A stretch of DNA of 64,000 nucleotides from Phycisphaerae bacterium. GTDB lineage: Bacteria; Planctomycetota; Phycisphaerae; Sedimentisphaerales; Anaerobacaceae. The notes beneath the pieces were generated by a model, which saw nothing but the letters and a program-made list of their open reading frames with translations, was not told where the DNA came from and did no database searches. Numbering within the stretch: position 1 is the stretch's first letter; every line of letters begins with the position of its first letter. The position numbers were made by a program, and so were the translations under genes. This document shows, one piece after another, positions 1-64,000 of this stretch. Where the stretch lies: NCBI GenBank assembly GCA_017993835.1, contig JAGOLX010000002.1, positions 1-64,000 of the forward strand, written 5' to 3'.

Positions 1-222
1 GAGAGCAACGGCGGACGATCTGTCGCACGGTCCCAAGGCCGCCTCCTCCCCGGAGTCGCACGACGTAAACGATCCGCCGGAAAGACAATCCCCACCCTCT
101 ACAAACCGGAGTTCTTCAGCGGAATCCGTTTAAGCTTTAACTGTCTTCGTATCGGGGACGAGTTGCAGAACGCGGCGAGCGGGTCCGACGGACCGCGGCG
201 GGAGGCGGAACCCTGTGAGTCG

Positions 223-1110
223 TCATGCCTTGCGGCCGGCGAGCTGGCGGAGGACGTCGATGAGGGCGTGAGTGCCGTCGCGGCCGCGGCCCTGAGCCTG
301 GAGGACCGCGAAGAGCTGCTTGACCAGGGCGGTTCCCGGCAGGGGCTGGCCGATCTGCTCGGCGTATTCGAGAACCAGGCGCAGGTCCTTCTGCTGAAGA
401 TCCACCATGAAGGCGGGCTTCAGATCGCCGGCCACGACTTTGGGACCCAGAACCTTTAGCGAGTGACTGCCCGCGGCGCCCGCGGTCGTGACTTTCAGCG
501 TGGTCTCGAGATCCAGGCCGGCCTTCTCTGCGAAGGCGAGTCCCTCCGCGACGCTCATGATGGTGTGGATCACCATGACCTGGTTGGCGAGCTTGGTGGT
601 CTGCCCGAAGCCGAGCGGGCCGCAGTGTGTCACGGTGCGGCCGAGCGTCTCCAGGATCGGGCGGACTCTCTCGACCGCCTCGGCCGGACCGCCTGCCATG
701 ATGGACAGCTTGGCCTCGATAGCGCCGATCTGGCCGCCGCTGACGGGGGCATCGATGAGTGTGACGCCTCGTTCCGCAAGGATCGCTCCCATCCTGCGGG
801 TTTCCGTGGGCGAGATCGTGCTCATGTCGATGCAGGTCAGGCCTTCCCTCGCGGCTTCGATGACCCCGCCGGGACCGAGCAGAACCGCCCGCACGTCGGG
901 CGTATCGGTCACGCACGTGATCACGATGTCGCTGGCGTGCGCCACGTCTCTCGGGTTGTCGGCCCATCGGGCGCCCTCATTCAGGAGTGCCTCGGCTTTG
1001 GACCGGGTCCGCGTGTGTATGGTGAGCGAGTAGCCTGCGCGAAGCAGATTTCGCGCCATCGGCTCGCCCATGATGCCGATCCCGATGAAGCCGATCCTTG
1101 GCATGGTCAT
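223..1110 (-). CDS. NAD(P)-dependent beta-hydroxyacid dehydrogenase (3-hydroxyisobutyrate dehydrogenase / tartronate semialdehyde reductase family)
   Basis: 295 residues, the usual length of the family. The N-terminal Rossmann domain carries GFIGIGIMGEPMARNL (residues 6-21), followed by the substrate loop DAPVSGG near 121 and the catalytic lysine segment GFGQTTKLANQ near 167-177; the C-terminal half is the all-helical dimerisation domain. The family reversibly oxidises 3-hydroxy acids such as 3-hydroxyisobutyrate, tartronate semialdehyde/glycerate or succinic semialdehyde in the cytosol. The substrate cannot be told from sequence. The start is the ATG giving MTMPRIGF; the Rossmann fold begins at once, so no upstream start is needed. 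It lies 16 nt downstream of the membrane protein gene on the same strand and may be co-transcribed with it. Confidence 0.9.
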   Translation of the reverse strand: MTMPRIGFIGIGIMGEPMARNLLRAGYSLTIHTRTRSKAEALLNEGARWADNPRDVAHASDIVITCVTDTPDVRAVLLGPGGVIEAAREGLTCIDMSTISPTETRRMGAILAERGVTLIDAPVSGGQIGAIEAKLSIMAGGPAEAVERVRPILETLGRTVTHCGPLGFGQTTKLANQVMVIHTIMSVAEGLAFAEKAGLDLETTLKVTTAGAAGSHSLKVLGPKVVAGDLKPAFMVDLQQKDLRLVLEYAEQIGQPLPGTALVKQLFAVLQAQGRGRDGTHALIDVLRQLAGRKA

Positions 1111-1126
1111 AAGACGGCGCCGGGGC

Positions 1127-1810
1127 TCAGATGATCTCGAGTCTGCGGATGATCGACTTGGACCACCGACTGCTGCGGATCTGGGTCATGATCAGCAACA
1201 GCAGGGCGACGAGCCACAGGCCGCAGAAGCGGAGGTAGTAGAAGACCAGATTCGCCATGCCTTCGGCCTTGTACACGAGCCCGTCCTCGATCGCGCCGGG
1301 TCCGTAGACGACCCCGACCACGTAGGATTCGAAGAGCTCCTGCCAGGGGATGATCAAAGCCACCATGATCAGGGACAGGATGAACGCGCGGGAGATATGA
1401 TTGATGCCGCCGAGTCTGCCCACGAGGGAGACCATCAGGCAGAAGAAGACCGTCATGGCGAACAGGATGGCGGAGACGATGAGGATGCCGTTAGCGACGC
1501 CGGTGATGCGGGCGACCCGCTCATAATCGAGTTTGCCGAGCAGGCCGCCGGGGGATGCCTCGTCCGCGGTCGTGCTCTCGGCTGCGGGTGTCGTTGCGTC
1601 CGGCGTCGTGGCTTCCGCCGTCGGTGCGGCAGGCGTTCCGGTGGCCTTGACGAGACGCAGATCGACCGCCCAGAAGGCCGCCTGGACGAGGACCAGGCAG
1701 ATCAGCACGATGGCGAAAAAGATGCTCTTCCAGGTGCGGAACACCGCGACGGCTTCGAGGCTGTCGCTCGTCTCGATCATGTTGTTCGGATTGACCGGCA
1801 TGTCACTCAT
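1127..1810 (-). CDS. hypothetical four-helix integral membrane protein
   Basis: I do not recognise the family. Counting from the ATG at 1810 (MSDMPVNPNN, 227 residues) there are four hydrophobic stretches: about residues 28-48, 105-131, 139-160 and 196-215. Between helices 1 and 2 is a low-complexity Ala/Thr/Pro/Glu linker of about 35 residues. The C-terminus is basic (RSSRWSKSIIRR), suggesting a cytoplasmic end. The frame is open to 1882, but the start at 1810 is preferred because GGGGAG sits just upstream at Shine-Dalgarno distance. No catalytic motif is visible. It may share a transcript with the dehydrogenase that follows. Confidence 0.7.
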   Translation of the reverse strand: MSDMPVNPNNMIETSDSLEAVAVFRTWKSIFFAIVLICLVLVQAAFWAVDLRLVKATGTPAAPTAEATTPDATTPAAESTTADEASPGGLLGKLDYERVARITGVANGILIVSAILFAMTVFFCLMVSLVGRLGGINHISRAFILSLIMVALIIPWQELFESYVVGVVYGPGAIEDGLVYKAEGMANLVFYYLRFCGLWLVALLLLIMTQIRSSRWSKSIIRRLEII

Positions 1811-2001
1811 AGATCGTACTCCCCATTCTCTCTCGACTTTGCCGAGCCATGATCTGATCCCGCCCGAAACGGTGTCCGCCACAGGACCGGACCGACGCGG
1901 ACCGACAAGGTTCCATGATCTGCATAAAAAAGGACGCTTTCACGATTATCCGCAATTGCGACAACCGACACAAGGGAATTCTTCCCGGCGTCCCAGGCTG
2001 G

Positions 2002-2631
2002 TCATCCGCCCGAGGCCAGGGGCACCCGGACGGCACGAATCGCCTGCGACAGGCCGCACATCACCGACTCGATCTTGTGGGTCTCCTCTGCCGTCACGAT
2101 CAGCGGCGCCGGACGCCACAGGAGCGTGAATCCCAGAGATCGGCCCAGATCGCTCAGCGGGAGCGTCACGATCGAGAACCTGGCCAACTGCTTGAGGTCC
2201 TCGCCCAGATCCAAACTGGACAGCTCGGCGAGCGTGCAGGTCTTGTTGGACTTGCAGATTCCATCGACCAGTTCCGAGGTGAGGTGCTCCTGAGGTCCTT
2301 GTTGTTGGCACGCGAACATCTCATCGCCCGCGAAGGAATAGAGCTCGCAGCCGTCCGCCTGCCGGAGGTAGAAAGCCACGCCGGTTCCGGGCAGTTCCTG
2401 GCGGATTTGTCGGTCGGCCCGGGCCAGCAGTTGGTTGAGGTCCAGACTGCCCAACAGGGACTTGTAGAACTGGGCCGCGAAGCTGATCGTGTAGAGTCTC
2501 TGAATGAAGGCCCGCTGGGCGGAAATCAAGTCGTTGCACAGGATATCGATCTTGCTGGCCTGCTGTTTGCGTTGCCTGTTGACCCGGTTCAGCAGCAGGC
2601 GCAGTCGTCTATGTCGTTCGGTCTGACTCAT
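2002..2631 (-). CDS. GAF-domain-like protein
   Basis: 209 residues. A basic, coiled N-terminus (residues 1-45) is followed by a segment of about 150 residues with the size and hydrophobic pattern of a GAF domain (FKSLLGSLDLNQLLARADRQ onward, then YLRQADGCELYSF and FSIVTLPLSDLGRSLGFTLL). GAF domains bind small ligands or mediate dimerisation in signalling proteins; no kinase, cyclase or DNA-binding output is attached, so it may be a stand-alone sensor or adaptor. The histidine kinase operon lies upstream on the same strand beyond a 748-nt gene-free region. Assignment to GAF is by pattern only and moderate in certainty. Confidence 0.6.
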   Translation of the reverse strand: MSQTERHRRLRLLLNRVNRQRKQQASKIDILCNDLISAQRAFIQRLYTISFAAQFYKSLLGSLDLNQLLARADRQIRQELPGTGVAFYLRQADGCELYSFAGDEMFACQQQGPQEHLTSELVDGICKSNKTCTLAELSSLDLGEDLKQLARFSIVTLPLSDLGRSLGFTLLWRPAPLIVTAEETHKIESVMCGLSQAIRAVRVPLASGG

Positions 2632-3029
2632 AGGTCTCCACGTCTAAGGACGCCTATTGGGCCTCCTCCGTATGGGAATATGGCGCACGGCTCTTCTCTT
2701 GGGGCCGAAACCCAATGCATAAGTTCGGCCCTGCACTGGAGATGCTTTAGTCGCGTCGGGCGTAGATTGTCCGTCGGGCCGGTCGCCCCATAAACAGCGA
2801 TGTATCATCGGTGGGGTCCGCCCGACGCTGAGCCGACGCGGCACGACAGGACGCGAGAATCCGGGTCGCGAAGCCTTACGGGCGATGTTCTCGGACTCAC
2901 CGCAGACGGGTCGCCCGCGCGTTGGGACCCGGGACACGAATCGCAAGCGGCCGACCGTCAGCCCGCAGGATGCAGGGACCCAGCGGCCTCTTGACCTGGG
3001 ACTCGAAGCCGACTCGTCATCGAGACATG

Positions 3030-3160
3030 GGCGGCTCGTGACAAGCCAGGAATGGAATCGCTCGGCGGGTGGGTGCTCCGCGAGTGACCATGAGCCGCCG
3101 TGCAGGCACAAGCAAGGTGTGAGGTGCAAGCGTCGTCCTGCGACCCCACACCCTGCCTGC
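3030..3160. other. compact multi-hairpin block, candidate structured RNA
   Basis: Three nested or adjacent stems fill 131 nt. An 11-bp outer stem pairs 3030-3040 with 3089-3099; it contains one G-U pair if transcribed on the plus strand and an A-C mismatch on the minus strand. Inside it 3061-3068 pairs with 3078-3084 (7 bp, one bulged G). Next to it 3102-3108 pairs with 3154-3160 (7 bp) and encloses a further stem 3116-3124/3144-3152. No known riboswitch consensus was matched. Confidence 0.35.
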
Positions 3161-3300
3161 CACAGAGCTTTAGTTTTACACCAGAACTCTGCCTGGGGCT
3201 GTCCGCCACCTTCCCTCCCGGGACAGGTTCACATGCCAGTATACGGATTGTCGGAACGCGAAATCAATTGTTACAACTACGTATTTTTCGGGGAATTTTG

Positions 3301-3325
3301 CCAAGAAACCAGGCGATATGCCTGG
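3301..3325 (-). terminator. probable intrinsic terminator of the kinase operon
   Basis: On the minus strand, CCAGGC (3325-3320), a five-base loop, GCCTGG (3314-3309) and then TTTCTT, about 55 nt past the stop codon of the HDOD-histidine kinase gene. Confidence 0.5.
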
Positions 3326-3379
3326 ATTGTCGCCCGGTGGGCCAAGGGCGCCGGGCCGGATGGATGGTCTGCCGGCTCG

Positions 3380-5608
3380 TCACGCGGTGGGCAGAGTCAC
3401 CGTCACTGTGGTGCCGTGGTCGGGCTGGCTTTCGAGCTCGATCGTGCCGCCGTTGAGCTGAACGAGACGGCTGGCGAACGCCAGACCCATGCCGCGTTTG
3501 CGCCCGGCGGGTTTGGCCGAGAAGAACGGGCTGGCCGCTTTCTTGATGGTGGCCTCGTCCATCCCGCTGCCGAGGTCGCTGACCTTGAGGGTCAGGCCCG
3601 CATCCCCCGCTTCGACCGCGATCTTGACCGGTCCCGTCGCATCCGCGTAGGACTCGACCGCGTTGGCGATGATATTGGCCAGGGCCGAGGCAATCTGCGC
3701 CGAGTCCACCGTGGCGTTTGTAACATCCTGTGCGACCTGGACTTGCGCGTTGATATGCTCGGCGCCGGTCTTCTGTCGGGCCAGATCGATCGCCTCGTCG
3801 ATGATCTGTCGGATATCCGACGGACCGACGCGAGGCGCCGGCGGCTGGGCGTAGGCCATCAGGTCGTCCACCAGGCTGGATGCCTCGCGGGCGTTCTCGA
3901 CGATTTTCTCCAGGGCATTGCGCTTCTGGCCGTCGGATTCCGCTTGGGCGATCAGTTGCGCCCGGCCGGTGATGACCGACAGCGGATTGTTCAGCTCGTG
4001 GGCGACGCCCGCGGCCATCTCCGCCAAAGCCTCGACGGCGCTTCCCATCGGGCTGGCCCGAGATGTCGTTGACTTGGGCCGGCCGTTCTCGTGGGACAGT
4101 CGTTCCGCGAGGCGTTCTCGTCGCTCGTTGGCAAGTGCCAGGCCAAGGACCGTGCCCGCCAGCGAGGCGGCTGTCTCGAATCGCTCCGCGAACAGACCCG
4201 CGTCGGCAGGGTAGCTCAGCTCGAAAACCACCAGGCCAATCGCCTGGCCGTCCGAGAGCAGGGGAAGGACCTTCGTCTGGCCGCGGTTGAAATCGACTTC
4301 GAGTTGCTCCAGGAGCCATTCCACGCGGTCCTGTGCGTCGAGCACGGCGAACTGGTTTGCCAGAGACTTGGGGACAGGCGAGTCCTCCGCGGGGGCCTCC
4401 AAAACGGTCTTGTGGCTATGGCCGAGGGCTTCGACGATCGCGGCGTCGATGGCTCCCTCTCGCGGGCCGGCGGTCAGGCAGATGCAAACCGTGCCGGTCT
4501 GGAAGAACCGCTGCCACCGCTTGGCGAATTCCTCAGCCAGGTCGATGGCCGCGACGCTCGAACTGACCTCGTTCAGGAACTCCTGGGCAAAGCCCAGATA
4601 TCCGGAGGCGGCCGCGAGGGAGCGTCCTTCCGCAGACAGCTTCGTGTGTTTCCTCGCGAGGTCAGCGGCCGTTGCCTGGATCAGGTCGCAGTACCTGGCG
4701 GTGGCCCGCGGGATCTCCAGACCGAGAGCCTCGGACCGACGTTTGACCTCCGCCGGGAGATCGTCGATGATCTGCTGGAGCGTCTTGACCGCGATTCCGA
4801 CCGATTCGCCGATCTCGACGAGGGGATCGGGAGCATCGAAACTACCGGACTGGCCGATGCCCGCGCGACGCGCCATGTTGTCGGCGGCCTTCACCAACAG
4901 GGCGATTCTCGCCTCCGCCACTGACTCGAGCGCGGCGGCGTCCCGATGGTGCAGCCAGATCGCCAGCATAATTGGCTCGGGCAGGCGCCAGCGTTGGGCG
5001 AGCTGCCTGCCGAGCAGCGTGTGGTTGGTGCCGAGGTGCTCGTGCTCAACTCGGTACAGGGCGAGGTTTGTCGCCTCCGCCTCGCGGGCCATGGCGGCCA
5101 GGCTCTTGGGCATGACGTCCTGCAAGGCGAACTTGCCGATGTCGTGCAGCAAGCCGGCGGACCAGGCGAGCTGCGGATCGACGCCGGGGGCCGCCTCCGC
5201 GAGCCGACGGGCGCAATGGGCGACCGCGACGCTGTGCAGGATCAGGTCCTTGCGGTCCGGCGAGCCAAGCTGCTGATCGGCGAAGTCGATCTCGAAACCC
5301 GCGGTGACCTTGGTTTGCAGGAGGGCGTCTCGAACGTCGTCCGCGTCCAGGCGGTCGAGAACGAGGCGCACCGAGTGACGCTGCAGAACCGGGCCCGCGG
5401 CCCGGCGCTGCGCGAGCGAGAGAATGGCCGCCGCACAGGCGGGCTCGCATTCGAGCGTTTCCACGACGGATGCCGGCGAGAAGCGGCTCTGCGCCAGCTT
5501 CGTGAGATACTGCACAGCGACGCACGGCGGGACCGACAGCGAGTCCAGCTCGTTGACGGCCAGCTCCACCTTGCGGGACGCCGTCGCATCGATGTACCTT
5601 TTCGCCAT
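3380..5608 (-). CDS. HDOD-domain sensor histidine kinase
   Basis: 742 residues from the ATG giving MAKRYID; an in-frame GTG at 5653 would add 15 residues, but AGGGTAG precedes the ATG. Residues about 20-260 form an HDOD (HD-related output) domain with HD in GLLHDIGKFAL (155-156) and a later HHRD. Residues about 340-500 look like a GAF-type sensory region. The kinase core has the H-box MAAGVAHELNNPLSVITGR (phospho-acceptor His near 537), the N-box IIANAVESY, G1 DLGSGMD and G2 GRKRGMGLAFA, so both DHp and ATPase parts appear intact. No membrane segment is evident, so it is probably cytosolic. It follows the HTH-REC regulator gene in the same direction and the two likely form a two-component pair. 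Confidence 0.9.
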   Translation of the reverse strand: MAKRYIDATASRKVELAVNELDSLSVPPCVAVQYLTKLAQSRFSPASVVETLECEPACAAAILSLAQRRAAGPVLQRHSVRLVLDRLDADDVRDALLQTKVTAGFEIDFADQQLGSPDRKDLILHSVAVAHCARRLAEAAPGVDPQLAWSAGLLHDIGKFALQDVMPKSLAAMAREAEATNLALYRVEHEHLGTNHTLLGRQLAQRWRLPEPIMLAIWLHHRDAAALESVAEARIALLVKAADNMARRAGIGQSGSFDAPDPLVEIGESVGIAVKTLQQIIDDLPAEVKRRSEALGLEIPRATARYCDLIQATAADLARKHTKLSAEGRSLAAASGYLGFAQEFLNEVSSSVAAIDLAEEFAKRWQRFFQTGTVCICLTAGPREGAIDAAIVEALGHSHKTVLEAPAEDSPVPKSLANQFAVLDAQDRVEWLLEQLEVDFNRGQTKVLPLLSDGQAIGLVVFELSYPADAGLFAERFETAASLAGTVLGLALANERRERLAERLSHENGRPKSTTSRASPMGSAVEALAEMAAGVAHELNNPLSVITGRAQLIAQAESDGQKRNALEKIVENAREASSLVDDLMAYAQPPAPRVGPSDIRQIIDEAIDLARQKTGAEHINAQVQVAQDVTNATVDSAQIASALANIIANAVESYADATGPVKIAVEAGDAGLTLKVSDLGSGMDEATIKKAASPFFSAKPAGRKRGMGLAFASRLVQLNGGTIELESQPDHGTTVTVTLPTA

Positions 5609-5715
5609 GCGGCTACCCTGCGTTCTCTCCGTCTGGGGGTCTCCACTCGCCACCGATGGCGCGGTTCACCCTCACTCCGACTCCTGTCCGGTCCCCTTGT
5701 CGCCTTGCGGCGCTC

Positions 5716-6285
5716 TCAGGCGACCAACTGCAAGGCCGCATTGACCTTCTCGGTGAGTTCCGAGATGTCGAACGGCTTGCGGATGAACGACTCCGCGCCG
5801 GACTTGAAGAGCTGGTCGATCTCTTCCTGCTTGATGACGCCGCTGACGATGATGATCCGCGTGTTCTCGAACTCCGGGTTACTGCGGATCGTCTGGCACA
5901 CGACGTTGCCGTTGACATCCGGCAGCATGTAGTCGAGCAGGATCAGGTCCGGGCGGAACAGTTGCGTCACCATCCCGGCCTCGTATCCGCTCGACGCCGT
6001 GCGGATCTCATAGCGCCCGTCGCGCGTCAGGATGTCCGTGATCAGCTCCACGATCTCCGCATCATCGTCCACGACCAGCACCTTCTTGCGCCCCGAGTCC
6101 AGGTTGTCCAGCGGGATGCTGTTGTCCCGCATGAACTTGATCAGATTCGCACGGGGGATGCGTCGGAACTTCGAGCCCGGCACCCGGAAGCCCCGGAGCC
6201 GGCCCGAGTCGAAACAACGGATGATCGTTTGCTGACTGACCCGACAAATGTCTGCGGCCTCGCCGGTGGTAAATAGATCCTTCAT
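5716..6285 (-). CDS. response regulator with N-terminal excisionase/MerR-type HTH and C-terminal receiver domain
   Basis: 189 residues from the ATG at 6285 (MKDLFTTGEA), chosen because GGAAGGGCAAGG precedes it; the frame is open a further 15 codons. Residues 3-55 are a helix-turn-helix of the excisionase/BldC type (TGEAADICRVSQQTIIRCFD). Residues 66-185 are a receiver domain: acidic pocket VVDDD near 71-75, phospho-acceptor Asp in DLILLDYMLP at 118, and lysine in FIRKPFD. The order HTH-then-REC is the reverse of most response regulators. It is the first gene of an operon with the HDOD histidine kinase and is the likely partner of that kinase. Promoter elements lie upstream at 6351-6379. Confidence 0.88.
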   Translation of the reverse strand: MKDLFTTGEAADICRVSQQTIIRCFDSGRLRGFRVPGSKFRRIPRANLIKFMRDNSIPLDNLDSGRKKVLVVDDDAEIVELITDILTRDGRYEIRTASSGYEAGMVTQLFRPDLILLDYMLPDVNGNVVCQTIRSNPEFENTRIIIVSGVIKQEEIDQLFKSGAESFIRKPFDISELTEKVNAALQLVA

Positions 6286-6350
6286 CCTTGCCCTTCCTTT
6301 TTCGCCAAATCCATTTGACAGAAGGCCCACTCAGTTTGCCTTACTGTCCC

Positions 6351-6379
6351 ACCTTAACCTGTCACCCACAGCATGTCAA
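6351..6379 (-). promoter_or_regulatory. candidate sigma-70-type promoter of the regulator/kinase operon
   Basis: On the minus strand a perfect TTGACA (6379-6374), a 17-nt spacer and TAAGGT (6356-6351) as a weak -10 box. The predicted start would leave a leader of about 60 nt before the regulator gene. Confidence 0.45.
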
Positions 6380-6532
6380 GGTGAAAAAACTGTAAAAACC
6401 CCGTTCTTTGCCATAGTACCCAGTTTCTTATCGGCAACTCGCGGTCTTTCTCTTTGATGATTTTTTCCGGACGCTTCGCCGGAGGATGGGCAATTTGGAG
6501 CCCCGTGCCCGGCGACCCCGCGAAGGCGGCGC

Positions 6533-7528
6533 CTACCGCAGGCCGGCCCTCCCGCCGAAATCGGGTTCGTTTCGCACGATCGATGGCGAAGCGTGAAGCG
6601 TTTCGCCTGGCGGTCGCGTCGCTCTACTGTCGTCGTTCGCAGTGACCGCAGCGTTGCCAGGAGGAGCCTGCGCGGGATTTGGCCCGGGACCGCAAGGCGC
6701 CTCCGTAGCACGGGCATCTTGCCCGTGAGTAGCATGGGCGTCCCGCCCATGATTTCCGGCCGGCAGGTTTGTAGTGACGCCGTAAGGCGTTATCTTCTCT
6801 GCGAGTGTGAAGTGCGATGTTTGAAGTGTGAAGTTGGAAGAGCCACCGCCCAAGGCCTGACAGGTCGCACTTTCCGTTCCCTCCGGCGATGGTGTTGTGT
6901 CAAACGAAGCCAATTCCGCCGATGCTCTGGACTCCTGGCTCGCCGGAAGGCCGCTTTCCCAACGGGGAACTTCCCCAGGCCGGGCCGTCGCCCGTGCCTG
7001 CCGCTCCTGGCGTAGTTGGGCCATCGTCCGGTACAGGCTGCTCTCGATCCGCCGCTCGTACATCAGCAGCCGGTCCAGGACCCGCGCCTCCGCGAAGTCC
7101 GCGACGACCACCTTGCCCAAAGTAGCGTTCTCCTCGACCACGCCGGCGATGCCCCGATCCCACTCGCTGCCCTTGAGTTGCTTCCACTCTTCGAGCCGGG
7201 CTTCCAGCAGGTCCGTCGGCTCGCCATCGTCGAGTGCCGCAAAGGCCGCGGTCTGGAGCCGCTCGGCGCGCTGCAACCGCCAGGAGAGCCCAACGACCCG
7301 CTCCGCGAGCATCGCCTCCACCGCTCCGGCCGGCGTCAGCTCCTGGAGCATCCCCTCCCGGTAGATCTCGAATTCCTCCGGGTCCTCCCCCTGGATGACC
7401 GCCTCCCGAGCCAAGAGCCCATGCTTGATCGGATTCTGCGAGGCCCGTTCCTTGCCTTCCGGCGTCCGCGGACCCGTGGATTTCTGGGCATTCAACCGAT
7501 TCGCCTGGATCTGTGCCATCGTCGCCAT
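6533..7528 (-). CDS. planctomycete NAQKSTGP-type repeat-family protein with repeat-derived C-terminus
   Basis: 331 residues. The first 170 or so match a protein type that occurs in many copies in planctomycete genomes: it starts MATMAQIQANRLNAQKSTGP, followed by RTPEGKERASQNPIKHGLLA and a helical body. Function is unknown. From about residue 180 the protein is a patchwork of translated dispersed repeats: SNFTLQTSHFTLAEKITPYG, then HGRDAHATHGQDARATE (the paired hairpins at 6710-6750), then HASPSIVRNEPDFGG. GGAAGGA lies before the ATG. The true C-terminal end of the ancestral protein is probably near residue 175-185. Confidence 0.75.
   Translation of the reverse strand: MATMAQIQANRLNAQKSTGPRTPEGKERASQNPIKHGLLAREAVIQGEDPEEFEIYREGMLQELTPAGAVEAMLAERVVGLSWRLQRAERLQTAAFAALDDGEPTDLLEARLEEWKQLKGSEWDRGIAGVVEENATLGKVVVADFAEARVLDRLLMYERRIESSLYRTMAQLRQERQARATARPGEVPRWESGLPASQESRASAELASFDTTPSPEGTESATCQALGGGSSNFTLQTSHFTLAEKITPYGVTTNLPAGNHGRDAHATHGQDARATEAPCGPGPNPAQAPPGNAAVTANDDSRATRPPGETLHASPSIVRNEPDFGGRAGLR
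6710..6750. repeat. paired short palindromes of a dispersed planctomycete repeat
   Basis: Two adjacent hairpins: ACGGGC (6710-6715) with GCCCGT (6721-6726), and ATGGGCG (6734-6740) with CGCCCAT (6744-6750). They fall inside the 3' part of the NAQKSTGP gene and code for the GRDAHATHGQDARAT segment. Confidence 0.7.
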
Positions 7529-8177
<649 letters not shown>

Positions 8178-8179
<2 letters not shown>

Positions 8180-8393
8180 GAACCGAGCCCTCATTACGCT
8201 CGATACTGACTTCGCCGACATCCGCACGTATCCGCCTGCGGAGTACCCCGGCCTACTTGTCCTGCGACTGGTGAAGCAGAGCACCCCTGAAGTCCTCCGC
8301 GTCATTCGCCGCCTGCTGGAGGTGCTCAAGACCGCCGATTGTCGCGGCCAGCTATGGATCGTGGAGCCCGAGCGAATCCGCGTCCGAGCCTGA
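8178..8393 (+). pseudogene. truncated DUF5615 PIN-like toxin (N-terminal half deleted)
   Basis: The frame overlapping the end of the DUF433 gene reads RNRALITLDTDFADIRTYPP and continues to the natural end of the family (RGQLWIVEPERIRVRA). In intact DUF5615 proteins this is preceded by about 45-50 residues with the first acidic residue (a DENLP-type start). Here that part is missing and the homology begins within a few bases of the DUF433 stop codon, with no start codon in place. This is what an internal deletion joining the antitoxin stop to the middle of the toxin would leave. Any product could not form the full PIN active site. Confidence 0.75.
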
Positions 8394-8438
8394 GAGTTGC
8401 CGGCACGCGCGGATGTCGAGGATAGTAGCATGTGTGTG

Positions 8439-8510
8439 TCGGGAACACGGAAGTGGACGATTGCGTGCATCGTGATATGCGTTAAAGATCAAAACAGGGG
8501 CCGACCCTGG
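8439..8510 (+). repeat. 72-nt direct repeat, left copy
   Basis: Aligns without gaps to 9248-9319 with 58 of 72 positions identical; most differences are transitions. The two copies bracket the BrnT-type toxin-antitoxin pair. Confidence 0.8.
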
Positions 8511-8625
8511 AAGTCCCCTCGCTGCATCTGGCTCGTGAACGGCCACTTCGCTCGGCGGGTATTCACTACAGGATATCATATCAGTTCCGCCTGTCGGCGG
8601 TGGATTCAATCCGAGCTTTACCTTT

Positions 8626-8643
8626 TGTACCCCCTCGTGTACA
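8626..8643 (+). promoter_or_regulatory. short inverted repeat upstream of brnT, possible operator
   Basis: TGTAC (8626-8630) and GTACA (8639-8643) separated by 8 nt, about 50 nt before the BrnT start. BrnTA systems are autoregulated, so an operator is expected, but the arms are short. Confidence 0.25.
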
Positions 8644-8690
8644 CTCTCTGTGTGAGTATGTCGGTCGTGGTTATGGCATGGTGAAGCTCG

Positions 8691-8984
8691 ATGATCGAGT
8701 TCGAATGGAACCCTGAGAAGGCGGAAAGGAACCTCCACAAGCACGGCGTTGCCTTCGGAGAAGCGGCTACCGTCTTGCGAGACCCTCTGGGCATAACCGT
8801 CTTCGACCCCGACCATTCCACGAGCGAGGACCGCTACATCACAGTCGGTATGTCGAGTCGCGGTCGGGCTGTGCTGGTTGCCCATACAGACCGTGGGAAC
8901 ACAATCAGAATCATCAGCGCACGCGAGTTAACACGTGCAGAGCGAAAAGCCTATGAAGAAGAAGTCCAACGGCGGACAGAGTGA
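8691..8984 (+). CDS. brnT: BrnT family ribonuclease toxin
   Basis: 97 residues, normal for BrnT. Diagnostic stretches are FEWNPEKAERNLHKHGVAF at the start, DPDHSTSEDRYITVGMSSRG in the middle and IRIISARELTRAERKAYEE at the end. BrnT is a RelE-like RNase neutralised by a downstream BrnA-type partner. The next gene overlaps its 3' end by 32 nt, as expected for a co-translated pair. The pair is flanked by 72-nt direct repeats. The partner is not a classical BrnA, so the pairing is inferred from position. Confidence 0.85.
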   Translation: MIEFEWNPEKAERNLHKHGVAFGEAATVLRDPLGITVFDPDHSTSEDRYITVGMSSRGRAVLVAHTDRGNTIRIISARELTRAERKAYEEEVQRRTE

Positions 8985-9201
8985 CGACCTTCGGGCCGGA
9001 TATGACTTGAGCAGGCTCCTGCGAACGGGCGTGCAGGGCAAGTACGCCGAGCGGTTCCGCGAGGGAACCAATCTCGTTCTCCTGGCTCCGGATGTGGCCA
9101 ATGCCTTCCCAACCGCCGAGTCAGTCAACGAGGCCCTCCGCCTGGTCCTCCAATTGACCGAACTCCGCTCCAGGAAGCAGAAGTCCTCCCGCCAACGCTG
9201 A
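8953..9201 (+). CDS. putative antitoxin partner of BrnT
   Basis: 82 residues from the ATG at 8953 (MKKKSNGGQSDDLRAGYDL). The protein has a basic N-terminus, a YDLSRLLRTGVQGKYAERF segment, then LVLLAPDVANAFPTAESVNE and a leucine-rich end. The VNEALR ending resembles the C-terminal ribbon or helix found in small antitoxins encoded after BrnT or beside PIN toxins. It overlaps the brnT stop. No experimentally known family name comes to mind. Confidence 0.65.
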   Translation: MKKKSNGGQSDDLRAGYDLSRLLRTGVQGKYAERFREGTNLVLLAPDVANAFPTAESVNEALRLVLQLTELRSRKQKSSRQR

Positions 9202-9247
9202 GACTCGCCAGAACGGGCAGATGCCGGAAATCGTAAACCTGCGCGTA

Positions 9248-9319
9248 TCGGGACCACGGAAGTGGATGCTGTCGTGCGTCGTGATATGTGTTGGAGATTA
9301 GGATAGGGACCGACCCTGG
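9248..9319 (+). repeat. 72-nt direct repeat, right copy
   Basis: Second copy of the repeat at 8439-8510 (81 % identical, ungapped). Its end abuts GGGGAG, the apparent ribosome binding site of the next gene. Confidence 0.8.
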
Positions 9320-9330
9320 GGAGTGCGCAA

Positions 9331-10278
9331 GTGATGATCAGAAGGCAAGATCTGTGGCTGAAACAGTATCACTCACGGCGCTACATGGAACATTTGACAG
9401 ATACGGAACTTGAGGATCGGTTCAGGGATATCTTCGTCAACTTCCTATCTCTGACGACTGATGCGAAAATAGGTCTGGTTGGACTATCTGAAGGAGGTGC
9501 ACGTTGGGGCGAGCTCTTCTCGCATGTAATGGAAGAATATGCTCTTCGGTGTCAATCCATTCCCCGGCTTGACATGCGAGAAGGATTCGCGAGCAGAATA
9601 GGCGTTCCCGATCCGAGGTCGCCATTGGCTGAGAAAGCTGCTGCCGCGGTGAGGGAGAAGAACCTTCACGCTGGATCTTATCTTGTGAAATACGGCAAGC
9701 GTTCATTTCTTCAGTCTGCAGTAGAATCTGGGAGAATCCGCATATCACCTGCGTCATCCTACACAGATGCTTCTCTCAACCACGCTGTGCGAGACAATGA
9801 GCTCGAGTTCACGATCACTCCCAATCCGCGAGAGGCCACGTTGCATATATTCAGCGGTAAGGATGGACACTATAAGGGTTCAGGGAAGCCTCGCCGGCTT
9901 AGCATGACCACGCGGTCAAAGACCGATTATTACGTCTATTGCCTATCCTCGTCGCTGTCGCCGCGTCTCTTTCTGGACTTTGAGGCAGATGCGTGCCTTG
10001 TCATTGCAGATCCGGATGATTTCGTTGAAAGAGTCCTGTGTGGACTGGAGGCTCAGTGTCCTGACTGGTCAGGAGTGGGCATGGCGGTCTCATACATTGA
10101 TCCGCTTCTATGTGAACGCCGAGATATCGATGTGTTTAACAGCAAGCATTTTCGCTATTCCTATCAGAAGGAGTTTCGATTGACGTGGGTGCCTGAGACC
10201 CCGGCGACGAGTATCGACCATGTCTCTCTTGAGATCGGTTCCTTGAAGGATTCATGTCTCTTGATCTCCCTTGGGTAG
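9331..10278 (+). CDS. hypothetical protein, possibly DUF2971-like
   Basis: 315 residues. Its base composition is visibly lower in GC than its neighbours, which suggests transfer. The segment LVKYGKRSFLQSAVESGRIR (near 119-138) followed by ISPASSYTDASLNHAVRDNE recalls the start of DUF2971 proteins (a KY-motif, then a surface sentence with SFNDP-like spacing), and the later DYYVYCLSSSLSPRLFLDFE recalls their CFS segment, but the match is weak. DUF2971 proteins often sit in defence islands. GTG at 9331 and ATG at 9334 are equally possible starts after GGGGAG. No catalytic residues can be named. Confidence 0.5.
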   Translation: MMIRRQDLWLKQYHSRRYMEHLTDTELEDRFRDIFVNFLSLTTDAKIGLVGLSEGGARWGELFSHVMEEYALRCQSIPRLDMREGFASRIGVPDPRSPLAEKAAAAVREKNLHAGSYLVKYGKRSFLQSAVESGRIRISPASSYTDASLNHAVRDNELEFTITPNPREATLHIFSGKDGHYKGSGKPRRLSMTTRSKTDYYVYCLSSSLSPRLFLDFEADACLVIADPDDFVERVLCGLEAQCPDWSGVGMAVSYIDPLLCERRDIDVFNSKHFRYSYQKEFRLTWVPETPATSIDHVSLEIGSLKDSCLLISLG

Positions 10279-10332
10279 CATTCGGGCTGGCATATACAGG
10301 GGGAATACACTCTCTGCACGCAGCGATGCTCC

Positions 10333-10686
10333 TCAGCACATCAGCATTCGCATGGGCTGGAGGGTTCGGTCGAAGGGGTTGAAGACCAGTCCGAGGATCT
10401 CGAGGGTGACTACGCCGAGCAGGGCGTGATCGCCATTTTCGCCCAGCACGACCGGCGTGTGGGCTTCCCCCTGGGGGAGTTTCAGGTAGGCTTCGGAGAT
10501 GGATCTTTCAATCCGTGTCCCGTCGGCCAGTGTGAAAGTCATCTTGCGTTTGGGCTTCAGGCCTACCGCCTGCCAGACCTCCTTGGGCAGTACGGAATAC
10601 GTTGCGCCGCTATCGACGAGGAACTTGACCTCGGCCCGCTTGCCCTTCGGCCCTTTCACCTGCCCCTGGATGTACGTAATGCCCAT
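10333..10686 (-). CDS. retropepsin-like aspartic protease (clan AA)
   Basis: 117 residues from the ATG at 10686 (MGITYIQGQV), preceded by GCAGGGTGG; the longer open frame upstream is not protein-like. The active-site motif is FLVDSGATYSVLP near residues 27-39, with hydrophobic-hydrophobic-Gly in HALLGVVTLEILGL near 85-98, the two hallmarks of single-domain retroviral-type aspartic proteases that act as homodimers. Bacterial stand-alone members of this family have no settled substrate. It is divergently arranged with the downstream ParE-type pair. Confidence 0.85.
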   Translation of the reverse strand: MGITYIQGQVKGPKGKRAEVKFLVDSGATYSVLPKEVWQAVGLKPKRKMTFTLADGTRIERSISEAYLKLPQGEAHTPVVLGENGDHALLGVVTLEILGLVFNPFDRTLQPMRMLMC

Positions 10687-10878
10687 AGTCGCCACCCTGC
10701 CTTTCGCTGCTGCGTCCTTATCATAGCGAATCTGTGCAGCCAACACAAGCCCGCTGAGCGGCATCGGCTTGTGGTTCTCGGCAAGTGCGCAGCAGATTTC
10801 GCCGCAGACAGCGGTTGGCGGAGAGGCCGCGAAATGGTATACTGCACAATGGTAAAGACGTAGTGGAGCACGAAACCG

Positions 10879-11061
10879 ATGACGGCAAAAGAGAGAATCA
10901 GGGAACTGTTGGACGCGCAGCCGGACGATGCATCCTACGACGAGATCCTGCGGGAACTGGCATTTGAACGCATGGTTGACCGGGGAATGGCGGATGTTCG
11001 CCAAGGCCGTGTGATCTCCAACGAGGAAATGGGCAAGCGAATCCGCCGATGGCAGAGCTGA
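10879..11061 (+). CDS. antitoxin of a ParE/RelE-type pair
   Basis: 60 residues, mostly helical and acidic (MTAKERIRELLDAQPDDAS then YDEILRELAFERMVDRG). It looks like the short antitoxins encoded before RelE/ParE toxins. GGAG lies before the ATG at Shine-Dalgarno distance. Its last 13 nt overlap the toxin gene, pointing to translational coupling. No ribbon-helix-helix signature is certain. Confidence 0.75.
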   Translation: MTAKERIRELLDAQPDDASYDEILRELAFERMVDRGMADVRQGRVISNEEMGKRIRRWQS

Positions 11062-11342
11062 GATGGACCGAAGAAGCCGCGTCCTGGATGGAGGACATCT
11101 ACCTGTACATCGCGCAAGATGATCCCCAGGCGGCCTCTCGCGTTGTCAATTCCATCTACGAGAAGGCCCAAATGCTGGGCCGGTTTCCCCGGATGGGTCA
11201 CGTATATCGGTGCGAAGTGGAGGGCGAGATACGAATCCTCACGTATGGGCATTATCGCATCGCCTATCTCATCCGTAACGAGGACCTGATCGAGATCCTC
11301 GGCATCTTCCATACTGCGTTGGACATCGACCGCTACCTGTGA
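11049..11342 (+). CDS. ParE/RelE family toxin
   Basis: 97 residues, the standard size. The family pattern is clear: LRWTEEAASWMEDIYLYIAQ at the start, AASRVVNSIYEKAQML, FPRMGHVYRCEVEGEIRIL and the end GHYRIAYLIRNEDLIEILGI. Members inhibit gyrase (ParE) or cut mRNA (RelE); which applies here is not visible. Encoded directly after and overlapping its antitoxin. Confidence 0.9.
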   Translation: MAELRWTEEAASWMEDIYLYIAQDDPQAASRVVNSIYEKAQMLGRFPRMGHVYRCEVEGEIRILTYGHYRIAYLIRNEDLIEILGIFHTALDIDRYL

Positions 11343-11456
11343 CCACCGTGGCGCAGTCGGTTTTGATTTGACCGGACGGGGACCATTGGCTTAGACTCTG
11401 GGCGTTCGAACTTCTGTTCAAGCAGCCAGTTGATGGAGTCTGTGAGGAGAAACGTC

Positions 11457-12794
11457 ATGGTCCCACACAGGAACGCTACACGCCGCAACTTCCTCAAGTC
11501 CTCTGTCGGCGCCGCCCTGGGCGTCGTCGGGTTCCCCTATGTCGTTCGCTCGACCGCGTTGGGCGGGTCGGGGGCCGTCGCGCCGAGCGAGCGGATCACC
11601 CTGGGCTGCGTCGGGACCGGGCCGCAGGGCACCTACGTGATGCGGAACTTCATGGCACAGAACGACTGCAGGGTAGTGGCGATCTGCGACCTCAAGGCCC
11701 CCGTTCGCGAGGCGACGAAGAAGCTCATCGACGAGCACTACAAGAGCAACGACTGCGCGACGTACACGGACTTCCGCGAGCTGATCGCCCGCAAGGACAT
11801 CGACGTGGTCTCCGTTGCGACGTGCGATCATTGGCACGTGTTGGTGGCGCTGGAGGCGGCGCGGGCGGGCAAGGCGGTCTACGTCGAGAAGCCGCTGGGC
11901 CTGAGCCTGGCGGAGGACCAGGCGCTTCGTGCGACCTGCCACCGGTACGGCACGATCTTCCAGTTCGGGACGCAGCAGCGGTCCAGCCGGGACTTTCGCT
12001 TCGCGTGCGAGCTGGTTCGCAACGGGCGGATCGGCAAGCTCCAGACGATCAATGTCTGGAGTCCCGGCAGCTCTGCCGGCGGGCCCAGGAACGTGGTCAC
12101 GCCGCCCGACTGGATCGACTACGACATGTGGCTCGGGCCCGCTCCCCACCACGCCTACACGCCCAGCCGTGAGTCGAATCAATGGTGGTGGTTCATCTCG
12201 GACTACGCGCTGGGCTTCATCGCCGGCTGGGGCGTCCACCCGCTCGATATCGCCCTCTGGGGCGGCGGGGACAAGGTCCTGTGCCCGTTGACTATCGAGG
12301 GCAAGGGCGTCTGGCCGACCCCCGACGGGGTCTGTGACACCGCGATGAACTGGGACCTCGCGCTCCAGTACGACAGCGGCGTGACGATGCGCTACACCGG
12401 CGATCCTTATCCCGAGGAGTGGAAGCAGCGCTACGGCCGGACCACCAGTCACGGCACCGCTTTCGAAGGCAGCGACGGCTGGGTCCACGTGGACCGCGAG
12501 GGCATCAACGCGCATCCGAAGGAGCTGCTGGCGACCGAGTGGGGCCCGAACGACCTGCGTCTCTATGAGAGCACCAACCACGCCCGCAACCTGCTGGACT
12601 GTGTCCGCAGCCGCAAGGAGACGATCTGCCCGATCGATGCCGCAGTGCAGGCGGATACGCTCTGCCACATCAGCGACATCGGGATCCGCCTGGAGCAGAA
12701 GCTCCGCTGGGACTGGGCGAAGGAACGATTTGTGAACAACGACGCCGCCAGCCGCCGGCTCGCGCGGTCGATGCGGAGTCCCTGGCATCTGTAG
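11457..12794 (+). CDS. Tat-exported Gfo/Idh/MocA family oxidoreductase
   Basis: 445 residues from the ATG at 11457, which has GAGGAG 9 nt before it. A twin-arginine signal is at the N-terminus (TRRNFLKSSVGAALGVVGF). The mature protein has the dinucleotide-binding GCVGTGPQGTYVMRNF near 51-66 and the EKP motif in GKAVYVEKPLGL typical of the family, then the C-terminal alpha/beta domain. Such secreted planctomycete members oxidise or process glycosides with a tightly bound cofactor. It leads an operon with a DUF1080-ThuA protein and a Tat-exported barrel protein, pointing to breakdown of a sugar or glycoside through a keto intermediate; the substrate is unknown. Confidence 0.9.
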   Translation: MVPHRNATRRNFLKSSVGAALGVVGFPYVVRSTALGGSGAVAPSERITLGCVGTGPQGTYVMRNFMAQNDCRVVAICDLKAPVREATKKLIDEHYKSNDCATYTDFRELIARKDIDVVSVATCDHWHVLVALEAARAGKAVYVEKPLGLSLAEDQALRATCHRYGTIFQFGTQQRSSRDFRFACELVRNGRIGKLQTINVWSPGSSAGGPRNVVTPPDWIDYDMWLGPAPHHAYTPSRESNQWWWFISDYALGFIAGWGVHPLDIALWGGGDKVLCPLTIEGKGVWPTPDGVCDTAMNWDLALQYDSGVTMRYTGDPYPEEWKQRYGRTTSHGTAFEGSDGWVHVDREGINAHPKELLATEWGPNDLRLYESTNHARNLLDCVRSRKETICPIDAAVQADTLCHISDIGIRLEQKLRWDWAKERFVNNDAASRRLARSMRSPWHL

Positions 12795-12815
12795 GGTGCG
12801 TATCACGCACCGTTT
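12795..12815 (+). terminator. hairpin followed by T-run between operon genes
   Basis: GGTGCGT (12795-12801), a 3-nt loop and ACGCACC (12805-12811) followed by GTTTT, directly after the stop codon of the oxidoreductase gene. May attenuate read-through into the DUF1080 gene. Confidence 0.4.
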
Positions 12816-12838
12816 TGGATTGAGAAGGAGAAGACAGT

Positions 12839-14140
12839 ATGTTGAAGAAGATCGCGATTGGGCTTCTTGCCTGTGTGACGTTCGGCGTGTGCAGCGCCGC
12901 AGAGAGCCCCGCTCCGGACGGATGGATCTCCCTGTTCAACGGCCAGAACCTCGACGGCTGGAAGGCCAGCGAGCGCGAGGGGACATTCACCGTCAAGGAC
13001 GGCGAACTGGTCGTGAACGGCGCCCGCAGCCACCTGTTCTACGCCGGCCCCGTGAACCGGGCCAACTTCCGGAACTTCGAGTTTACCGCCGATGTCAAGA
13101 CGACCAAGGGGTCCAACTCGGGCCTTTACTTCCACACGGTCTATCAGCAGGACGGCTGGCCGACCAAGGGCTTCGAATGCCAGGTGAACTCGACGCACAG
13201 CGACCGGAAGAAGACCGGCGGGCTCTACAACGTCCAGGACGTAATGGACAACGCCCCCTCGAAGGACGACCAGTGGTTCAACTACCACGTCAAGGTCGAG
13301 GGCAAGCACGTCGTCGTCAAGATCGACGGCAAGGTCACGGCCGATTGGACGCAGAAAGACGACTGGGTGCCGCCGCGAGATGCGCCGGGCCGCAAGATCG
13401 ACCAGGGCACGTTCGCCATCCAGGGCCACGATCCCAAGAGCCTCGTGTGCTTCAAGAACATCAAGGTCCGCCCGCTGGACCCGATCAAGGTCGTCGTTGT
13501 CACCGGCGGGCACGACTTCGAGCACGATCCCTTCCTGGCGGTCTTCCAGGGCCATCCCGACATCCAGTTCGTCGAGGCCGCCCAGAAGGACCATAGCGAG
13601 ATCTTCGAGGACATCAGCCACTGGGATTACGACGTGGTCGTTCTGTACAACATGACGCAGAACATCTCCGAGAAGCGCCAGGCGAATTTCAAGGCCCTGC
13701 TCGCCCAGGGCGTGGGTCTGGTGGGTATGCACCATGCCGAGGGCGCGTTTCCGGACTGGGAGGAATATCGCAAGATCACCGGGGTCAAGTATCCGCTCAA
13801 GCCGCAGGAGATCGACGGCGTCCACTTCGAGACCGCCACGTACCAGCACGACATGGACATGAACATCAAGGTCGTCGACCGCGAGCACCCGATCACGAAG
13901 GGTCTGAGCGATTTCACAATCCACGATGAGACCTACAAGGGCGCCTGGTTCGCCAAGGACAACCACGTCCTGCTGACGACCAACCACCCGAAGAACGATC
14001 TGACCGTTTGCTGGGTGCGCCCGACCGGCGCCAATCGCGTCGTGTTCCTCCAACTCGGTCACGACGGCAAGGCCTACGCCAATCCGAACTTCCGCCAACT
14101 CGTCGCCCGCTCGATCCGCTGGTCCATCGGTCGGCTGTAA
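12839..14140 (+). CDS. secreted DUF1080 (3-keto-disaccharide hydrolase) and ThuA two-domain protein
   Basis: 433 residues with a signal peptide (MLKKIAIGLLACVTFGVCSA). Residues 27-205 are a DUF1080 / 3-keto-disaccharide hydrolase domain: WISLFNGQNLDGWK, then SNSGLYFHT, GFECQVNSTH and a closing FKNIKVRPL. Residues 213-433 are a ThuA-like glutamine-amidotransferase-fold domain with VVVVTGGHDFEHDPF, GLVGMHHAEGAF and RVVFLQLGHDGKAYANPNFR. Both domains occur in planctomycete sugar catabolism, where ThuA-type proteins act with 3-keto-glycosides. GAGAAGGAGAAG precedes the start. The fusion places two steps of the same pathway in one exported polypeptide. Confidence 0.9.
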   Translation: MLKKIAIGLLACVTFGVCSAAESPAPDGWISLFNGQNLDGWKASEREGTFTVKDGELVVNGARSHLFYAGPVNRANFRNFEFTADVKTTKGSNSGLYFHTVYQQDGWPTKGFECQVNSTHSDRKKTGGLYNVQDVMDNAPSKDDQWFNYHVKVEGKHVVVKIDGKVTADWTQKDDWVPPRDAPGRKIDQGTFAIQGHDPKSLVCFKNIKVRPLDPIKVVVVTGGHDFEHDPFLAVFQGHPDIQFVEAAQKDHSEIFEDISHWDYDVVVLYNMTQNISEKRQANFKALLAQGVGLVGMHHAEGAFPDWEEYRKITGVKYPLKPQEIDGVHFETATYQHDMDMNIKVVDREHPITKGLSDFTIHDETYKGAWFAKDNHVLLTTNHPKNDLTVCWVRPTGANRVVFLQLGHDGKAYANPNFRQLVARSIRWSIGRL

Positions 14141-14186
14141 TCTGAAATCTGATATCCGAGAAGGCTCGAATAGCAAGGAGAATCGC

Positions 14187-15167
14187 ATGTCGTCACAGGT
14201 GAATCGTCGCAGTTTCATGAAGCAGTCGCTGGTTGCCTCGGCAGGCAGCGTGCTCGCGGTCAGCGCGGGCCGGGGCGCGCAGGTCGGCAAGCTCGATATC
14301 AAGGTCGAGCCGGGCTCGAAGGGGACCATGCCCGTCGGCAAGATCGGCGATATGGAGGTCAGCCGGATGCTGCTGGGCGGCAATCTCCTGACCCACTATA
14401 CGCACAGCCGCGACCTCAAGTACGTCTACAACCTCTGTGCCCACTACAACACCGAGGAGAAGATCCACGAGACGATGGCCCTGGCGGAAGCGTATGGCAT
14501 CAACACGCTGTCCATCCACAACCCGCCGGGGATCGTGTCGATGCTCAAGCGATACCGCCAGCGCTACAAGGGCAAGATGCAGTGGATCATCTGCCCCATT
14601 GCGGAACTCACGGACGACATGAAGGCCTATCGTGACATGGCGAAGGAACTGGTCGATGAGGGCACCGAAGCCCTCTACCTCTGGGGCGTCCGCTCCGACC
14701 CGCTCTGTGCCCAGGGGAAGATGGACCTGGTCCGCAAGGCGGTCGAGATCGGCAAGGACCTGGGCGTCCCCTCCGGCGTCGGCTGCCACGACCTGAACGC
14801 GGTCGTCCAGTGCGAGAAGCACAACATCCCGGCCGACTTCTACATCAAGACGTTCCACCACCACAACTACCCGAGCGCCCCGAAGCCCAATGAGCTCAAG
14901 GGCGCGTACAACGAGGTCCCGGGGTACTGGTGCCGCGACCCGCAGGAGACCATCGAGGTGATGAAGAAGGTGACGAAGCCCTGGATCGCGTTCAAGGTGA
15001 TGGCGGCCGGGGCGATCCCGCCGAATGATGCGTTCAAATACGTCTTCGAGAACGGCGCGGACCACACGCTGGCCGGCATGTTCGACTTCGAGATCGCCGA
15101 GGACGCCAAGATCCTCAGCGACACGCTGAGCAACCTGAAGAACCGAGCCCGCCCCTGGCGAAGCTGA
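14187..15167 (+). CDS. Tat-exported TIM-barrel protein, aldo/keto reductase-like
   Basis: 326 residues with a twin-arginine signal (NRRSFMKQSLVASAGSVLAV). The mature part has MEVSRMLLGGNLL near the start and repeated beta-alpha segments such as MQWIICPIAELTDD, GTEALYLWGVRSD and PWIAFKVMAAGAI, consistent with an aldo/keto reductase-like or related TIM barrel. The nucleotide-binding end of true aldo/keto reductases is not obvious, so a lyase or isomerase role is equally possible. AAGGAG precedes the start; it is the third gene of the sugar-processing operon. Confidence 0.75.
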   Translation: MSSQVNRRSFMKQSLVASAGSVLAVSAGRGAQVGKLDIKVEPGSKGTMPVGKIGDMEVSRMLLGGNLLTHYTHSRDLKYVYNLCAHYNTEEKIHETMALAEAYGINTLSIHNPPGIVSMLKRYRQRYKGKMQWIICPIAELTDDMKAYRDMAKELVDEGTEALYLWGVRSDPLCAQGKMDLVRKAVEIGKDLGVPSGVGCHDLNAVVQCEKHNIPADFYIKTFHHHNYPSAPKPNELKGAYNEVPGYWCRDPQETIEVMKKVTKPWIAFKVMAAGAIPPNDAFKYVFENGADHTLAGMFDFEIAEDAKILSDTLSNLKNRARPWRS

Positions 15168-15196
15168 TCGCCGCCGGTGGAAGACAAGAAGCCGCA

Positions 15197-15251
15197 GAGG
15201 GCACAGAGAACACAGAGGCAGAACTCCGATTGCCCTCTTCTCTGTGCCCTC
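15197..15251. repeat. 14-bp perfect inverted repeat of a dispersed CACAGAG element, possible bidirectional terminator
   Basis: Arms 15197-15210 and 15238-15251 are exactly complementary, with a 27-nt loop. It lies between the convergent ends of the sugar operon (stop 15167) and the tcmP gene (stop 15366). Confidence 0.7.
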
Positions 15252-15365
15252 GATTTCTTACGTGCTCCCGCGCGTTCCCCCGGAAGATCGAATGAGGACT
15301 GTCGCGTTTGTCGCCCTGCGGGGTACCAGCGGAGGGGGTTCGGCGCCCTGGCGGCGTTTCGCTCG

Positions 15366-16175
15366 TTAAAAGAGCCTGCGCTGGTTGTCCGATTCCTTGA
15401 TGGAGACACCCTGCCACAGCTTCGCCGCCAGCTTGTTTCGGGAGCAGAAGATAAGGATGTATAGCGGATGACCTTTCATGCTTATCCTCTGGTACTCGAA
15501 CTCGCAGTAGCCAAGCGAGCGAATCTGATCGACGTACAAGTTTCGCAGGACTTCCGCACGACGGTCTGTCGGCGCAGCGTCGAGCAGTGATCTCCAATCT
15601 GCTCCCGGCCCCAGACAACGGTCGAGGTTGGAATCTGGATCGCGTAGGTAGTATTCGTCCCAATTCCTCAACGCGTCGATTCGATCTGGGAAGAAGATGA
15701 CCAAGTCTGCTCGGATATCCGAGAGCGTCCGTAGAGTCTCGAACTCCAGGTGGAGGCCATACGGATCCAGGAACGCCAGCGACAGAGAGCCTTTGGGTAT
15801 CTCTTGCACGATTTGGTCTATGCATTTGTTCGCGTCCTCGTGAAGTATTTGAGAGTTCGCTCGCACCCCGGAGACGCGCGACACGAGCGCTTCGTACTTG
15901 CGATTCTCCTTTTCGCAGAGGTGGAGTCTGGAGAACGGGAAACGGGTTTGCGCGGCAAGCATCGGCGAGCCCCACTCCAGTTCGTGCGAGTCCTTCAACC
16001 GTTCAATGCCGGCGCCTGCGAACAGATCGATATAGTGGAGGGCGCCCCACTTCTCACGCATCGATGTGGTGAACGCGTCCATGTAGCGTTTGAGATAATA
16101 GTGCTTGTCGCTCGACCATTGACCGACGGTAGGGATACATAAGCCATCATCGACAGGCTGCGGCAACTCCGTCAT
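15366..16175 (-). CDS. tcmP: three-Cys-motif partner protein TcmP
   Basis: 269 residues from the ATG at 16175 ([13 protein letters not shown]). Family features are the start [18 protein letters not shown], the motif [16 protein letters not shown] and [18 protein letters not shown]; the fold resembles a nucleotide-dependent methyltransferase. TcmP is named for its constant neighbour, the DUF5131/Gp37-Gp68 protein, which is present here and overlaps it by 29 nt. The biochemical role of the pair is unknown, and it often travels in genomic islands. Confidence 0.9.
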
Positions 16176-16905
16176 AGTCCGATTCCCTCCGCACAACAGG
16201 TTGCGGTCTCTCGTCCCACGTTCTGTCATCCAGAATGCGGCCCGCAGCCTTCTTGTTAATGCCGCCCCACTGTTTGAAGAAGAACGGGATGCTCTCTGCA
16301 ACACACTGATCGCGTATATCAGCAGCCCACTCCGGGCGCATAGGACGTGCACCAGGGCCCGACTCACCACCGACGATTACCCAGTTGATGCCGTCCAGAT
16401 CGATGTTGGGGATGGGCTCCAGAAGCGGCTCAATGGACATGAATTTCACGTTTGCGTTCGTCTGTCGGAGGTGCTCGATTCGGAAGGTATAGTTGCTGTT
16501 CTCGATGGTCACCCCCATCCAGACATTATCCGGCCACGGAAGCTTGGGGCTCAGCCGAGCGAGTCTCTCGGAGCGTTTTGTCAGAACTTGGAAGTGGTGC
16601 TGTGGCGCCTGCTCCATCACGGCAAAGACCTTCCGGATGAACTCGAAAGGGACATCCTCGTGGAACAGATCGCTCATCGAATTCACGAAGATCATTCGTG
16701 GCTGCCGCCAGTGGAGAGGTACTTCGAGCATGTGCGCGTGTGTCGTGAGTTTGAAACCGTTGCGATAGTTCAACTGGCCCATGGCCTGAAGTCGCCGGGC
16801 CATGCGCTCCGCGTAGCAGTGTCGGCATCCCTCACTGATCTTCGTGCAGCCGGTCACCGGGTTCCACGTGCATTCGGTCCACTCGATTTTCGAATTCGCT
16901 GCCAT
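16147..16905 (-). CDS. DUF5131 (phage Gp37/Gp68 family) protein with three-Cys motif
   Basis: 252 residues. The N-terminus has the family signature [20 protein letters not shown] followed by [15 protein letters not shown]; the three cysteines in C-x6-C-x2-C order suggest a radical-SAM-like iron-sulphur site. Later segments [41 protein letters not shown] and [14 protein letters not shown] all match the family. First found in phages. Encoded just upstream of and overlapping tcmP. AGGCAGG precedes the ATG. Confidence 0.92.
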
Positions 16906-16994
16906 CGGCCTGCCTTTCTTCGTCTGGCCGCATTATAGGGGACCGCTGGCTGCGGGGTCAATCACCGCCTGCCTGCTTTGCTCGGTGCAGGCTG

Positions 16995-18299
16995 TCAGAA
17001 GCTATACCGCACGCCGCAATAGACGTTCGTGTTGTTGTGGAACTGATTGAAGAAGGTGTGGTCCTCGTCGCCGAAGAAGACGTTCGCACCGACCTCGTAC
17101 ATCAGGTGGTCGCTGGCTTTGTAGTTGACGAGCGGTCGCATGTACACGTCCTCGTCGGAGGGGGAGTAATACGTGAACAGCGAGAGCATCAGGTTCTGGT
17201 TCATGAGCATCTTCGTCAGGCGGAGCGTTGTGACGTGGCGGAACTCGTCCCGTGCGTGACTGCCCGCGGAGAGACTGTCCTCGTAGTCGCTGTAGTCGAG
17301 CAACTGCTCGACGTAGTACTGCACGCCGGCGGTGAAGTCCCGGGCGATCTCCTGCGTGTAGCCGACGAGGTAGCGCATCTCCGAGTTGTTGACGAGCGGG
17401 TCGTCGCCGGCGCGGTCATCCACGGAATCGTAGTAGCCGAGCTCCGCGTTGGCGATGCCCTTGCCGAGCGTTCCGCGAATGCTGGCGCCGTAGACGTACA
17501 GCTCCGGGAAGGTCGCGCGGGTCAGCGTCTCATTGAAGCCCGCGGGGCTCTTCCAGTAACCCCAGTAGCCGTAGAGGGCCAGCTCGTAGTTGCTGATGTT
17601 GCGATAGAGTCGCAGCGCGGTCTCATCCTCCTCGAAGAACTCCCGCCGTCGCGAGATCATCATCTCGTCGTCCTCGCCGGCGTAGCGACCGAGGATCGGA
17701 TTGTAGTAGGAGAGTCGATCGCCGGTGATATAGCGGTCGGAGTCGAATTCCGGCGTGTAGGCCACGTCCAGGTTGGCCGCGTCGGAGAACAGGCTCACTT
17801 TCACCGCGTCGGAAGGGGCCTTCAAGTACTCGGTGTCCCTGCCGATGAAGAAGCTGACCCAATCCTTTGGGAATACGTCGTTGATGAAGATCAGGTCGCC
17901 GGTGCCCCAGGTGAGGACCTGGCGTCCGAACTTGAGGTCCACCGAGTCGCTCGGACGCGTGAAGAAGTTCGCCTCGCGGAGATCGAAGACCGCCTGCTCC
18001 TCGACGAGGTCTCCGTAGGCATCGCCCTTGACCTTGACGTCGCCCCAGTCGCGCAGGGCGAGGAGATCGAACTGGTATCGGGCCTCGCCGATACTCAGGT
18101 CCTTTCCCTCATAGGGGTCGTCCAGGAGCCGCGAGCCGACGCGGGCCTCGTAGAAGCCGTGGTACTCGATATCGTGCTTCTCCAGGAACTCGCGAACGGC
18201 GTTCCTCTTCTCCTGCGGCTCATTCGGCTCCTGCTGGGCAACAGCGGTCAGGGCGCAGGCCAGGGTGACCAGGACCGCCAGGGTCGTGCTGCGGGTCAT
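16995..18299 (-). CDS. outer-membrane beta-barrel porin-like protein
   Basis: 434 residues with a signal peptide ([20 protein letters not shown]). The mature protein is rich in alternating hydrophobic and aromatic strands and ends in VYCGVRYSF, the terminal phenylalanine required for outer-membrane insertion. The segment VDLKFGRQVLTWGTGDLIFI is like porins of the DUF1302 type. It is the last gene of the RND exporter operon and overlaps the LolA-like gene by the four bases ATGA, so translation is coupled. Likely the outer-membrane exit or anchor of this system. Confidence 0.8.
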   Translation of the reverse strand: MTRSTTLAVLVTLACALTAVAQQEPNEPQEKRNAVREFLEKHDIEYHGFYEARVGSRLLDDPYEGKDLSIGEARYQFDLLALRDWGDVKVKGDAYGDLVEEQAVFDLREANFFTRPSDSVDLKFGRQVLTWGTGDLIFINDVFPKDWVSFFIGRDTEYLKAPSDAVKVSLFSDAANLDVAYTPEFDSDRYITGDRLSYYNPILGRYAGEDDEMMISRRREFFEEDETALRLYRNISNYELALYGYWGYWKSPAGFNETLTRATFPELYVYGASIRGTLGKGIANAELGYYDSVDDRAGDDPLVNNSEMRYLVGYTQEIARDFTAGVQYYVEQLLDYSDYEDSLSAGSHARDEFRHVTTLRLTKMLMNQNLMLSLFTYYSPSDEDVYMRPLVNYKASDHLMYEVGANVFFGDEDHTFFNQFHNNTNVYCGVRYSF

Positions 18300-19090
18300 C
18301 TCGCCACCTCCTGCGGCGGTTTACGCAGATAGCGTTCCTCGAAGATCTCGCCGATGCCGATGTCGTATTTGACGTTGCTGAAGGTCATCTCGGTTTTGCT
18401 GCCGCTCTTGAGGTCCTGGACGAGGGACACGGTGACCGTCGGGAAGCCCTGGATCTCCTCGACCTTCTTCGACTCGATCGTGCGATAGAGCTTGCCTTCC
18501 TTGTCGTAGAATTCCATCTTCATCGGGACGAAGGTCTTCCTGTCGATGGAGACGTTGTAGTAGCTGAACTCGACCGTCTCGGGCTTCTTCGGGACGTTCT
18601 TGACGACGTAGAACGCGTCGGTGGTCTCCACCAGCTCGTGCGTGTCCTCGTCGAGATTCCGGCCCGAGACGTCTTCATAGAGGAAATCGGAGCCGACGAA
18701 GCTGGTGCGTTTGTCCCCTGCGGCAATCCGTTTGACCAGATCGAGCGAAGGCATATAGAGCCAGCGGTCGTCGTCTTTGGCGACGTTCTTGTGCACCATG
18801 TAGCTCATCCGGCGTACGTCCGCGGGGCGCTGGAAGTAGACGAAGTACTTCTGGTCGCCGCCGTCCTGGACGTCTTTTCGCACGATGTTGAACAGACGCT
18901 CGCGGGTCTGGCCCTGCTTGCTCGTGATGACCATTTGAACGGTCGATTTGCCGTCGTTGCCCTGGTAGTAGGCGACGATATTCGCCTTGTTCACGATGGT
19001 CTGGACGTCCGGCGTGTCTCCGGCGATGCCGACGCCGGCCACCCAACCCAAGGAAATCAAGAGTGTCGATAAGGTCATTTTGTGGAACAT
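18296..19090 (-). CDS. outer membrane lipoprotein-sorting (LolA-like) protein
   Basis: 264 residues from the ATG at 19090, chosen because GGAGGTGCAGC precedes it; the open frame extends 23 codons further without a better site. A signal peptide ([16 protein letters not shown]) leads into a LolA/LolB-type fold of the COG2834 kind: [60 protein letters not shown]. In known operons these proteins accompany RND/MMPL exporters and carry lipid cargo across the periplasm. It sits between the DUF2892 and porin genes, overlapping both. Confidence 0.85.
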
Positions 19091-19302
19091 GCTGCACCTC
19101 CATGGTTCTGGCACTGGCTTGGGACTCCGAGCTTCTTGAGGAACGTCATCATCGGGCACCAGTCGGTGAACGCCGACTGGAGGAGATTCAGTCCCACGAA
19201 GGCGGTGAACAGCAGCCAGTAGGGGGAATGATAATGGGCGAGTAGAACGCTGAGCAGGATGAAGAACCCTGCAATGGCTCGTAAGGATCGTTCGACGGTC
19301 AT
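19075..19302 (-). CDS. DUF2892 small membrane protein
   Basis: 75 residues: [20 protein letters not shown] then two hydrophobic helices and the cysteine-containing end [17 protein letters not shown]. The TDWCPMM pattern is typical of DUF2892 (YgaP transmembrane part). CGGAGAA precedes the ATG. Its 3' end overlaps the start of the LolA-like gene by 16 nt. The conserved cysteine may bind metal or sulphur, which would fit an ArsR-controlled operon. Confidence 0.85.
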
Positions 19303-19319
19303 GATCGTATTCTCCGAAT

Positions 19320-22169
19320 TCAAACGGTTGGTCCCTTCTCCTGTTGTGTTTGCAGGGTCCGGCAGGCCTGCCGACGGGACATCAGGCCGCAGATCACGGC
19401 CAGGATCGGCACCGCGATGATGCTGAACCACATGAAGCTGTTGAAGCCCATCTTGCCGAACTGATAGATATTCAGCAGCACGACGACCACACTGGCCACC
19501 GAGATCACGAAGCAGAACGCACAGTTGCACTTCGCCGATTCCGGCGTGGCTGCGACCTTGAACAATCGCTTCTCCGCCACGGTCAGGATCGCAGGCAGGA
19601 CGATCAGCGTCACGACGCCCGACAGCGCCATGATCGCACAGAGGAAGATGCCGACCGTCTTGTAGGGCACCAGCGGCGCCGCCAGCAGCGGAAGGAAGCC
19701 GATCGCGATGACCAGGACGTTTCTCGCGATGGCCCGTGCGGGCTCGCCGAACATCTCCGCGGCGCTGGCCTGCCAGGAACCCTTCTGTGCGTGACTGCCG
19801 CGGGCCCGCTCCAGGAAGTGGATCGCGAAATCGACCGCCATGCCGAGCGTCAGGGCGCTGAGCACCGCGACGGGCATGTCGTAATCCTTGCCGACCAATC
19901 CGATGACGCCGTAGATGACCGCAATCGTGATCGACAGCGGCACCATGCACACCAATCCCCAGAGCGCCGAGCGGAACATGATCGCCATCATGATGAACAC
20001 GATGATGAAGCTGCCCAGGAGCGACTGCAACATGCCCCAGACCATCTTCTGCTGCCAGACGATGTTGATGTAGGTCAGGCCCGCCCAGTCGTGCTTCATC
20101 GGCATTGGCGGGGGCGTCGTTTTGAAATACTCCTCAACCGCCGCGACGACTTTCTCCATATCTTTGTTGTCGCCGCTCTTGAGCTGGAGCCAGATGTTGG
20201 CCTTGTCCAGGTCGTTCGTCACGAAGTGCCAGAGGTCGTCCGGCGTGTGGCTGCTCTGGAACTGGAGCAGGCTCTGGGCGACCGCGGCGCTGCTGTCGGG
20301 AATCCGGTAGTTTTCCGGCTTGCCGTCGATCAGCTCCATGTAGACCTTCTTGACGATGTCCGCGATGGAATTGCTCTTGCCGACCAGGCCGGTGCCTTCG
20401 AGGTGGTCCTCCAGGCCTGCGATATAGCGCAGCGCCTCGGGCTGCTTGAAGAGCTTCAGGGCCTCCTTCTCCAACTCGAAGAAATCCGCCAGTTCGTACC
20501 AGAGGTCCGCGGTGTCCTGGGGCGCCGATGCCTGCTGCTGCTCGGCGTACTCGGACAGCTTGCCGAGAAACGCCATCTTGGCAACCTTGTTCGAGGCCTC
20601 CTTTACCACCGCGGTGTCCGCCTGCACCAGGAGGTCCGCTGCCTTCGGGTTGTCGGCGGACAACTCCTGGACCTTGGCGCGGAGGCGATCCCGCAGGCTC
20701 GTGACATACTCGAGAGAGACGTTTGGGTCGGCGCCGTCCCGCAGGACCAGGTACGCCATGTAGGTGCCCGCGAAGTGCTGATTCAACTCGGTATCCGCCA
20801 GGCGGATCGGGTGGCTCTTCGCGAACCACTTGATCGGGTTGTCGTTGATGTTGACCTGCGTGATGCCGTAGACCGCGATGGCCGCCAGAATCACCATCGC
20901 GACGAGGATCGCTTTGGCCGCAGTGAATGTGAGCCGGCCGGCGCCGTGCAGCAGGCGGGTCATCCAGTTCTGTTTTTGCTCGTGCACGACCGCGGCGCCG
21001 AAGTTCTCCAGTCCCTTCTCGTTGAGGAACATGATGTAGGCGGGCACGAATGTGACCGTGAAGAGCCACGCGATCATGATGCCGACGGCGACGAGCACGC
21101 CGAACACCTGCACCGGCGGGATCGGCGTCAACGCCAGCGAGGCGAAACCCGCGGCGGAGGTCAGCGACGTGTACAGCATCGGGACGAACAACGTGCTCAT
21201 CACCTCGATCGTCGTCTGTCGGCGGCCTTTTTCCTTCGTGTACTTCTCGAAGAACTCCGACAGGATGTGCACCGAGTCCACCACCGCGATCGGCATCAGG
21301 AAGATCGGGATCATCGAGCTCATGATGTGTACGGGAAACCCGAACCCGATGAGCAGGCCCATCGTGGACAGGACCGTCACCATCGCGACAATCATGGGCG
21401 AGACAATCAACACCAGCTTGCGGAAAAAGACCAGCATCAGGATGAAGATGGTCAGCATGGCCAGCGGCGCGGAGATCGCCATCTGGATGAACATCTCGTA
21501 GCCGAAGGTGTCCTCCGCGACGGGCAGGCCGGTGATGTGGTACTGCTCGTCCCCGGTGAACGTCACGATGTGATTTCGCAGCTTCGTGTACACGTCGTGG
21601 CTGAGGTCCTTGCTCGTCAGCGGCAGGTACAGGCAGATCGCCTGCCCATCGCCCGAGACGAGGGTGTCCTTCAGCAGGGGGTTGGAGAGGGCCTTGTCGC
21701 GGACCGCGAGGGCCTCGGCCGCGGTCTTGGGCGGCTCGGGCATGAGCCACTCGAAGCGGATCTCGCCCGGTCCGCCCTGGCTGATGTGATCCACCAGGGA
21801 GGGGGCCAGCAGGTCCACCTCGACGACGCCGAGGGTCTCGTTCGGGTCCTTCGGATTCGGCCATTGCAGTGTCTTGGCATACTGCGTCAGGTCGTAGATC
21901 CGCTGAAGCGACTGGACGTTGAATACGCCGTTGGGGTCCTTGTTGTTGACTATGCCGACGACCACGATGTCGTTGAGAACGAAGTCCTTCTTGGTCTGCT
22001 CGTGGAAGACCCGGACGGCTTCGTGCTCCGAGAGCATGTTCTCCGGGTCCGTGTCCACCCTGATCCGCGGGATGAACGCGGCACAAACCAGGGTGAAGGC
22101 CACCATCACCACGGTGACCAGCTTGTGGTGGTCCACTGAGAATTCGACGATCTTGCGTTTGAAGTCCAT
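19320..22169 (-). CDS. RND/MMPL superfamily exporter
   Basis: 949 residues from the ATG at 22169 ([10 protein letters not shown]). It has the RND layout: an N-terminal helix, a large periplasmic loop (about 45-240), a block of six helices containing [11 protein letters not shown], a second periplasmic loop (about 470-730) rich in helical segments, and a second helix block containing [15 protein letters not shown]. The C-terminus is unusual: after the normal twelfth helix there is a CNCAFCF stretch and two extra hydrophobic helices. Family members move lipids, hopanoids or drugs. The order RND, DUF2892, LolA-like and porin suggests a lipid or hydrophobic-compound export route from inner to outer membrane. 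Confidence 0.88.
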
Positions 22170-22283
22170 GTCTGTAATCCCCGAAACCCGAAATCCAGTA
22201 CGGATCACCCGTCGGCGTCGTCTTGAAACACCCAGAGAACAGGGGGTGATTTCTATGCCTCTACGCCCTCAGGGGCTCCCTGT

Positions 22284-22583
22284 TCATCGCTCTACCTTCT
22301 TCGAGGGGCTGCAATGATCGTAAACACAGCCTAATACTCGAATTACGTTTGGATTCTGGATGCGATAGAACACCTTGGTTCCCTCTCGTCGGGAGGCAAG
22401 CACGCCCTTGTCCTTCATGAGGTTGAGCTGTTGGCTCGTGAGTGCTTGTTTCTCCCCGAGCATCTCCACGATCTGGCCGACGGTGTGCTCCTTGTCCTGG
22501 AGGAGCTCGACAATCATCAGCCTAAGCGGGTGCGCCACCGCTTTGAGCACTTCCGCGGCGTGGATTGCCAGTTCTTTGTCCAT
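22284..22583 (-). CDS. ArsR family transcriptional regulator
   Basis: 99 residues with the winged-helix core: VLKAVAHPLRLMIVELLQD, HTVGQIVEMLGEKQALTSQQ, LNLMKDKGVLASRREGTKVF. A cysteine pair in LGCVYDHC near the end could be a metal- or redox-sensing site. It leads the RND operon on the same strand and probably represses it, with the palindrome at 22606-22617 as the expected operator. The ligand is unknown. Confidence 0.9.
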   Translation of the reverse strand: MDKELAIHAAEVLKAVAHPLRLMIVELLQDKEHTVGQIVEMLGEKQALTSQQLNLMKDKGVLASRREGTKVFYRIQNPNVIRVLGCVYDHCSPSKKVER

Positions 22584-22605
22584 GAGCCCAACCCTTCATT
22601 CCACA

Positions 22606-22638
22606 ATATTATAATATATAGATATTACGATATGTCGT
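22606..22638 (-). promoter_or_regulatory. AT-rich palindromic operator/promoter of the ArsR-RND operon
   Basis: ATATTATAATAT (22606-22617) is a perfect 12-bp palindrome in an otherwise GC-rich chromosome and includes TATAAT on the minus strand (22613-22608), about 25 nt before the arsR start. A weak -35 (ACGACA, 22638-22633) is spaced 19 nt away. ArsR-type repressors bind such AT-rich dyads over their own -10 box. Confidence 0.6.
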
Positions 22639-22699
22639 CGGGGAGGTTCGCTGGGGATGAAGAATTTCCTAACGAATCGCGAAGTTGCGGACGGGTGCG

Positions 22700-23380
22700 T
22701 CAGTGTCGTGCGGCTAGTCGGGCGACGGCCCGCTGGATTTCATCGGGATGCTGACAGATGTCGTCCGGCCCCGCGGCGGCGATCTCCGCTTCGCTGCCGA
22801 AGCCGTAGGTCACGCCGATCGTGCGGGTCCCGTGGTCCTTGCCCGATTCGATATCGCGGGCCCGGTCTCCGATCATGACGGTCCGGCCCGGGTCGAGCGA
22901 CAGCTCACACAGGAGGTGTCCGATGAGTTCGCTCTTCTCATCGAAGCGTCCGTCGAGCTGCGGGCCGAAGACCTTGAGGAAGAAGCGGTCGAATCCGAAC
23001 CGCTCGATGATCCGGTCCGAGTAGACCGTCGGTTTGGAGGTGACCACGTAGAGCCGGTGGCCGTCCGTGTGCAGTCGCTCGAGCAGCTCGGGCACGCCGG
23101 GATAGACGACGTTCTCGAAGAGCCCGATGTCGCCATACCGCACCCGGTAGAAACCCACGGCCCTGTCGATCAGGTCCTTGTCCTCGCTGCCCAGCAGGCG
23201 GGGGAACGTCCATCGCAGTGGCGGACCGATGAACTGCACGAGCTCAGCCTTGGGAGGTTGCGCCCGGCCCAGGTTCTTGAGCGCGTACTGGATGCACCGC
23301 GTGATCCCGTCGCTGGGATCGCTCAATGTCCCGTCGAGGTCAAAGAACAAAATGAGAGGTTCACGAATCGTTTCGGTCAT
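22700..23380 (-). CDS. HAD family hydrolase, phosphoglycolate phosphatase-like
   Basis: 226 residues from the ATG at 23380 (MTETIREPLI). HAD motif I is FFDLDGTLSD, motif II the serine/threonine in YVVTSKPT, motif III the lysine in the SDRIIERF region and motif IV GRTVMIGDRARDIESGK. The helical cap follows motif I as in the Gph/PGMB subgroup. It probably dephosphorylates a small sugar phosphate such as 2-phosphoglycolate or pyrophosphate in the cytosol. Encoded alone, divergent from nothing obvious. Confidence 0.88.
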   Translation of the reverse strand: MTETIREPLILFFDLDGTLSDPSDGITRCIQYALKNLGRAQPPKAELVQFIGPPLRWTFPRLLGSEDKDLIDRAVGFYRVRYGDIGLFENVVYPGVPELLERLHTDGHRLYVVTSKPTVYSDRIIERFGFDRFFLKVFGPQLDGRFDEKSELIGHLLCELSLDPGRTVMIGDRARDIESGKDHGTRTIGVTYGFGSEAEIAAAGPDDICQHPDEIQRAVARLAARH

Positions 23381-23475
23381 CCTATACAAGGCTCCATGCC
23401 ACAATCAGAGCGGGTCATTATCCGGATTCCGCGCGGATGGTCAACAGCGATCTGAAGAAAGGCCGGCGTTCGGAT

Positions 23476-23937
23476 GCATGACCGTTGTTGCGGCCTCCCA
23501 CGGCGTAACGAGACATGGGCCGGACCCTGTCATTCCTGCACTGCAGTGGCGCAATATCTTGTTTTCTTAGCAAGCATTTTGGTCTGATCCGGTCGTCGCC
23601 TGCCTGGCATCGGGACCGCACCGTATGACCGGGGGCGCTGCCCCCGGGCCCCCGGCATTTTTCGCCTTCCGCCAGCAGCATGATGGGCAGACGTGTCGAG
23701 GGGCGAGTCCGGCGCTCCCGTTGCCCATGCCATTGGCCCAATGCGTCAAATGCCGGGGGTATGGGGGCGGCGCCCCCAAGAGACACGAGCGGACCCAAGA
23801 CCCGATGGTCCTGCGCTTTGGTTGCGGCCGAAGGCCGCTCCAAGAACGCAGGAATCCAGGAACCGCGGGATTGGGCGCAACCTGATGAATGGATTCCCGC
23901 GTTCGCGGGAATGACAATCCAGGGTCTTCGTGAGCCC
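23476..23937. repeat. dispersed repeat copy 1, split by a 308-bp nested insert
   Basis: Left part 23476-23539 and right part 23848-23937 match the sister copy at 26537-26695. In copy 1 the arms ATTCCTGC (23532-23539) and GCAGGAAT (23848-23855) are separated by 308 nt; in copy 2 they are only 5 nt apart. The insert 23540-23847 has its own structure: hairpins at 23631-23645 and 23763-23777, and 12-bp arms 23649-23660/23748-23759. This fills the gene-free space between the HAD gene and the next gene. Confidence 0.75.
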
Positions 23938-23977
23938 CGATGACACATGCGCAAGCACACTCATACGCGCCCGGCGT

Positions 23978-24379
23978 TCACGCGCGTTCGAGGGCGTCGA
24001 GGAGCGTGTGGCCGGCGGCGTGCAGTCTCTCAGTCTGCTCCGCGAGGTGGTCCAAGTCCTTCGCCGATTCGACGGCTCGGAGGATCTCCGTCACTTCCCC
24101 GGCGCCGTCGAGGGTGTCCAGGCTGTTGTTCTTCATCGTGGTCACGAGATGCTTGAGCCGATTCGCCAGCCGCCGGCGGAAGAAATCGAGCCGACTCGGA
24201 TCGAGGGCGCCGGCCTTGAAGGCGGGCTCGAACTCGTGGAAGGCGGTGCAGGCCTTCTGGAGATACAACAGGACCATTCCCTTGGCCGGATGGCCCTCGG
24301 CCAGCACCCTGGCCCACTGGAATTCCTCGTTTCGCCAGTGCTCGTCTTGAACGGTTGTCCGGTACTCGATGTCGCGCAT
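23978..24379 (-). CDS. hypothetical helical protein downstream of the metallo-beta-lactamase
   Basis: 133 residues from the ATG at 24379 (MRDIEYRTTV), 8 nt after the stop of the metallo-beta-lactamase gene. It is largely helical, with HWRNEEFQWARVLAEGHPAK, a helix LVTTMKNNSLDTLDGAGEVT and a basic patch RLDFFRRRLANRLKHL. I recognise no family or catalytic motif. The tight spacing suggests an operon with the metallo-beta-lactamase, but a functional link is not shown. Confidence 0.65.
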   Translation of the reverse strand: MRDIEYRTTVQDEHWRNEEFQWARVLAEGHPAKGMVLLYLQKACTAFHEFEPAFKAGALDPSRLDFFRRRLANRLKHLVTTMKNNSLDTLDGAGEVTEILRAVESAKDLDHLAEQTERLHAAGHTLLDALERA

Positions 24380-24387
24380 GGTCGGTC

Positions 24388-25176
24388 TCAGGGTTTGGCC
24401 TTCGGGGGGGCGCACAGTTCCAGCGTGTGTTGAATCAGTTCGGGACCGCCCCAGTCGCCGTGGCCGGGCACGACGATCTTGGCATGACGGTAGGTGGCCT
24501 GCACCTTGCGGAGCGTGGCCGGATAGGCCGCCAGGTCGCCGTCGGTGGTGTTGCCGAGCGACTGGGAATCCATGGACTTGATGAGGCAGCCCCCGAACAG
24601 GACCTGCTTCTGGGGCAGCCAGACTACGACGTTGTCGGTCGTGTGTCCGGACCCGAAGTACGTCGCGAGGGCGACCGTGCCGGCACAATGGACCATCGTG
24701 CGGAACCGGTAGGGAATCTGTGGGACCGGCAGGTGCTTCTGCCTGGCAATCTCGACAGTCTGGTCCAGGCCGTAGGAGACCGCCCCTCGCCGATGGGCCT
24801 CCTCCAGGCCGCCCATGCAGTCCTGGTGCCAGTGCGTCGGGACTACCGTCTTCACAGTCGCACCCTGGTTCCGCGCGAGCCAATCGCACAGCGTCGCGGT
24901 CAGTTCGTCCGTCCAGGGCAGGTCGATCAGCAGGGCATCATTGCTGTCGACGACGACGAGCCCGTTCGCTGGGCAGCGCCCGTAGTTGGGCAGATCGTAG
25001 TAGGTGGTGTGTACCCAGACGCCGGGGGCGATGGGCTGCACGAAGACATCGTCCGAGATGCGGATGCTCTCGGCTCGGGGCGCCGGCTGCGAAGACTGGC
25101 AGCCGCCCGCCAGGACACACGCACAAGTGATGATGACACACAGTCCTCGCTGAGCGCTCGGTGAGTGACCAGTCAT
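24388..25176 (-). CDS. subclass B1-like metallo-beta-lactamase lipoprotein
   Basis: 262 residues. The N-terminus is a signal peptide ending LAGGC (cysteine 26), so it is likely a lipoprotein, though the -3 residue is Ala. All six B1-type zinc ligands can be placed: H115 and H117 and D119 in THWHQDC, H178 in GSGHTTDN, C197 in FGGCLIKS and H239 in PGHGDWGG. Also present are the B1 substrate lysine (K200) and the asparagine loop SLGNTTDGD near 206-214. The order and spacing match clinical B1 enzymes, with Cys at the position after D119. GGAGAAC precedes the ATG. Hydrolysis of beta-lactams is expected but unproven. Confidence 0.88.
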   Translation of the reverse strand: MTGHSPSAQRGLCVIITCACVLAGGCQSSQPAPRAESIRISDDVFVQPIAPGVWVHTTYYDLPNYGRCPANGLVVVDSNDALLIDLPWTDELTATLCDWLARNQGATVKTVVPTHWHQDCMGGLEEAHRRGAVSYGLDQTVEIARQKHLPVPQIPYRFRTMVHCAGTVALATYFGSGHTTDNVVVWLPQKQVLFGGCLIKSMDSQSLGNTTDGDLAAYPATLRKVQATYRHAKIVVPGHGDWGGPELIQHTLELCAPPKAKP

Positions 25177-25527
25177 ATCCGTTCTCCGGTAGAAGTCCGT
25201 TTCTTCGGCGCGACCCTGAACGTCCGGGTCCGCGCCGAGTCCATCACAGCATAACCTCTATCCCAGGACGACCGCGGAGTCAAGATGCCGGACACGATGA
25301 GGACTGGAGAGGACGCATGACCGTACCTGCGCATGTGCAACAGGGTTCACGAAGACCCTGGATTGTCATTCCCGCCTCCCGTCGTGTCATTCCCGCGAAG
25401 CGCAAGAACGATCACGCACCCGGCTCGAGAGGCGATTGCGTTCTCCGACCGATGGCCTACAATGGCGGTCGCTGTCGCCCTGTGGGGGCGGCTCGTCGTT
25501 TGGCCGGGAATCCGTTAGGGGAAACTC
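25177..25527. other. intergenic region containing an inverted, truncated dispersed repeat (copy 3)
   Basis: No gene in 351 nt. Positions 25347-25375 are an exact 29-nt reverse complement of 23905-23933 at the right end of copy 1. Two ATTCCCGC-type palindromic halves follow. Promoters for both flanking genes must lie here but none is distinct. Confidence 0.65.
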
Positions 25528-26523
25528 ATGAACGCAAGCACGATCGTCCTGTGTCTCGCTTTGTCCTCCATTGTGTTTGGAGGCACAGGCGCACAACCCG
25601 AGATGTACTACACAGACACGTCCCACGGGCGGTCGCTGGCCAAGGACCCCGATGTGGAGTGGTTCAAGGGGCGGTATCTGATGTACTACTCGGTGAACCG
25701 AGGCACGGATGGATGGGCGGTCGGCGTCGCGGAGAGCACCGACCTGACGCACTGGACGAAGGTGGGCGAGGTCCTGCCGGCGGGCGGTTGTGAGAGCAAG
25801 GGGCTCGCCGCACCCGCTGCGATGGTTCGCAACGACAGACTCCACCTGTTCTACCAGACCTATGGCAATGGACGGAACGACGCGATCTGCCACGCGGTCT
25901 CCGAGGACGGAATCCACTTCACCCGCAACGCGACGAATCCCATCTTCAAGCCTACAGGCGACTGGAATTGCGGGCGGGCCATCGATGCTGATGTGATCGA
26001 GCACGAGGGCCGCCTGCTGCTATACTGCGCCACGCGCGACCCGGAGATGAAGGTTCAGAAGCTCGTCGTCGCCTGGGCGCCGGCGGACTCGGACTATGGG
26101 CGGGACAAGTGGACCCAGTTGTGCAACGCGTCGATCCTCGAACCACAACTGCCGTGGGAGAGGAAGTGCATCGAGGCTCCCTCGGTCTGCAAGCACGAGG
26201 GCCGGCTGTTCATGTTCTATGCCGGCGGGTACAACAACGAGCCGCAGCAGATCGGCTGTGCCGTCAGTGCCGACGGCGTCTCCTGGACGCGGCTCTCCCA
26301 GGAACCACTGCTGCCCAACGGCGACGCGGGCGAATGGAACGCCAGCGAGTCCGGCCATCCCGGCGTCTTCACCGATCGCGACGGACAGATGCACCTGTTC
26401 TTCCAGGGCAACAGCGACAAGGGCGCGAGCTGGCATCTGTCCAGGATGAAGATCGCCTGGGACGGGACAGGCAACCCTTGTCTGCTCCGCCCGGGCGATG
26501 CGAGGGTCTTCAGGCTCCGGTGA
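25528..26523 (+). CDS. secreted five-bladed beta-propeller glycosidase-like protein
   Basis: 331 residues with a signal peptide (STIVLCLALSSIVFGGTGA). The body has repeated blade motifs: DPDVEWFKGRYLMYYSVNRG, GLAAPAAMVRNDRLHLFYQT, DADVIEHEGRLLLYCATRD, EAPSVCKHEGRLFMFYAGG and SGHPGVFTDRDGQMHLFFQG. This is the pattern of GH43/GH32/GH130-type propellers; the acidic residues that open each blade are the likely catalytic set. The exact GH family cannot be fixed by eye. AGGGGAAACTC precedes the start. It could act on extracellular plant or algal glycans. Confidence 0.75.
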   Translation: MNASTIVLCLALSSIVFGGTGAQPEMYYTDTSHGRSLAKDPDVEWFKGRYLMYYSVNRGTDGWAVGVAESTDLTHWTKVGEVLPAGGCESKGLAAPAAMVRNDRLHLFYQTYGNGRNDAICHAVSEDGIHFTRNATNPIFKPTGDWNCGRAIDADVIEHEGRLLLYCATRDPEMKVQKLVVAWAPADSDYGRDKWTQLCNASILEPQLPWERKCIEAPSVCKHEGRLFMFYAGGYNNEPQQIGCAVSADGVSWTRLSQEPLLPNGDAGEWNASESGHPGVFTDRDGQMHLFFQGNSDKGASWHLSRMKIAWDGTGNPCLLRPGDARVFRLR

Positions 26524-26536
26524 TCTCGACCGGCGT

Positions 26537-26695
26537 GCATGACCGTTGTTGCGACCTCCCGTAGAGTGACGAGGCGTTGCCCCGCAGTTGTCATTCCTGC
26601 GTCAAGCAGGAATCCAGGAACCGCAGCGTGCGACGTGTCCCAGGAAGTGGATTCCCGCTCCGCGGGAATGACATTCCGGGGTTTCCATGAATCCT
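26537..26695. repeat. dispersed repeat copy 2 (uninterrupted)
   Basis: Starts with the 24-nt block 26537-26560 (23 of 24 identical to 23476-23499), carries the hairpin ATTCCTGC-GTCAA-GCAGGAAT (26593-26613) and ends with the palindrome ATTCCCGC-TCC-GCGGGAAT. It is the reference form for copy 1. Confidence 0.75.
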
Positions 26696-26820
26696 CGTTG
26701 CACGCGTGCAGATACAGTCGTGCACCTTTTGGACCGGCGCGTGGGCAGAGCGGTTTGCTTTTGTCGATTGGCCCTGCTACACTGAAACTCCGTTGAACGG
26801 TTTCGGTGACTCAAGCGACG

Positions 26821-27084
26821 ATGGCGATGCCTGCAATACTGCGATTCAGTCGGTTCGAGGAGGCCAGCGGCTATTGCGGCAAATGCCTCAAGCAGACGCC
26901 GGTGGGCCGGCAGGCGATCAACCACGTCCCGCACCTGATCCTGACGCTGCTGACCGGCCTGTGGGCGATCTTCTGGATTCGCGATGCCCGCCGGACTCGC
27001 GAGTGGCGATGCCTGGAGTGCGGGGCGACCGTCTACAAGATCATGGGCAACCCGTTCGAGAAGGCGAAACGCAAGTGGAGATGA
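26821..27084 (+). CDS. small zinc-ribbon membrane protein
   Basis: 87 residues from the ATG at 26821; a GTG 15 nt earlier is possible. Two Cys pairs, CGKC near residue 18 and CLEC near 66, flank a hydrophobic helix ([20 protein letters not shown]). Together they suggest a zinc-ribbon split by a membrane segment. No known family comes to mind. It lies just before the DUF6485 gene in the same direction. Confidence 0.6.
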
Positions 27085-27091
27085 GGACCCT

Positions 27092-27286
27092 ATGGAATGC
27101 CGGAAAACCAGGAACATGGAGAACTGCAACTGCTCGTATCCCGGTTGCAGCAACAAGGGCATCTGCTGCGAGTGCCTGAGCTACCACCTTTCCTCAAAGC
27201 AACTGCCTGCCTGCTGCTTCCCGGACGACGTCGAGAAGACCTACGACCGCAGCTTCAAGGCCTTCGCCAAGGCATGGAAACTGTGA
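27092..27286 (+). CDS. DUF6485 family small cysteine-rich protein
   Basis: 64 residues: [20 protein letters not shown] then [20 protein letters not shown] and the end [20 protein letters not shown]. The cysteine spacing and the PACCFP and EKTYDRSF strings are diagnostic of this small cytosolic family, which probably binds a metal. GAGG stands before the ATG. Its 3' end meets the PIN gene on the opposite strand. Confidence 0.85.
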
Positions 27287-27691
27287 TCATCCGCGAACGA
27301 ACTCGGCCAGGGATACGGCCGCATCAGGGAATTGACGCAGGATCTGTCTGTCGACCGTGACCAGCGGGATGTCCAGGTCCTTGGCCAGTGCAACGAACTC
27401 GCAATCGTAAGCCGAGCAGGTGCTTGCGGCGGCCAGTGCAAGAATTTGATGGGACGCCGTCTCATACTCACGACCCCGCATCATGTGCAGGGCTTCTCCC
27501 ATCACCTGTTGGGCATCTGCCAGGCCAAGCAGCTTCTTTCGAATGTAAAGGGTTAGTACGCTGCGCAGTTCACTTCGCCAGAGCAAGGGGGCTGCCCACA
27601 ACGGGTCTCTCGAGAACGCTTGCTCTGCCTGCGTGGAATGGTCGCTGGCCAGATACAGGTACCCAATGACGTTTGTATCGACGACAATCAT
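27287..27691 (-). CDS. vapC: PIN-domain toxin (VapC/FitB type)
   Basis: 134 residues from the ATG at 27691, which overlaps the antitoxin stop by the bases ATGA. The PIN acidic residues are visible: IVVDTNVIGYLY (first Asp), ELRSVL (Glu), SAYDCEFVALA (Asp) and LVTVDRQI (Asp), so the nuclease site looks complete. It cuts RNA, and is neutralised by the upstream ribbon-helix-helix protein. Confidence 0.88.
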   Translation of the reverse strand: MIVVDTNVIGYLYLASDHSTQAEQAFSRDPLWAAPLLWRSELRSVLTLYIRKKLLGLADAQQVMGEALHMMRGREYETASHQILALAAASTCSAYDCEFVALAKDLDIPLVTVDRQILRQFPDAAVSLAEFVRG

Positions 27692-27930
27692 GGGCGACCC
27701 GCCGCCTTCGCTCGGGTAAATTCGCGATCGGTGATCGGATGGGCCGTCGTCCTCTCTCGCAGTCTGCGGGCGTTGGCCAGCACCAACTCCGGGTCGATCT
27801 CCTGCGAGCTGACGGCCCGCTCGATACACGCGATGATCTCGCTGTTGATGCTGCGATGACTGATCTCGGCAGCCCTCTTGAGCTTCTCATAGACCTCGGC
27901 TGGGATGTTCTTCACAGTAATCGTCGCCAT
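27688..27930 (-). CDS. vapB: FitA/VapB-type ribbon-helix-helix antitoxin
   Basis: 80 residues from the ATG at 27930 (MATITVKNIPAEVYEKLKRA), an Arc/FitA-like ribbon-helix-helix DNA-binding domain, followed by AEISHRSINSEIIACIERAV and an acidic, toxin-binding tail. It overlaps the PIN gene by four bases. The 10-bp inverted repeat 10 nt upstream of its start is the likely autoregulatory operator. Confidence 0.87.
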   Translation of the reverse strand: MATITVKNIPAEVYEKLKRAAEISHRSINSEIIACIERAVSSQEIDPELVLANARRLRERTTAHPITDREFTRAKAAGRP

Positions 27931-27940
27931 CGGGCTACTC

Positions 27941-27969
27941 CATAATGGTTCCAATATGAAACCATTATG
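27941..27969 (-). promoter_or_regulatory. operator of the FitAB/VapBC pair
   Basis: CATAATGGTT (27941-27950) and AACCATTATG (27960-27969) form a perfect 10-bp inverted repeat with a 9-nt spacer, immediately before the antitoxin start. The size and spacing suit two ribbon-helix-helix dimers or one tetramer. Confidence 0.75.
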
Positions 27970-28030
27970 ACGACAGGAACAAAGACTGTCAAGCGGAATT
28001 CGGCCCCTGAAAGCAGTCCCGAGGGCGCAA

Positions 28031-29164
28031 CTACAGGATCTTCTTCACGAACGCCGGGGTTCGAATGGCGGCGCTGAGCAGGAACGTCAGCGGAACGCTC
28101 AGGGTCGTCACGAGGGCGAACTTCGTGAATGGCGACATTGCTGCGCTCGCGACCGCGACCTGGATCGCGACCACCACGGGCACATGAAATAGATACGCGG
28201 CGTACTGGTTCTCGGCCATGAGTCTGCCCAAACACCCTTGGAAGTTCAGCTTCTCGCGGAACAGGACGAGCAGGCCAATGCACATTCCGCAGCACAGGAA
28301 CGACTCCCAGACGGGATAGATGTACCCCCGGACCTCGCGACTGATGTGCAGGGCGCTCCACAGGTGCCCCAGCGAGAAGATGTACCACAGCGCCGCGAGC
28401 GTCAGGCCAACCGACAGCCAGATCGCTCCCATCCTCGTCGATAGCCCGAGGAACCACTGCCTGCGATAGGCGATGGCCCCGAGAACGAAGCAGCTCAAGT
28501 CGCGAGGGACATCGGCAAAGGCCACCTGGATGAAACCCAGGAAGCCCACCCACCTGTCGATGGGATACCATTTCCGCACGACCGCCGAGGTGAAGGCCAG
28601 CGCCAGGGCAAAGACGACAATGGCTGTGTGTGCCGGCGGGTTCGTGGAAACCTGGCCTTCCCTGCGCCGCCTCCACACCGTCCGACGCAGAACGTGGTAG
28701 CACAGAGCGAAGACCAGCAGGTGCTCCACATACCACAGATGTGCGAAGTTCGCTTCCGCGTTGACCGGTGCGAAGTAATGTGTGCTGTAGTATTGCTGGA
28801 AGCTGAGTGGTCCGAGATCGCCCTTGTACAGGTGGCACAGATACTGCTGGAGCGGGATAATCAGGAAGAAGAAAGCCAGCAGGGGGATGCCCAATCTCAG
28901 GAGCCGGCCCTTGAGAAAAGGTCCCGGACCGTGGTGGTCGTAGGACGCGACCATGAAGTAGCCGGAGATCAGGAAGAACAGGCTCATGAAGAACGAGCGG
29001 TTCACCGTGAAGAAGGGACCCAGGATCGCGGCACGGGTCGCTTCCTGGATCGGCCACGCGCCGCCCGTCGGGCCGTAGGCCTGGCCCACGTGATGGGCGA
29101 TCACCAGGATCGTGAGGGCGATCTTCAGGTTGTCGAGGAAATACAGCCGTCGTGTATCCGGCAT
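28031..29164 (-). CDS. membrane acyltransferase (acyltransferase-3 / OpgC-like)
   Basis: 377 residues from the ATG at 29164, preceded by GGAGTGCGACG. It has the acyltransferase-3 start DNLKIALTILVIAHHVGQAY, a motif FFMSLFFLISGYFM and RLLRLGIPLL, about ten hydrophobic helices, and a later YAAYLFHVPVV with the family histidine. These enzymes transfer acyl or succinyl groups to glycans or lipids on the outer side of the inner membrane. The acceptor is unknown. It may share a transcript with the pseudopilin gene. Confidence 0.85.
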   Translation of the reverse strand: MPDTRRLYFLDNLKIALTILVIAHHVGQAYGPTGGAWPIQEATRAAILGPFFTVNRSFFMSLFFLISGYFMVASYDHHGPGPFLKGRLLRLGIPLLAFFFLIIPLQQYLCHLYKGDLGPLSFQQYYSTHYFAPVNAEANFAHLWYVEHLLVFALCYHVLRRTVWRRRREGQVSTNPPAHTAIVVFALALAFTSAVVRKWYPIDRWVGFLGFIQVAFADVPRDLSCFVLGAIAYRRQWFLGLSTRMGAIWLSVGLTLAALWYIFSLGHLWSALHISREVRGYIYPVWESFLCCGMCIGLLVLFREKLNFQGCLGRLMAENQYAAYLFHVPVVVAIQVAVASAAMSPFTKFALVTTLSVPLTFLLSAAIRTPAFVKKIL

Positions 29165-29284
29165 CGTCGCACTCCGTCCATAGGTTTGTGACAGACGCAC
29201 TCCGTTATCAAAACCCTATTATCGCATGGGACCGGACGATTGGGTAGGTAGGTGCAAATTGGATGTACCACGCACCATCTCTGC

Positions 29285-30067
29285 TTACGTCTCGCTGTCG
29301 TAGTAGACGATGTAGTCGCCTTCATGATTGCCGGGGGTTAGGTCCGCCCACTTGACGAACCGCGCGGCGCCGTCGAGATAGCCGACGACGAGGCCGTCGG
29401 GCGTCGGCTTCATCGGCCGATCTGTGGCGTACTGGAACGTGGCTCCGACGTGCGAAGCGTACCAGGCGGGCCATTGGCCGCCCGCGCCGACCGCGTCGTA
29501 GCGGTTGTAACAGAAGCACGTAACGAGCGTCCTCGACGTGGGTTTGTCCGTCACCTTCCTGGCGGTGATGTACTTGCGGCCGGTGGTTGCGTCGGTCCAG
29601 TTGCCGCGATTGCCCCAGTAGATCCAGCCGATATGGGCGGTCGAGACGAGGGGCCGCGTGGCTGGCAGCGGGCTGAGCCAGTCGGGCTTCGACTCGAAGT
29701 ACTTGCGAGCGGTCTCGCAGGTGGCATGCTCTTCCGTCAGGCCGTAGTTGCCGAAGGCCAGCATCGTCTTGTAGCTGACCAAGGTCAACAGGTCGGCCTT
29801 GTCCCACTCCTTGTTATAGCCGGAGGCCGACTTGTCGATGATGTTGCCCTCCGGCAGGAACCCGTCGAAGTCGCTCGCGTAGAGGTTGCCGACGATAAGA
29901 CCCTGGTGCAGGTTGTTCTGGCAGGCCACCCGCCGGGCGTGCTCCTTCGCCTTCCGCAGGCCCGGCACCAGGACCGACATCAGCACCGTGATGATTGAGA
30001 TCACGACCAGCAACTCAATCAACGTGAATCCGTTTCTATCTGGTTGGGGTGTCTCCGCTCTTGGCAT
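29285..30067 (-). CDS. prepilin-like secreted protein (type II secretion pseudopilin family)
   Basis: 260 residues with a type IV prepilin leader: RNGFTLIELLVVISIITVLM with the glycine-phenylalanine cleavage site and the +5 glutamate. The mature domain is longer than GspG and has the planctomycete form KAKEHARRVACQNNLHQGLI, then cysteine- and tryptophan-rich segments (HIGWIYWGNRGNW). Many planctomycetes carry dozens of these DUF1559-like proteins of unknown function. AGGAGAAGG precedes the ATG. Located after the first sigma/partner pair. Confidence 0.85.
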   Translation of the reverse strand: MPRAETPQPDRNGFTLIELLVVISIITVLMSVLVPGLRKAKEHARRVACQNNLHQGLIVGNLYASDFDGFLPEGNIIDKSASGYNKEWDKADLLTLVSYKTMLAFGNYGLTEEHATCETARKYFESKPDWLSPLPATRPLVSTAHIGWIYWGNRGNWTDATTGRKYITARKVTDKPTSRTLVTCFCYNRYDAVGAGGQWPAWYASHVGATFQYATDRPMKPTPDGLVVGYLDGAARFVKWADLTPGNHEGDYIVYYDSET

Positions 30068-30121
30068 TTTGCCTTCTCCTGGAATTCATGAATCCGTAGT
30101 GTGTGTTGGCTGAATGGTCCG

Positions 30122-30997
30122 CTACCGGGACAGATCTCCCGGCGTGACATCCTGGCCGCCGGGGTCCTTGAGGAACAGATAGGCCAGAGCGATGCCGGTG
30201 TAGCCCGGCTCCGCCAGTTTGGCCTCGAACGCGTTCGGGTCGAAGAAGATCGCAGGCTGATCCTTGGCATACGTGATGAGGGCATCCACCGAGAACCCTT
30301 CAACCGGGTCCCAGATGCGAAGCCCGACCGGCAGCTTGCTCTCGCGAAGCGCGTAGATCCGGACCCAGCCCGGACTGACCGCGGACTGGGCGTCGAAGAT
30401 GGCCAGGTCCTCGCCGATGGCGGCCTCCGTGTTGACCGCGGGCGTGATGTCCACCAGCTTGCCGCCGGAAAGGCAGCGAATCACCGTCTCCAGCGAGACC
30501 TCGTCGGGCGTCTGGAGCATTCGCAGGATATCTGCGGCGGCCGGATCGGCCTCGACCGTACGCCGCTGCCAGACGTCGAAGGCCCGGCTCACCTGCCCGT
30601 CCCGGCCGAAGATGACCTGCGAGCCGACGCGCATCCGGGTATAGCCGCCTTTGCCCATCCACAGTTCGTATTGCTTGGGCTCAGCCATTGCGTAGTTCCT
30701 CACGTAGATGGAGGCATAGGCGAACGACACGGATTGGAACCGCTGCGCCACCTGGGCCCAGGCGACGTTGCCGCCGAAGGGGCCAGCCAGACGGTCGATG
30801 AGCACGCCGGCGCCGACGAGCACCACTGCCGCGACGGCCAGACGGGCGACCCTGCCGCCCACGTACCCTGTCATAGGACCGTGTGCGGAATCGTCATAGG
30901 CCGCGTGCATCTTCTCCAGCACGCGTGCGTTCGCGCTATTCTCCGTGTCGATCCGCGCATTCCGGATGAATCGGACTATGTTCTTCAGAGGCTTCAT
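30122..30997 (-). CDS. ECF sigma partner 1: single-pass membrane protein with periplasmic domain
   Basis: 291 residues from the ATG at 30997 in the four-base overlap ATGA with the sigma gene. Residues 1-48 are cytosolic and charged, 50-68 are a membrane helix (VARLAVAAVVLVGAGVLI), and the rest is periplasmic with a LolA/RseB-like beta pattern (GYTRMRVGSQVIFGRDG). No zinc-binding anti-sigma motif is present. The coupling to the sigma gene makes an anti-sigma or regulatory role likely. It lies before the pseudopilin gene. Confidence 0.75.
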   Translation of the reverse strand: MKPLKNIVRFIRNARIDTENSANARVLEKMHAAYDDSAHGPMTGYVGGRVARLAVAAVVLVGAGVLIDRLAGPFGGNVAWAQVAQRFQSVSFAYASIYVRNYAMAEPKQYELWMGKGGYTRMRVGSQVIFGRDGQVSRAFDVWQRRTVEADPAAADILRMLQTPDEVSLETVIRCLSGGKLVDITPAVNTEAAIGEDLAIFDAQSAVSPGWVRIYALRESKLPVGLRIWDPVEGFSVDALITYAKDQPAIFFDPNAFEAKLAEPGYTGIALAYLFLKDPGGQDVTPGDLSR

Positions 30998-31539
30998 TCT
31001 TCCACCTCGCTGTTCAAAAGCGACCGCAGTTTTTCCAGGCCGTAGCGATAGCGGCTCTGGACGGTCTTGATCGATGTCTTCTGCCATGCCGCGATCTCGC
31101 GGAAGGGGAGATCACCGTACAGGTGCAGCGTCACGACTTCCCGCTGCTCGACAGGCAACTCCGTCATCGCCCGGCCGACCTGCGTGAACTGCTCACTGTA
31201 GATCGCCCAGGCTTCGGGCGGAGCGTTGTCCGACGCGAGCCCGAGGGCCTCGTCCAGAACCGCTGTCTCCCGGCGCCGGGAGGCGACGATCTGGTTGCGA
31301 GCCGCGTTGGCGACACACGTCGCCAGATACGCTTTCAGGCTTCCGGTCAGTCGGAACGTCCGGGCCAGACCCGCGAAGCGGATGAAGACGTCCTGCACAA
31401 TGTCCTCAGCCGCCGTCCGGTCGCTCAGCATCGAGGCCGCCAGACGCAGCAGGTCTTCGCGGTACTTCTCGTACACGCGAGACAGCGCCGTCGCGTCGCC
31501 GCGGTTGAGCCGCCAGACCAGAACCCTGTCTTCCACCAT
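30994..31539 (-). CDS. ECF RNA polymerase sigma factor 1
   Basis: 181 residues from the ATG at 31539 (MVEDRVLVWRLNRGD), which aligns with the start of the homologous factor at 42053 (MLEDRRLLKRLKHGD). Region 2 is in LSRVYEKYREDLLRLAASML and DRTAAEDIVQDVFIRFAGL, region 4 in MTELPVEQREVVTLHLYGDL and FREIAAWQKTSIKTVQSRYR. It initiates transcription of a small regulon when its membrane partner, encoded next, releases it. Confidence 0.87.
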   Translation of the reverse strand: MVEDRVLVWRLNRGDATALSRVYEKYREDLLRLAASMLSDRTAAEDIVQDVFIRFAGLARTFRLTGSLKAYLATCVANAARNQIVASRRRETAVLDEALGLASDNAPPEAWAIYSEQFTQVGRAMTELPVEQREVVTLHLYGDLPFREIAAWQKTSIKTVQSRYRYGLEKLRSLLNSEVEE

Positions 31540-31649
31540 CACCGAAAAGGCCCTTTCGTCGAGAACATCGGTTCTCACCAATATAACAGGCGAGTGGCGG
31601 ACTATGCTTCAGGAGGCAGGAGTTTTTTGAGCAATCGAGTGAGAAATCG

Positions 31650-31680
31650 CTGTGCCCCGGGAGGGCTTCCCGAGGCACAG
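31650..31680. terminator. hairpin between sigma module 1 and module 2
   Basis: CTGTGCC (31650-31656) pairs with GGCACAG (31674-31680), extended by five pairs after one mismatch. It lies 29 nt after the stop of the partner 2 gene on the minus strand; no strong T-run follows. Confidence 0.5.
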
Positions 31681-31709
31681 ATTCGATGCATCTTGGAGGG
31701 CAGAAGGGA

Positions 31710-33824
31710 TCAGGGGATGCGTTCCCGGTCGAGGACGGAAAGGCCCTGCTCCGTGAATTCCACGCGGTAGCGACAGCCGGGCTCGACCGTCATCATCGCG
31801 TCGTCTCTGTGGGAGACGTCATCAGAGCCGATCACGCTGTACATCAATCGGATGGTCCCGGCTGGCACACCGCGGAGCAGGAACTCACCCTGATCGTCCA
31901 TCCGAGTTCGCACGATGGACATGCCTCGTAAGTCTCCCCGCTGGCCCGTCACGTAGACGAAGACGCAATCACCTCGGATCGCAGAATCCAGGCGGACGCG
32001 GCCCTCGATTGTGATGGGACGATCATCGAATACCACGGGAACCAGCGGATTGCCCCTGTCCCACGCGGCGGTTGCAGGCACGAGCGAGCAGACCAACGGA
32101 TTCCACGGGTCGGGCGCAGAGGGATCGAGCCTTCGCAAGGCGATGAGGACGTTTTCGCCCGGCTGCATTTGCGAGACCTCGGCCCGGCCATCGGCGTCGC
32201 TCGGCATTGTCCGGGGCCACAAGGGGAAGACAGGCGAGGCATACTCGCGTTCGAGCACGGAGACGGAGACTCCTTCGAGGGGCCGGCCGTTGGGATCGAC
32301 CACGCAGACGGTCATCTGACGCTTGTACGGCAGGACCACGTCGAAGTGATAGCTCTTCCGCGACTCGATCATGAAAGGCTCGGTGTCGGTGCCGCGGAGG
32401 ACGTAAGGGCTGTTCGGATCTCCCGGTCCTACGTTCAGCTCCACCGGGGTAATCGTCGGGCGGATTTCGCGGTCCTCGAATCGCCCGTCCCGTCCTGATC
32501 TCTGATGTCCCCTTGGCGTCGCTCGCACGTGCTGGTGAAAGTCACCCGTCTCGACGTCCTGCAGATAGGCGTACACTCCTCGGACCGCCTGGCCCTCCTC
32601 GTCGGTGACGTTCACGGTGATTCTCGCATAGTGTTCGTCGGGTTTGTAGACCTTGAAGTTCAGGCCGGTGTATTCGCCTCGTCCGTCGACCGTCACGCAG
32701 GGATTGCCGGGCGACCCGGTGTTGTTGGTGAACGTGGGCACCATGGGCCAGTCGCCCTGCCAACTCCGCACGCGGATGCGGATCGGACCGGCAGGGGCTC
32801 CTGCGACCTGCCAATGGCCATTGGCATCAGTCTCAGTCTCGGCGGAGAACGTGGGCTGGACCTCGCCGTCGGCGGTCGTCTCATACTCGCCTCCGTAGAC
32901 CAACAGGCGCGCCCCAGCGACCGGCTTGTCGTTGGCGGCCCACGTGACGACACCGGACAGGGTCGCACCTCCTGCCGGTGACGTATCCTGCACGGGCTCT
33001 TTCGGTTCCTCGACGACCACTCGCATCCCGGCCGGCGGCTCGTAGCGGAACATCTCGTCCGAAATCAGCACGCCATACTCGATATCGGAGATCTCGATCA
33101 TCTGCACGATCTCCTCGCCGTCGTCGATGTGGACGCTGAGCCGGTCGAGCAGATGCGTCCGGCTGTCCACCAGAGCCTCAAAACGGGCCGTGCCCCCGCG
33201 CTCGGCGACTTCCATTCGATAGACATCGAGGTCTTTGTCCTCGCGAGTGATCCGCCCGCCCGGTTCCTCCGAGAAGAAGCCGCTGAAGCTCTCGCTGCAC
33301 TGCATCTGAATGAAGTAGTCCAGGACATCCAGGCCGCGACGCTGGGCGCGGTCGAAATAGTACGAGGGCCTTCGCGTCGCCTTGTTGAAGGGAATGTTCA
33401 CGGACCACATCGTGGGCCCGTTGGAGATCTCGACAGTCTCATCTCGCTGCCAGCGGAGCATGTTGGGTCGCTTGGCCCAGATCTCGCTCTCTTGGCCGTT
33501 CTCGTTGAACTTGGCGTGAAAGGTCTGGACGGTGGCCATGTTCTCCAGGACTTGGCCGAAAGCCAGGCCGTCCCTCGGGTTCGAGAGCCAGCCGTGAATG
33601 AGGATCCCGACGACAAGGACCGCTGCCACGGCGGCGAACTTCGTGTTGGGTCTTGCCATCAATCGGACAAACCACGTGGATTCAGAGCGGCGCTGGGACT
33701 CGAACTGTGCGACTGAAGTCGCGTGTTCATGCTTCCACCGCTGGAAGTCGAACGCCAGTTGTTTTCTGCCGATGGCGGTATGGATCAAATCATCGAGTCT
33801 CTTGTCGTGATGCTCGGCCTTCAT
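31710..33824 (-). CDS. ECF sigma partner 2: membrane protein with carboxypeptidase-regulatory-like repeats
   Basis: 704 residues. The cytosolic N-terminus (1-60) is followed by a helix (about 62-80), a LolA/RseB-like periplasmic domain (ATVQTFHAKFNENGQESEIW through YGVLISDEMFRYEPPAG), and then several beta-sandwich repeats of carboxypeptidase-regulatory type (GVVTWAANDKPVAGARLLVY, VCVVDPNGRPLEGVSVSVLE, RGVPAGTIRLMY). Such repeats could sense surface polymers or envelope stress. Start overlaps the sigma 2 stop by four bases. Long for the family, which suggests a sensor added to the anti-sigma core. Confidence 0.75.
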   Translation of the reverse strand: MKAEHHDKRLDDLIHTAIGRKQLAFDFQRWKHEHATSVAQFESQRRSESTWFVRLMARPNTKFAAVAAVLVVGILIHGWLSNPRDGLAFGQVLENMATVQTFHAKFNENGQESEIWAKRPNMLRWQRDETVEISNGPTMWSVNIPFNKATRRPSYYFDRAQRRGLDVLDYFIQMQCSESFSGFFSEEPGGRITREDKDLDVYRMEVAERGGTARFEALVDSRTHLLDRLSVHIDDGEEIVQMIEISDIEYGVLISDEMFRYEPPAGMRVVVEEPKEPVQDTSPAGGATLSGVVTWAANDKPVAGARLLVYGGEYETTADGEVQPTFSAETETDANGHWQVAGAPAGPIRIRVRSWQGDWPMVPTFTNNTGSPGNPCVTVDGRGEYTGLNFKVYKPDEHYARITVNVTDEEGQAVRGVYAYLQDVETGDFHQHVRATPRGHQRSGRDGRFEDREIRPTITPVELNVGPGDPNSPYVLRGTDTEPFMIESRKSYHFDVVLPYKRQMTVCVVDPNGRPLEGVSVSVLEREYASPVFPLWPRTMPSDADGRAEVSQMQPGENVLIALRRLDPSAPDPWNPLVCSLVPATAAWDRGNPLVPVVFDDRPITIEGRVRLDSAIRGDCVFVYVTGQRGDLRGMSIVRTRMDDQGEFLLRGVPAGTIRLMYSVIGSDDVSHRDDAMMTVEPGCRYRVEFTEQGLSVLDRERIP

Positions 33825-34351
33825 AACGTATCCTCCATCACGCCTGTGCGGCGGAGGGATTTCGCGAGTTTTCGTTTGGCCCGGGTCAGCAGGCCGTTGA
33901 CTGCGCTCTTGGAAAGGCCCAGCACCTCGGAGATCTGCTCGTACGAGCGGTCTTCATAGTACCGCAGAACCAGCACCTCGCGCATCGGATCGGGCAGATC
34001 GTCCATCGCCCTGCGGATGGCCTCGACATGCGAATCTCGTTCGACTCGCTCCTGGACCGCTGGAGGGTCTTCGACCTCGATCGTCTGCCTTCGAGTTCGA
34101 CTCATGTCCCTCGCGACATTGCGGCAGATCTGCGCCAGCCAGGGGGCGAACTTCTCCGGCGTTTTGAGCTTCCTGAGATTCACGAGGGCCCTCGCAAAGG
34201 CCTCCTGGGCGGTGTCCTCGGCAAGCTGATGATCTCTGGTCACACAATAGGCGACCGCCGTCATCGCGGCGTAGTACCGCTCACACAGCGTGCCGAAGCT
34301 GTCCAGGTCGCCCGCCTGTGCTGCTCGTACGAGTTCCGTGTCCGATGCGAT
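33821..34351 (-). CDS. ECF RNA polymerase sigma factor 2 with probable non-canonical ATC start
   Basis: The conserved frame reads SDTELVRAAQAGDLDSFGTL, CERYYAAMTAVAYCVTRDHQ, then region 4 LPDPMREVLVLRYYEDRSYE and AVNGLLTRAKRKLAKS. The first ATG, at 34264, would cut off the start of region 2. Between the upstream stop and that ATG there is no ATG, GTG or TTG; an ATC at 34351-34349 follows GGAG by 8 nt and gives IASDTELV, the normal start point for the family. I therefore mark 34351 as start; the fallback is 34264 (147 residues). Overlaps partner 2 by ATGA. Confidence 0.7.
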   Translation of the reverse strand: MASDTELVRAAQAGDLDSFGTLCERYYAAMTAVAYCVTRDHQLAEDTAQEAFARALVNLRKLKTPEKFAPWLAQICRNVARDMSRTRRQTIEVEDPPAVQERVERDSHVEAIRRAMDDLPDPMREVLVLRYYEDRSYEQISEVLGLSKSAVNGLLTRAKRKLAKSLRRTGVMEDTL

Positions 34352-34519
34352 GGCCCGATCTCCAAAAGCCCTTGCCGTTGCCTTTCTATCCTACTTGTCT
34401 GGTCGAAGGGCGGAAAGTAGGCGCGAAAAATGTCCGTGATCCCGGAATTCCGCGGAGATCGCCGGACGGGGTGGAAGTCCTTCGATGAACTGGTATAATG
34501 CAGTCAAGGAGAATTGGAC

Positions 34520-34828
34520 ATGGTCGCCACATCACAGCAGAAAGAGAAGATCAAGAAGGACGTAGCCGCTCTCTTGAGTCGGGCAGCGGAAGTGCGGAAG
34601 GTGGTTATCTTTGGGTCGTTTCTCACAAGTGTGGCTCCGAACGATCTGGATGTGGCGGTGTTCCAGGATAGCGGCGAGTCGTATCTGCCGCTCGCCACGA
34701 AGTACCGTCGCCTGCTTCGTGCGGTAGCCGACCAGATCCCTATCGATGTGATCCCGGTGCGCTCAACGGGCGCCTCCGGCCAGTTCCTCGCCGAGATCCA
34801 AAAGGGAGAGGTCGTTTATGAGCGATGA
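34520..34828 (+). CDS. MNT-type nucleotidyltransferase-domain antitoxin
   Basis: 102 residues from the ATG at 34520, with AAGGAG 8 nt before it. The minimal nucleotidyltransferase motif is IFGSFLTSVAPNDLDVAVF, the G-S-x10-D-x-D pattern near residues 31-49. MNT proteins pair with HEPN proteins; they add AMP to the HEPN toxin to silence it. The next gene is HEPN and overlaps by 11 nt. Confidence 0.88.
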   Translation: MVATSQQKEKIKKDVAALLSRAAEVRKVVIFGSFLTSVAPNDLDVAVFQDSGESYLPLATKYRRLLRAVADQIPIDVIPVRSTGASGQFLAEIQKGEVVYER

Positions 34829-35207
34829 AGCCTCGATCTGGCTTCAGTATGCCCGGGAGAATCTCCAGGTTGCCGAGATGGCCTTGGCTGGGGGACTTCT
34901 GAACCCATGCCTGCAAAACGCTCAACAGGCTGTCGAGAAAGCACTGAAAGCGGTTCGCATCCGCCGAACAATGGCCATGAAACGGACACACAGCATTCGC
35001 GATCTCAATCGTGACTTGGCACGCGACGGTTTTGAGACCGGCTTGCCCGAAGACGATTGTGAGTTATTCGATTCGATCTATGTTGTCTCGAAGTACCCGC
35101 TGGATTCGGTACTGCCTGACTCGCCGCCGGACTTGTCCGTTTGCCATCGGTGTGTCGAGCTGGCGAAGCAGATCGTGTTGACAGCAGAGAACGCCGCGAG
35201 GAAGTAA
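34818..35207 (+). CDS. HEPN-domain protein, toxin partner of MNT
   Basis: 129 residues, all helical: IWLQYARENLQVAEMALAGG, LQNAQQAVEKALKAVRIRR and MKRTHSIRDLNRDLARDGF. The KRTHSI segment sits where the HEPN RNase motif R-x4-6-H is found. HEPN proteins are RNases; with MNT they form toxin-antitoxin pairs common in thermophiles and environmental bacteria. Convergent with aroK. Confidence 0.88.
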   Translation: MSDEASIWLQYARENLQVAEMALAGGLLNPCLQNAQQAVEKALKAVRIRRTMAMKRTHSIRDLNRDLARDGFETGLPEDDCELFDSIYVVSKYPLDSVLPDSPPDLSVCHRCVELAKQIVLTAENAARK

Positions 35208-35234
35208 AGACAGAGATGTGTGTCTTGACCAGAT

Positions 35235-35747
35235 TCAGCGTGAGCCATACCTCTCAGCGATCTCGACGACGATTTGCTCGTGGGTCTTGTTCGCGCAGTC
35301 GATGGTGATCTGGGCGTACTGGCGGTAGAGGGGCTGGCGCTGGTCGTAGAGGGATCGGATGGTCTGGGCTTTTTCCATGACCACGCCGCGAGTGGGCAGG
35401 TTCGCGAGGCGCTGCTCGATCCGCTCGACCGGCAGGTCGAGATGGACGATGACGCCGTGCTCGGCCAAAGACCGCATGGCCTTCTCGCTGTAGACGACGC
35501 TGCCGCCGGTGGCGATCACCGCGTTCTTCAAGTCGATGCAGGTCGCGTAGTCCTCTTCGATCCTGCAGAAGGCGGCCAGGCCGTCGGTGTCGATGATCTC
35601 CTGCAACGACCGACCTATCGCCGCCTGGATGAAGACGTCGGTATCGAGAAAGTACCGTCCGAGGGCTTTGGCCAGCAGCACCCCCACGGTGCTCTTGCCC
35701 ACCCCCGGCATCCCGATCAACACGATGTTCCTGCCCCTGACGTTCAT
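35235..35747 (-). CDS. aroK: shikimate kinase
   Basis: 170 residues from the ATG at 35747 (MNVRGRNIVLIG). Walker A is GMPGVGKST, the shikimate-binding DTDVFIQ at 35-41 and the glycine motif ATGGSVVY near 79-86 are present, and the LID arginine region RLANLPTRGVVM follows. It phosphorylates shikimate in the aromatic amino-acid pathway. No other aro genes are nearby; it follows sigma module 3. Confidence 0.9.
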   Translation of the reverse strand: MNVRGRNIVLIGMPGVGKSTVGVLLAKALGRYFLDTDVFIQAAIGRSLQEIIDTDGLAAFCRIEEDYATCIDLKNAVIATGGSVVYSEKAMRSLAEHGVIVHLDLPVERIEQRLANLPTRGVVMEKAQTIRSLYDQRQPLYRQYAQITIDCANKTHEQIVVEIAERYGSR

Positions 35748-35815
35748 GGTATCGGCACAGGGTAGCGGCCAAGGCGGCGGACGGCAAGAACAGAAAGCAG
35801 AGGATTCCCGACGGG

Positions 35816-37420
35816 CTATGGAACAGGCGCTGCTTGGCGACCTGCTTTCGGCAGACTGTTCGGATCGAAGATTCCTTCGGGAAACTCGGGGTTCGTCTCC
35901 AGGTAGACCGTATACTTGAGAGCACTGTTGTCGACCCTCTTGGGATACCAGCGGCCCGTGTCCGTCCGACCAAATTCCAGGACGGCGCTGCTCCGGCCCT
36001 CCAACGGCATCTGTTGCTGGCAGATGTAGTCTCGCTCGGGGTTGAGGTAGAACACCCCCTTCTCGGCGTCGACACGGATCAGGCCGTTCTCCCTCGCATG
36101 GTCGTCCTGGATGATGTCCGCGTATCCGAGGATCTCGGGCCAGGCGAGTCGGGCGACACGGGACAGTTGCCAGAAATCCTCTGCGGCCCGCTCTCCGCCT
36201 GGGACAATCGCCTGCGTGGCGCTCCAAGCGCCATCCTGATCGCGTCGAGCGATGTAACCGCGGTCTCCGTTAGTGACGGAGATGGATATCGCACCATACG
36301 CTCTGTGAGCACGCGACCATGTCAGTATTGAGTCGAGAGTGTTCCCCAATTCGCCCTTCTGCCTCTGCCATTGCGGACCGAGGGAACCTCCGCGGTACAG
36401 GAAGTGCTGCTCCTCTCTGAAGCGTGCTCCGTCAGCATAGTAGATCTCCACAGACTCCACGAGACCGATCATCTCCCGGGTGACAACGGCGACGTATTTC
36501 TCCGCCGGCGGCGTGAGACGATAGGATTGACAGGTTTGCCTGATGTCCGACCACGGCGGCAGCGGCAGACTGCTGATCGTGGGAATATCCCTCGACAACC
36601 CCAATCCGTAGATGTCCGCGGGGCCTCGATCAGGATAGTCGAACGTGCCGGTCTCCACCAACACCGGCTTCCCGGTCTTCGTATTGACATAGGCTTTCTC
36701 TTCGGCAATCGGCAAAGAGGTCGCGCGATCCACGAAGATCCTGCTGCGAACCGCCCCGCCTCCAGGTCTCACTGCCGACTTGATCTCGAAGATCTCAACT
36801 TCGCAACCCTTGTATTGCCCTCGTTCGCGGGCGACACTGCCTCCGCCTGCGGTTATCTGTTCGACGCTCTTTTCCACCCAGCCTCCGGGCGAATCCAGCC
36901 GGAACGGTCGCTTGCCGGTGGGCAATGCCGAGACGACGATTCGCTTGGCAACAGGGTTGTATTCACGAATCTCCTGCCTGGCGTAGTCATAGTAGTCAAT
37001 CGCGCCGTGGGCGTACTTGTAGATCACCACCTGGGCATTGAAGGAATACCATATTTCTGTGTCGCGTTCCCCCTCGGCCGAGGTTCTGTTTCCCGCGTCA
37101 TTCAGGCTGTATTCCGAGTAGTACATGTGCATCCAGGGCACGTTCCTGACCGCCTCAGTGATCTTCGCATACGCCGCCGTCGTTCCATCCCAACGCCCGG
37201 TGAGCAGAGAAGCGAGAAGAAGCGCAACCAGGATGACCGCCGCGACGGCCGCCAGTCCCGCCATCTTGAAGCTCGTCCGGCGCCGACTCGGCAGCAAGGT
37301 TGGCTCGTTCAACATCTGGCGGGCCCGATCCAGGGCCCGGGCGGTGGCCTGGGCCGAGGGTTCGATCTCAGAGAGCAGGCCGAGACGCCGTCGAAGCTCC
37401 GTCTCATTCATCTTCGACAT
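35816..37420 (-). CDS. ECF sigma partner 3: single-pass membrane protein
   Basis: 534 residues from the ATG at 37420 (MSKMNETELRRRLGLLSEIE), preceded by AAAGGAGGTGCAGC, a near-perfect ribosome site. The cytosolic helix region (1-50) has the form SAQATARALDRARQML; the membrane helix is about 52-74. The periplasmic part of 450 residues is beta-rich with a LolA/RseB-like part (AYAKITEAVRNVPWMHMYYS). It overlaps the sigma 3 gene by 17 nt. Role inferred from coupling; no zinc motif. Confidence 0.75.
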   Translation of the reverse strand: MSKMNETELRRRLGLLSEIEPSAQATARALDRARQMLNEPTLLPSRRRTSFKMAGLAAVAAVILVALLLASLLTGRWDGTTAAYAKITEAVRNVPWMHMYYSEYSLNDAGNRTSAEGERDTEIWYSFNAQVVIYKYAHGAIDYYDYARQEIREYNPVAKRIVVSALPTGKRPFRLDSPGGWVEKSVEQITAGGGSVARERGQYKGCEVEIFEIKSAVRPGGGAVRSRIFVDRATSLPIAEEKAYVNTKTGKPVLVETGTFDYPDRGPADIYGLGLSRDIPTISSLPLPPWSDIRQTCQSYRLTPPAEKYVAVVTREMIGLVESVEIYYADGARFREEQHFLYRGGSLGPQWQRQKGELGNTLDSILTWSRAHRAYGAISISVTNGDRGYIARRDQDGAWSATQAIVPGGERAAEDFWQLSRVARLAWPEILGYADIIQDDHARENGLIRVDAEKGVFYLNPERDYICQQQMPLEGRSSAVLEFGRTDTGRWYPKRVDNSALKYTVYLETNPEFPEGIFDPNSLPKAGRQAAPVP

Positions 37421-37973
37421 GCTGCACCTCCTTTCCATCTTCCACGACACAATTACGCAACATACTCATCGCTCTGGAGCACAAGGCCCGTACATGATGC
37501 GGCGTCTTGCCGAGCTGTTCGGCGATTCGTTCGTAAGACTCCTGCTCGATATATCGCAGGACAAAGGCCTCACGCGAGGGGCCGCGAAGCCGGTCGATGG
37601 CTGCAAGGACCTGCTCCAGTTCCTCCGCTTCGATCAATGTGCCCAGGGGCGAGCCGGCTTCAGAAACACGGTCCAGCGATTCGTCGAGCGAACAGGTCCG
37701 CCGGATCTTCTGCCGCCGTCGCCAGTCGAAGGCCAGATTGATGGCCGTCCGGCGGGCGTACGCGTACCAGCAGTCGATGTCCCCCTGGTCTTTGGCTGCG
37801 CTGAGCTTGAGGAACAGATCCTGCATCAGTTCTTCAGCCACGTCCTGGCGCAGGGTGAGCCTCGTCAGCAGGGCGAAGAGACTCGCCCCGGATCGATCCA
37901 GCAATTTGAGCAGCTCTGTCCGCCGGTCACCCACTGAAGGCTCCTGTTCGATTCGTGCCTCGGAACTCACCAT
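37404..37973 (-). CDS. ECF RNA polymerase sigma factor 3
   Basis: 190 residues from the ATG at 37973 (MVSSEARIEQ). Region 2 is in LTLRQDVAEELMQDLFLKLS and DIDCWYAYARRTAINLAFDW; region 4 in LRGPSREAFVLRYIEQESYE and GKTPHHVRALCSRAMSMLR. The frame is open to 38051, but that part is the terminator hairpin of the preceding gene, which favours 37973. The overlapping partner gene follows. Confidence 0.85.
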   Translation of the reverse strand: MVSSEARIEQEPSVGDRRTELLKLLDRSGASLFALLTRLTLRQDVAEELMQDLFLKLSAAKDQGDIDCWYAYARRTAINLAFDWRRRQKIRRTCSLDESLDRVSEAGSPLGTLIEAEELEQVLAAIDRLRGPSREAFVLRYIEQESYERIAEQLGKTPHHVRALCSRAMSMLRNCVVEDGKEVQHVEDE

Positions 37974-38022
37974 TATAGACGGACAGGGCCCGGCCTGCGC
38001 AACGTCCAACCGGCACAAAGCA

Positions 38023-38048
38023 AAGGCCGAGTTGCGGAACTCGGCCTT
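38023..38048 (-). terminator. intrinsic terminator after the transglutaminase gene
   Basis: AAGGCCGAGTT (38023-38033) and AACTCGGCCTT (38038-38048) form a perfect 11-bp stem with a 4-nt loop, 22 nt after the transglutaminase stop. On the minus strand the stem is followed by TGCTTTG, a weak T-tract. Confidence 0.7.
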
Positions 38049-38069
38049 CATACGACAATTGGCATGTGG

Positions 38070-39953
38070 TCACGGTTTGGAAGCGCCGGCGGAGGGCAAG
38101 ACTTGCGAGGGACCACCCTTCGTGCCCAGGGGATGCACGCCGATGAAGCTCAGGTACTCGAAGCCATACCGACGACACAACTCGCCCAAGCGGCCGACGG
38201 TGTCGTCCCGATTCTCCATGCCCTGCGATGTCACGGCGAATTGCAGGACCGTCTGCGGACGCTCCGGCACCTTGTCGAGCAGCGCGGGCAACTGCTCCCA
38301 GGTCGCCTCCTGTCCCTGGAACGTCATCTTGCCCTCGCCTACCACGACGGTCGCGAAATGCCGCGGGCGAGTGGGCCCGGCCTGCTGGGGGGTGGAGGAT
38401 TTCTGTGCCTGGCGTCCCTCAATCACGTGGGAGGCTTTGTTGTTCGACTCATCCGTCTCCTGGACTCTGCTCTGGGGATCGAGGATCACGACGATGGTGT
38501 CTTCGTCCGGCGTCAGACGAAGCTGAGGATTGTACTCTCTCCAGGTGCTGCCAGGCATGATCGGGCCGGCATGATGTGAAGCCAGAAGCCGTCCCTGCTC
38601 CTGCGGATCGCCTGCGCAGAAGTAGACTCCGAACTGCGGACTCGGCGCGACGCCCTTGTTGCGAATAGTGATCATCGCGGTGAAGCTCCCGTCGGCGTTG
38701 GCCTTCACGTCCAGACTCGCATCGTCCACCGCCATGTCGATAGCCGTCGCGGCAGTGGACGGGTACTTGGGGTATGCGTCGGACACTTCGAGCGTTCGGA
38801 AATCGCGGTTCTCGTTCCAGCCCTCTTCCTGTGGCCTGGGGTTGTGCCAGTCGGCACGGTCGTTCCAGCTCGCCAACGAGTAGACCCGGACGAACAGCTT
38901 GTCGCCCACGAAGGGGCCGGGATTGATCACGTTGTCCACGCGTATCCAGCGGTTGTTCAGAAAGACCTCGTTGTAGTAGTGGTTGGCGCCGCCGCCACCC
39001 TGTCCCCAGTCGTAGCCCTTGGCCATGACCCTCATGCGCAACGATTCCTGGAGAGGCTCAGGGTCTCCTTCGTACCGGCTGATCAAGGGCAAGTTCTGAA
39101 TCAGACGCGTCGGGATGCCGGCGGCGCGGAGCATGGTCGCCCGCAGGGTGGCCGTCGAGCTGCACGTCCCGTGCAGACGGCTTTTGAACATCGAATCGCC
39201 GAAGAAGTTCGTCTGCAGGAACTGTTCATCCTTCTGCGAGCTGCCCAGCGATTGCCGCCAGACGATCTGGTTGTCCACCACATTGAAAAAGGCAAACTCG
39301 GGAAGACGGTTCGCCAGTGTGGTTTCACGGGCAATCCAGGCGAGGATCTTCTCGATGGCTTCGACATCCGTGGTCGCCCCTCGGACGATCTGTTCCTTGA
39401 TCTCCTTCCGCATTTCGTCCGAGTAGTTCATGCTGAAGTCGCGCTCGACATATCGTTGCGTGGAGTCGGGAATTGTCGTGCGAGGGTACGGCTGCGCGAA
39501 CACGTGCGGCTGGGAAAAGGGAAAGAGCAGGACTTCCACGGCCGTGCCGTCCTGGAGCCGGGTCTTCCTGTCCGCCGGACGAGCATCCTGGTAAAGGTCG
39601 TTCATCCCCTCGATCGTATTCGGCGGCCTGATCTCGCAGATAGCTCGTACAGTGTACGCGTACTCCCTGCGTTCGGTCCAATCCCCGTCCGGCGTGCCGT
39701 CGCCGTCGGTGTCCTTCTCCGTTGGGTCCGTCCGATACTTGCAGTGCTCCTCATAGTCGCCCAGTCCGTCGCCATCGGAGTCAGCTTGTGTGGGGTCCGT
39801 CCCCAACTCCACTTCAAGGGAATCCTCCAGCCCATCCGCGTCGGAATCGACGCAGGCCGGCTGAGGACTCGTATTGGAGATCGCGTCGCCTGCATAGCCG
39901 GCATAGCACAATCCACACGTGATGATGAGAACGCTCGTCAAGTAGCGATACAT
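38070..39953 (-). CDS. secreted transglutaminase-like protein with thrombospondin-3 repeats and CARDB domain
   Basis: 627 residues with a signal peptide (YRYLTSVLIITCGLCYAGYA). Residues 36-92 hold calcium-binding thrombospondin type 3 repeats (DSDADGLEDSLEVELGTDPT, DSDGDGLGDYEE). The transglutaminase-like core has cysteine in HGTCSSTATLRATMLRAAGI, histidine in ANHYYNEVFLNN and aspartate in RWIRVDN. A CARDB-like domain follows (LDVKANADGSFTAMITIRNK), then a C-terminal ExbD-like fold around FATVVVGEGKMTFQGQEATW. Its start lies 4 nt after partner 4, so it shares the sigma 4 operon. Confidence 0.82.
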   Translation of the reverse strand: MYRYLTSVLIITCGLCYAGYAGDAISNTSPQPACVDSDADGLEDSLEVELGTDPTQADSDGDGLGDYEEHCKYRTDPTEKDTDGDGTPDGDWTERREYAYTVRAICEIRPPNTIEGMNDLYQDARPADRKTRLQDGTAVEVLLFPFSQPHVFAQPYPRTTIPDSTQRYVERDFSMNYSDEMRKEIKEQIVRGATTDVEAIEKILAWIARETTLANRLPEFAFFNVVDNQIVWRQSLGSSQKDEQFLQTNFFGDSMFKSRLHGTCSSTATLRATMLRAAGIPTRLIQNLPLISRYEGDPEPLQESLRMRVMAKGYDWGQGGGGANHYYNEVFLNNRWIRVDNVINPGPFVGDKLFVRVYSLASWNDRADWHNPRPQEEGWNENRDFRTLEVSDAYPKYPSTAATAIDMAVDDASLDVKANADGSFTAMITIRNKGVAPSPQFGVYFCAGDPQEQGRLLASHHAGPIMPGSTWREYNPQLRLTPDEDTIVVILDPQSRVQETDESNNKASHVIEGRQAQKSSTPQQAGPTRPRHFATVVVGEGKMTFQGQEATWEQLPALLDKVPERPQTVLQFAVTSQGMENRDDTVGRLGELCRRYGFEYLSFIGVHPLGTKGGPSQVLPSAGASKP

Positions 39954-39957
39954 GAGA

Positions 39958-41511
39958 TCACTCCTTCTCTTCTAAGGTGAAACCTGTCGGGACTTGGGGC
40001 GTGAAGAGGCCCTCGGGCAATTCGGGGTCCCAATCGAACTGCTCCTGGACGGTGACAGTCTCGCCGGTCCCGTCGCTTTTCGGCCAGTGGCATTCTATTC
40101 GCACGGGGAGATTCGTCACCGCATCGAACCAGATACGGTGGATCGCGCCGTCGGGATTGTCGCCGTACTTCTTCGCGCTGACATCGAACTCGAAGCACTC
40201 GACGCCGTCGATCTGCGACGATTCGCAGAATCGGTCGGCTTTGTCAATGAGACCGGCGATGAAGAGGATACTGGCCATCGGATGGCGGGGCAGCGTCTGC
40301 CCGCTGTGCTCGGTCACACGGTAGGTCTGTGCCGTGAAGTCCACGACGGTCTCTGTCAGGCCGAGGCTGTCGTTCACCTCGAATGGACCCTCGGGCAGTT
40401 GTCCTCGCACAACCCACCAGTGGGTCAGCGAAGGCTGCTCGCTTCCATACGGGTAATCCACACGCCACGCTCCCTTGGAGAAGCAGATACGGCGGTCGCC
40501 TTCCCGGTAGGAGCCGGTGCCGATGCCTCTCAACGCGCCGACCACCCGCTTTCGGAGGTCGCCAGGCACCTGGGCATAGACCATCTCGCCCTTGACTTGG
40601 TTGTCTCGGGCCACACGGACGTCATCCGGATGAGCCTTGATGTAATCCTGTGGAATCACGGGCGTGAATAAGTCGACGGGGACCTGGGCATAATACTCGA
40701 ACTGGTCGTGAATGATGACCATGGGTTGTCCCGCATTGAAGCCGAAATCCAGGCCGTGACTCTCGATGCGGGCCGGGAGCTTCGTTTCCACATCGAACCA
40801 GATGCGGTCGAACCGGCCCTTGGGATTGTTGCCATACCTGGCAGTGCCGACCTGGAAACCGACGCATTCGCGACCGTCGAAGACTTCCGTGTCCAGACGG
40901 CGATCAGCTTCCTCCAGAAGGCGGACATAGGATCGCATCCACTCGACGAAATCCTCGACGAATCCATAGGCTTCGTTCTTTCTCTCGAAGTAACATCCGT
41001 ATTCGTGCGAGACTTCGATCATCCGCAGGTCGTTTCCGTCGCGGAAGACCCATTGCGTGTTCATGATGTTCACGCCGTCGTCGTATCGATCCCGCCGGTA
41101 GCAATCCTTTGCGTTGTAGCGTCTTTCCCAGCCCACGTTCATTTCCGGAGGCCCGAAGTCACTTGTCTGGCCGACCCGCTGGCGATAGGTCACAGCTTCG
41201 ATCTGGTCCAGCGAATGGAGCAGTTCCTGTCCCCAGGCGGCCGGCGGTTCAAGCCACCATTTTCCATTGCCCGAGGGCCAGAAGGTGACGCCGCCGAGCA
41301 CAATCAGTATTACAGCCGCCGCAAGGGCGAGCTTCCCTGTTCGAGTGTACATGGTGATTCTCCCTATTCTCGACCGGCCTGAAGCCGGAGCGTGTGCGTG
41401 TGCTTCATTCATTGCGCGCGAGATGCTCCGAAGCGTTTCCCGCCGCCCGTCGGCAGTCGATTGATAACGCAGATTCCGAAGCATGTTCTCCAGTGAATCG
41501 TTCGATTTCAT
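39958..41511 (-). CDS. ECF sigma partner 4: membrane protein with duplicated LolA-like domain
   Basis: 517 residues. The cytosolic start MKSNDSLENMLRNLRYQSTA is a common planctomycete type; the membrane helix is about 59-77 (GKLALAAAVILIVLGGVTF). The periplasmic part has two related modules: CVGFQVGTARYGNNPKGRFD-RIWFDVETKLPARIE and CFEFDVSAKKYGDNPDGAIH-RIWFDAVTNLPVRIE, so an internal duplication. Both resemble RseB/LolA. Its start overlaps the sigma 4 stop (ATGA). Likely regulates sigma 4. Confidence 0.78.
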   Translation of the reverse strand: MKSNDSLENMLRNLRYQSTADGRRETLRSISRAMNEAHAHAPASGRSRIGRITMYTRTGKLALAAAVILIVLGGVTFWPSGNGKWWLEPPAAWGQELLHSLDQIEAVTYRQRVGQTSDFGPPEMNVGWERRYNAKDCYRRDRYDDGVNIMNTQWVFRDGNDLRMIEVSHEYGCYFERKNEAYGFVEDFVEWMRSYVRLLEEADRRLDTEVFDGRECVGFQVGTARYGNNPKGRFDRIWFDVETKLPARIESHGLDFGFNAGQPMVIIHDQFEYYAQVPVDLFTPVIPQDYIKAHPDDVRVARDNQVKGEMVYAQVPGDLRKRVVGALRGIGTGSYREGDRRICFSKGAWRVDYPYGSEQPSLTHWWVVRGQLPEGPFEVNDSLGLTETVVDFTAQTYRVTEHSGQTLPRHPMASILFIAGLIDKADRFCESSQIDGVECFEFDVSAKKYGDNPDGAIHRIWFDAVTNLPVRIECHWPKSDGTGETVTVQEQFDWDPELPEGLFTPQVPTGFTLEEKE

Positions 41512-42053
41512 TGTGACACCTCGCCGTTCAACATCGAACGCAGCTTGTCCAATCCGTACTGGTGACGACTGATAACCGTCTTGAGCGAGACGCCCTGGTG
41601 CTCTGCGATCTCGCGGAACCTGAGCCCCGCGTGGACGCGGAGCATGAGGACCTCGCGCTGCTCGTAGGGCAGCTCGTCGACCGCGGCGCGGAGCCGCCGC
41701 ATCTCGTCGCTGCGGATCACCATCTGTACGGGCCCATCGGAGCCGGCGGGGATAAGGTCCGCATCGTCGAGAGGCACGAATCGTTCCCGTGCCTGCCTGC
41801 GGTAGTGGTCCCTGGCGCGGTTGGCGACCGCGGTCGCCAGGTAGGCCCGCAACGTCCGGCGGAGCTCCAGACGCGGCGCCGAGCGGACCAGACCCAGGAA
41901 GACATCCTGGACCACGTCCTGGGCGGTAGCCGGATCGCGGAGGAGGTTGGCCGCCAGGGTCAGCAGGTCGCTTTCGTACTTCTCATAGATCAGGCGCAGG
42001 GCTTCCTTGTCGCCGTGTTTCAACCGCTTCAGCAGTCTTCTGTCTTCGAGCAT
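41508..42053 (-). CDS. ECF RNA polymerase sigma factor 4
   Basis: 181 residues, MLEDRRLLKRLKHGDKEALR onward. Region 2 is in LIYEKYESDLLTLAANLLRD and PATAQDVVQDVFLGLVRSAP; region 4 in LPYEQREVLMLRVHAGLRFR and GVSLKTVISRHQYGLDKLRS. It is closest to sigma factor 1 in the window. Followed by its partner and a transglutaminase gene in one operon. Confidence 0.88.
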   Translation of the reverse strand: MLEDRRLLKRLKHGDKEALRLIYEKYESDLLTLAANLLRDPATAQDVVQDVFLGLVRSAPRLELRRTLRAYLATAVANRARDHYRRQARERFVPLDDADLIPAGSDGPVQMVIRSDEMRRLRAAVDELPYEQREVLMLRVHAGLRFREIAEHQGVSLKTVISRHQYGLDKLRSMLNGEVSQ

Positions 42054-42273
42054 CGCGTACTCGCCTGCACGTCGTCTGACAATCGATCGTCACCTGTATG
42101 ACGTCGGCGGAGGCGATTTTACCTTACGCCCGACCTGAAAGAGATAGACATTGAAGGATTCCTCCCGTAGTATCCGGAATGTGTCGTCCAAGCGAAGGGC
42201 GGGCCCCGGTGGGGTCGAATCGCGGAGCTGTTGTTCGAGAGCAGCAGTGGACGATATCGGGAGCTGTGATTCT

Positions 42274-43218
42274 GTGAACAAGACGATAGCGGTAGTTGTG
42301 TTCATATTCCTGGTCTGTGGCACGGCGCCTTGCCTACGGGTCAAGGCGGACGCCCATACCGTTGCCTTGATGCCGCACTGGAAAAAGGGCGAGAGCCGCA
42401 CCTATACGATGGTCCAGGGCCGCCGCACCAGCCAGGGGACCGTCCCAGTGAGCGTCAAAGGCACGACCTCGGTCCGCATCGAGGTTCTGGACGTCCATGA
42501 AGGCGGCTATCTCATTGGCTGGATGGCCGGACAGACCCGTGTTGACGATCCCAACCGGGCGATGGACCTCTTCACGCGGGCTGTGACGGATCTCACCTGC
42601 GGCGTCACCATCGTGCTTCAGTTCGATTCCCGCACGAAGCTCCGCGGCGTGCAGAACTGGCGGCAACTCCAGGCGACGGCCCGAGAGAGCGTCGATGCGA
42701 CCCTGGAGGAGGCCCGCAAGGCCGGCATCGACGACACGACGATCCAAAGGACTCGCCGGCAACTTCTGTCCATGCTCGCCACGAGGCAGCAGGTCGAGAT
42801 CTTGTTCACCCGGGTGCCCCAGGTGTTCTTCATGCCTCTCGGCCTGGAGCACGCGGTGGGTTGCCCCAGGGAATACGAGGATAAGCTGGCCAATCCGTTC
42901 GGCGGCGATCCGTTCCCCACACGCGCTTCGTTCACACTGGAAAAAGCCGATTCCTCGTCGGACACCGCGGTCGTGACGTGGCGCCAGGAGATCGATCCGG
43001 TCGCCGGGGCGCAGGTGCTGGAAAGGACCATGAAGGACCTGGCAGCCCGCATGGGCAAGTCGCTTCCGACCGGCACAACCGGGGGCTTGCTCAATGTCAA
43101 GGACGAGGCCCGCTTTGCATTGCACCTGTCCTCCGGATGGCCTCGACACGTGAGCCACACGCGGATCACCACCGTCGCAGGAGCATCCCAGGAGGAGTCG
43201 CTCACCTTCACGGAATAG
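42274..43218 (+). CDS. hypothetical secreted protein
   Basis: 314 residues from a GTG at 42274 (VNKTIAVVVFIFLVCGTAPC), which begins a signal peptide; GGGAG lies upstream. The longer frame from 42151 is not protein-like. The mature part is mixed alpha/beta with RTYTMVQGRRTSQGTVPVSV, a helical middle and FALHLSSGWPRHVSHTRITT at the end. No family recognised. Convergent with the giant C25 gene. Confidence 0.65.
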   Translation: MNKTIAVVVFIFLVCGTAPCLRVKADAHTVALMPHWKKGESRTYTMVQGRRTSQGTVPVSVKGTTSVRIEVLDVHEGGYLIGWMAGQTRVDDPNRAMDLFTRAVTDLTCGVTIVLQFDSRTKLRGVQNWRQLQATARESVDATLEEARKAGIDDTTIQRTRRQLLSMLATRQQVEILFTRVPQVFFMPLGLEHAVGCPREYEDKLANPFGGDPFPTRASFTLEKADSSSDTAVVTWRQEIDPVAGAQVLERTMKDLAARMGKSLPTGTTGGLLNVKDEARFALHLSSGWPRHVSHTRITTVAGASQEESLTFTE

Positions 43219-43228
43219 ATCGTCAAGC

Positions 43229-43282
43229 GTCGTGCGTGAAGCGCGGAGCGGCAATTGACGTCTCGGACGCGTCACGCACGAC
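43229..43282. terminator. bidirectional terminator-like inverted repeat
   Basis: GTCGTGCGTGA (43229-43239) and TCACGCACGAC (43272-43282), a perfect 11-bp stem with a 32-nt loop, centred between the two convergent stop codons 43218 and 43293. Confidence 0.65.
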
Positions 43283-43292
43283 CCGCTGACTC

Positions 43293-46200
43293 CTATTCTT
43301 CCGATTTGACGCTGAACAAGGCGGTCTCCCGTGCAAGGACCTGGCCGGCGGTGTCCACGATCTTCGTTTCCGCGTAGTAGAAGCCCGGGGTTGCACCGGT
43401 GCTGTCCCAGGTGGCGGCGTAGGAGGCCGTCCCGACCAGACCGGCGAGATTGTCCAGCAGCAGGCCGGCAACCAGCTCGTCCGAACCGTACTGGCGGATC
43501 ACAGTGTCCGCGAAGGCGTCCTGGGCCTCGCCCTCGGCGTTGAGCCAGACCTTGACCGTGACGAGGCTGCCCGGCGAATAGATCTTGCTGTCCGTGAACA
43601 GGGCACTGATGCGGACCGGCGAATCGAGCGTTTCGATCTCGAGCGTATACTGTTTGTAGAAGCGGCTCTCCGTCGTCTGCGCGTTGTACTCGAAGGGGTA
43701 GAGGGTCACGGCCAGCGTCGCTGTGCCATCCGCTCCAGGGATGACTCGCCAGTCGAGCTGCCTGTCTGGGCACCAGCCCGGCTCGGGTTCGATCAGGATG
43801 CCGTTGGGTTCCGGGAAGGCAGCGATCGTCATCACGGCCAGCGGTAGGTTCAGGCCGATAGCCGTCTGGAGTCCGTCTCGCTGCTGCACCTGAACGTCCT
43901 GTACGATCACGCCCGCCGGAACCTCGTATTCGAGATGATAGACCGGGACCATCGGTGTGTTCGGCTCGATGAGCACGTCGCCGCCCGGGAGGGTGACATG
44001 GTCATACCCGTCGAGGGTCCTGATTTGATAATCGGGCAGCTCGATCTGGGGATTGGAGTCGAGGGGCTCGGCGGCCGCGATCGATACCCTAGGCTCGGCG
44101 GCTGGAGCAACCGCGCCTCCGCCATCCAGGGCTCCGAACTTCGGGTCGCCGTAGTAGTTGTACTCCATGGCCCAGAACCTCCAGCGATCGTTTCCTCCCA
44201 TCCGGCTGCGCCGATAGTCGCGGAAGGCCTTGCCGGCTGTTTCATCCCGGTCCCATTGTGACAGGAAGCCGGGACCAGCTGCGCTGTTGGCGGTGGTGCT
44301 GGATACCTCGGTCGATCCGATATAGGCGGCCGCGCCCTGTGCGAAGAAGGTCTCGGCGAACCCACCATCACCATCACTGTGAGCGTCGACCGCGCCGCCA
44401 TCATACCACCACCATTCGCCTTCGTAATTGCCGGTCAGGCAGGACAGCGCAAAGACCAGGGGCCCGGCTGTCAGAGACAGCGTGCCGATGTCCACGCGGT
44501 TGAAGGGGGAGCAGGAGCCGGGGTTGCCGTGCCCGGCGAGCACGAACAGGTCGATCCGATCCTCGATGTCCTGAAGGACCGGCAAATAGCGCTGCTTCCA
44601 CCCGTCGGCGTAGTGGCCGTCGAGGGCGTACAGACGGTCATCGCTCTCACGGGCCAGGCAGACTTCCTCTTTCCCGTCTCCGTCGAGGTCGTCGCAGGTC
44701 ACTCCGTCGTAGCGGGTGGATCCGCCGGTCGTCCGAGCGCCGTCGCAGTGGAGGAATCGCGAGTAGATCAGGCTGCTTCGACCTCGGACGAGTTGCCAGC
44801 CTGAAGCCGCGTCATAGGAGGCGCAGTCAGCCTGGAAGATGTGGAGGCGACGCTTGCTGTCGATCACATCGTCGATCAAGACGGCCAGTTCGTCGCCACC
44901 GTCGCCGTCCATGTCCCCGGCCACCAGACTGTCGTAGGCTGTGTACGGCTCGCATGGGATTTCCATGAGCAGAGTGCCTCTGCGGTCGTAGACGTAGATC
45001 CGGTCATCGCTGTCGTTGCCGATGACAATCTCGTCGCCGGGGTTGGAGGTGTCGATGTCCGCGATGGCCAATCCGTCGTAGGAGGAGAACGGGATGTCCA
45101 GCCGGTAGGTCCGATAGAGGCCGGGAGGCGAACTGACGTATTCGTAAATGTCAACGGTGCCCCCGTCGATGGGCCGGGCTACGACGACCACGTCCTGTGC
45201 CAGGACGTCCAAGACATGACCGCAGGCGATCACGTCCCACGACTCGAGTTCGGCGTCGAACCCGAGATACGTATGGGACGTCGTGTTCGGCGGGTCGCAA
45301 ACGACGATGAGCCTGTCGAAGGAGATGTCGCCGACGATGATCTCATCCTCGCCGTCGGCGTCGATGTCGCCGGCGGCCAGGGCGTCGCCGGAATTGAAGG
45401 GAACCATGAACGACGCGGCACCGCTGAACGGCGTGCTGATCAGATCCAGGTTCCCGGCGGTGACGAGATAGCCTCTGTCCTCGCCCGGATCGATGCGGAT
45501 TGCCGACATGCCATAGCCGTCGAGGACGGCTGTCACGAAACCGTCCCCCGCGTCCATCGGGAAATCGTAGCCGCTGACGGGTTCCGCTTTGTGCACGTAG
45601 GCGCTCCAATGGTGTGCCTTGGCCTCCTCGGTCATGATCTCGCCGCCGGCTGCCTGGTCGTCCCAGGTGTCGACTACGTCGCGGGCGTTGCCGACGAAGT
45701 TCTCCCAATCGCTCTCCGCGCCGCTGGTGGCGACGCCGTAGGAACGGTCGAAGCCGGCATTCAGGCTGGACTCCATCGCCTGCGTCAGCGCGCCGTCGGA
45801 GTCGCCGATGAGCCGTCCCACGCACAATTCCGGGACGTTGTCGGACGACGCGACGTCGCCATAAGGCAGATCGGAATAGCCGACCTCAACGGATTGTGTC
45901 CCGCCGGTCCAGCTCATGTCCGGCGAATTGACGGTCCACGAGGGCAGGATCTCCGTTTCGCCGACGAGCAGGAGATAGCCGTTGGATAGGTAATGGCCGG
46001 CCACGCCGTCGCTGCCGGTCATCTCACGTCCCCACGACTTGACGCAGTCCCGGATCCAGGAGGGGTCGTCGGAACCGACGCCGAAGAGGTACCCGAGGAT
46101 GCCGTTGCGATGGTAGGCGAGTCGGGCCATCTCGGACAACACGTCGTCGGCGCCGCCGAATTCGCTGTCGCACAGATCCGGATTCGTCACGATCAGGTAA

Positions 46201-48911
46201 TCCGAGCCCTCGATGGCTGAGTCGATCTCGTCGTCGAGCAGGATATCGTCCTCCGTGCGGACGCACGGACAACTGATGGTCCACTCGTCGGAGCCCGTGG
46301 AATCGACGACTTCCACGGGGTCTTCCCCGATCTCGTACTTGACCGCGCCGAGGATGAAGTACTGTACGGGAACGGCGTAGTACTCCAGACGAACCGTGTG
46401 GTGCGCCCGGATCTCGTACACGCTCGACCCGTCACTGAACAGATCCAGGATCACGTCGTTGTGCTGGCCATGCGAGGAGGGCGTGGTCCAGACGAGGTAG
46501 TCGTCGAAGCTGTCCTGGATCGGCTGGAGTCCGTCGACGTTGTCACGGACACATTCGCACAGGTAGCTGACGGTTCCCCGGTTGTGGATGTTCAGTCGGA
46601 TGCGAAAGGCGTTGCCCTCCCGCCAGACCTGGCGGGTCGTTTCGATCTCCGGCTCGCCTTCTTCGATCTCGATGTCCCGAGTGATCGTCTGAATGCACTG
46701 GTCGTTGGCGACCGCGTCGACGCGGATCGCGCAACTTCCCACGCGCATCCCCCCGGCGTCCCAGATGAACTCGTAGCGGTGGTCCGGCTGGGAGGAGACG
46801 GTCCCGACGTGGGCCATATTGACATAGAAACGGACTTCTTCGAGAGGCCAGTCCACGAATTCCAGGTCAACGCCCGATTCGCCCGGCGGCAACTCGACCC
46901 CGCTGACATCGTGAAGGATCGTGTCCCACATGTAGGCATGAACGCGAATAGGGATCTCGGTGCCCTCCGGCGCGGTCTCGCCGGGGATGTAGAACGTCTC
47001 ATTCCGGAACGGATACTCGAACTCCGCCATGATCTTATCGCATTCATAGGCAGGCTCGAACAGGTCGGACAGACGGTCCAGCATTCCGGCGGCCGAAACG
47101 ACCGCTTCGATGTTCCAAGGTCGGAAGATCTCGCCACGGCTGATTCCCATCAGTCCCGGCGTGAGTACCGCCTGGAACGGAGGGGTGTAGTCCGTCTGAA
47201 GCCGCGTGCCGTCCGCGAAGAACTCGACCTTGTCCACATCGTTCTCGTCCCGGATCACGGCTGTGATCCGGTAGCAGGGGAAGTCGGTCGCCTCTCGCTC
47301 GAAAACGAGGTCCCGGATCTTTGCGGCTGTCCCGCCCTCGGTCTTCGTGCGGAAATAGCCCGGCTTGCTCTCGACCGATTGCCCGTCCTGGGTGGCAGAG
47401 CGGACCTTGAACTGGTAGACGGTCCCCGGCGTGAGGCCCTTGATGTGGATCAGGTGCTCGGTCGTCCGCTGGGAGGAACTCTGACTGAAGCCGAAGACCC
47501 CCGCGTAGCGGTCGTAGAGGGCATTGCTGTCCGCGGGCTTGTTCGTCTTCCAGACGATATCGACTGTCTTGGGCATGATCGAACGGGCGAAGGGGCCCTC
47601 AGTGATCCGCAGCGGCGTGACATCGCATTCGGTGGTCCAGTCGAGACTGTTGTTCGTCTCGTCCTGCTCGACGATTTCCTCGTCGATGTCCGCCGTGACG
47701 CGGAAGGTGTGCCGGGCGTCGTGGCACTCGAAGAAGAACTTCATGAACGCGATATCGGCCGTTTCGCCTGGGTTCAGCGGGACCGTAACAACCGCCCAAT
47801 CGATCAAGCGGTCGCTCGTGAAAAGGCCGGCGCGGTGGCCGGCGGGTGCGGTGCCGCCGCCGGTGTTCTTGATCCTCGCATGAAGCTGGTGGTCGTCCTC
47901 CCAGACTCTGTCCACGATCAGGTCCGGCGGTTGGGCCTGCCCGGCCTGGGTCTGGAACGTCTGTTCGTCGCTGACCGCCTCGTCGGACTGGGTCTTCGAT
48001 CGCACGATGAAGTAATACAGCGTGCCGGGCGCCAGACCCTCCAGACGCACGCTGTGACTGGTTGTCTCGGTAGTGTTGTAGGAGTCCGCCGCGTACATGC
48101 CTGACGCGACGCCGTATCGGACGTCGCTGTCGCTTGCGTGGTTGGTCGTCCAGAGGACGGTCGCCCCGGTCTGCGTGATGTCCTGGACCGTCGGGCCCGA
48201 CAGGATCACCAGCGGCTCCGCCAGCGTGCGGAACGTCCGCTCCTTGCTCTGCACGGTGTTCCCGTGGGCGTCGGTGGATTCAACCACGTAGTAGTACCTC
48301 GTATCCGCCTTCAGTCCGTCGAGCGGGATCTTGTGGGCAGTCGTCATCTTCTGGCTGGATTCGCTGAACTTGTAGATCTGGGAGGACGTTCCATACCGGA
48401 CGAGGCTGTCGGAGTCCTCGTTCGTCGTCCACACGATCCATGCGGATGTCTGCGTGACGTTCGTTGCCTCCGGCCCGTCGGTGATCTTGGGCGCGGTCAC
48501 GTCGCAGATCCAGGTCTCCTGGCGCGTGTTGTTCTTCTCGTTCGACTCGGGAACGATGTCGTACGCGTCGGTGCGGACCAAGACGGTGTGCGACCCGTCG
48601 GCGGTGCACTGCCAGGAGTACTGCAGGAATGCGCCGCTGTACGTGTCCCCGGGCAACATCGGGTTGGGAACGAAGGCTGCGTCGACGAGGGTTCCGTCCA
48701 CCGCAAGCGTGGCGCTGTGGCCGCTCTTGGCGGTGGTTGTCCCACTGTTCTTGACGGTGAAATGGACCGTCCCGCTCGCTTCCCATTGATCGACGACGAC
48801 CAGGTCCGGCGCCGCCTGCGCAAGCACGGTTGCAGCGGGAAACAGACAGACCGCGGCCACGAGGACGAGGTGCAGACGGGTTCTGATGACGTGCTTCGGA
48901 TTGGTGCGCAT
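43293..48911 (-). CDS. giant secreted gingipain-type (C25) protein with a beta-propeller inserted in the catalytic domain
   Basis: 1872 residues from the ATG at 48911; AAAGGAGG precedes it. A signal peptide ends near ATVLAQA. Then come a CARDB domain (35-135), fibronectin-III-like units (about 140-230, 235-325), a second CARDB (330-430), another fibronectin unit (435-525) and beta-rich modules to 880. The C25-like fold begins at YLIVTNPDL (905) and YLLLVGETEILP (979), runs to VGRLIGDS (1031), is interrupted by four FG-GAP repeats (about 1176-1200, 1279-1305, 1327-1345, 1402-1428), and resumes with the catalytic His in VLAGHGNPGS (1461) and Cys in ALSCLTGNYEG (1491). The C-terminus is beta-rich. 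Expected to be a surface or secreted cysteine peptidase. Confidence 0.82.
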   Translation of the reverse strand: MRTNPKHVIRTRLHLVLVAAVCLFPAATVLAQAAPDLVVVDQWEASGTVHFTVKNSGTTTAKSGHSATLAVDGTLVDAAFVPNPMLPGDTYSGAFLQYSWQCTADGSHTVLVRTDAYDIVPESNEKNNTRQETWICDVTAPKITDGPEATNVTQTSAWIVWTTNEDSDSLVRYGTSSQIYKFSESSQKMTTAHKIPLDGLKADTRYYYVVESTDAHGNTVQSKERTFRTLAEPLVILSGPTVQDITQTGATVLWTTNHASDSDVRYGVASGMYAADSYNTTETTSHSVRLEGLAPGTLYYFIVRSKTQSDEAVSDEQTFQTQAGQAQPPDLIVDRVWEDDHQLHARIKNTGGGTAPAGHRAGLFTSDRLIDWAVVTVPLNPGETADIAFMKFFFECHDARHTFRVTADIDEEIVEQDETNNSLDWTTECDVTPLRITEGPFARSIMPKTVDIVWKTNKPADSNALYDRYAGVFGFSQSSSQRTTEHLIHIKGLTPGTVYQFKVRSATQDGQSVESKPGYFRTKTEGGTAAKIRDLVFEREATDFPCYRITAVIRDENDVDKVEFFADGTRLQTDYTPPFQAVLTPGLMGISRGEIFRPWNIEAVVSAAGMLDRLSDLFEPAYECDKIMAEFEYPFRNETFYIPGETAPEGTEIPIRVHAYMWDTILHDVSGVELPPGESGVDLEFVDWPLEEVRFYVNMAHVGTVSSQPDHRYEFIWDAGGMRVGSCAIRVDAVANDQCIQTITRDIEIEEGEPEIETTRQVWREGNAFRIRLNIHNRGTVSYLCECVRDNVDGLQPIQDSFDDYLVWTTPSSHGQHNDVILDLFSDGSSVYEIRAHHTVRLEYYAVPVQYFILGAVKYEIGEDPVEVVDSTGSDEWTISCPCVRTEDDILLDDEIDSAIEGSDYLIVTNPDLCDSEFGGADDVLSEMARLAYHRNGILGYLFGVGSDDPSWIRDCVKSWGREMTGSDGVAGHYLSNGYLLLVGETEILPSWTVNSPDMSWTGGTQSVEVGYSDLPYGDVASSDNVPELCVGRLIGDSDGALTQAMESSLNAGFDRSYGVATSGAESDWENFVGNARDVVDTWDDQAAGGEIMTEEAKAHHWSAYVHKAEPVSGYDFPMDAGDGFVTAVLDGYGMSAIRIDPGEDRGYLVTAGNLDLISTPFSGAASFMVPFNSGDALAAGDIDADGEDEIIVGDISFDRLIVVCDPPNTTSHTYLGFDAELESWDVIACGHVLDVLAQDVVVVARPIDGGTVDIYEYVSSPPGLYRTYRLDIPFSSYDGLAIADIDTSNPGDEIVIGNDSDDRIYVYDRRGTLLMEIPCEPYTAYDSLVAGDMDGDGGDELAVLIDDVIDSKRRLHIFQADCASYDAASGWQLVRGRSSLIYSRFLHCDGARTTGGSTRYDGVTCDDLDGDGKEEVCLARESDDRLYALDGHYADGWKQRYLPVLQDIEDRIDLFVLAGHGNPGSCSPFNRVDIGTLSLTAGPLVFALSCLTGNYEGEWWWYDGGAVDAHSDGDGGFAETFFAQGAAAYIGSTEVSSTTANSAAGPGFLSQWDRDETAGKAFRDYRRSRMGGNDRWRFWAMEYNYYGDPKFGALDGGGAVAPAAEPRVSIAAAEPLDSNPQIELPDYQIRTLDGYDHVTLPGGDVLIEPNTPMVPVYHLEYEVPAGVIVQDVQVQQRDGLQTAIGLNLPLAVMTIAAFPEPNGILIEPEPGWCPDRQLDWRVIPGADGTATLAVTLYPFEYNAQTTESRFYKQYTLEIETLDSPVRISALFTDSKIYSPGSLVTVKVWLNAEGEAQDAFADTVIRQYGSDELVAGLLLDNLAGLVGTASYAATWDSTGATPGFYYAETKIVDTAGQVLARETALFSVKSEE

Positions 48912-48931
48912 GACTCTCAGCCTCCTTTGGG

Positions 48932-48988
48932 GTGGCTCCGCGTGAATGGCCATCCCGAATCAACGTCTCGATTGATCCGCAGAGCCAC
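48932..48988 (-). promoter_or_regulatory. structured 5' leader of the C25 gene
   Basis: On the minus strand GTGGCTCTGCG (48988-48978) pairs with CGCGGAGCCAC (48942-48932) over 11 bp with one U-G wobble that is only compatible with the gene strand. It encloses a small hairpin (ATCAA...TTGAT) and ends just before the AAGGAGG ribosome site, so it could modulate translation. Confidence 0.4.
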
Positions 48989-49198
48989 GGTCGCAGGGAA
49001 GAAAGCAAGCCCGCCCGCAGGGTGAGCCGGGCGGCAGTCCCGGGTGCGCCGGAAGCTCACATTCCACCATTATCCGCAGCCAGGCGGGCTGTGTCAAGGC
49101 CCAACTCGGGTTTGCCCTGGGGTTTGGCCGGGGTTGACGGGCGGCGGGCGGGCCAGTAGCATAACCACCTGCCCGACGGGCTATCGAAAGGAGCTGTC

Positions 49199-50098
49199 AT
49201 GCAGATCATTCAACAGACGAACATCCCCGGCCGCAAGCCGATGCGCGGCAAGGTCCGCGATATCTACGACCTCGGCGACAAGCTGCTGATCGTCGCCACT
49301 GACCGAATCAGCGCCTTCGATGTCGTCATGGCCAACGGGATTCCCTACAAAGGTGTCGTCCTGACGCAGATTTCGAAGTTCTGGTTCGAGTTCCTTACCG
49401 GCAAGGTCGAGCATCACCTGCTTTCGGACAACGTCAAAGACTACCCGAAGCCGTTTTCCGCCCAGGGAACGCAGCTCCAGGGTCGGAGCATGTTGGTTAA
49501 GAAGGTCGAGGTGTTGCCGATCGAGTGCGTGGTCCGCGGGTATCTGGCGGGCTCCGGCTGGAAGGAGTACCAGAAGACCGCGACGGTCTGCGGCGTGAAA
49601 CTGCCTTCCGGCCTGAAGCAGTGCCAGAAGCTCCCCGAGCCGGTTTTCACTCCGTCCACGAAGGCCGAGCGGGGCACACACGACGAGAACATCAGTTTCG
49701 ACGAGGCCGCCAGGATCGTCGGCGCCGATCGGGCGGCCTACGTCCGCGACAAGAGCATCGAAGTCTTCCAGAAGGCCGGACAGTACGCCGAGACCCGCGG
49801 CCTGATCCTGGCCGATACGAAATTCGAGTGGGGCCTGACCCCCGACGGCAAGATCATCCTGATCGACGAGGTCCTCACGCCGGACTCCTCGCGGTTCTGG
49901 CCCGCCGACAAGTACGCTCCCGGCCGGGACCAGGAGAGTTTCGACAAGCAGTTCGTCCGCAACTGGCTCGAGGAGATCCACTTCGACAAGTCCGGTCCCG
50001 GCGTCGAGCTCCCGCCGGACATCGTCGAGAAAACCAGCGCCAAGTACATTGAAGCCTACGAACGCCTGACCGGCAAGCCCTTTACCTGGAAGACGTGA
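49199..50098 (+). CDS. purC: phosphoribosylaminoimidazole-succinocarboxamide synthase
   Basis: 299 residues, the longer ADE1-like type of the family. Signature segments are MRGKVRDIYDLGDKLLIVAT, DRISAFDVVMANGIPYKGVV, IECVVRGYLAGSGWKEY and LADTKFEWGLTPDGKIILID with EVLTPDSSRFWP. It joins CAIR and aspartate in purine synthesis. AAAGGAGCTGTC precedes the ATG. Followed in the same direction by glnS after about 108 nt. Confidence 0.96.
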   Translation: MQIIQQTNIPGRKPMRGKVRDIYDLGDKLLIVATDRISAFDVVMANGIPYKGVVLTQISKFWFEFLTGKVEHHLLSDNVKDYPKPFSAQGTQLQGRSMLVKKVEVLPIECVVRGYLAGSGWKEYQKTATVCGVKLPSGLKQCQKLPEPVFTPSTKAERGTHDENISFDEAARIVGADRAAYVRDKSIEVFQKAGQYAETRGLILADTKFEWGLTPDGKIILIDEVLTPDSSRFWPADKYAPGRDQESFDKQFVRNWLEEIHFDKSGPGVELPPDIVEKTSAKYIEAYERLTGKPFTWKT

Positions 50099-50206
50099 CA
50101 GCAGGCGTAGAGATGGTTGATTTGTGATTGTTGATGTGTGATTTGAAGAAGTAGATCCCCAGCGAACAACCAAAGGATCTCTTTGCAGGAATTGAGTGGT
50201 TTTGAC

Positions 50207-51979
50207 ATGGAAAAGGACACAGAACGGACGGGCAACGGGCCGAACGGGACGGAAGGTCCCGGCGGCGAACGCGGACTGGACTTCATTCGCCAGATGGTCG
50301 CAGACGACCTCCAGTCGGGCAAGTGGGCCGGGCGGGTCGCGACGCGATTCCCGCCGGAACCCAACGGCTACCTGCACATCGGGCACGCCAAGAGCATCAA
50401 CCTGAACTATGGCATCGCCTCCGAGTTCGGCGGGCAGTTCAACCTTCGCTTCGACGACACGAACCCCGAGAAGGAAGAGCAGGAGTACGTCGATTCCATC
50501 ATCGAGGACGTCCGCTGGCTCGGCGCCCAGTGGGACGACCGGCTCTTCTACGGCTCCGACTACTTCCAGCAGATGCACGACTGGGCGGTCGAGCTGATCC
50601 GCAAGGGCAAGGCCTATGTCTGCGATCTGTCGGGCGACGAGGTCCGCGACTACCGCGGGACGCTCACCCAGCCGGGAAAGCCCAGTCCCTACCGCGACCG
50701 CTCGATCCAGGAGAACCTGGACCTCTTCGACCGGATGCGCAAAGGCGAGTTCCCCGACGGCTCCAAGACCCTCCGCGCCAAGATCGACATGGCCCACCCG
50801 AACCTCAACCTCCGCGACCCGATCATGTACCGGATCGTGCACGAGCATCATCATCGCCAGGGCGACGCCTGGTGCATCTACCCGATGTACGACTGGGCCC
50901 ACGGGTTCGAGGACTCCATCGAGGGCATTACGCACTCGATCTGCACGCTGGAGTTCGAGAACCACCGCCCGCTCTACGACTGGTTCATCGACGCGGTGAA
51001 CGAGGGCCGGACCGACGACGGTTCGGGCCCGTGGGGCAAGAGGATCCACCACCCGCAGCAGATCGAGTTCGCCCGTCTGAACCTGACGTACACGGTCATG
51101 AGCAAGCGAAAGCTGCTCAAGCTCGTCAAGGAGAAGCACGTTCGCGGCTGGGACGATCCTCGCATGCCCACGATCTCCGGCATGCGCCGTCGCGGCTACT
51201 CCCCCTCCGGCGTCCGCCAGTTCTGCAAGGTCATCGGCGTCAACAAATTCAATAGCACCGTCGACGTCGCCCTCCTGGAGCACTGCCTCCGCGAGGACCT
51301 GAACAAGACCTCCGCCCGCGTCATGGCGGTTCTGCACCCGCTGAAGGTCGTCATCGACAACTATCCCGAGGGCCAGGTCGAGGAGCTGGACGCGATCAAC
51401 AACCCCGAGGCCCCGTCGGCCGGGACGCGGAAGGTCCCGTTCTCTCGCGAGCTGTATATCGAGCGGGAGGACTTCATGGAGGAGCCGCCGAAGAAGTTCT
51501 TCCGCCTGGCTCCGGGCCGGGAGGTCCGACTGCGGTATGCGTACTTCATCACGTGCACCCGCGTCGTGAAGGACGCCTCGGGCAACGTGACTGAGCTCCA
51601 CTGCACCTACGACCCTGCCACTCGCGGCGGGGACGCCCCCGACGGGCGCAAGGTCAAGGCCACCCTGCACTGGGTCAGCGCCGCGCGGGCCCTGAAGGCC
51701 GAGGTCCGACTGTACGACAGCCTGTTCACAGTCCCCGATCCGGACGAGGCGCCTGAGGGCAAGGACTTCACGGCCAATCTGAACCCGAACTCGCTGCAGA
51801 CGTTGACCGACTGCTACGTCGAGCCGGCGCTGGCGAACGCGCCCGCACTGACTCGCTACCAGTTCGAACGACTCGGCTATTTCTGCGTCGATCCGGACAC
51901 CTCGCCCGGCGAGCTCGTCTTCAATCGCACGGTGACCCTCAAGGACACCTGGGCCAAGATCCAGGGGAAGGATGGTTGA
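50207..51979 (+). CDS. glnS: glutaminyl-tRNA synthetase
   Basis: 590 residues from the ATG at 50207; a TTG at 50183 is a weaker option. The HIGH-type motif is in [20 protein letters not shown], the KMSKS motif reads VMSKRKL, and the anticodon-binding beta barrels follow ([18 protein letters not shown] onward). The enzyme charges tRNA-Gln directly. The presence of GlnRS rather than only GatCAB is normal for some planctomycetes. Followed by nadE. Confidence 0.95.
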
Positions 51980-52040
51980 TTATTGATGTTTGATTGTTGA
52001 TTTCAGACATCGAACGTCAAACGTCTTGGAGATTCGAGTC

Positions 52041-53975
52041 GTGCGTATTGCCTTGGGACAATTCAACGCGACGGTCGGCGACCTGGCCGGCAACGTGGCG
52101 AAGATGAAGAAGATCTGGTCCGACGCCATGGCGTCGGGGGCGGACCTGGTGGCGTTTCCGGAGATGGCGATCTGCGGGTATCCGCCGGAAGACCTGGTGT
52201 ATAAAAAGCAGTTCGTTCGGGACAACCGTACGGCCCTGGAGGAACTGGCAGAAGCCTGCAATCGCGGGACGGTCGTCGTGGGCTTCGTCGAGGAAAAAGG
52301 CCCAGGCGACGTATCGGAAAAAGGCAGATCGGGCCTATATTCTTCAACGAAATCTCTTGGTTCGATTTCGTTGAAGAATGGAAACGACGAGACTCTCGAC
52401 GCACGACCGGGGTTTGAAGGGGAAAAATCGAAGAGGGAGATTTTTCCCCCTCAAAGTAGGCCCGATCTGCCTTTTTCCGATCCGGGAGATGCCTCCGGCC
52501 TGTACAACGCCGCCGCGGTGATCCAGAAGGGTCGGATCGTGCACACGTATCACAAGTGCAGCCTGCCCAACTACAGCGTCTTCGACGAGCAGCGGTACTT
52601 CCAGGCGGGTGACCGGCCGGTCGTCGTGACCGTCCAGGGCCTGCGCGTCGCGGTCACCATCTGCGAGGATCTCTGGCATCCCCAGCGACTGACCGATCTG
52701 CTCCTGGGCGTCGGGCGGATCCACCTGCTGTTGAACATCTCGGCTTCGCCCTTCGACGTGGACAAGCTGGCCCTGAGGAACGAAGTCATCGCGAAGTGCT
52801 CGGACGCCTTCGACTGCGCGGTCGCATACTGCAACCTGATCGGCGGCCAGGACGAGCTGGTCTTCGATGGTCGGAGCACCGTGGTGGACTCGACCGGGCG
52901 AATCGCGGGCCGGGCCAGGGCATTCGACGAGGATCTACTGATCGCGGACGTCCGCGAGGATGCGGATGGGATTCAGGTGGAAGAACAGAAGGTGAGAAGG
53001 TCAGAGGGTGAGAAGGTCGGAGAGTCGGCTGTAAGCAACCGACGTTCGGGAGCCGACCTGACTGTCCGACCTTCTGACCTTCCAAACTTCTCACCTTCTT
53101 CTTCCGAGCCCGCGGACACGGTCAAGGAAGTCTACCAGGCCCTCGTGCTCGGACTGCGCGACTACGTCCTGAAGAACGGCTTCCGCCAGGTGATCCTCGG
53201 GATCAGCGGGGGGATCGATTCCGCGGTGACCGCGGCCATCGCCGCCGAGGCGCTGGGACCGCAGAACGTCCAGTGCGTGACCATGCCGTCGCGGTTCAAC
53301 AGTCCCGAGACGATCGCGGACTCCAAGCTCGTCGCGGACAACCTGGGCTGCCCCCTGCTGGCGATCCCGATCGAGCCGATCCTGGCGCCGTTCCACGCGT
53401 CGCTGAAGGCCGATCCCCGCTGGACGGACCGGGGCATCGCGTACGAGAACCTCCAGGCTCGCATTCGCGGCATGATCCTGATGTCCCTGAGCAACCAGGT
53501 GGGCTCGCTGGTTCTGACCACGGGCAACAAGAGCGAGGTTTCCGTCGGGTACAGCACGCTCTACGGGGATTCCGCGGGCGGTTTCGGCGTCATCAAGGAC
53601 GTGCTCAAGACGATGGTCTACCAACTGGCCGAGTACATCAACAAGCGGGCGGGGCGGGAGGTAATCCCGGTCGCAGTCATCAAGCGGATTCCCAGCGCGG
53701 AGCTTCGTCCGAACCAGAAAGACACGGACTCGCTGCCCGACTATGATCTGTTGGACCGGATCATCACAGGCTATGTGGAAGAGGACAAGTCCGCCCGCGA
53801 GCTGGTGGAATCGGGCCTGCCCGCCGCGACGGTCGAGCGGGTGATCCGAATGATCGACCGCAACGAGTACAAGAGGAGGCAGTCGGCGCCGGGGGTGCGG
53901 ATCACGCCGAAGGCCTTCGGCAAAGACCGCCGCCTGCCCATCACCAACCGTTACGGAAGCACGGGCGTCCGATGA
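52041..53975 (+). CDS. nadE: glutamine-dependent NAD+ synthase with two in-frame palindromic insertions
   Basis: 644 residues from the GTG at 52041 (VRIALGQFNATVGDLAGN), 9 nt after GGAG; the family is usually about 540-560. The glutaminase (nitrilase) domain has Glu in AFPEMAICGYPPEDL, Lys in TYHKCSLPNY and Cys in TICEDLWH. The synthetase domain has ILGISGGIDSAV. Two stretches are foreign: about residues 91-147, coded by the structured element 52313-52481, and about 313-355, coded by the element 52979-53105. Both fall in a loop or linker and leave every catalytic motif intact, so the enzyme is probably functional. Overlaps the next gene by four bases. Confidence 0.92.
   Translation: MRIALGQFNATVGDLAGNVAKMKKIWSDAMASGADLVAFPEMAICGYPPEDLVYKKQFVRDNRTALEELAEACNRGTVVVGFVEEKGPGDVSEKGRSGLYSSTKSLGSISLKNGNDETLDARPGFEGEKSKREIFPPQSRPDLPFSDPGDASGLYNAAAVIQKGRIVHTYHKCSLPNYSVFDEQRYFQAGDRPVVVTVQGLRVAVTICEDLWHPQRLTDLLLGVGRIHLLLNISASPFDVDKLALRNEVIAKCSDAFDCAVAYCNLIGGQDELVFDGRSTVVDSTGRIAGRARAFDEDLLIADVREDADGIQVEEQKVRRSEGEKVGESAVSNRRSGADLTVRPSDLPNFSPSSSEPADTVKEVYQALVLGLRDYVLKNGFRQVILGISGGIDSAVTAAIAAEALGPQNVQCVTMPSRFNSPETIADSKLVADNLGCPLLAIPIEPILAPFHASLKADPRWTDRGIAYENLQARIRGMILMSLSNQVGSLVLTTGNKSEVSVGYSTLYGDSAGGFGVIKDVLKTMVYQLAEYINKRAGREVIPVAVIKRIPSAELRPNQKDTDSLPDYDLLDRIITGYVEEDKSARELVESGLPAATVERVIRMIDRNEYKRRQSAPGVRITPKAFGKDRRLPITNRYGSTGVR
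52313..52481 (+). repeat. palindromic element A1 inserted in frame in nadE
   Basis: 169 nt with perfect 25-bp terminal inverted arms (52313-52337 and 52457-52481). Inside are a perfect 16-bp hairpin (52339-52354/52364-52379) and an 11-bp hairpin (52419-52429/52439-52449). It codes for the extra residues 91-147 of NadE. A related inverted copy is at 60962-61194. Confidence 0.88.
52979..53105 (+). repeat. palindromic element D inserted in frame in nadE linker
   Basis: 127-nt imperfect palindrome made of GAGAAGGTC-type units on the left and their complements GACCTTCTCAC on the right, around AGTCGGCT/AGCCGACC. It codes for residues about 313-355 (QKVRRSEGEKVGESAVSNRR onward), between glutaminase and synthetase domains. 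Confidence 0.75.
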
Positions 53976-55204
53976 ACCGACTGGCTGTGAGAAAGGCGTG
54001 GGAGGCGATCCGCAAGCCGGACGTATGCGCCAGGCCGTACTACGTGCAGTTCGAGGTGACCACGCACTGCAATCTGGCCTGCTATATGTGCGTCCGCAAT
54101 GAGGTGATCAAACACCCCAGGCACCTGGCGTTCGAGGACTTCCGTCGGGTGTTCGACCAGATCAGGCCGCCCACCCTGACGCTGAGCGGCGCGGGCGAAC
54201 CGCTGCTGAATCCCGCGCTGGCGCAGATGATCGCCCACGCAAGCCGGCAGGGAACGCGGACGATGATCCCGAGCAACGGCACGCTGCTGTTGAAGGGGGA
54301 CACGGAAAACGGCAGGTCGGGCGACGCGGTGGATGCGTGGATGCGTAGAAGCGTAGATGCGGATGCCGCTTCCACGCTTTCGCGCTCCCACGCTTGCACT
54401 TCTTCCGTGCTGGCGGCGTCGCTCGTGGAGGCGGGCTTGAACGTGTTGAAGATCTCGATTGACGCCGCGACTGCGGGGACCTATGTGGCCATCCGCCGGC
54501 AGGATTGCTTCGACAAGATCGTCGAGGGCGTCCGTCGGCTCGGCGAGCTGAAGAAAGCCAGGGGGACCCGCTCCCCGGAAATCCGCTTCGACGTGGTGAT
54601 CCTGAAGGAGAACTACGCAGAGATTCCGGACATCGTCCGTCTGGCCTGCGACCTGGATGTCGGAACGGTCTTCTTTCGGGCGCTCCAGACCAAGGGCATC
54701 GGCAGCCAGCGGGAAGAGGAGATCGGCAAGGACATGGATTTCGACGGCCTGGCCCGGGCGGTCCGCACCGGCATCGGCGAGGCCGCCCGCCTGAAAGTGC
54801 GGACGAACCTCAAGGATGTCGCCCGCGACTTCGAAGCCTATCGGTCCATCTATCTTGCGCAGGACGCGAACATGGCGGGACAGATCTGCCTGCTGCCCTG
54901 GCTCCAGTGCTTCATCTCGGTCAAAGGAGAGCTGTCGCCGTGCTGTGCGACGTACACGAACGAGAGCTTCTCGGGCGGCAACGTCTTCGAGCAGCCGTTT
55001 GAAGCGGTCTGGAACGGCGAGAAGATGCAGGCCCTTCGACGTCAGTTCAAGAGCCGGCGAAATCCGTTTGCGGTCTGTCGCGACTGCCTGCCGCGCAGTA
55101 TCCCGGTGCTGTTGAAGATGAACTCGCTGTTGCCCGGCTTCGTCTGGGGCCGCCGGTCGCGAAAAGGAGCCTGCGGCAACTGCGTGCAGCCGCAGGGAGA
55201 GTAG
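53972..55204 (+). CDS. radical SAM/SPASM protein with in-frame repeat insertion
   Basis: 410 residues; its ATG overlaps the nadE stop. The radical SAM cluster motif is TTHCNLACYMCVRNE, followed by LTLSGAGEPLLNPAL. A SPASM-type auxiliary cluster region is at the end: CLLPWLQCFISVKGELSPCC and FAVCRDCLPR. Residues about 108-146 (KGDTENGRSGDAVDAWMRRS onward) are coded by a repeat insertion at 54298-54412 and interrupt the barrel between SNGTLL and AASLVEAGLNVLKISID, positions that are contiguous in relatives. The product modified is unknown; possibly a peptide or a surface-glycan component. Confidence 0.85.
   Translation: MNRLAVRKAWEAIRKPDVCARPYYVQFEVTTHCNLACYMCVRNEVIKHPRHLAFEDFRRVFDQIRPPTLTLSGAGEPLLNPALAQMIAHASRQGTRTMIPSNGTLLLKGDTENGRSGDAVDAWMRRSVDADAASTLSRSHACTSSVLAASLVEAGLNVLKISIDAATAGTYVAIRRQDCFDKIVEGVRRLGELKKARGTRSPEIRFDVVILKENYAEIPDIVRLACDLDVGTVFFRALQTKGIGSQREEEIGKDMDFDGLARAVRTGIGEAARLKVRTNLKDVARDFEAYRSIYLAQDANMAGQICLLPWLQCFISVKGELSPCCATYTNESFSGGNVFEQPFEAVWNGEKMQALRRQFKSRRNPFAVCRDCLPRSIPVLLKMNSLLPGFVWGRRSRKGACGNCVQPQGE
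54298..54412 (+). repeat. palindromic element E inserted in frame in the radical SAM gene
   Basis: Ends CACGGAA (54301-54307) and TTCCGTG (54403-54409) are inverted. Positions 54305-54322 match the terminal arm of element A2 (60964-60981) at 17 of 18 bases. The interior is an imperfect palindrome of GCGTGGATGCGTAGAAGCG type with complement CGCTTCCACGC. Confidence 0.7.
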
Positions 55205-55218
55205 GGGTTCGGCGGGGG

Positions 55219-56010
55219 CTATTTCTTCTCGCAGAACCAGCCTATCCCATTGCACAACCACGTCAGCGGCCAGATCCGTCGAAAGGGGACGTCGATCATC
55301 AGGTTGACCGCCTGGAGAACGACGGGATACCGAACGTGTGAAATGGAAAGCCCCACGGAACGCACTCGGGTGAATCCCGCCTGCCTGAGGCACCGCGTGA
55401 TTGCGGCCGGATTCACCGGCCTCTCGTCGGGAACCAGCTCCGTGACATTTCCCAGGAAGGCGCGAAGACAGCGGGTCGCGACGTTGGGAAGGAAGAACCG
55501 GTTGGGCTCCTGTACCGCCAGGACGCCGCCGGGCCTGAGAATGCGGAAGAACTCTTTCACGAACGGGTCGAAACCCACCTTGTGCACATGATGGAGAAAA
55601 AGGGGACAGACCACGATGTCGAATGTGGCCGAGGGGTAGCCGGATGCTCGGATGTCCCCCTCGCGCGTGACCACGTGACGCGGGCACTGGGACAGAGCCA
55701 GGGGCGATATGTCGATTCCGTGAATCGAGTCGCAGAGTCCCTTCAGGTAGCCCGTTTCCCATCCTGAGCCGATGGGAGCGAGGAGCGCCTTGGCCTTGCC
55801 CCGATAGGGGGCCGACCGAATGAAGCGGGCCAAATAGCCGTAGAAGCGGATCTTCTCCGCATCGACGGAGAGCCAATGTCGCTCTCGAGAAGCGAACGGA
55901 AAACGGGACGTCCAATGGTCGAAGTCAACGTAGAACCCCTTTTCATGCCAGTCTCGCTCGCACTGCAGCGCTTGCTCCGTCCGTCTCGAAAGGTCCTCAT
56001 TGTCGGCCAC
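55219..56010 (-). CDS. class I SAM-dependent methyltransferase
   Basis: 263 residues from a GTG at 56010 (VADNEDLSRRTEQALQ), chosen because AAGGAG lies 6 nt before it; a TTG five codons upstream is a weaker option. The SAM-binding loop is LLAPIGSGWETGYLKGL, then GIDISPLALSQCP and FDIVVCPLFLHHVHKVGFDP (Methyltransf_11 type), with RPGGVLAVQEPNRF following. The end has a hydrophobic segment that may sit on the membrane. Last gene of the polysaccharide cluster; substrate may be a glycan or lipid. Confidence 0.85.
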   Translation of the reverse strand: MADNEDLSRRTEQALQCERDWHEKGFYVDFDHWTSRFPFASRERHWLSVDAEKIRFYGYLARFIRSAPYRGKAKALLAPIGSGWETGYLKGLCDSIHGIDISPLALSQCPRHVVTREGDIRASGYPSATFDIVVCPLFLHHVHKVGFDPFVKEFFRILRPGGVLAVQEPNRFFLPNVATRCLRAFLGNVTELVPDERPVNPAAITRCLRQAGFTRVRSVGLSISHVRYPVVLQAVNLMIDVPFRRIWPLTWLCNGIGWFCEKK

Positions 56011-56088
56011 GGCAGTCTCCTTCAAGAACGTGGACGCAGCTTTTCCGGTGGCCGCTGCCCCTTGCGGGGTTCTTCCCGGCGAACCGTT

Positions 56089-57105
56089 CTATGCATGACG
56101 CCGATGGGTTCCCCAAGCCACTGGATCTCCCGCGACGGTCTTTCCAGGCCCGCCGGACATCCTCTCGATGACTCGGATATTGTAGTACCTGTAGTCGTCA
56201 TAGTCGCCGTAGGATTCCTGATGGTTGTAGAGGTCTTCCACGATGTCGGCCACGGTCTGTTGCGGCTGATATCCGAGCAGCGTCTTGGCCTTGTCGATGC
56301 TCACTTTGTAGTTGCGGCAATCGTTCTTGTTCTTGATGTCGATCTTCACCTTCAGGCCGGTCAGCTTCTCCACCGCGGACTTGACCATGTCGCTGACTTG
56401 GCCCACGGTGTGATTCTGGGAGGCGATATTGAAGACTCCGTTTACGGCCGAGTCGGCCTGAATGGCCCGCAGATAGGCCGACGTCGCATCGCGCATCGCC
56501 AGGATGGGACGCCAAATCGACGGATTGTCGACCGTGATCTTCCGCTCGGTCATGGCGGACTTGAACATGGTGTTCACAATCAGGTCCATTCTCATGCGGG
56601 GGCTGTGCCCGCTCACCGTACCTTTGCGGAGAGCAATGACCGAGAAACTCTTGTCCTGGAGCTGGAGCACGCCTCGTTCGCCCTGCAGCTTCGAGATGCC
56701 GTAGGGATAATCGCAGGTGGCGGGGCTTTCTTCGTTGTACAATTCGTCCACCGCGTAGCCGTAGACCGAACAGGAAGAGGCGTAAATGAACCGTCGGACG
56801 CCGGCCTTTTTGGCGGTGAACGCCAGATACGAGGGCAGGGCGCCGTTGAACACGAAGTTCCTCGGGGGATCGTATTCCGCCATGGGGTCGTTGGACATGC
56901 CAGCCAGGAAGATGACTTGGTCATAACCCCGCAGATCTTCCTGCGTGCAATCGAAGAGGTCCTGAGCTCGGACCGGAACGCCGGCCGGCAGGTTGTTCCC
57001 GAACCATAACAAGTCCACCACATCCACGGCATAGCCGTGTTCCACAAGAACCGGCACCAGGGCGGAACCGACATATCCCGCGCCGCCTGCGACGAGAAGC
57101 TTCAT
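56089..57105 (-). CDS. NAD-dependent nucleotide-sugar epimerase/dehydratase
   Basis: 338 residues. The Rossmann motif is LLVAGGAGYVGSALVPVL, the catalytic serine is in ASSCSVYG and the Tyr-x3-Lys is in CDYPYGISKLQGE. The C-terminal half has the substrate-binding WRPILAMRDATSAYLRAI of extended SDRs. It probably acts on a UDP- or dTDP-sugar for surface glycan synthesis. AGGAG precedes the ATG. It directly precedes the methyltransferase gene. Confidence 0.9.
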   Translation of the reverse strand: MKLLVAGGAGYVGSALVPVLVEHGYAVDVVDLLWFGNNLPAGVPVRAQDLFDCTQEDLRGYDQVIFLAGMSNDPMAEYDPPRNFVFNGALPSYLAFTAKKAGVRRFIYASSCSVYGYAVDELYNEESPATCDYPYGISKLQGERGVLQLQDKSFSVIALRKGTVSGHSPRMRMDLIVNTMFKSAMTERKITVDNPSIWRPILAMRDATSAYLRAIQADSAVNGVFNIASQNHTVGQVSDMVKSAVEKLTGLKVKIDIKNKNDCRNYKVSIDKAKTLLGYQPQQTVADIVEDLYNHQESYGDYDDYRYYNIRVIERMSGGPGKTVAGDPVAWGTHRRHA

Positions 57106-57115
57106 CCTCGTACTC

Positions 57116-57835
57116 CTATTGTCCTACGAGCGCATCATATTTGCTGCAATCGAGGGATGTGTCCTCGGGAACACGGAACGCGACATCATGAATGGACATG
57201 GGGCCGATCGGACGGGTCTCGTCCAGGCTCCGAGCGTATTCCAGCACGGTCCTGCGTCGGCTTCCGATGTGAATCACCCCCGTGATATCGGTATCCAGCA
57301 GCCGGACGATCTTCCTGGCGACGACGGAGACCTTCTCTCGGCTGGTCCACTGATCTGCGAAGGCACTCGGATAGGGAAACACGTCCGGCCCGAAGGTCGT
57401 CCGTACGATGAGGCCTTTGGGGTACATCCGCACGGCGCACTCGCCTCCCAGCTTGGACCATGCATACCCGTTCACCGGATGCAGCGCATCCTCTTCGCGG
57501 TAGTTGCCCCGATCGCCCTGGAAGACATAATCCGTGGAGATGTAGATGAGCCGGCAGTCGAACTCCATACAGAGGCGAACCACGTGAGCCGTCCCGATGA
57601 TATTGACTTCGACGGCGTGCCCGGGGTCTCGATCCACCCTGGGCGGAGACGTGAACGCCGCGGCATGGATCAGCGTGCGGCACGGCCTGTCACGCAAATA
57701 GCTTCTCATCTGCGGATAGTTCGTGACGTTGAACTCGGCGGACGAGGGGTACTGGGCATCCGGCAGGATGGCCCGAAAGGCCGACCCAAGCAGTCCGCTG
57801 CCCCCGGTGAAGAGACATCCCGATCCAGTCGTCAT
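57116..57835 (-). CDS. RmlD-like sugar reductase
   Basis: 239 residues, somewhat shorter than dTDP-4-dehydrorhamnose reductases (about 290). It has CLFTGGSGLLGSAFRAIL, LIHAAAFTSPPRVDRDPGHA, LIYISTDYVFQGDRGNYREE and the YAWSKLGGE catalytic segment. The C-terminal substrate-binding lobe is reduced. Positioned between rmlC-like and epimerase genes on the same strand; converts a keto-sugar nucleotide to a deoxy-sugar. Confidence 0.87.
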   Translation of the reverse strand: MTTGSGCLFTGGSGLLGSAFRAILPDAQYPSSAEFNVTNYPQMRSYLRDRPCRTLIHAAAFTSPPRVDRDPGHAVEVNIIGTAHVVRLCMEFDCRLIYISTDYVFQGDRGNYREEDALHPVNGYAWSKLGGECAVRMYPKGLIVRTTFGPDVFPYPSAFADQWTSREKVSVVARKIVRLLDTDITGVIHIGSRRRTVLEYARSLDETRPIGPMSIHDVAFRVPEDTSLDCSKYDALVGQ

Positions 57836-57859
57836 CCTGTGCCCCCGTCAATCCCGCGG

Positions 57860-58498
57860 TTAGCATGGTCCATACACGAAATGATCCGATCGCGCATCCG
57901 CGGCCCAGGCCGCCACCGTGAGCGCGTTTCTATCTTTGTCCGTCATCAGGGGCTCCGATCTGGCCGCGGCGTCGAAGGCGTCCTTGAGCCCTGGATCGCA
58001 CAACGACCAGTCGATATCCGTCGCCAGAGGGGAGATTCCCGCTTCACAGGTCGGACTGTATGAGCCGGAACAGAAGTACTCGATGGCGCTGTCTTGAGGA
58101 AAGAAGTTCCCGTGTGCGAATCCGGGAGGCACCCAAATCCATTCACCCCAATCCTGGTCGAACGCGGATCGCATGTCGTAGCCAATGGCCCGGCCGAATG
58201 TGGGAGATCCCTTGCGAATGTCGAGCACGATATCCACCATGTGGCCGACCAGGGTGCGCACGAGCTTGCCCATGCAGGGGTTCCACTGGAAATGCAGACC
58301 CCGGATGACGCCGTGTTTCGAGTAGCTCTCATTGGCCTGAACGAATCGGATCTGCTTCATGAAACTCATATCGGGATGGGTGTCGAAGTCCGTCAGCCGA
58401 TAGGGTTCCGTGAAGTACCCTCTGTGATCCGGGAAACGAGCGAAACGAATCACCTTGACCGCCGGGATCGAGAGTGGCCGCACCGTCAGTATCTTCAT
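57860..58498 (-). CDS. rmlC: dTDP-4-dehydrorhamnose 3,5-epimerase-like protein (RmlC)
   Basis: 212 residues with the RmlC cupin pattern: DHRGYFTEPYR, QANESYSKHGVIRGLHFQWN with the conserved His, MVDIVLDIRKGSPTFGRAIG, and WIWVPPGFAHGNFF. It inverts C3 and C5 of a 4-keto-6-deoxy sugar nucleotide. With the RmlD-like gene next to it the cluster should produce a deoxyhexose, though rmlA and rmlB are not in the window. Confidence 0.88.
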   Translation of the reverse strand: MKILTVRPLSIPAVKVIRFARFPDHRGYFTEPYRLTDFDTHPDMSFMKQIRFVQANESYSKHGVIRGLHFQWNPCMGKLVRTLVGHMVDIVLDIRKGSPTFGRAIGYDMRSAFDQDWGEWIWVPPGFAHGNFFPQDSAIEYFCSGSYSPTCEAGISPLATDIDWSLCDPGLKDAFDAAARSEPLMTDKDRNALTVAAWAADARSDHFVYGPC

Positions 58499-58578
58499 CT
58501 TCAGCCTCTATCCATTCCGTGTTTGCTCTGCCGGTTCGGGGCGCCATGGCTGCGGCTCTCGGGAGAGCGAGCGACCCA

Positions 58579-59478
58579 CTACGCTTTCCTGGAACCCACG
58601 ATTTTCTCTCTGCGCACGAGGTTCAGGGCGATGTTCACCCCCGCCATGGCCCATATTCCGGAATACACAAGGAAGTTTGTCAGGAAAGAGTAGCTCTCCG
58701 AGTAGTGCTTCTCGTGGAAGACCGCCATCGACCTGTAGAACTCCCACGTATTCTTGTAGGGCAGGACCCTGCTGCCTCCCAAGCCGCCGTGGTGCATGAT
58801 CACCGCCTGGGGCACGTAGTGAACCTTCCACCCGGCTTTCTTGATTCGATAGCACCAGTCCAGATCGTCCCCATACATCGTGTACGATTCGTCCATCAGG
58901 CCCACGCGGTCCATCACTTCCCTTCGGACCATCATGCACGCGCCCGACAGGGAGTCGATTTCCCCCATCTCGTCGGGGTGCAGATGCGACATCACATAGT
59001 GCCCGAACCTCTTGTTCCGTGGGAACAGCTTGTGCAGCCGGAGGAAGTAGTAAATGGCGGACATGGGCGTCGGGAAGCCTCTTCGGCACTGTTTCTGCAG
59101 AGAGCCGTTCGGATTCAGGACTTTGGGTCCGCAGGCCCCGGAGTCGGGATGGCTGTCCAGGAAATCGACCAGGGCGTCCAGGGCCCCGGGCCGCACAACG
59201 GTGTCATTGTTGAGGGACAATACGTACTCGCCCCGGCTGGCTTTGAGCCCTCGGTTGTTGGCCTTGATGAAACCTTCGTTGCTGTCGCTCTGAATCAGTG
59301 TGACCGTGGGGAACTGCTCTTTCACCAGTTGGCCGCTCCCGTCCTGGGAGTGGTTGTCCACCACGATGACCTCCATCGGGAACCTGCAACCGGCTGCGAA
59401 GAGGGACCGCAAGCACTGTTCCAGGTACTCTTTCGCGTTATAATTGACTATGGAGATCGATACGCGTGCGCCCACCAT
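58579..59478 (-). CDS. family 2 glycosyltransferase
   Basis: 299 residues from the ATG at 59478 (MVGARVSISIVNYNAKEYLE), preceded by GAGGTGC. GT-A motifs are VIVVDNHSQDGSG, EGFIKANNRGLKASRGEYVL, LNNDTVV and the DxD-like MYGDDLDWCYR; a membrane segment near the end (FLVYSGIWAMAGVNIAL) anchors it. It is of the rhamnosyltransferase-like type and adds a sugar to a surface glycan. A truncated relative lies just upstream. Confidence 0.92.
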   Translation of the reverse strand: MVGARVSISIVNYNAKEYLEQCLRSLFAAGCRFPMEVIVVDNHSQDGSGQLVKEQFPTVTLIQSDSNEGFIKANNRGLKASRGEYVLSLNNDTVVRPGALDALVDFLDSHPDSGACGPKVLNPNGSLQKQCRRGFPTPMSAIYYFLRLHKLFPRNKRFGHYVMSHLHPDEMGEIDSLSGACMMVRREVMDRVGLMDESYTMYGDDLDWCYRIKKAGWKVHYVPQAVIMHHGGLGGSRVLPYKNTWEFYRSMAVFHEKHYSESYSFLTNFLVYSGIWAMAGVNIALNLVRREKIVGSRKA

Positions 59479-59554
59479 GCACCTCACAAAGGCAATGAGC
59501 CAAGGATCTCTCCCGGCAGTCGGACCGGTTCCGGGAGACGGCCGGGCGGCACGA

Positions 59555-59755
59555 CCGGGAGAAGCCGACGTTCGCTTGGTTCTCGATGACCTGCACCTTC
59601 GGGAAATGCGACTTGACCATCGGCACGCTGTCGTCGTGAGAGTTGTTGTCCACCACCCAGATGCTCGTGGGCGTGCCGTCGGCACCGCGATAGACCGATC
59701 CCTGGCAACCTTTCAGCAACTTCTCCGTGCTGTAACTTACCATGACAATCGACAA
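59555..59755 (-). pseudogene. remnant of a second family 2 glycosyltransferase
   Basis: Reads LSIVMVSYSTEKLLKGCQGS, then IWVVDNNSHDDSVPMVKSHF and IENQANVGFSR, exactly the first 67 residues of a GT2 domain, then homology stops and a stop codon follows after about 38 unrelated residues. It overlaps the end of the GT4 gene with a TTG start. The rest of the gene is lost, presumably by deletion; it is not a fusion with the intact GT2. Confidence 0.75.
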
Positions 59756-60927
59756 AGCTCGTACACTTCTTTCTGCTGCCGGGCTATTGTATCAATCGCG
59801 AATTTCTGCTCAACTGTTTTTCTGGCCTGCTCGACCATTTTTTCGACCTGGTCGCGGGGCTTTGCCAGGATCGTCAGGACGGCTTCGGCCATCGCGCTGC
59901 CGTCGCCCGCGGGCACGACGAACCCCGTCCGGCCCGACTCCACCATCTCGCGGACTGCCCCGACGTCCGTCGCCACGACGGGCACCTTCATCGCCATCGC
60001 CTCCAGCAGCGCCACCGGGCACGACTCCAGGATCGAGGGCAGGACGAACACGTCCAGCGCGGAAAGGACCAGCGGGATGTCGTCCCGGAAGCCGGCAAAG
60101 AGCATGCTGTCCTCCAATCCCAGCTCGGTCCTCAATTGCTGCACCTGCTCCCAGCAGGCGGCATCCGTATCGAGCTTGCGCCCGACGATGACGAATCGGG
60201 CGCCGCTCACCCGCTCGCGGATCTTCGCGGCGGCCTGGAGGAAATACGTGTAGCCCTTGAATCGGTTCAGATTACCGATCGCGCCGATGAGGACGCAGTC
60301 CGCCGGCACGCCCAGCTCGGCGCGGACGCGGGCCCGCTCCGCTGCGTCGTAGACCTCGGGGACGAGAGAGTCGGCGTCAATACCGGAGTACACGACCGAG
60401 GTCTTGTCCCGCAGTTGGGGATTGCGAGCGGTGCGCGATTGTCTGAGCCCTTCGCCCTGCACGATGACCCGGGACGCCAGACGCGTGACCATGGGCAGCA
60501 GGAGCCGCAGGAGAGGTCCCGGCAGGTGGTCGTTGTAGAGCCATACGATAGGGACGCCCGCCCACCGGGCCGCCAGGGCCGGAACGAAGTTCGTCACGCC
60601 GTCAACGTGCACCAGGGTGATGCTCTTCGACCGGATCAGCCTGCGGATCTTCGCCAGATTGTATGGCAACATGCAGCAGAATCGGGCGAAATTGAGCAGG
60701 GGGTGGTGCCGGGCGAAACACTGAATGGATCGACACCAGAAGGCATCGAACCCCTCGGGCCGCCAGAGCTCGGGGCTCTTTTGCCCGAACAGGAAGAGCG
60801 TTTCCACGCCGAGCGTCCTCAGGCGCCGCGCGGTAGTCTCCGCCAGCCGGTGCGGCCCGCCGAACCGGTTGTCCATGATGCAGTACAGCACTCGTATCGG
60901 CTGCGTGTCGCCCGGAGTGTCGTTCAT
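59737..60927 (-). CDS. family 4 glycosyltransferase
   Basis: 396 residues, GT-B fold. N-terminal acceptor domain with RVLYCIMDNRFGGPHRLAET; C-terminal nucleotide-sugar domain with IGAIGNLNRFKGYTYFLQAA, FRDDIPLVLSALDVFVLPSI and the LESCPVALLEAMAMKVPVVA E-x7-E motif. Transfers a sugar from a nucleotide donor during surface polysaccharide assembly. First gene of the minus-strand cluster. Confidence 0.92.
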   Translation of the reverse strand: MNDTPGDTQPIRVLYCIMDNRFGGPHRLAETTARRLRTLGVETLFLFGQKSPELWRPEGFDAFWCRSIQCFARHHPLLNFARFCCMLPYNLAKIRRLIRSKSITLVHVDGVTNFVPALAARWAGVPIVWLYNDHLPGPLLRLLLPMVTRLASRVIVQGEGLRQSRTARNPQLRDKTSVVYSGIDADSLVPEVYDAAERARVRAELGVPADCVLIGAIGNLNRFKGYTYFLQAAAKIRERVSGARFVIVGRKLDTDAACWEQVQQLRTELGLEDSMLFAGFRDDIPLVLSALDVFVLPSILESCPVALLEAMAMKVPVVATDVGAVREMVESGRTGFVVPAGDGSAMAEAVLTILAKPRDQVEKMVEQARKTVEQKFAIDTIARQQKEVYELCRLSW

Positions 60928-61021
60928 GCCGACATGGTAACGTCTGTTCTCGCCCGTTGCTCTGAAAAAGGCAGGTCGGGCCTACTGTGAGGGGGAAAAA
61001 TCTCCTGGCTCGGTTCTTCCC

Positions 61022-61067
61022 TGTGGCACCCCCGCCCTCGGGGGTGTTCCGTCCCCAGCCGGGGGCG
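61022..61067 (+). repeat. element B, copy inside A2
   Basis: 46 nt with CACCCCC and GGGGGTG arms. It matches the reverse complement of 62246-62291 at 42 of 46 positions without gaps. Confidence 0.8.
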
Positions 61068-61150
61068 GCTGGGCTACATGGGCCTTCCCCAGCCGGGGGC
61101 GGCTGGGCTACATGGGCCTTCCCCAGCCGAGGGCGGCTGGGCTACGAGCC
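61053..61150 (+). repeat. 34-nt tandem repeat, about 2.9 units
   Basis: Units begin at 61053, 61087 and 61121 with CCCCAGCCGGGGGCGGCTGG (third unit has one change) followed by GCTACATGGGCCTT. Too few units and no separate spacers, so it is not a CRISPR array. Confidence 0.85.
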
Positions 61151-61340
61151 AAGAGATTTCGTTGAAGAATATAGGCCCGACCTGCCTTTTCCGACGATCC
61201 GCAAGGAACGTGGATCTGAGAAAGGGCCGGAATCTGCCGAAGAGCGTTTCCCCGCGTCTGCCGATTCGGCTATGATGGGCTGCGTCGAACGACAGGCGGT
61301 GATTGAGGAACAGGAGAATGGCTCAGAGGGGTGCATTCGT

Positions 61341-64000
61341 ATGCCCATATTCGCTCGAATCGCAACGGTCGTGCTGGCAATGCAGGTTGTCTCAGGTGTG
61401 CTGGTCGCACAGCAGACGCAGCAGCTCGTCACTGTGCTGGAGGCGAAGATCCCCCAACTGATGGAGGCCGAGCACGTGCCGGGCCTGTCTATGGTTCTCA
61501 TTCGCGACGGTCGCATCGCCTGGAAAGGCGTTTTTGGCGTTCGCACTGCGGGCAAGCCCGAGAAGGTGGATGACGAGACGGTCTTCGAGGCCGCGTCGAT
61601 GAGCAAGCCTGTCTTCTCCTACGCGGTCCTCAAGCTGGTCGAGGAGGGTCGATTCGACCTCGACCGCCCGCTGGACAGTTATCTCCCCGAGCCCTACCTG
61701 CCCGACCAGCCCCTGGCCAAGCAGATCACCGGCCGGATGGTCTTGCTTCACCGGACCGGATTGCCCAACTGGCGCGAGGGCGGCTGGCGAAAGGGCGGAC
61801 CCCTGAAGGTGCTGCACGAGCCGGGGACGCGGTTCACCTACTCGGGCGAAGGCTACACGTATCTGCAAACCGTGATCGCGCATCTGACGGGACAATCCGT
61901 CGATGTCTGGATGGACCAGGCGTTGCTCGGGCCCTTGAACATGATGCGAAGCAGCTACGTCTGGCGTCCATCTCTGGAGAACAACTACGCCGGCGGGCAC
62001 GACAAGGATGGGAACCTCAAGCCGTCGCGTCGATTTTACGACCTGGGCAATGCCGCCTTCTCTCTCTACACCACGCCCACGGACTACGCGCTGTTCCTGA
62101 TCGAGATGATGAAGCCGGACCGCTCCGCGCCTCATTCGCTCAAGGCTGAGACGCTCGAAGGGATGACGACCTTGCAGGTCCAGCCCGAGGAGGGGGATGA
62201 CCAGTCGCGTCGCTCGCTCGGATGGGTGATCGCCCGTGGCCCAGTCGCCCCCGGCTGGGGGAAGAACACCCCCGCGGGCGGGGGTGCCACATGGGTCTGT
62301 CACAGCGGCAGCAACGGGACCGGCTTTCGATGCACTTGCCGTTTCGATCCGAAGCGCCAGTCGGGCTGCGTCATCATGACCAACTCCGACAGCGGCGTCA
62401 AAGTCTGGGAGTCCATCCTGGCAATGATCGACTCGATGGCCCCTGAGAACAAGCCGCAGATCGCGGCGGGCAGGGAAACCACTTGGGGACCCATTCAGCG
62501 GACGATCAAGTATGAGTACCGCGTCATGAACACCACGTCGAAGGCCGCCGGCAAGATCGACGTCTTCGTGCCCTTGCCGCTGGAGTCCCCCCGCCAGGAG
62601 ATCCGCTACCTGCACCTCTCGGAGCGGGGCCAGCAACGCGTCTTCACCGACGTACACGGCCAGAAGCTGGCCCACTACTCGTTCGACAGTCTCGAACCAG
62701 GCGGCTGGATCGACCTCGGCTTCGTTGTCGGCATCACCCTGCGGAACATGCGATGGAACGCGGGACTGCCGGCAGACGCCAACGCCCCAGTCCTCACGCC
62801 CGAGCAGAGACAGCGGTATCTGAAGCCCGAGACGAACTACTCGATGGATGACGAGTCGATGCGCAGGATCGCCGCCGACCTGACGCGCGATGCGACGAGC
62901 GACCTCGACAAGCTGACGAGGATCCACGACTACATCATCGGCAAGATCCGCTACGTCCGCGACAATACGTGGGACCCCGCGGCGGCAGTGCTCGCCCGCG
63001 GGACGGGGTCGTGCAGCGAGTACAACTACGTGCTCTGTGGATTGTGTCGCCTGGCGGGCCTGCCGACGCGGAGCGTGGGGGGCACCAGCAGCGGGTTCCG
63101 CGACCTTCCCACGACGGATTGCGTCTTCCATCGCTGGACCGAGGTCTTCCTGACCGGCTATGGCTGGTTCCCTGCCGACTGTTCCCGAGACGCCAACCCG
63201 ATCCGTGGCAAGAGGAGCCACTTCGGGCGCGTCTACCACGATGCGATGATCTGGTGCCGCCAGGCAGGCGGCGAGGACGACTCGCTCGGCTGGGAATACC
63301 GCGCCAAGCTCCGCGTCGAAGGGGACGACCCCGGCCTCCAGGAGGACCATCGCACCCGCTGGTTCGAGTTCCAGCCCGACGAACAGGTCGAGGCGGCGTA
63401 TGCCTGGTTTCTGGACGGGGGCCAGACTGCACCGCCAGCGGACCTCCTGGAATGCGCCCTGCTCCGCTGGGAGAAGGCCGGCGCAGACAACCGCCTGAAG
63501 ATGATCCGCGCGTTGGCCGCGTCGGGACGCAACGAGTGCCTCCGTCGGGCCGCGACTCTGCCCGAGGCGGATGGACTGCGAGAAACCTGCATGCGAGAGC
63601 TGTGCGACAGTGCGGAACTGGCGACAGTGGCTCTGGAGAACAGCCGCCAGCTCTTCCGCTTCCGCTCGTGGTTCAGGAGCAACGAAGCTGATCTGCTCGC
63701 GACGGGCGACGGCCGGTTCAAGCTGGCGAAGAAGACCCAGAAGTCCCAGACGCCCGTTACCACCGCTCGCTCCTCGCAGATCTGGACGGACCTCGCGGCG
63801 GAGGTGGTGGACCGGCTGGCCGATTCAGTCCCCGTTGGCGAGGGCAAGACTGTCGTCGTGATGCCTCTGGAAGACCAGACCCTCGCCGGCCTAGGCGACA
63901 CGCGCGTGTCCCTGCACGAAACCTTGGAGGATCTGATCTCTCGGAAGATGGCGGTCACGCTCCTCGACGAGGTCCGCTTCGACCAACTGATGCAGGAGCA
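61341..64000 (+). CDS. secreted serine beta-lactamase-fold / transglutaminase fusion (3' end outside window)
   Basis: 887 residues visible, running off the end. Start ATG at 61341 follows AGAGGGG; the N-terminus (PIFARIATVVLAMQVVSGVL) is a signal peptide. Residues 25-390 are a class C beta-lactamase/PBP4-type domain: SxxK is SMSK (86-89), the tyrosine motif is in FTYSGEGYTY and the third motif is CHSGSNGTG. Residues about 415-650 are a transglutaminase-like domain with Cys558 (GSCSEYN), His597 (VFHRWTEVF) and Asp near 613 (WFPADCS). The visible end (VVVMPLEDQTLAGLG) begins a further domain. Residues about 302-318 come from repeat element B. Confidence 0.88.
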   Translation, partial: MPIFARIATVVLAMQVVSGVLVAQQTQQLVTVLEAKIPQLMEAEHVPGLSMVLIRDGRIAWKGVFGVRTAGKPEKVDDETVFEAASMSKPVFSYAVLKLVEEGRFDLDRPLDSYLPEPYLPDQPLAKQITGRMVLLHRTGLPNWREGGWRKGGPLKVLHEPGTRFTYSGEGYTYLQTVIAHLTGQSVDVWMDQALLGPLNMMRSSYVWRPSLENNYAGGHDKDGNLKPSRRFYDLGNAAFSLYTTPTDYALFLIEMMKPDRSAPHSLKAETLEGMTTLQVQPEEGDDQSRRSLGWVIARGPVAPGWGKNTPAGGGATWVCHSGSNGTGFRCTCRFDPKRQSGCVIMTNSDSGVKVWESILAMIDSMAPENKPQIAAGRETTWGPIQRTIKYEYRVMNTTSKAAGKIDVFVPLPLESPRQEIRYLHLSERGQQRVFTDVHGQKLAHYSFDSLEPGGWIDLGFVVGITLRNMRWNAGLPADANAPVLTPEQRQRYLKPETNYSMDDESMRRIAADLTRDATSDLDKLTRIHDYIIGKIRYVRDNTWDPAAAVLARGTGSCSEYNYVLCGLCRLAGLPTRSVGGTSSGFRDLPTTDCVFHRWTEVFLTGYGWFPADCSRDANPIRGKRSHFGRVYHDAMIWCRQAGGEDDSLGWEYRAKLRVEGDDPGLQEDHRTRWFEFQPDEQVEAAYAWFLDGGQTAPPADLLECALLRWEKAGADNRLKMIRALAASGRNECLRRAATLPEADGLRETCMRELCDSAELATVALENSRQLFRFRSWFRSNEADLLATGDGRFKLAKKTQKSQTPVTTARSSQIWTDLAAEVVDRLADSVPVGEGKTVVVMPLEDQTLAGLGDTRVSLHETLEDLISRKMAVTLLDEVRFDQLMQE
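62246..62291 (-). repeat. element B, copy inserted in frame in the beta-lactamase/transglutaminase gene
   Basis: Reverse complement of 61022-61067, 42 of 46 positions identical. It codes for VAPGWGKNTPAGGGGAT, just before the catalytic CHSGSNG motif. The CACCCCCGC/GCGGGGGTG arms give a 9-bp hairpin. Confidence 0.85.

Follow-up and report, generated by a model that had tools for sequence, protein, structure and literature searches.

The window analysed here is a 64,000-nt stretch of the genome of an uncultured Phycisphaerae bacterium (Planctomycetota); in what follows, G-labels denote genomes and L-labels extracted loci or sequences. The gene of interest is a single open frame of 262 aa with an ATG start on the reverse strand, and it is followed by orfB, which encodes a small predicted helical protein, and by a HAD-type phosphatase gene (Table 1). 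A TTGACT hexamer upstream may act as the -35 element of a promoter, as its partial conservation among the aligned upstream regions suggests. The enzyme gene and orfB are together enclosed by an inverted pair of 38-nt repeats, in agreement with the preliminary description of this DNA, which placed the gene between dispersed repeats. Two further features of the window lie away from the enzyme gene. An overlapping toxin-antitoxin-like pair, consisting of a PIN-domain protein and a FitA-like ribbon-helix-helix protein, occupies 27287-27954 (-). Long repeats, both direct and inverted, occur as a set at 52310-52484, 60961-61190 and 62236-62294. One 34-nt unit among them is repeated three times in tandem (61049-61150), and a pair spaced 8.8 kb apart is 96% complementary.

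Table 1. Features of the enzyme locus and related loci; positions are those of the window unless preceded by a locus label.
Feature	Position	Strand	Basis or remark
Subclass B1 metallo-beta-lactamase, predicted lipoprotein	24388-25176	-	NF033088, CcrA best PDB match, tree
Signal peptide, lipobox-like end VLAGGC	25099-25176	-	Pattern scan
Zinc motif H115-W-H117-Q-D119-C120	24817-24834	-	BBL His116, His118, Asp120; BBL 121 is Cys
Zinc ligand H178 (BBL His196)	24643-24645	-	Motif scan and alignment
GGCLIKS: zinc ligand C197 (BBL Cys221) and Lys200 (BBL Lys224)	24574-24594	-	Motif scan and alignment
Zinc ligand H239 (BBL His263)	24460-24462	-	Motif scan and alignment
orfB, 133-aa predicted five-helix protein	23978-24379	-	8 nt past enzyme stop; AlphaFold pLDDT 79
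HAD-type phosphatase gene, conserved downstream neighbour	22700-23380	-	Pfam HAD_2
TTGACT, possible -35 element	25278-25283	-	TTGAC conserved in 4 of 7 aligned upstream regions
Dispersed repeat, left arm of 38-nt inverted pair	23905-23942	+	
Dispersed repeat, right arm of 38-nt inverted pair	25338-25375	-	
Zinc-ribbon-like lipoprotein gene (first of three genomes)	L084:5156-5557	-	
Zinc-ribbon-like lipoprotein gene (second genome)	L081:3651-3956		
Zinc-ribbon-like lipoprotein gene (third genome)	L085:3926-4246		

The enzyme is soundly identified as a subclass B1 metallo-beta-lactamase, with correct motifs and an ordinary explanation. The curated NCBIfam B1 model NF033088 matched with 255.7 bits (cut-off 200; E 3.4e-76), Pfam Lactamase_B also matched, and the closest PDB sequence was CcrA (E 3.8e-62), which again came out best (E 1.1e-23) in a fold search with an AlphaFold model of the enzyme built on seven sequences (pLDDT 73.6, with residues 204-213 and 240-244 poorly modelled). 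Given these sequence matches to NF033088 and CcrA and the dN/dS values described below, the B1 assignment is not a product of chance. The motifs follow one another in the order THWHQDCMGG, GSGH, GGCLIKS, SLGN and PGHG. Each of the six zinc ligands named in the preliminary description (H115, H117, D119, H178, C197 and H239) stands exactly at the residue given, the lysine it assigned within GGCLIKS (K200) is invariant across a seven-row alignment, and its GN loop was recovered as SLGN. All six genus members that carry the enzyme retain the six ligands, the lysine and Cys at BBL 121; one of them (G007) has AGC where GGC is expected. Subclass B3 enzymes use His at 121 as a zinc ligand and have no Cys221, and the present enzyme has Cys at both positions. 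It also has His at BBL 116, where Asn is the marker of subclass B2 (Berglund et al. 2017; PMC5637372). The curated model, the full set of B1 zinc ligands and the nesting with CfiA in the tree thus uphold subclass B1. None of the named B1 family models among the 25 best NCBIfam models reached its own cut-off: the second-best match was the DYB model (208.3 bits, cut-off 550), and the models for the CfiA/CcrA family sensu stricto (NF000322; 200.1 bits, cut-off 550) and for NDM (NF000259; 131.7 bits, cut-off 580) also fell short. Identity is 40.9% to CfiA2 over 220 residues and 33.1% to NDM-1.

The Cys that follows D119 had been singled out as unusual, a view that does not hold because CcrA/CfiA has the same residue (HWHGDC; HxHxDC in CfiA2). 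In CcrA numbering we take it to be Cys104. A Cys104Arg replacement in CcrA lowered activity and made one metal chelatable, according to a 2008 review (PMC2422870). Among the 33 sequences extracted, HxHxDC was present in 12 of the 31 readable motifs. A maximum-likelihood tree of 32 rows was built from 30 of the 33 extracted proteins and two PDB-derived fragments, leaving out L009 and L010 (fragments) and L111 (close to other rows). In it all 12 DC proteins fall on one side of a branch with support 98/96, and since the motif columns were kept in the tree, motif and clade are not independent of each other. The six genus members (100/99) are joined in this clade by two proteins from the same family (G015 and G374) and one from Neomarinimicrobiota (Fidelibacterota). 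CfiA2 forms a subclade there with one protein from Puniceicoccales and one from another planctomycete family (G092), so that beside CfiA its hosts are Planctomycetota, Verrucomicrobiota and Fidelibacterota. The phylogeny proposed earlier as a check, here with no B2 or B3 references among its rows, therefore places the enzyme inside B1 and nested with CfiA (98/96); it clusters with CcrA apart from the mobile B1 enzymes and BcII, and NDM/AFM, VIM, IMP and DIM lie outside the DC clade in groupings that are themselves weakly supported. Judged by its affinity to CcrA, the enzyme would belong to group B1-3, of whose published members CfiA2 alone was among the tree rows. The CcrA group was named B1-3 by Berglund et al. 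(2017; PMC5637372), who report hosts from Bacteroidetes only. With these results the CcrA-like branch of B1 carbapenemases gains hosts in Planctomycetota, beside members from Verrucomicrobiota and Fidelibacterota. Judging by titles and abstract openings, the open-access papers listed in our literature searches included no work on a B1 enzyme of Planctomycetota. In one member of the branch, L106 (G374), the GGC motif reads GGD (Asp at BBL 221) and Arg replaces Lys224, the other ligands being retained.

The lipobox-like signal of the preliminary description stood up in part. VLAGGC-Q agrees with a loose PS51257-type pattern. The window copy (AGGC) misses the strict form [LVI][ASTVI][GAS]C, as quoted in PMC10920655, because of the Ala at -3. 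If the signal is used, Cys26 would be the lipidated first residue of the mature protein and Gln27 the +2 residue. All six genus copies fit the loose pattern and three of them the strict one. The loose pattern is absent from G015, G374, CfiA2, the Puniceicoccales protein and G092, and L024 is cut at a contig end. Since it is missing from CfiA and from the closest relatives (G015 and G374), the lipobox probably arose separately from that of NDM. A B1 clade other than the NDM one is thereby seen to include a lipobox-type signal.

The enzyme is found in six of nine genomes of the genus; in the other three it was not found intact and is either dispensable there or was missed in incomplete assemblies. 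A survey of 89 genomes of the family gave 17 with a match at E <= 1e-15, of which eight are of the DC type (the six genus members, G015 and G374) and nine fall in a second, longer group. Of 392 Planctomycetota genomes sampled, no more than four passed the B1 cut-off. All 15 pairs of the six genus copies have NG86 dN/dS values of 0.15-0.34, many with dS above 1, which indicates purifying selection on the enzyme. Copies in the genus are 65-75% identical to the window copy, so residence in the genus is old. Decay can be followed at the same place. In G352, of a sister genus, a decayed copy (L085:4283-4540) lies just upstream of an intact orfB, and its translation clearly shows the signal and about 65 first residues, a frame break and a deletion that reaches the C-terminal residues. 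In G002, of the same genus as the window, 112 nt separate a zinc-ribbon gene from orfB; the first half of this gap beats all 200 shuffles in two of six comparisons (G005 and G007) and the second half in one of six (G005), moderate evidence that G002 probably holds a smaller enzyme remnant. The simplest history would place the enzyme in the common ancestor of both genera, followed by at least two losses. The gene is best explained as an old chromosomal gene of its host lineage that has been lost in some relatives, and at this one site it can be traced how a B1 gene was long retained and how it decayed.

The enzyme has the same neighbours in congeneric genomes, forming a conserved chromosomal neighbourhood. 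orfB comes directly after it in five of the six enzyme-bearing genomes of the genus, at a spacing of 1-8 nt, the exception being G004, where the HAD phosphatase gene comes straight after the enzyme. By tblastn the HAD gene is present at seven of eight loci that have the enzyme, a remnant or orfB (the window, G002, G004, G005, G006 and G352, and in part at a contig end in G007) and absent from G008. Neighbour genes were called with a crude codon-score script, which called none in L089 and missed orfB at several loci, so the neighbour lists are incomplete. A zinc-ribbon-like lipoprotein gene precedes the enzyme in G008, the decayed copy in G352 and orfB in G002; a fixed operon of such a lipoprotein and the zinc enzyme was considered and rejected, as tblastn finds the gene at no other searched locus. 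orfB itself occurs in 27 of the 89 family genomes; a profile search of 298 genomes sampled from the class recovered it in six, another family included. It has changed less than the enzyme within the genus (76-82% vs 65-75% identity to the window), and 46 of its 133 columns, including His14, Cys44, His48, His120 and His124, are invariant across the 17 sequences compared out of the 27. In seven of nine regions fetched from other genera its neighbour is a protein whose start is twin-arginine-like. orfB is hence not tied to this enzyme alone, their association being confined to this genus and, through the decayed copy, G352. The window orfB has no Pfam, PHROGs or PADLOC family, and its PDB comparisons peaked at E 0.37 (single sequence) and E 1.1 (profile). 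An NCBIfam match (E 0.08) was taken as noise, and the weak scattered matches obtained when 17 members were compared with Pfam (the best to TMIE, E 0.012, in 8 of the 17) were not believed. Foldseek gave a best E of 0.11, and the best VIA-align score (Z 10.5, to CCM3, 3w8i) is one that a common helical arrangement alone can give. A likeness to DinB/YfiT, suggested by the HxxxH in the last helix, was backed by no tool.

The repeats had been considered relevant to mobility, and a recently acquired resistance gene carried by them could account for the inverted pair, which is 92% complementary, and for the density of repeats here, with four exact cores within 2.8 kb where about 2 per 64 kb are expected (206 copies in 6.37 Mb). 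All six GCGGGAATGACA repeat copies of the 64-kb window (up to one mismatch) lie within 3.1 kb (23528-26673). The repeats are not specific to the gene and do not travel with it, as they would in a composite mobile element: a 26-nt core has 37 copies in the genome at up to three mismatches (control 0), the 12-nt core has 206 exact copies (controls 0 and 1), and no core within one mismatch is present at six of seven syntenic loci, the seventh (G007) having one. Relatives share the gene order, the segment between the repeats has kept its orientation with respect to the adjoining genes, no transposase or integrase was seen among the nine window proteins scanned, and the divergence of the genus copies speaks for old residence. 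We therefore consider recent acquisition very improbable. The claimed relevance to mobility is not supported, and since loci free of the core keep the gene order, the repeats are most likely later arrivals and provide no evidence of gene movement.

B1 enzymes with these residues bind two zinc ions and hydrolyse penicillins, cephalosporins and carbapenems in the periplasm. By analogy, the present enzyme would be exported, probably lipid-anchored in the cell envelope, with one zinc ion held by H115, H117 and H178 and the other by D119, C197 and H239; carrying over the mechanism of the B1 family, a zinc-activated water would open the beta-lactam ring while K200 holds the substrate carboxylate. 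In this way it may shield peptidoglycan synthesis from environmental beta-lactams, its gene being inherited next to orfB. We put the probability that it is, as a whole, a working CcrA-like B1 metallo-beta-lactamase and an old gene of its lineage at roughly 0.85, and judging from its residues it very probably hydrolyses beta-lactams. Berglund et al. (2017; PMC5637372) tested 21 new B1 genes in E. coli and saw imipenem hydrolysis with 18; two B1-3 genes (G24 and G65 of their table) were inactive in that assay. These two inactive genes, the low identity to CfiA2, the departure of the window copy from the strict lipobox and the three of nine genomes in which no intact copy was found count against our reading. 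An enzyme of the B1 fold that acts on an envelope metabolite, with weak or incidental beta-lactam hydrolysis, would suit the long residence in the genus, the scan of nine window proteins, which found no beta-lactamase regulator, and the operon-like link with orfB, which elsewhere in the family occurs without the enzyme beside it. It is unlikely, however, since the true B1 substrate-binding and zinc residues are all retained, the curated beta-lactamase model is passed and the enzyme gene decays while orfB stays.

A group of B1-like proteins with a different zinc site occurs at L107-L113, L008 and L011 (G347-G352, G363, G043 and G057), where BBL 116 is Gly and BBL 121 is Asn (e.g., GFHNDN) in all nine readable motifs; two further members are fragments. 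One of them, L110, has SPS-1 (6cqs) as its best PDB match (E 4.1e-50) and reaches 174.5 bits with NF033088 (cut-off 200), and in genus g252 all six sampled genomes have a match to this group. More speculatively, the enzyme and orfB could form a two-gene envelope-protection unit of this lineage in which orfB, a helical bundle with the invariant His and Cys residues listed above, is the metal-handling or regulatory partner, and g252, where at least one species retains the canonical enzyme only in decayed form and all six sampled genomes have an SPS-1-like enzyme without His116, could represent a natural swap of B1 zinc sites; we regard this as quite improbable.

Comparison with known systems also addresses the suggested link to the origin of clinical B1 enzymes. 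A direct source of an acquired enzyme such as NDM would share its subclass and lipoprotein-type signal, as is the case here, but identity to NDM-1 is only 33.1%, the lipobox is missing from G015, G374 and CfiA, and the position of NDM/AFM elsewhere in the tree contradicts such an origin, to which we give practically no chance. The enzyme groups with CcrA/CfiA and not with NDM, VIM, IMP or DIM, and the finding has no bearing on the origin of NDM, VIM or IMP. Lipidated B1 enzymes beyond NDM include CIM-1, CIM-2 and CJO-1, according to PMC10920655 and PMC12326980, and the present enzyme resembles all of these in its lipobox-type signal, here predicted from sequence; it differs from NDM in identity and tree branch, and CIM and CJO lie outside the sampling of the tree. 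DYB, also B1, is the second-best NCBIfam model, far under its cut-off. SPS-1 is likewise B1, with Gly replacing His116 (PMC5637372), whereas the window enzyme has His. The nearest known system is CcrA/CfiA of Bacteroides fragilis (B1-3). The present enzyme differs from it in its 40.9% identity, in scoring 200.1 of the 550 bits set for the CfiA model, in having a lipobox-like signal, which CfiA lacks, and in its planctomycete host, where B1-3 hosts were Bacteroidetes only in PMC5637372. It shares with CcrA/CfiA the six zinc ligands, the lysine, HxHxDC, the best sequence and fold match and a single clade.

Follow-up and report, generated by a model that had tools for sequence, protein, structure and literature searches.

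The window analysed here, a stretch of 64,000 nucleotides, carries nadE, the gene of a glutamine-dependent NAD+ synthetase, and within its reading frame a 169-nt palindromic element at 52313-52481. A sequence-only reading had described the element as three-armed, with perfect 25-bp ends enclosing hairpins of 16 and 11 bp. The gene, the parts of the element and the related features are the following.

52041-53975, plus strand: host gene nadE (glutamine-dependent NAD+ synthetase); the ORF 51990-53975 is open through the element
52293-52312, plus strand: left flank, locus-specific, missing from the empty sites of relatives and within the 192-nt net insertion
52313-52337, plus strand: left terminal arm, 25 nt, fully complementary to 52457-52481
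52339-52379, plus strand: hairpin 1, stem 52339-52354 / 52364-52379, 16 bp, perfect, 9-nt loop
52380-52412, plus strand: linker, unpaired, hypervariable across copies
52413-52455, plus strand: hairpin 2, stem 52413-52429 / 52439-52455, 17 pairs with one A.C mismatch, 9-nt loop
52457-52481, plus strand: right terminal arm, 25 nt
52482-52496, plus strand: right flank, locus-specific, missing from the empty sites; its GCCT can pair with AGGC of the left flank
52985-53105, plus strand: second palindromic repeat, E2, unrelated to the first, in-frame between the two nadE domains
60961-61194, minus strand: composite copy, partial, from the family of the 169-nt element; a 34-nt repeat lies in tandem within it at 61049-61150

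The coordinates, the perfect 25-bp arms and the 16-bp hairpin of the earlier description were exact, and the location inside the nadE reading frame was borne out. Its 11-bp hairpin corresponds to the perfect run within hairpin 2, where the A.C mismatch splits the stem into 11 and 5 bp. Folding of the RNA of both strands, which had been proposed as a check, gave strong structures with energies of -94.4 (plus) and -101.1 (minus) kcal/mol (z = -10.8 and -12.8), and none of 200 shuffled sequences folded as well as the element. Similarly, the fold of the element as single-stranded DNA had a z of -12.7.

Both domains of nadE are open and were matched by Pfam despite the element, which adds about 56 amino acids between ...VVVGFVE and GLYNAAAV... 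of the predicted protein; the stretch spanning it includes SEKGRSGLYSSTK. NadE relatives with an empty site read VVVGFVEQGEHGLYNAAAV, and the home genome reads VVVGFVEEKGPGDV-(about 56 aa)-PGDASGLYNAAAV. Compared to the empty relatives, the net insertion amounts to 192 nt (64 codons), the nadE copy having 23 extra flank nucleotides without counterpart in the relatives. In L063, the empty site reads ...gtcgag-CAGGGTGAACAT-ggtctgtac.

The second repeat, E2, is missing from several same-genus nadE orthologues. Six of its long copies in the genome lie in long ORFs (nadE and about five others), all in one frame, and the in-frame copies encode a common peptide, EQKVRRSEGEKVGE...VRPSDLLNFSPS. As E2 also interrupts nadE and other ORFs in-frame, in-frame palindromes characterise this genome and not just a single element. 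A separate observation concerns the nadE orthologue of a related species, genome G003 (871-aa frame), in which a fragment of a Y1 transposase (PF01797; G003:C566:2321-2545) lies in-frame between the NadE domains and occupies the linker region that corresponds to the E2 site of the home genome.

The home genome (6.37 Mb in 115 contigs) holds about 40 diverged copies of the 169-nt element, full or partial, in both orientations and both within and outside genes. Full copies are 72-95% identical to the nadE element, most of them 80-90%, with the nearest at 95%. Copies were also found in six of the eight other genomes of the genus and in none of 32 sampled genomes of other genera; all these genomes are drafts, and the copy counts are non-independent. 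A scan of 84,980 species genomes with a 21-nt core pattern found full elements in Planctomycetota MAGs only, including Phycisphaerales UBA2218 and Planc_01. Two cyanobacterial matches were rejected, the 21 nt lying within unrelated sequence common to both, and the viral contigs scanned with the pattern gave no match. With a covariance model under strict filters, the home genome was the sole match among 198 genomes sampled from the class, a sample that bears on the wider class only, as no copy-bearing genome of the same genus is among the genomes listed for it. Altogether, copies came only from Phycisphaerae-type Planctomycetota, namely the home genome, the six others of its genus and a small number of additional MAGs.

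Several further repeats were noted beside the copies and elsewhere in the window. The repeat inside the minus-strand copy (61049-61150) is a GC-rich 34-nt hairpin repeat, CCCCAGCCGGGGGCGGCTGGGCTAC, which occurs three times in tandem, and a similar sequence flanks the element copy L006. The right flanks of L006, L016, and L020 have a common sequence like GGTCACGAG(TCACGAG)CCA, probably another dispersed repeat. L013 and L029 have an identical right flank, TCCCGGGAGGTTCTATGA, which suggests insertion beside a repeated sequence or local duplication. Furthermore, an inverted repeat pair of 38 nt, 92% complementary and 1.4 kb apart, lies at 23905-23942 and 25338-25375 (GCGGGAATGACAATCCAGGGTCTTCG...). 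Finally, the hairpin 1 loop of L023 and the hairpin 2 loop of L149 carry inserts of 27 and 24 nt that keep the frame and have a common GACGCGCAGCGG-type motif, reverse-complemented in one of them, so that a smaller repeat is nested at the hairpin tips.

Pairing is retained across the diverged copies. Among 26 diverse copies, 97.9% of the cells are paired and 33 of 58 pairs have changed on both sides, which none of 500 shuffles equalled; with the partner slid by one column as a control, pairing fell to 58% or less. Parsimony over 71 copies gives about 135 double Watson-Crick changes, a rough figure since the tree was built from the same data. Uncompensated differences between copies, which the sequence-only reading had named as speaking against a maintained structure, are thus not the prevailing pattern, and the data support a maintained structure. 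Two insertions common to sister species differ at 17 of 232 stem positions and at 23 of 102 positions of linker and loops; their pair changes comprise six compensated and five others, and both insertions have diverged and are still largely paired. The compensated changes in these two orthologous insertions indicate that the fold outlives the insertion. Recent insertion, put forward earlier as one cause of the perfect pairing, is not supported, given this divergence and the 95% identity of the nearest copy.

The level at which pairing is kept can be read from the mismatches. Stems of the 71 copies contain 88 G.T and 92 A.C mismatches. Such a balance suggests that pairing is kept at the level of DNA, as a duplex or as single strands of either sense, and not in one RNA strand. 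A structured functional RNA, regulatory or catalytic, whose fold is selected on the transcript would fit the strong fold on both strands, the covariation and the sense orientation, which is the commoner one among genic copies. However, RNA selection on one strand should favour G.U over A.C, a search of Rfam up to E = 1 returned no match, copies occur in both orientations inside and outside genes, and the hypervariable central linker leaves the family without a conserved unpaired core. We therefore regard a functional RNA as very unlikely. The folded RNA raised in the sequence-only reading is thus not supported; a mobile DNA element is, by empty sites and by the target duplications of a sister subfamily described below.

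Insertion into genes follows one pattern. For each of the 13 sense copies examined, a long ORF continues through the copy without a stop, and the element frame used is always the same; 12 of the copies are 169 nt long (168 nt in the other one). Among the hosts, Pfam identified a 2-hydroxyacid dehydrogenase, GATase_5 (PurQ-type), a PfkB-HAD fusion, [FeFe] hydrogenase, FtsK, GH127, and a radical SAM protein. The genes of a phosphate-binding-type protein and of MTHFR hold copies that are partial or rearranged, and RNase R, URO-D, and endonuclease/phosphatase genes hold copies in antisense. Relatives have empty sites with a readable junction at nadE and nine other genes. The net insertion between filled and empty sites varies from 165 to 231 nt, which leaves the limits of the mobile unit ambiguous and counts against the explanation preferred below. 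Of the three sense frames of the nadE copy, only +1 is free of stops; survival of tolerable insertions therefore suffices to explain the common frame. As this frame is usually stop-free, genes with an insertion in it would simply encode about 56 additional residues, which the host protein would tolerate.

Translational bypass or excision from the RNA could in principle remove the insert and make it silent at the protein level, and some translational bypass elements do feature a stable structure. The genic copies argue otherwise. Sense copies keep an open frame and, in 12 of 13 cases, the length of 169 nt, while lengths of 167, 168 or 170 nt, and stops, are frequent among the other copies. Furthermore, linker changes at the three codon positions lean to the third in genic copies (0.17/0.23/0.30) and show no such lean in the other copies (0.34/0.44/0.33). 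Removal at either step is hardly credible on this evidence; probably, the peptide is translated and stays in place as ballast, with no removal at the RNA or protein stage.

Evidence for mobility comes from a sister subfamily, B, found mainly in the genomes G007, G004, and G002. Its unit ends are CTGGA[GC]...[GC]TCCAG, with the end sequence CTGGA[GC]TT[CT]TGCAAAATGGA, and direct repeats of 7 bp, for instance TTCATAA, TTCTTGA, and TATCTAA, lie on either side of it. At one offset only, 6 or more of the 7 positions agree in 12 of 27 copies, compared to a background of 2.7% for all combinations of left and right flanks, and none of 2000 permutations reached the observed mean. Given these target-site duplications, and the terminal inverted repeats of the short copies scattered through the genomes, the family is probably a MITE-type mobile element. 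The nadE copy is a member of subfamily A, in which direct target duplications were absent at every offset, a point against the explanation preferred below; the integration step of subfamily A may resemble that of subfamily B, to judge from their kinship.

The element would be moved in trans by a putative transposase. A search of four draft genomes for an autonomous partner with subfamily B ends found no inward-facing pair at 0.6-4 kb; the inward-facing pairs that it did find are separated by a few hundred bp at most, and this too counts against the preferred explanation. A Y1 transposase acting in trans, of the type associated with REP sequences, had been suggested by the sequence-only reading. 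Each of the nine genomes of the genus has Y1 genes (PF01797), also G003 and G008, in which the element was not found; there is thus no association, and the Y1 transposase was rejected as partner. Target duplications are not known from Y1 transposases. Like REP/BIME sequences with RAYT (Y1), the family consists of palindromes dispersed in bacterial genomes. The element differs from these short sequences in being much longer, three-armed and intragenic, and its consensus is without a GTAG-type hairpin head. Together with the target duplications of subfamily B and the Y1 genes of G003 and G008, this led us to reject membership in the REP/RAYT group.

The bases just outside the element are specific to each locus and pair within the locus out to about 8-12 nt, a pairing that none of 2000 permutations of the flanks attained. 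One source of such pairing would be insertion into pre-existing palindromic targets, at hairpin tips, so that the paired flanks are old target sequence and not growth. By inspection, the empty sites of L031, L024, and L017 are themselves GC-rich quasi-palindromes, and hairpin loops hold smaller repeats in L023 (27 nt) and L149 (24 nt). On the other hand, the empty relatives of L017 have the left GAC and lack the complementary right GTC(A), and the 23 extra flank nucleotides of nadE are missing from the relatives. As the whole explanation we consider target choice possible, and lean against it.

Template switching, an established source of hairpin homogenisation and compensatory change in the accounts given in PMC8794818 and PMC8604942, has been proposed for the coding palindromes of nematomorph mitochondria (PMC6649704). 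After insertion, the arms would be kept complementary, and sometimes extended into the flanks, by hairpin events, probably polymerase template switching. We favour a mixture in which insertion into quasi-palindromic targets is combined with growth of the palindrome, template switching being the probable maintenance process. Template switching alone should not slow the divergence of stems, yet they diverge less than the linker in the two orthologous insertions, so that some selection or copy-to-copy conversion may contribute.

In a rival explanation, selection for transposition, or for recognition of cruciform or single-stranded DNA by the mobilising enzyme, would keep the pairing in place of a mutational process. 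The symmetric mismatches are also compatible with recognition at the DNA level, and the linker varies more than the stems among paralogues. Against this, locus-specific flanks beyond the family consensus pair as well, which an enzyme recognising the element need not require, and compensated changes continue after insertion in the two insertions inherited by sister species. Enzyme recognition as the main cause therefore appears rather unlikely to us. A bolder version of the preferred mixture holds that these are protein-coding mobile palindromes which actively maintain and lengthen their own stems by template switching, the flank being copied inverted, and thereby retain their fold over long times and add locus-specific codons to host proteins, in several unrelated families of one Planctomycetota lineage; in this strong form we think it doubtful.

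The family has likenesses to several known systems. QMITE2 of Coxiella burnetii and other bacterial MITEs have terminal inverted repeats of 23-29 bp, direct repeats of 7-9 bp, a stable fold and occasional in-frame ORF fusions (PMC10969869, PMC5896051); the element is of their size class and close in plan to their anatomy, with terminal inverted repeats, fold and, in subfamily B, direct repeats. It differs in its frequent in-frame insertion into conserved genes, in variable ends that covary within a copy, and in having a subfamily, A, without direct repeats. The nematomorph mitochondrial palindromes are likewise perfect inverted repeats kept in coding sequence (PMC6649704), but they are not presented there as one dispersed mobile family, whereas the copies found here form a defined family, three-armed in fold and with empty sites in relatives.

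Rickettsia palindromic elements (RPEs) come closest in mode of life. They are described as palindromes of about 150 bp, with several families per genome, located in-frame in unrelated metabolic genes as well as outside genes (PMC10969869), and as losing repeat identity over time (PMC6649704, citing Claverie and Ogata 2003). As in RPEs, the copies found here lie in-frame in unrelated protein-coding genes and have empty orthologues. The likeness drawn here is one of mode of life. The elements described here differ in that their hosts are Planctomycetota and that compensatory change keeps their pairing. We consider it likely that the nadE insert is a non-autonomous palindromic MITE-type DNA element of one Phycisphaerae group, with an RPE-like mode of life and arms maintained by hairpin processes at the DNA level.

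A 2024 review treated in-frame palindrome insertion outside Rickettsia as merely conceivable (PMC10969869). In-frame palindromic elements, so far described mainly as a peculiarity of Rickettsia, are now found in a phylum far from it. Two or more unrelated families are involved, and their pairing persists as the copies diverge. The covariation observed here is strong, yet the mismatch pattern points to DNA, which calls for caution in taking covariation as proof of a functional RNA. One fold at many loci with known empty sites provides a natural test of whether selection or template switching lies behind compensatory change.
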